Assembly: GCA_023249255.1 (NCBI GenBank)
Contig: JAHFCY010000115.1
Coordinates: 1 to 10,000 of the forward strand
Direction of reading: 5' to 3'
DNA from: Candidatus Lindowiibacteriota bacterium
Lineage (GTDB): Bacteria; Lindowbacteria; 2-12-FULL-62-27
DNA length: 10,000 bases
Below the pieces are notes generated by a model, which did not search any database, was not told the origin of the DNA, and worked only from the letters and a program-made list of their open reading frames with translations. The translations under genes were made by a program, and so were the position numbers. Positions 1 through 10,000 of this stretch are shown in pieces; the stretch's first letter is position 1, and the number at the start of each line of letters is the position of its first letter.

Positions 1-124
1 CGAAATGTTCCTTGCGGTCCCCTTAATTCGTCACTTCGACTTCAATTATCGGACACTCCACTCGGATATGCAACTATTATTATTTGTGTTTATAGATATT
101 TGGAGGGATCTCAGAAACAATTGG

Positions 125-208
125 CCACACACACAGACACAGACAGTTTCTCGATGATGACTACGTTTCTGTCTGTGATGGTCTGTGTCTGTGATTGTCT
201 GTGTGTGG
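125..208. repeat. Low-complexity CA/GT-rich inverted repeat downstream of the operon
   Basis: A left arm rich in CACAGACA units (125-146) faces a right arm rich in GTCTGTG units (169-208). The best perfect pairing is 13 bp: 132-144 against 181-193. A second pairing of 9 bp is 138-146 against 169-177, and CCACACAC pairs with GTGTGTGG at the outer ends. It lies 29 bases past the stop of the acyltransferase gene, so it could fold at the 3' end of the operon mRNA. No U-run follows the stem on the minus strand, so it is not a canonical intrinsic terminator. Nothing else could be recognised in 1-236: no ORF, tRNA or known repeat. Confidence 0.6.
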
Positions 209-236
209 TAAAAGGTTTAACTTCGTTTTGCCGGGG

Positions 237-818
237 TCAATGGTGGGCGGGACGTTTTCGGTAATCGATCACACGGGCTGGATTGCCGACCACGATCGCG
301 TAGGGTTCGACATCCTGCGTGATCACGCTCGCTGTGCCGATCACGGCGCCTTTGCCGATCCGAACGCCTTTGCCGATGAAGACATTCGATCCGATCAGGA
401 CGTCATCCTCGATCACGGTCTTTGCGCCGACGCGTCCCTGCGTCGACACGGGGTTGTCCGGATTGGAGATCACGTGGTCGTCCGACATGATCGTCGTCCG
501 GTGTCCCATCATCACGCAGTTGCCGATCTCGATCCCGCCGTACGCGTTGAAATGGCAGTACTCGTTGATACAGCAGTCCCGGCCGATGGACAGTCGCCAC
601 GGATAATATACCGTGAGGCCGTCGCGAATCCACGGAACGCCGGAGCAGGCCATCCGCGCGCCGAAGAGTTTCAAAACCGCATGCCGCAGGATGTCGCCGA
701 TTGGAGAAGGGAGAAATTTGACAAGACCGAATAGGTTATGAAATACACCCATCCGGATCAGTTCCCCGCGGGACATGTTTGACAAAGGTGCGCCGGTTAC
801 CGTGTCGGCCGCAGTCAT
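237..818 (-). CDS. Hexapeptide-repeat (left-handed beta-helix) O-acyltransferase
   Basis: This 193-residue protein belongs to the maltose/galactoside O-acetyltransferase-like branch of the left-handed beta-helix acyltransferases. These trimers move an acyl group from CoA or ACP to a hydroxyl or amino group of a sugar or similar acceptor. Residues 1-70 form a helical N-terminal arm. From about residue 75 to 175 runs of [LIV]-G-x-x-x-x repeats appear, for example around LSIGRDC, IEIGNCV, TVIEDDVLIGSNVFIGKGVRIGKGAVIG. His115, in the SDDHVIS segment of the loop after the first coils, sits where this family has its catalytic histidine. The protein ends with the typical VVGNPARVIDYR segment. The ATG directly follows the stop of the upstream gene (TAG-ATG), so it is probably translationally coupled and is the last gene of the operon. 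Family assignment is firm; the acceptor is unknown. Given the FkbH and ACP neighbours, an ACP-borne acyl donor is possible (inference). Confidence 0.93.
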   Translation of the reverse strand: MTAADTVTGAPLSNMSRGELIRMGVFHNLFGLVKFLPSPIGDILRHAVLKLFGARMACSGVPWIRDGLTVYYPWRLSIGRDCCINEYCHFNAYGGIEIGNCVMMGHRTTIMSDDHVISNPDNPVSTQGRVGAKTVIEDDVLIGSNVFIGKGVRIGKGAVIGTASVITQDVEPYAIVVGNPARVIDYRKRPAHH

Positions 819-1283
819 CTATTTTCTCGTCTCTTTTTGATTAATCAGAATTTTCTGCAATGCCCGCACGTCCGCCTTGTCCTTGCGGCGCGGCGTCTGA
901 CTTTTCGTCTGAATGAGGTCATGCAGGTCCGCGATTCGGACGGTCGTCCCCAGATATCGTGCTTTCCGCACGCGAGTCCAGGAGGCGGTTGAGAATCCTT
1001 CCTGCCATTTCAGGACGTCCAGTACCAAATCTCCGATCATAAATCGGGACACTTTCTGAGATTCAAACAGCTCCATTTCCATCGTCGAAGGCAATTGAAA
1101 TGTGGCGCCCATCCGTCTCAACGCTTTAAAAAATCTCATGGTATTGGCGCGGTCGGAAGACAGGATGATATCGATATCCATTGTCACAACCTGAAGCCCG
1201 TAATAAACCGCCGCCGTCCGGCCCAATACGCAGTACCGAACCTTTTCCGCCGCCAGCGATCTGAAAATTGTTGCGAACTTCAT
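819..1283 (-). CDS. Minimal nucleotidyltransferase (DUF6036/AbiEii-like fold)
   Basis: A 154-residue protein with the pol-beta-type nucleotidyltransferase signature of stand-alone minimal nucleotidyltransferases. The N-terminal stretch EKVRYCVLGRTAAVYYG is followed by T-x-D-I-D (D36 and D38, the metal-binding pair). A later strand, LVLDVLKW, can supply the third acidic residue (D88 or D84 by count). The C-terminal IADLHDLIQTKSQTPRRKDKADVRAL segment is the typical LIxxK...R.KDxxD signature of the DUF6036-type group. The usual Gly-Gly or Gly-Ser of the nucleotide-binding turn is Gly21-Arg22 here, which may alter or weaken catalysis. Relatives are often toxin-like or of unknown role, and some modify tRNA or proteins. 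Its ATG overlaps the stop of the tiny gene before it by four bases (ATGA), so the two are probably made together. The substrate is unknown. Confidence 0.85.
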   Translation of the reverse strand: MKFATIFRSLAAEKVRYCVLGRTAAVYYGLQVVTMDIDIILSSDRANTMRFFKALRRMGATFQLPSTMEMELFESQKVSRFMIGDLVLDVLKWQEGFSTASWTRVRKARYLGTTVRIADLHDLIQTKSQTPRRKDKADVRALQKILINQKETRK

Positions 1284-1489
1284 CTGCGCCGACGGCCGAC
1301 GACGGCCCTTGGGGATAATTGCCGGCGAATCGCAAGGATCGTCTCAACCCGGTCAAATAGAATCTCGAGCCGTTTTTCAGGACGAAGAGACAAGAACCAA
1401 CGATTCAATGCGGCAGGGGTTGCCGGCATGACAAGATGGCCGAATGTCGGTGACGGAGGGTGCGCGGCGGCGCGGTGATTTCGTCTCAT
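1280..1489 (-). CDS. Tiny basic protein, probable partner of the nucleotidyltransferase
   Basis: A 69-residue ORF held between its neighbours by four-base ATGA overlaps at both ends: its start overlaps the reductase stop, and its stop overlaps the nucleotidyltransferase start. That double overlap is the main evidence that it is a real gene. A helical core (ALNRWFLSLRPEKRLEILF, continuing to about residue 58) resembles the short 'W..LSPEERL' proteins that in my recollection often precede DUF6036-type nucleotidyltransferases. The C-terminus is strongly basic (GRRRR). The first 20 residues are low-complexity and rich in H, A and P. An internal ATG (Met21, at 1429) would give a 49-residue protein containing the whole conserved-looking part. 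No domain could be named with confidence. An antitoxin or accessory role is inference only. Confidence 0.6.
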   Translation of the reverse strand: MRRNHRAAAHPPSPTFGHLVMPATPAALNRWFLSLRPEKRLEILFDRVETILAIRRQLSPRAVVGRRRR

Positions 1490-2553
1490 CGCATCACCAT
1501 CCCGCCGTCGAGCGGGATATCGGCGCCGGTCATGTACTCGCTCGGATCGGTCGCCAGATGCGCGATCGCTTCGCCGACTTCTTGAGGCTCAAGCAATCTG
1601 CCGATCGGCGTGCGGCGCGTGTAGTCGTCCAAGACCGCGGGGTCCATCCCGCGTGAAAGCGCCGTGCGCGTGATCGTCGGCGAAATCGCGTTCACGCGAA
1701 TGTTGTGTTTCGCCCACTCGCGCGCCATCGACCGCGTGAGACCCGCGAGCGCCGATTTGGCCGCCACATACGCAGCCAATCCTTCGGGCGGAACGCCGTG
1801 AATGAAAACGGAAAGAACGTTGATGATGACAGCACTGCCGGATGATTTCAGCAGGGGAAAAAAAGCCTGCGACAGACGAAGCGGAGCGAGCACGTGCGCG
1901 TCAAGTTGTCGTTGAAGTTCCGCGGCCGACAGCGACTCAACCGGCGCCGGCGCGATCGGCGGCGCGGCGTTGTTGACGAGAACGTCGAGCCGGCCCCACC
2001 GTTTCGTCACGGCGTCTACGAGCGTTCCAAGGGAGGCAGGATTCGCAAGATCGGCCTGAACCACGATCGCATCCGCGCCGTCTTTCACGAGCGACTCCTG
2101 GACATACTTCGCCGCGCCTTCCTGCGAATGAAAATGCACGACGACGGCGTAGCCGCGGCGCGCAAGCGAACGGGCAGTCTCGGCGCCGATCCCGCGGCTC
2201 GACCCTGTGACCAGCGCGACCGGTTTCACGCCGGCAGGCAGACGTTTGGGAGCCAACCGCGAAAACGCAAGAGACTTCCCCCCATCCCCACCTTCCCCCG
2301 CAAGGGGGGAAGGAGCATGAACCGGGGCGACGCGGGCCTCACCGACAATTTTCTCGAGATCACCCAGTGTCCGGATCGACACGACCTGCGACGTCGAAAG
2401 TTGAACGCCGTAGGCCGACTCGATCTGCGTGACGAGCAAAAGATGCGCCAGCGACGTCCACGCCTTGCACGTCTCCCGCGACACGTCCGGGATGACTTCG
2501 TCGGCTTTCAGTTTGAGAACATTTGATACGATGGTTTTCAGTCGTGTGTCCAT
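1486..2553 (-). CDS. Acyl carrier protein fused to short-chain dehydrogenase/reductase
   Basis: A 355-residue two-domain protein. Residues 1-75 are an acyl carrier domain: a helix, then the prosthetic-group segment AWTSLAHLLL with Ser34 in the phosphopantetheine position (T-S-L replaces the usual D-S-L), then VTQIESAYGVQL. Residues 76-109 are a linker. Residues 110-355 are a FabG-like reductase with cofactor motif TGSSRGIG (116-123), NNAA (194-197), catalytic Ser248 and Y262-x-x-x-K266, and a C-terminus of the MTGADIPLDGG type. The SDR would reduce a keto group, or oxidise a hydroxyl, with NAD(P)H, plausibly on an acyl group bound to its own ACP. The gene follows the FkbH gene by 38 bp. FkbH-like proteins charge dedicated ACPs, so this ACP is the likely partner (inference). 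No clear Shine-Dalgarno precedes the ATG. The linker is encoded by a palindromic repeat, listed separately. Confidence 0.92.
   Translation of the reverse strand: MDTRLKTIVSNVLKLKADEVIPDVSRETCKAWTSLAHLLLVTQIESAYGVQLSTSQVVSIRTLGDLEKIVGEARVAPVHAPSPLAGEGGDGGKSLAFSRLAPKRLPAGVKPVALVTGSSRGIGAETARSLARRGYAVVVHFHSQEGAAKYVQESLVKDGADAIVVQADLANPASLGTLVDAVTKRWGRLDVLVNNAAPPIAPAPVESLSAAELQRQLDAHVLAPLRLSQAFFPLLKSSGSAVIINVLSVFIHGVPPEGLAAYVAAKSALAGLTRSMAREWAKHNIRVNAISPTITRTALSRGMDPAVLDDYTRRTPIGRLLEPQEVGEAIAHLATDPSEYMTGADIPLDGGMVMR
2291..2313. repeat. REP-like GC-rich palindrome inside the ACP-SDR coding region
   Basis: A 9-bp perfect stem, CCTTCCCCC (2291-2299) against GGGGGAAGG (2305-2313), encloses a 5-base loop. 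On the minus strand it is translated in frame as PSPLAGEGG (residues 81-89). The PSPLAGEG peptide is a familiar product of dispersed palindromes with the core CCCCCGCAAGGGGG in many bacterial genomes (recalled knowledge, not searched). It sits exactly in the interdomain linker of the fusion. Confidence 0.75.
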
Positions 2554-2569
2554 GGCGGTCAGATTGTCA

Positions 2570-2590
2570 GTTCAAAGTTCAAAGTTCAAG
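2570..2590. repeat. Three 7-bp tandem units (GTTCAAA)
   Basis: Units GTTCAAA (2570-2576), GTTCAAA (2577-2583) and GTTCAAG (2584-2590) fill more than half of the 38-bp gap between the FkbH stop and the ACP-SDR start. The unit resembles a short dispersed repeat seen in many environmental genomes. It leaves no room for a normal promoter and no obvious Shine-Dalgarno for the downstream gene. Confidence 0.7.
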
Positions 2591-2591
2591 G

Positions 2592-4367
2592 TTATGCTGG
2601 CCATTCAACGCGAATGTAGGGTACGGGCGGAAATGACCGGCCAGCAAGGGACATCCCGTATTTCGTCGCTACGGTTGGGCCATTGTCCGCCTCAAAGCCG
2701 TTGTCGTCATAAAAAGAGTTTGTCTGCATGTTTTTTTCCGACGGAATGTATTCGGCCGTGACCGATTGAGCGCCCGACTTTTTCAAATCCGCAAGAATCT
2801 CCTGCAAAAAGGCCCGTTCGACCTGACGACCGATCACCCGGCAACTCATGAAAAAATTTTCGATTTTGTAAATTTGTAAATCTCCGTCCCCATTGCTTGC
2901 ATTGCGCCCATTGCGTCGCACCACCGCCACGCCCACCAACCCGCTGTCGCCAAGCCGGTCACCGACCTTCATCCAGTACACCCGGCCGCCTACTTTTGTG
3001 ATTGCTGCAAGATCGCCCTCCGTGTATCGTCTCGTCGTCAGATTGAACTGGTTGGTCCTCTGCGACAACTGCGCGACTCGCGCCAGATTCTCGTCGTCTT
3101 TCGATTTCAAAAAACCGACCGTCATCACCGTCTCGATCGACCGCAAATAATCTTCGATCGTCCCCGTAGATTCCTGAAGCTCCCTGCGATTCTTCTCCTC
3201 CTCATACATCCGCGCGCGATTTTTGTCCTCCGCCGTCAGCGTCGAGGCTTCGAAACACCGAAGACCCTGCAGATATCTCGGCCACCAGGCCGGATCGGCC
3301 GGCGGATCGAGGACGGTCACGGACGGCAAAAGTCTTCGTACCAGTTCCCGTTCGTTGGGATTATCGTCGAGGAATACAAGCGAATCGACGCCGATGTTGA
3401 GCGTTTTGGCGATCGACCGAATCATCTGGTCCTTGGTCTGCCAGCCGATTTCCATGGCGGCGAAATGTTCGCGCCGCAAGACCTGGTGCGGGTGTTTGTC
3501 GATGACCTCGATCGCATCCGGCGGATTATTTTTACTTGCGACCGCCAGAAGAACTCCTTTCGCGCGCAACGCCAGCGCCGCTTCCTGAATCGCGCGATAC
3601 ACGTTGCCGGGAGGCTGAACATCCAACTGGATGCCGTTCATTCCCTCCTCGCCGACGATCCCGCCCCATAGGGTTTCGTCCAGATCCAGGACGAGACATT
3701 TTTTCCGCAACCCAAGCCGCTCATAGACGAACGCCAGAATTTCCTCGGCCAACTGCGGAACCATTTCGGGCGCAATGAGCATGCCGGCGAGAAACTCGTG
3801 TTTCGGATCGACCACGCGCGAGGCGCCCCAGCGGCCCACCCAGGTGTCCATGTCGAGAATCCGCATCCCGGGATGTGCGGCCGCGAGGTCATACAACCGG
3901 TCGTTCCAGTCGCGGATGGTTTTTGTTTTCTGCCGGTCGCCGCAGGCGCAGAATAGATTGGAGACGATAAACAGCGCGTCGGGCAGAGCCGCCTCGTGCG
4001 TTCGTACTATCCGCTCAACTTCCTGAAACCCCGCATCGGTTGCCGATTCGCGCGGATTCAGGAGCAGTACAGTAACCGCGGGCTTGGCCGCGTAATGCGC
4101 ACCGGAGGGCGTGAGCAATTCCTGCCGGAACTGGTTGAACCCGCCGGCAAACACGCGAGGCGCGCGACCGTAGCGCAGAAGTTTGGCCTCGAGGACATGC
4201 ACAAGAAAATCGGTCGTGTAGGCCGCTTGAACGCCGATACCGATATCCGCGTTTTCGGTCCCGCGCGCGATCGCCTCAAGACGCCCGGCGTGTTCGGTCC
4301 GGTACGCGATCCAGTCCCAGATCGGCGGCTGGACGTGTGCGTTAAAGGAATGCTGAAGAGTATTCAT
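2592..4367 (-). CDS. FkbH-like HAD-IIIC family protein (glyceryl-ACP-forming type)
   Basis: A 591-residue full-length member of the FkbH family. Characterised relatives take 1,3-bisphosphoglycerate, remove the phosphate and load the glyceryl group on an ACP. Residues 1-215 are the N-terminal SGNH-like region, with the family segment GGFNQFRQELLTP. HAD motif I is D228-L-D230-E-T232-LWGG, motif II is S278-K-N, and motif III is the D334-D335-N-P-N-E segment. Residues 400-591 are the GNAT-like C-terminal domain, with TNQFNLTTRRY (438-448) and MSCRVIGRQVE (507-517). The main active-site residues are therefore present. The next gene encodes an ACP-reductase fusion, the expected partner. A short Asn/Gly-rich segment near residues 485-495 looks like a repeat expansion. 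No convincing Shine-Dalgarno precedes the ATG. It starts 62 bp after the coiled-coil gene with no visible terminator between them, so it may be co-transcribed with it. The actual acyl group is inferred from the family. Confidence 0.93.
   Translation of the reverse strand: MNTLQHSFNAHVQPPIWDWIAYRTEHAGRLEAIARGTENADIGIGVQAAYTTDFLVHVLEAKLLRYGRAPRVFAGGFNQFRQELLTPSGAHYAAKPAVTVLLLNPRESATDAGFQEVERIVRTHEAALPDALFIVSNLFCACGDRQKTKTIRDWNDRLYDLAAAHPGMRILDMDTWVGRWGASRVVDPKHEFLAGMLIAPEMVPQLAEEILAFVYERLGLRKKCLVLDLDETLWGGIVGEEGMNGIQLDVQPPGNVYRAIQEAALALRAKGVLLAVASKNNPPDAIEVIDKHPHQVLRREHFAAMEIGWQTKDQMIRSIAKTLNIGVDSLVFLDDNPNERELVRRLLPSVTVLDPPADPAWWPRYLQGLRCFEASTLTAEDKNRARMYEEEKNRRELQESTGTIEDYLRSIETVMTVGFLKSKDDENLARVAQLSQRTNQFNLTTRRYTEGDLAAITKVGGRVYWMKVGDRLGDSGLVGVAVVRRNGRNASNGDGDLQIYKIENFFMSCRVIGRQVERAFLQEILADLKKSGAQSVTAEYIPSEKNMQTNSFYDDNGFEADNGPTVATKYGMSLAGRSFPPVPYIRVEWPA
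2891..2917. repeat. Three 9-bp units (CATTGCNNN) inside the FkbH-like gene
   Basis: The units start at 2891, 2900 and 2909 and each begins CATTGC. They encode the R-N-G/R-N-A/S-N-G pattern of a loop in the C-terminal GNAT-like domain. Immediately beside them the octamer TTGTAAAT is repeated twice (about 2867-2882). Together they mark a local low-complexity insertion between two better-conserved segments. Confidence 0.6.
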
Positions 4368-4387
4368 ACGGACGCATGATACTTTAT

Positions 4388-4407
4388 TTCACCGCAGAGA
4401 CGCAAAG
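4388..4407. repeat. Remnant of a dispersed 'ACCGCAGAGACGC' repeat
   Basis: The sequence TTCACCGCAGAGACGCAAAG lies in the 62-bp gap between the coiled-coil gene and the FkbH-like gene. I recall the core ACCGCAGAGACGCAGAG as a short repeat common in intergenic DNA of many bacterial phyla. Only one partial copy is visible here. Confidence 0.45.
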
Positions 4408-4429
4408 TTGACGCCCCCTGCGTTGAAGT

Positions 4430-5767
4430 TTATTTCTGAACGACGCGGCTTTTGCCGGATGAGGCGGGCGAGTCGATCAGCAGAGCCTGAAGGCGCTGTT
4501 TCAAACCGGCGCCGCCGACGTAGGCCCAGGTTTCGGCGACGGTCTGATATCGGTCGACCCAGAACGAGAAGTCATCATGAAGAGGCTCGACCGCGCGGAG
4601 GTATCTTTCGATGCCGCGCGATTCGGCTGTTTCGAGCGTCGTCATGTCGCGGATCGTGCCTGCAAGATTTTGAAAGAGGAATGCATAAATTGAAGTGCGG
4701 CGAGCGCCCAACGCGTCTACCCGGTCGTGCTCGGATTTCGCCGCCAGATACAGCTCCTCGGCTTTCTGGTATGTCGGCGCCCAGCGGTCATAGGCCGATT
4801 GGGCCTCGACCAGAAGCGCCGTCGCTTCCGACCGTTTGCCCTCTTCGATCAGTCTCTCCGCATCGACGAGCTTGCCGTGAGCGTTTCGCATTTCGCTCGA
4901 GAACGCTTCCGGAGACGAGAGAATCAGATGCGCCCGGAACGCGTTGATCGCCGATGCGTAGGCGGTCGGATACGCCTGAACTTCCCCTTCGATCCCCTGA
5001 AGTTCGGCTATGGCGTCGCGGACGGTCGTGAACTGCTGGCGGCGCTGGGCCAGGATCGCTGTGAGGTCGTCGATCGTTTTTCGGTCTTCTGTGAGTTGAT
5101 CGGTGAGTTTGAGATCAAACTGATAGAGGTTCGGATAAGCGAGAATTTTCTCCTGGATCGAAGCCATCACGCCGTTGGCCTCGGACACCTTCTCGAGTCC
5201 GTCAGATATCAGACTGAGGTGTTTGCCCATCTCGTCGGAGACGGCCGGAAGCGTCCGGCCTGACAGAAGCCTTGTTTTTTTCTCGTCCGCTGACGCGGCG
5301 GCGGCCAGCCGGGCGGCCCGATCCTCGAGATTCCCGACGTCCCACGCGACTTGCCGGAGCGTTTCAACCTGTTTTTGAACCTCGTGTTCGACTTCCTCGG
5401 GACTGGCCGACTCGATGCGCAGGATGTCCTGCCGCAATTTCACGATGCGATTCGAAATGGATTCGAGCGCCGGATCGCCGGCGATTTTGTTTCGGATCCG
5501 GTAGTCGGCGATTTCGCCGGAGAGGACGTCAAGTCCGCGCAAAAGTACGCGGGCCTGTTTGTTGTCGCCGGGGGCGAGTTTGAAAACCAGCTCGTCGAAC
5601 TGCTGGGCACGCGTGGCGAAATGGATGAGGTCGAGGTTGGTGTCTTGCGGCGCGGCGGCGGCGGACAGACGGATCACGCCCGGACACACCCAGAGCAGAG
5701 CCGCGACACACACGCCGATTCCCACGATCCCCCTCGCCGTTGCGTTCGCCACCATCCGGTTCGACAT
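4430..5767 (-). CDS. Exported coiled-coil protein of unknown function
   Basis: A predicted 445-residue protein. The chosen ATG (5767) has a strong GGAGG Shine-Dalgarno five bases away and starts a clean signal peptide: hydrophobic residues about 12-35 and a likely cut in the SAAAAP segment near 36-39. The frame stays open upstream to about 6025, but that extension crosses the promoter and the divergent gene and is not believed. No lipobox is seen. The mature part is almost wholly alpha-helical and charged, with heptad-like stretches (for example around residues 95-150 and 220-265), and has no catalytic motif I can recognise. It ends in a basic, Ser-rich tail. A periplasmic scaffold or adaptor role is guesswork. 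It is the first gene after the strong minus-strand promoter and may head the FkbH operon, as no terminator is visible in the 62-bp gap. Confidence 0.85.
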   Translation of the reverse strand: MSNRMVANATARGIVGIGVCVAALLWVCPGVIRLSAAAAPQDTNLDLIHFATRAQQFDELVFKLAPGDNKQARVLLRGLDVLSGEIADYRIRNKIAGDPALESISNRIVKLRQDILRIESASPEEVEHEVQKQVETLRQVAWDVGNLEDRAARLAAAASADEKKTRLLSGRTLPAVSDEMGKHLSLISDGLEKVSEANGVMASIQEKILAYPNLYQFDLKLTDQLTEDRKTIDDLTAILAQRRQQFTTVRDAIAELQGIEGEVQAYPTAYASAINAFRAHLILSSPEAFSSEMRNAHGKLVDAERLIEEGKRSEATALLVEAQSAYDRWAPTYQKAEELYLAAKSEHDRVDALGARRTSIYAFLFQNLAGTIRDMTTLETAESRGIERYLRAVEPLHDDFSFWVDRYQTVAETWAYVGGAGLKQRLQALLIDSPASSGKSRVVQK

Positions 5768-5772
5768 CCTGT

Positions 5773-5777
5773 CCTCC
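5773..5777 (-). promoter_or_regulatory. Strong Shine-Dalgarno fixing the coiled-coil gene start
   Basis: GGAGG lies five bases before the ATG at 5767 on the minus strand. It supports this start over the longer open frame and places the signal peptide at the N-terminus. Confidence 0.8.
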
Positions 5778-5797
5778 TCACATGCAGATTTACACAC

Positions 5798-5826
5798 ATT
5801 ATATCCGATCCGGCTCGCACTGACAA
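5798..5826 (-). promoter_or_regulatory. Sigma70-like promoter for the coiled-coil gene / FkbH operon
   Basis: On the minus strand, TTGTCA (5826-5821) and a perfect TATAAT (5803-5798) are separated by 17 bases. This is the best promoter match in the window. It lies about 30 bases upstream of the ATG at 5767. Its -35 box is one end of the palindrome at 5821-5839. Confidence 0.75.
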
Positions 5827-5839
5827 GAATTTCTTGACA
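5821..5839. promoter_or_regulatory. 19-bp palindrome joining two divergent -35 boxes; candidate operator
   Basis: The sequence TGACAAGAATTTCTTGACA reads the same on both strands except for one mismatched pair (5823/5837) and the central base. Its inner 13 bp (CAAGAA-T-TTCTTG) are a perfect inverted repeat. Its left end is the -35 of the minus-strand promoter and its right end is the -35 of the plus-strand promoter. A regulator bound here would block or activate both. Part of the symmetry follows simply from two -35 boxes facing apart, but the inner AAGAA/TTCTT arms do not. Confidence 0.55.
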
Positions 5840-5862
5840 TTCCATCCCCCGCGAATGACAAT
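5834..5862 (+). promoter_or_regulatory. Sigma70-like promoter for the SpoVG-like gene
   Basis: A perfect TTGACA (5834-5839) is followed after 17 bases by GACAAT (5857-5862), which matches the -10 consensus at four of six positions. It lies about 38 bases upstream of the proposed ATG at 5901. Confidence 0.6.
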
Positions 5863-5900
5863 GACGCCCTTCGATAAAATTCCTGAAAGGGGTGTTGCTG

Positions 5901-6599
5901 ATGACCGATAGGATGAAGGGAATCCCGCGAAGGCCATGGATGGGCGGGAGCGGGATGACAAACAATGCAACGCACGCAACCGCCGCTTTTTCATTCTGCG
6001 CTTTTCTGACATTCCTGTGTTTCATTCCAATTTCTCACGCCGCATCCGACACCGGCGACAAGGCCGCAGACAAGCAAGCTGCGGCAAAACCGTTGGAGAC
6101 ACCGGCCTCATCCGGCGGACTGACCATCACCGATATCCGCAAGGAGGGCGACGTGTATTCCGCGACGTTGAACGGCTCGATCGTCCTGAAAAATCTGACC
6201 CTCAAAGACGGTAAACTCTTCTTTCCGCAAACCGGGGGAAAAGACGACAAGCAATACTTTGCCGTCTATCTGGATGACCGGAGTATCGCCGATCAGATCA
6301 AGGAGGCAATCAAGGCTGGGAAGGCGAGCGGGAAAGGCAAGCCGGCGGACATCACCGTCACGGGGATTAAATGGAAGGAATTTGGAGGCGAAGGAAAGCT
6401 CAAGGGATTCGCCGACGTGACATTCAATAAGGCTGTTACAGTCAAGGGCTGTAAACTGTTGGAGAGCAAAAATGGCCTGTGGCTGGCCTGGCCGAGTGTC
6501 AAAAAGGGCAAGGAATATGACGAATTGGTGTTTGTCGTGGACAAGGCTTTGCGTGACAGGGTATTCGAAGCAGTGAAGAAGGAGGCAGGGACGAAGTAG
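5901..6599 (+). CDS. Exported protein with two tandem SpoVG-like domains
   Basis: A predicted 232-residue protein. The ATG at 5901 is preceded by GAAAGGGG eight bases away. A later ATG at 5955 is possible but would lose the K/RR residues of the signal-peptide n-region. Residues about 28-47 (AAFSFCAFLTFLCFIPISHA) form a signal-peptide core with an SHA cut site. After a linker, domain 1 (about 74-138) has ITDIR, a middle strand pair and a C-terminal helix (DRSIADQIKEAIKAG). Domain 2 (about 151-226) shows the SpoVG pattern more clearly: ITVTGIKWK, LKGFADVTFNKAVTVKGCKLL, NGLWLAWPSVKKG, then a final helix RDRVFEAVKKE. Known SpoVG proteins are about 85-100 residues, single-domain, cytoplasmic and bind nucleic acid. 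A duplicated and apparently secreted form is unusual. Its role outside the cytoplasm is unknown. It is divergent to the coiled-coil gene and shares its promoter region. Confidence 0.85.
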   Translation: MTDRMKGIPRRPWMGGSGMTNNATHATAAFSFCAFLTFLCFIPISHAASDTGDKAADKQAAAKPLETPASSGGLTITDIRKEGDVYSATLNGSIVLKNLTLKDGKLFFPQTGGKDDKQYFAVYLDDRSIADQIKEAIKAGKASGKGKPADITVTGIKWKEFGGEGKLKGFADVTFNKAVTVKGCKLLESKNGLWLAWPSVKKGKEYDELVFVVDKALRDRVFEAVKKEAGTK

Positions 6600-6804
6600 C
6601 AGAATATAGAAGGAAGAAGGCTGGAAAAGGGATGGTAGAAGGGAAGAATACTGATGGAAAAAGCAACACTTCATGATTGAAATGTATGAGATTTCGTCAT
6701 TGATGGCGATCAGTGCACAACAAGATAAAAAAAGACAGAAATTTTGGATGGTGAGATAGCTCAAACTACAACACCAATAAATATAGCCTATTATGATTTG
6801 TCCG

Positions 6805-6857
6805 CTTTAAATTAAAGTACTGGGCGACTCGATAAAACCCCGGTGGATTTTAAATCC
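6805..6857. promoter_or_regulatory. Two 13-bp AT-rich palindromes upstream of the PLD gene
   Basis: CTTTAA-A-TTAAAG (6805-6817) and GGATTT-T-AAATCC (6845-6857) are each perfect inverted repeats around one central base, with 27 bp between them. They lie just upstream of the putative promoter of the secreted PLD gene. They could be operators for a dimeric regulator. Their sequences differ, and AT-rich DNA makes such palindromes more likely by chance. Confidence 0.35.
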
Positions 6858-6868
6858 TGGAATGAATG

Positions 6869-6898
6869 TTGCTTTAATATATATCCTATATATATATA
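6869..6898 (+). promoter_or_regulatory. Possible promoter for the secreted PLD gene
   Basis: TTGCTT (6869-6874) is followed at 16-18 bases by TATATA (6891-6896 or 6893-6898), inside a TA-alternating run. It is about 50 bases upstream of the ATG at 6949. The low-complexity sequence makes the exact -10 uncertain. Confidence 0.35.
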
Positions 6899-6948
6899 AG
6901 GCGTGGCGTGTCGGTTGCCCGATTTATACCTGTTCTAGGTACGGCATC

Positions 6949-9900
6949 ATGAATTCGGGCGGAGACGTAGAAGTGGGGTTCCTTAAAAACAATGGCGGCG
7001 CTCAAAAAGGCTGTCATTCAAATAATGTGCTTCGCGGGTGGATCAGGGTTGGGGTGGGTTTAGCTCTTTTCATTCTCTCGAATGTGGTTTCAATCCCCCC
7101 TGCCGAATCTGCGCCCTGGTGGTGGGCCAATTTCACCATCGGCGACGGCGGGTCGGTCAACCCCAGCACGTCATTCGAACGTTGGGTCATGCAGTTTATC
7201 AATTCCGCGCAAAATTCAGACACCGTCTACATCGCGTCATTCACGTGGGGCACAGGAACGAACGAGCCGATCAATGGGACGGCCGGCATCAACAACCTGT
7301 ATCTGGGCCGGCAGAGCGTACCGGGTGCGGCGCCGGTGCGGGTGATTGCGGACGGAGACGACCTGGCGGACATCAACGGGACAAAGCTTGCGGCGGTGCC
7401 GATGGTCGCATCACCGGTCAATTCGTCGTCAGCCACGCACAACAAAGTGATCACGCTGGGCAGTCGAGCCATGATGACGGGGTCGGCGAATTTCACGGCC
7501 GGCGCGTATTCCAACCAGCCGAACAACATGGTCATCGTCCGGGTCCCGGCCGTTGCACAGGCTTACCTCAACGAGTTGGACGACGAATTCAACAACGTCG
7601 CATTCATCGAAAACATCCCCTCGCCCCAGAACCTCTTCTCCTCACCCAACGGCGACCGGATCGAAGTTTTTTTCGCTCCGGACGACAACGGAAACATCAG
7701 CCTCGCGCCGTACTCCGCCGGGTCAGCTCTGAAGGACGTCATCAAGTACAGAATGGCGAACGCGAATGAATCCGTATTCTACATGATCAACCAGTTCGGC
7801 ATGCAGGCCGAGTTAGCCAACGCTCTGGCGGCGGCCTCATCCCCGTCGGTCACCGTTGAAGGCTGGTACGACGTGGACGCCACCGGCGCGGCCAACGCGA
7901 TTCCGACCATCCAAGGCGACCACACGGCGCGTTCCTGGGGCGCGATGCCCACCAACGTGCAGGGGCACAACAAGGTCATGATTTTCGACATGGACATCGT
8001 GGCAACGGGATCAGCGAATTACACCTACGGATCGATGCGAAACTCGTCCGGCGCCAGTTGCAACATCGAAAACCTGATTTTGATTCATGACTTCCGCCTG
8101 GCAAGAAAATACATGGAGCAGTACCGCCGGTCGATGGCGCGTCTGCCGGCGGAAAACATCGGCCAGGCGGACAGTTTCGAGCAGACCAAGCCGGGCGCGG
8201 TGACGAACCTGACGGCGGTGGACGTGGCGGGAACGTCGCACCAGCTTCAGGTGAGCTGGACGGGGCCGAATAACAATGACCTGTCCCGGTATTACGTATT
8301 CATTTCGCCGGTTGTAATCACGTCGCAGAAAGACATCGGCGACGGACTCGACGACGACGCTGACGGATACATTGACGAGGACCCCGTGGGCGACGCCGAT
8401 GGATTTTCGAGCGGACCCGGCGCCGGCATGGCCAACGACGACGACGCGGACGGCAAGACCGACGAAGACCCGTGGATGTATCCGGAAGCGCAGGCCAAGA
8501 ATCAGGCGGCGAACGCAAGCGTGACGACTATCCTGTCCACGGTCAACGCCGGCGACGTCCTTCAGGACAACACAAACTACTGGATCGCCGTCGTGGCGGT
8601 GGACAAGCACGGCAACGAAGGTCCGGTGTCGATCGTGGGTCCGGTGCAGAGTCTTCCGTCGGCGCCGGGCGCCCAGCCGGCGGCAAGCGTGAAGTTCGAC
8701 GTCGGCGCGCCGGACACGGTATCGGCGGCGTCAACGTTGGATCTGAAGGTCGGCAATACCCTGGGCGCGGCGTTGTCGATCAAGAAAGTCTCGGTGGATC
8801 TCGGATCAGCGGCGAACAGTGAAGTCGCGGTGGCCGGCCAGACGCCTCCGTCGAACTGGTCGGTGATCAAGGCCGGAAATGTGCTGACCTACACAGCCGG
8901 CGCGGTTGCGGACTACATCGATCCGGGCGAAACGCTGTCGTTCAAAATCGCGGTGACGAACGCGCCGAACACAGGGCCGACCTCGCCACTTCTGGTTTCG
9001 ACAACAGACGCCAACAACATCGTGATCAGCGGCCTGAACGCCGGATTTGTGACCGTCGCAACGGCCCCGCCGCCGGCGCCGCCCGGCGCGACGAACAACG
9101 TGACGGCGGTCTCCGCCACCGACGGCGTCAACACCATCAACACGTTCACAGGCGCGGCGAAACTTGTGAAAACAAACATCACCGTGAATTACACCCTGCA
9201 AAGTGCAACCGCAAATCCGACTTCGATCTGGTACGACGTGAACAAAAACCCGGACGGACCGGGCGGGTCGGCCACGGACAGACAGATATCAGCGGGCGGC
9301 GCCGGGAGCCAATTTTCGGCGGTGATTCCGGGCGCGACGGATTCAGCGATTTTGAACGGCGCGGAGGTTCGGTTTTTAGTGCAGGTGGGAACGGAAACGT
9401 ACACCAACGGCGGGGCGTTTTACAAATTCACGATCGACAACGCGGTGACCGTGCCGGGTGGATTATCCATAGTCAGCGCCGGGTTCAACGACATCACGGT
9501 GGGATGGACGCCGATCGCCGACGCTGATTTTCTGCAATACGACATTTTTTATTCAGCGACGCCGACGATCACGCAGGCCACTCCATCGATCACCGTCACA
9601 AACCGGACCCAGTCCAGTCTTCAGATTCCCGGGCTGGCGACGTTTACGACGTACTATTTTGCGATCCAGGCCCGGGACGTGTTGGGCAACGTGAGCGGGC
9701 TTTCGGCGACGGTGACGGGCGCAACCAGGCAGGGCACGAACGTCACGGTGAACAACGCATCGGACGGGCGGATCCAGATCACGCAGTTTGACGGATCGGG
9801 GACGCTGACCGACAACGCGATCACGGTATCGTTCACGCTCGACAAACAACCGGCCGGCGCATCGGACGTTCAGCTCTGGTACGATGTGGGCAACAACCCG

Positions 9901-10000
9901 GACGGCCCGTCTGGATCGAACCCGGAGGACCGCCAGATTTTCGGAGCGGGATCGGGATTGAGCTGGCAGGCGGTGATACCGGGAGCGGACGCGGAGATCG
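6949..10000 (+). CDS. Large secreted phospholipase D-superfamily protein with FN3, Ca-loop and repeat modules (3' end beyond the window)
   Basis: The frame is open for 1017 codons and runs off the window. ATG 6949 has a modest AGG nine bases upstream. GTG 6973 (with a GGAG site) and GTG 7027 are alternatives. A signal peptide (about residues 27-55, numbering from 6949) ends in PPAESA before PWWW. Residues about 66-400 hold two PLD-like halves. The first has H164-N-K166 and GSANF but Gly171 in place of the Asp of HxK(x)4D. The second has an intact H340-N-K342-x4-D347 plus GSANY. Family members hydrolyse phosphodiester bonds of lipids or nucleic acids. Residues about 415-565 are an FN3 domain interrupted at 465-508 by two DxDxDG loops resembling calcium-binding loops. 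About 575-700 is Ig/CARDB-like. From about 716 a roughly 215-residue module (WYDV-containing part plus FN3) repeats, and the window ends in its second copy. The likely location is the cell surface or medium. The substrate is unknown. Confidence 0.88.
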   Translation, partial: MNSGGDVEVGFLKNNGGAQKGCHSNNVLRGWIRVGVGLALFILSNVVSIPPAESAPWWWANFTIGDGGSVNPSTSFERWVMQFINSAQNSDTVYIASFTWGTGTNEPINGTAGINNLYLGRQSVPGAAPVRVIADGDDLADINGTKLAAVPMVASPVNSSSATHNKVITLGSRAMMTGSANFTAGAYSNQPNNMVIVRVPAVAQAYLNELDDEFNNVAFIENIPSPQNLFSSPNGDRIEVFFAPDDNGNISLAPYSAGSALKDVIKYRMANANESVFYMINQFGMQAELANALAAASSPSVTVEGWYDVDATGAANAIPTIQGDHTARSWGAMPTNVQGHNKVMIFDMDIVATGSANYTYGSMRNSSGASCNIENLILIHDFRLARKYMEQYRRSMARLPAENIGQADSFEQTKPGAVTNLTAVDVAGTSHQLQVSWTGPNNNDLSRYYVFISPVVITSQKDIGDGLDDDADGYIDEDPVGDADGFSSGPGAGMANDDDADGKTDEDPWMYPEAQAKNQAANASVTTILSTVNAGDVLQDNTNYWIAVVAVDKHGNEGPVSIVGPVQSLPSAPGAQPAASVKFDVGAPDTVSAASTLDLKVGNTLGAALSIKKVSVDLGSAANSEVAVAGQTPPSNWSVIKAGNVLTYTAGAVADYIDPGETLSFKIAVTNAPNTGPTSPLLVSTTDANNIVISGLNAGFVTVATAPPPAPPGATNNVTAVSATDGVNTINTFTGAAKLVKTNITVNYTLQSATANPTSIWYDVNKNPDGPGGSATDRQISAGGAGSQFSAVIPGATDSAILNGAEVRFLVQVGTETYTNGGAFYKFTIDNAVTVPGGLSIVSAGFNDITVGWTPIADADFLQYDIFYSATPTITQATPSITVTNRTQSSLQIPGLATFTTYYFAIQARDVLGNVSGLSATVTGATRQGTNVTVNNASDGRIQITQFDGSGTLTDNAITVSFTLDKQPAGASDVQLWYDVGNNPDGPSGSNPEDRQIFGAGSGLSWQAVIPGADAEI

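Follow-up and report, generated by a model that had tools for sequence, protein, structure and literature searches.

An exported protein with two SpoVG-fold domains is conserved in at least five bacterial phyla

SpoVG is a small cytoplasmic regulator that binds DNA or RNA. In S. aureus SpoVG, a basic K/R doublet following the PS motif (K50-R51) is required for DNA binding, and the protein behaves as a tetramer (PMC3688583); B. subtilis SpoVG is dimeric in the crystal (PMC4959528). ComEA is a DNA-binding protein that is exported or anchored in the membrane. Endomicrobium endosymbionts of flagellates express competence genes, keeping and expressing comEC without a complete pilus, and the route by which DNA would cross their outer membrane is unknown (PMC8809381). 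The window analyzed here, a 10,000-nucleotide stretch of DNA from a Candidatus Lindowiibacteriota bacterium, encodes a protein that is likewise made for export and that carries two SpoVG-type domains in a single chain (double SpoVG).

The double SpoVG gene is an open reading frame on the forward strand (5901–6599), with alternative starts at GTG 5892 and ATG 5955. The protein is 232 residues in length from ATG 5901 and 214 from ATG 5955. The motif AAGGGG lies 8 nt before the start at 5901, which opens a basic n-region (MTDRMKGIPRRPW...); that at 5955 has GGGAG 5 nt upstream and an n-region without a basic residue. Of these two, 5901 is the better start for a signal peptide, because its n-region is basic. 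A sigma-70-like promoter (TTGACA-17-GACAAT, 5834–5862, forward strand), possibly belonging to this gene, scored 10/12 in a consensus scan; the evidence for it is weak because a comparable number of hits occurs in shuffled sequence. Farther downstream, a forward-strand gene that runs off the window (6862–9999) codes for a secreted protein in which Pfam identified PLD-like (PLDc_2) and fibronectin-III domains. Divergent from the double SpoVG gene is an open reading frame for a secreted coiled-coil protein (4430–5770, reverse strand), which matched no Pfam family; a divergent protein with a similar N-terminal sequence occupies the same place in a sister genome (L042, 4337–5677, reverse strand). 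Farther along the reverse strand (237–4367) are genes for a hexapeptide acyltransferase, an ACP-SDR fusion, and an FkbH-like protein, a group resembling a small biosynthetic island and without connection to the double SpoVG finding.

The second domain (6348–6596), which contains a GLWLAWPSVKK motif and a lone conserved cysteine, belongs to the Pfam SpoVG family (PF04026; E 1.8e-12, 47.6 bits against a cut-off of 29.6; residues 134–209 of the 214-residue form), and a sequence search of the PDB with it retrieved 2i9x (E 9e-5). The first domain (6117–6335) is more diverged. It had no match in a Pfam search, and in hhalign its family profile aligns with that of ordinary SpoVG at a probability of 96 (P 4e-9) and with that of domain 2 (P 2e-9). 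The whole protein, modeled by AlphaFold from the window sequence and ten homologues, had a mean pLDDT of 89 and a pTM of 0.84. In this model domain 2 superimposes on the SpoVG crystal structures 2i9x, 2i9z, and 2ia9 with Z of 10.3–10.8 and 1.2–1.5 Å, the best match being 2i9x (Z 10.8, 1.2 Å over 83 residues); a Foldseek search likewise gave SpoVG. When domain 1 was predicted alone (pLDDT 80), its ten best Foldseek matches in the PDB were all SpoVG chains, with VIA Z of 7.8–8.0 (8.0 to 2ia9) as compared to 4.1 for the next, unrelated fold. No solved structure other than SpoVG convincingly matched either model. By computation, the SpoVG fold is common to both domains, which are predicted to pack well in one model. 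The two halves constitute a real, diverged duplication, given the profile match of domain 1, its separate model, and a relative (L119) in which Pfam SpoVG matches two stretches of one protein. A chance duplication was also considered, and was ruled out by the profile comparison and by the separate folding of domain 1. Against the NCBIfam equivalog for the septation regulator SpoVG (NF009749), the protein scored 35.8 bits where more than 108 are needed, and it is therefore a relative of SpoVG and not an equivalog. The cysteine lies in a central strand of domain 2 (6450–6452, Cys 166 of the 214-residue form) and is kept in 56 of 67 family members; 40 of the 67 have a single cysteine in the mature part.

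The export signal (5901–6041), read from the sequence, consists of the basic n-region, a hydrophobic core at ~5982–6032 (AAFSFCAFLTFLCFIPI), and a signal-peptidase-I type site, SHA|A. It is followed in the mature protein by a 25-residue linker rich in Ala, Lys, and Asp (6042–6116) that is unconserved in the family alignment (A1). Two sister proteins have lipoboxes (LTAC-GK and VVSC-GK) at the place of the signal-peptidase-I site. A hydrophobic segment precedes domain 1 in 66 of the 67 family members, as compared to none of 37 ordinary SpoVG proteins, and the one member lacking it is truncated at a contig end. A hydropathy script scored the segment in 62 of the 67; of its five low scorers, one was this truncated protein, and four were reread by eye and have an obvious signal peptide, the script having misplaced the start of their domain. 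Export was thus judged from hydropathy and motif rather than with SignalP. On this computational evidence, double SpoVG proteins are made for export, with the signal conserved family-wide.

The first-pass annotation had claimed a secreted, duplicated SpoVG-like protein at 5901–6599, with a second domain fitting the SpoVG pattern and the same layout in both domains. All three claims held: the export signal and two SpoVG domains are present; domain 2 is supported by Pfam, the PDB sequence search, and its fold; and the common layout is supported by the profile comparison and the separate domain 1 model. The proposal would have been refuted by structures unlike SpoVG in both domains or by homologues starting after the hydrophobic segment, and neither was the case.

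All three genomes available for the window's phylum (Lindowbacteria type) have the exported double SpoVG gene, with the homologues in the two sister genomes (L042, Candidatus Lindowbacteria; L041, a groundwater MAG) being 53–56% identical to the window protein. Most Endomicrobia and many other Elusimicrobiota families have full-length relatives, as do genomes of three further small phyla (5 of 5, 3 of 3, and 4 of 6). Additional relatives were found in genomes G214, G221, and G255/G390/G516; that in G221 has at least three SpoVG-type domains in one open frame truncated at a contig end. A single-sequence search of genome contigs had found no relatives, and these were recovered with an alignment as query; no relative was found in the viral contigs searched. 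The family spans at least five bacterial phyla, by computation. In a tree of single domains, all 67 first domains group together, albeit with weak support (0.52), and ordinary SpoVG groups with only three of the 67 second domains (support 0.90). The grouping of first domains and the separation of ordinary SpoVG from 64 of the 67 second domains are consistent with most of the family having a single origin, with the proviso that the support for the first-domain group is weak.

Genes with an HHH_3 domain (ComEA type) lie within 6 kb of double SpoVG in nine of 31 genomes, where 0.34 were expected (P ~1e-11, Poisson-binomial, with genomes treated as independent though they are related). At one locus (L113) a ComEC gene overlaps the double SpoVG gene, and metallo-β-lactamase (MBL) and ComEA genes lie on its other side. 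That ComEC (L113:2596–5865) has a staphylococcal-nuclease domain (PF00565) upstream of its Competence domain. A ComEC-like secreted MBL gene overlaps the double SpoVG gene in L111 and L112, in the order MBL, double SpoVG, 7TM, HhH; the same order recurs in L177 and L178, which were retrieved only after the MBL pattern had been noticed. Proteins with lamin-tail domains (LTD) recur among the neighbors, and PLD nuclease-like neighbors occur in L109, L110, and L118, and again in L180 and L181; the best NCBIfam matches of the PLD neighbors include the nuclease NucT, below its cut-off. At another locus, the gene for a PorV-like outer-membrane protein ending in a ComEA-type helix-hairpin-helix domain (L122:131–1582) immediately precedes a consecutive pair of double SpoVG genes.

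Neighborhoods vary by lineage; in Endomicrobiaceae the neighbors of double SpoVG include GGDEF genes but no com genes. No ComEA or ComEC gene is present in the neighborhood within the window, where the PLD gene is found instead; the organism has an adjacent pair of ComEA-type helix-hairpin-helix and ComEC genes elsewhere (G000:C157). The PLD gene had been thought probably a separate unit, a claim challenged by the finding that in each of the phylum's three genomes (G000, G001, and G002) the next same-strand gene after double SpoVG encodes a secreted PLD-domain protein, PLDc_2 lying ~1 kb away. Overall, PLDc_2 is near double SpoVG in five of 31 genomes (0.32 expected), and outside the window's phylum the association is weak (2/28, P 0.03). 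The window's genome also has a 513-residue frame (G000:C322:4739–5818) with the order PLD, helix-hairpin-helix, PLD, which links PLD and DNA-binding domains in this phylum.

A multi-pass membrane protein family of ~265 residues, with a GPHPxPL...REFxMIG motif (L111:5092–5883 and relatives, alignment A7), matched no Pfam or NCBIfam family. Its gene is directly downstream of double SpoVG in L108, L111, L112, L118, L126, L143, and L176, and close to it in L114. Among 386 sampled genomes, 17 have double SpoVG and 12 have the membrane family, eight of the latter having both (Fisher p 1e-9). In three genomes lacking double SpoVG at the threshold used (G265, G401, and G527), the membrane gene is two genes from ComEC. 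Membrane GGDEF genes overlap or adjoin double SpoVG in Endomicrobiaceae, L123, and L143. In Endomicrobiaceae the overlap involves the start of a membrane GGDEF gene, which a second GGDEF gene follows, and the order in L143 is double SpoVG, 7TM, GGDEF, GGDEF. One neighbor set has GGDEF as its most frequent family (7 of 85 proteins).

In control loci (20 stretches from the same contigs, 140 proteins), HHH_3, PLDc_2, LTD, and GGDEF were absent from the leading families. This control is coarse, since only its 25 commonest families are listed, and the enriched families were picked after the neighborhoods had been inspected. Mere co-occurrence with ComEC tells little, because ComEC is present in 33 of the 35 double SpoVG genomes checked and also in 10 of the 14 controls. 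Gene calling was mechanical, and the contigs are metagenome-assembled. The SpoVG likeness of both domains and the conservation of export are untouched by these limits of gene calling, kinship, post hoc choice, and control.

As to features for nucleic-acid binding, the second position of the doublet is K in 46 of 55 scored exported proteins, and the first is R or K in just 22 of the 55; the doublet of the window protein is V-K. Domain 2 of the exported proteins has a mean net charge of +6.4, as compared to +2.1 for ordinary SpoVG cores. In the three proteins of the window's phylum this charge is +4, 0, and +2, that is, not especially basic. The exported family has acquired tryptophans at the WxAWP loop.

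We propose that double SpoVG binds nucleic acid outside the cytoplasm, in DNA uptake or breakdown, a function inferred in the absence of binding data; it is our best reading, at slightly less than even odds. Each domain would take the place of one chain of a SpoVG dimer, the pair forming a putative covalent pseudo-dimer. The window protein would be located in the periplasm, and those of the sister genomes would be held by a lipid anchor. Nucleic acid would be bound by the basic, tryptophan-rich WxAWPSxK face of domain 2, domain 1 having turned into a structural or partner-binding half. The likeliest task would be the handling of DNA outside the cytoplasm, either holding it for ComEA/ComEC uptake or keeping it in place while the secreted PLD or nuclease proteins of adjoining genes trim it. 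In several lineages a membrane partner, either the ~265-residue protein or a membrane diguanylate cyclase, may relay the bound state to the cell. Unlike the fold and export, the binding of nucleic acid, the partner, and the pathway are all inferences. The DNA-uptake reading is supported by the ComEA, ComEC, and nuclease neighbors, the occurrence of the partner family near ComEC, and the basic average of domain 2; it is weakened by the loss of the first doublet residue, the nonbasic domain 2 in the window's phylum, and the varied neighborhoods. The first-pass annotation had suggested a new extracytoplasmic role, such as binding extracellular nucleic acid, which is consistent with the ComEA, ComEC, and nuclease neighbors and is not shown; it had also raised a possible loss of nucleic-acid binding, and one half of the doublet is indeed unconserved.

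The main rival to DNA handling is that the protein is a periplasmic sensor or adaptor in cyclic-di-GMP signaling that has lost nucleic-acid binding, its SpoVG pair binding another ligand or a membrane partner and tuning the co-encoded diguanylate cyclase. This remains possible, though we consider it less likely than DNA handling. It is favored by the overlap with membrane GGDEF genes in Endomicrobiaceae and the two GGDEF genes of L143, by the rank of GGDEF in one neighbor set and its absence from the leading control families, and by the frequent loss of the first residue of the DNA-binding doublet. However, most other lineages, including that of the window, have no adjoining GGDEF gene, and the ComEA, ComEC, and nuclease neighbors are left unexplained. 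We consider it unlikely that double SpoVG serves the structure or assembly of the cell envelope, or of a PorV/type-IX-like route of surface secretion whose gene clusters harbor it. PorV/PorP-like outer-membrane, FlgD_ig, CHU_C, and lamin-tail proteins are frequent neighbors in several Elusimicrobiota and in L109, but such neighbors were not seen in Endomicrobiaceae or in the window's phylum, and the SpoVG fold is not known to be linked to secretion.

A further objection is that the N-terminal segment reflects a wrong start, and that the protein is cytoplasmic as is other SpoVG. In its favor, the signal peptide rests on hydropathy and motif alone. This explanation is nevertheless all but excluded by the distribution of the hydrophobic segment, near-universal in the family across several phyla and absent from ordinary SpoVG, and by the lipobox variants of the sister genomes. 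A start or annotation artifact was ruled out by the conservation of the export segment.

A bolder reading, which we offer tentatively, is that a duplicated cytoplasmic regulator fold gave rise to an extracytoplasmic nucleic-acid receptor that works with the ~265-residue membrane family and with ComEA/ComEC or diguanylate cyclases, coupling capture of DNA at the surface to uptake and signaling. Its scope might extend to several little-studied phyla, among them endosymbionts in which competence genes are still expressed. Should double SpoVG prove to hold DNA, it would represent a DNA receptor of a new class and could bear on how DNA crosses the outer membrane in Endomicrobium. The work also reveals a conserved membrane protein family that has no Pfam or NCBIfam name.

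Among known systems, the overlap with GGDEF genes in Endomicrobiaceae resembles operons in which a membrane diguanylate cyclase has a periplasmic partner; this arrangement was not seen in the window or most other double SpoVG lineages, and the literature searched describes no cyclase with a SpoVG-type partner. The components of ComEA/ComEC uptake (TIGR01259 and TIGR00361) are recurrent gene neighbors of double SpoVG but have no sequence or fold relation to it, and its role in uptake is inferred. SpoVG itself (PF04026; 2IA9, 2I9X, and 2I9Z) has the same fold as both domains and belongs to the same sequence family as domain 2, and it shares with the exported protein a conserved x-P-S-x-K loop and C-terminal helix. 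Ordinary SpoVG is ~90–100 residues in length, cytoplasmic, and forms dimers or tetramers of separate chains, whereas the exported family has two domains per chain and a lone cysteine in a central strand, and its loop is a tryptophan-rich WxAWPSxK in place of xAMPSRK. No description of an exported or tandem SpoVG was found in the literature searched, and the exported double SpoVG is a real variant of a known fold that is undescribed there. As this form is conserved in at least five phyla, the SpoVG fold also leads a life beyond the cytoplasm.
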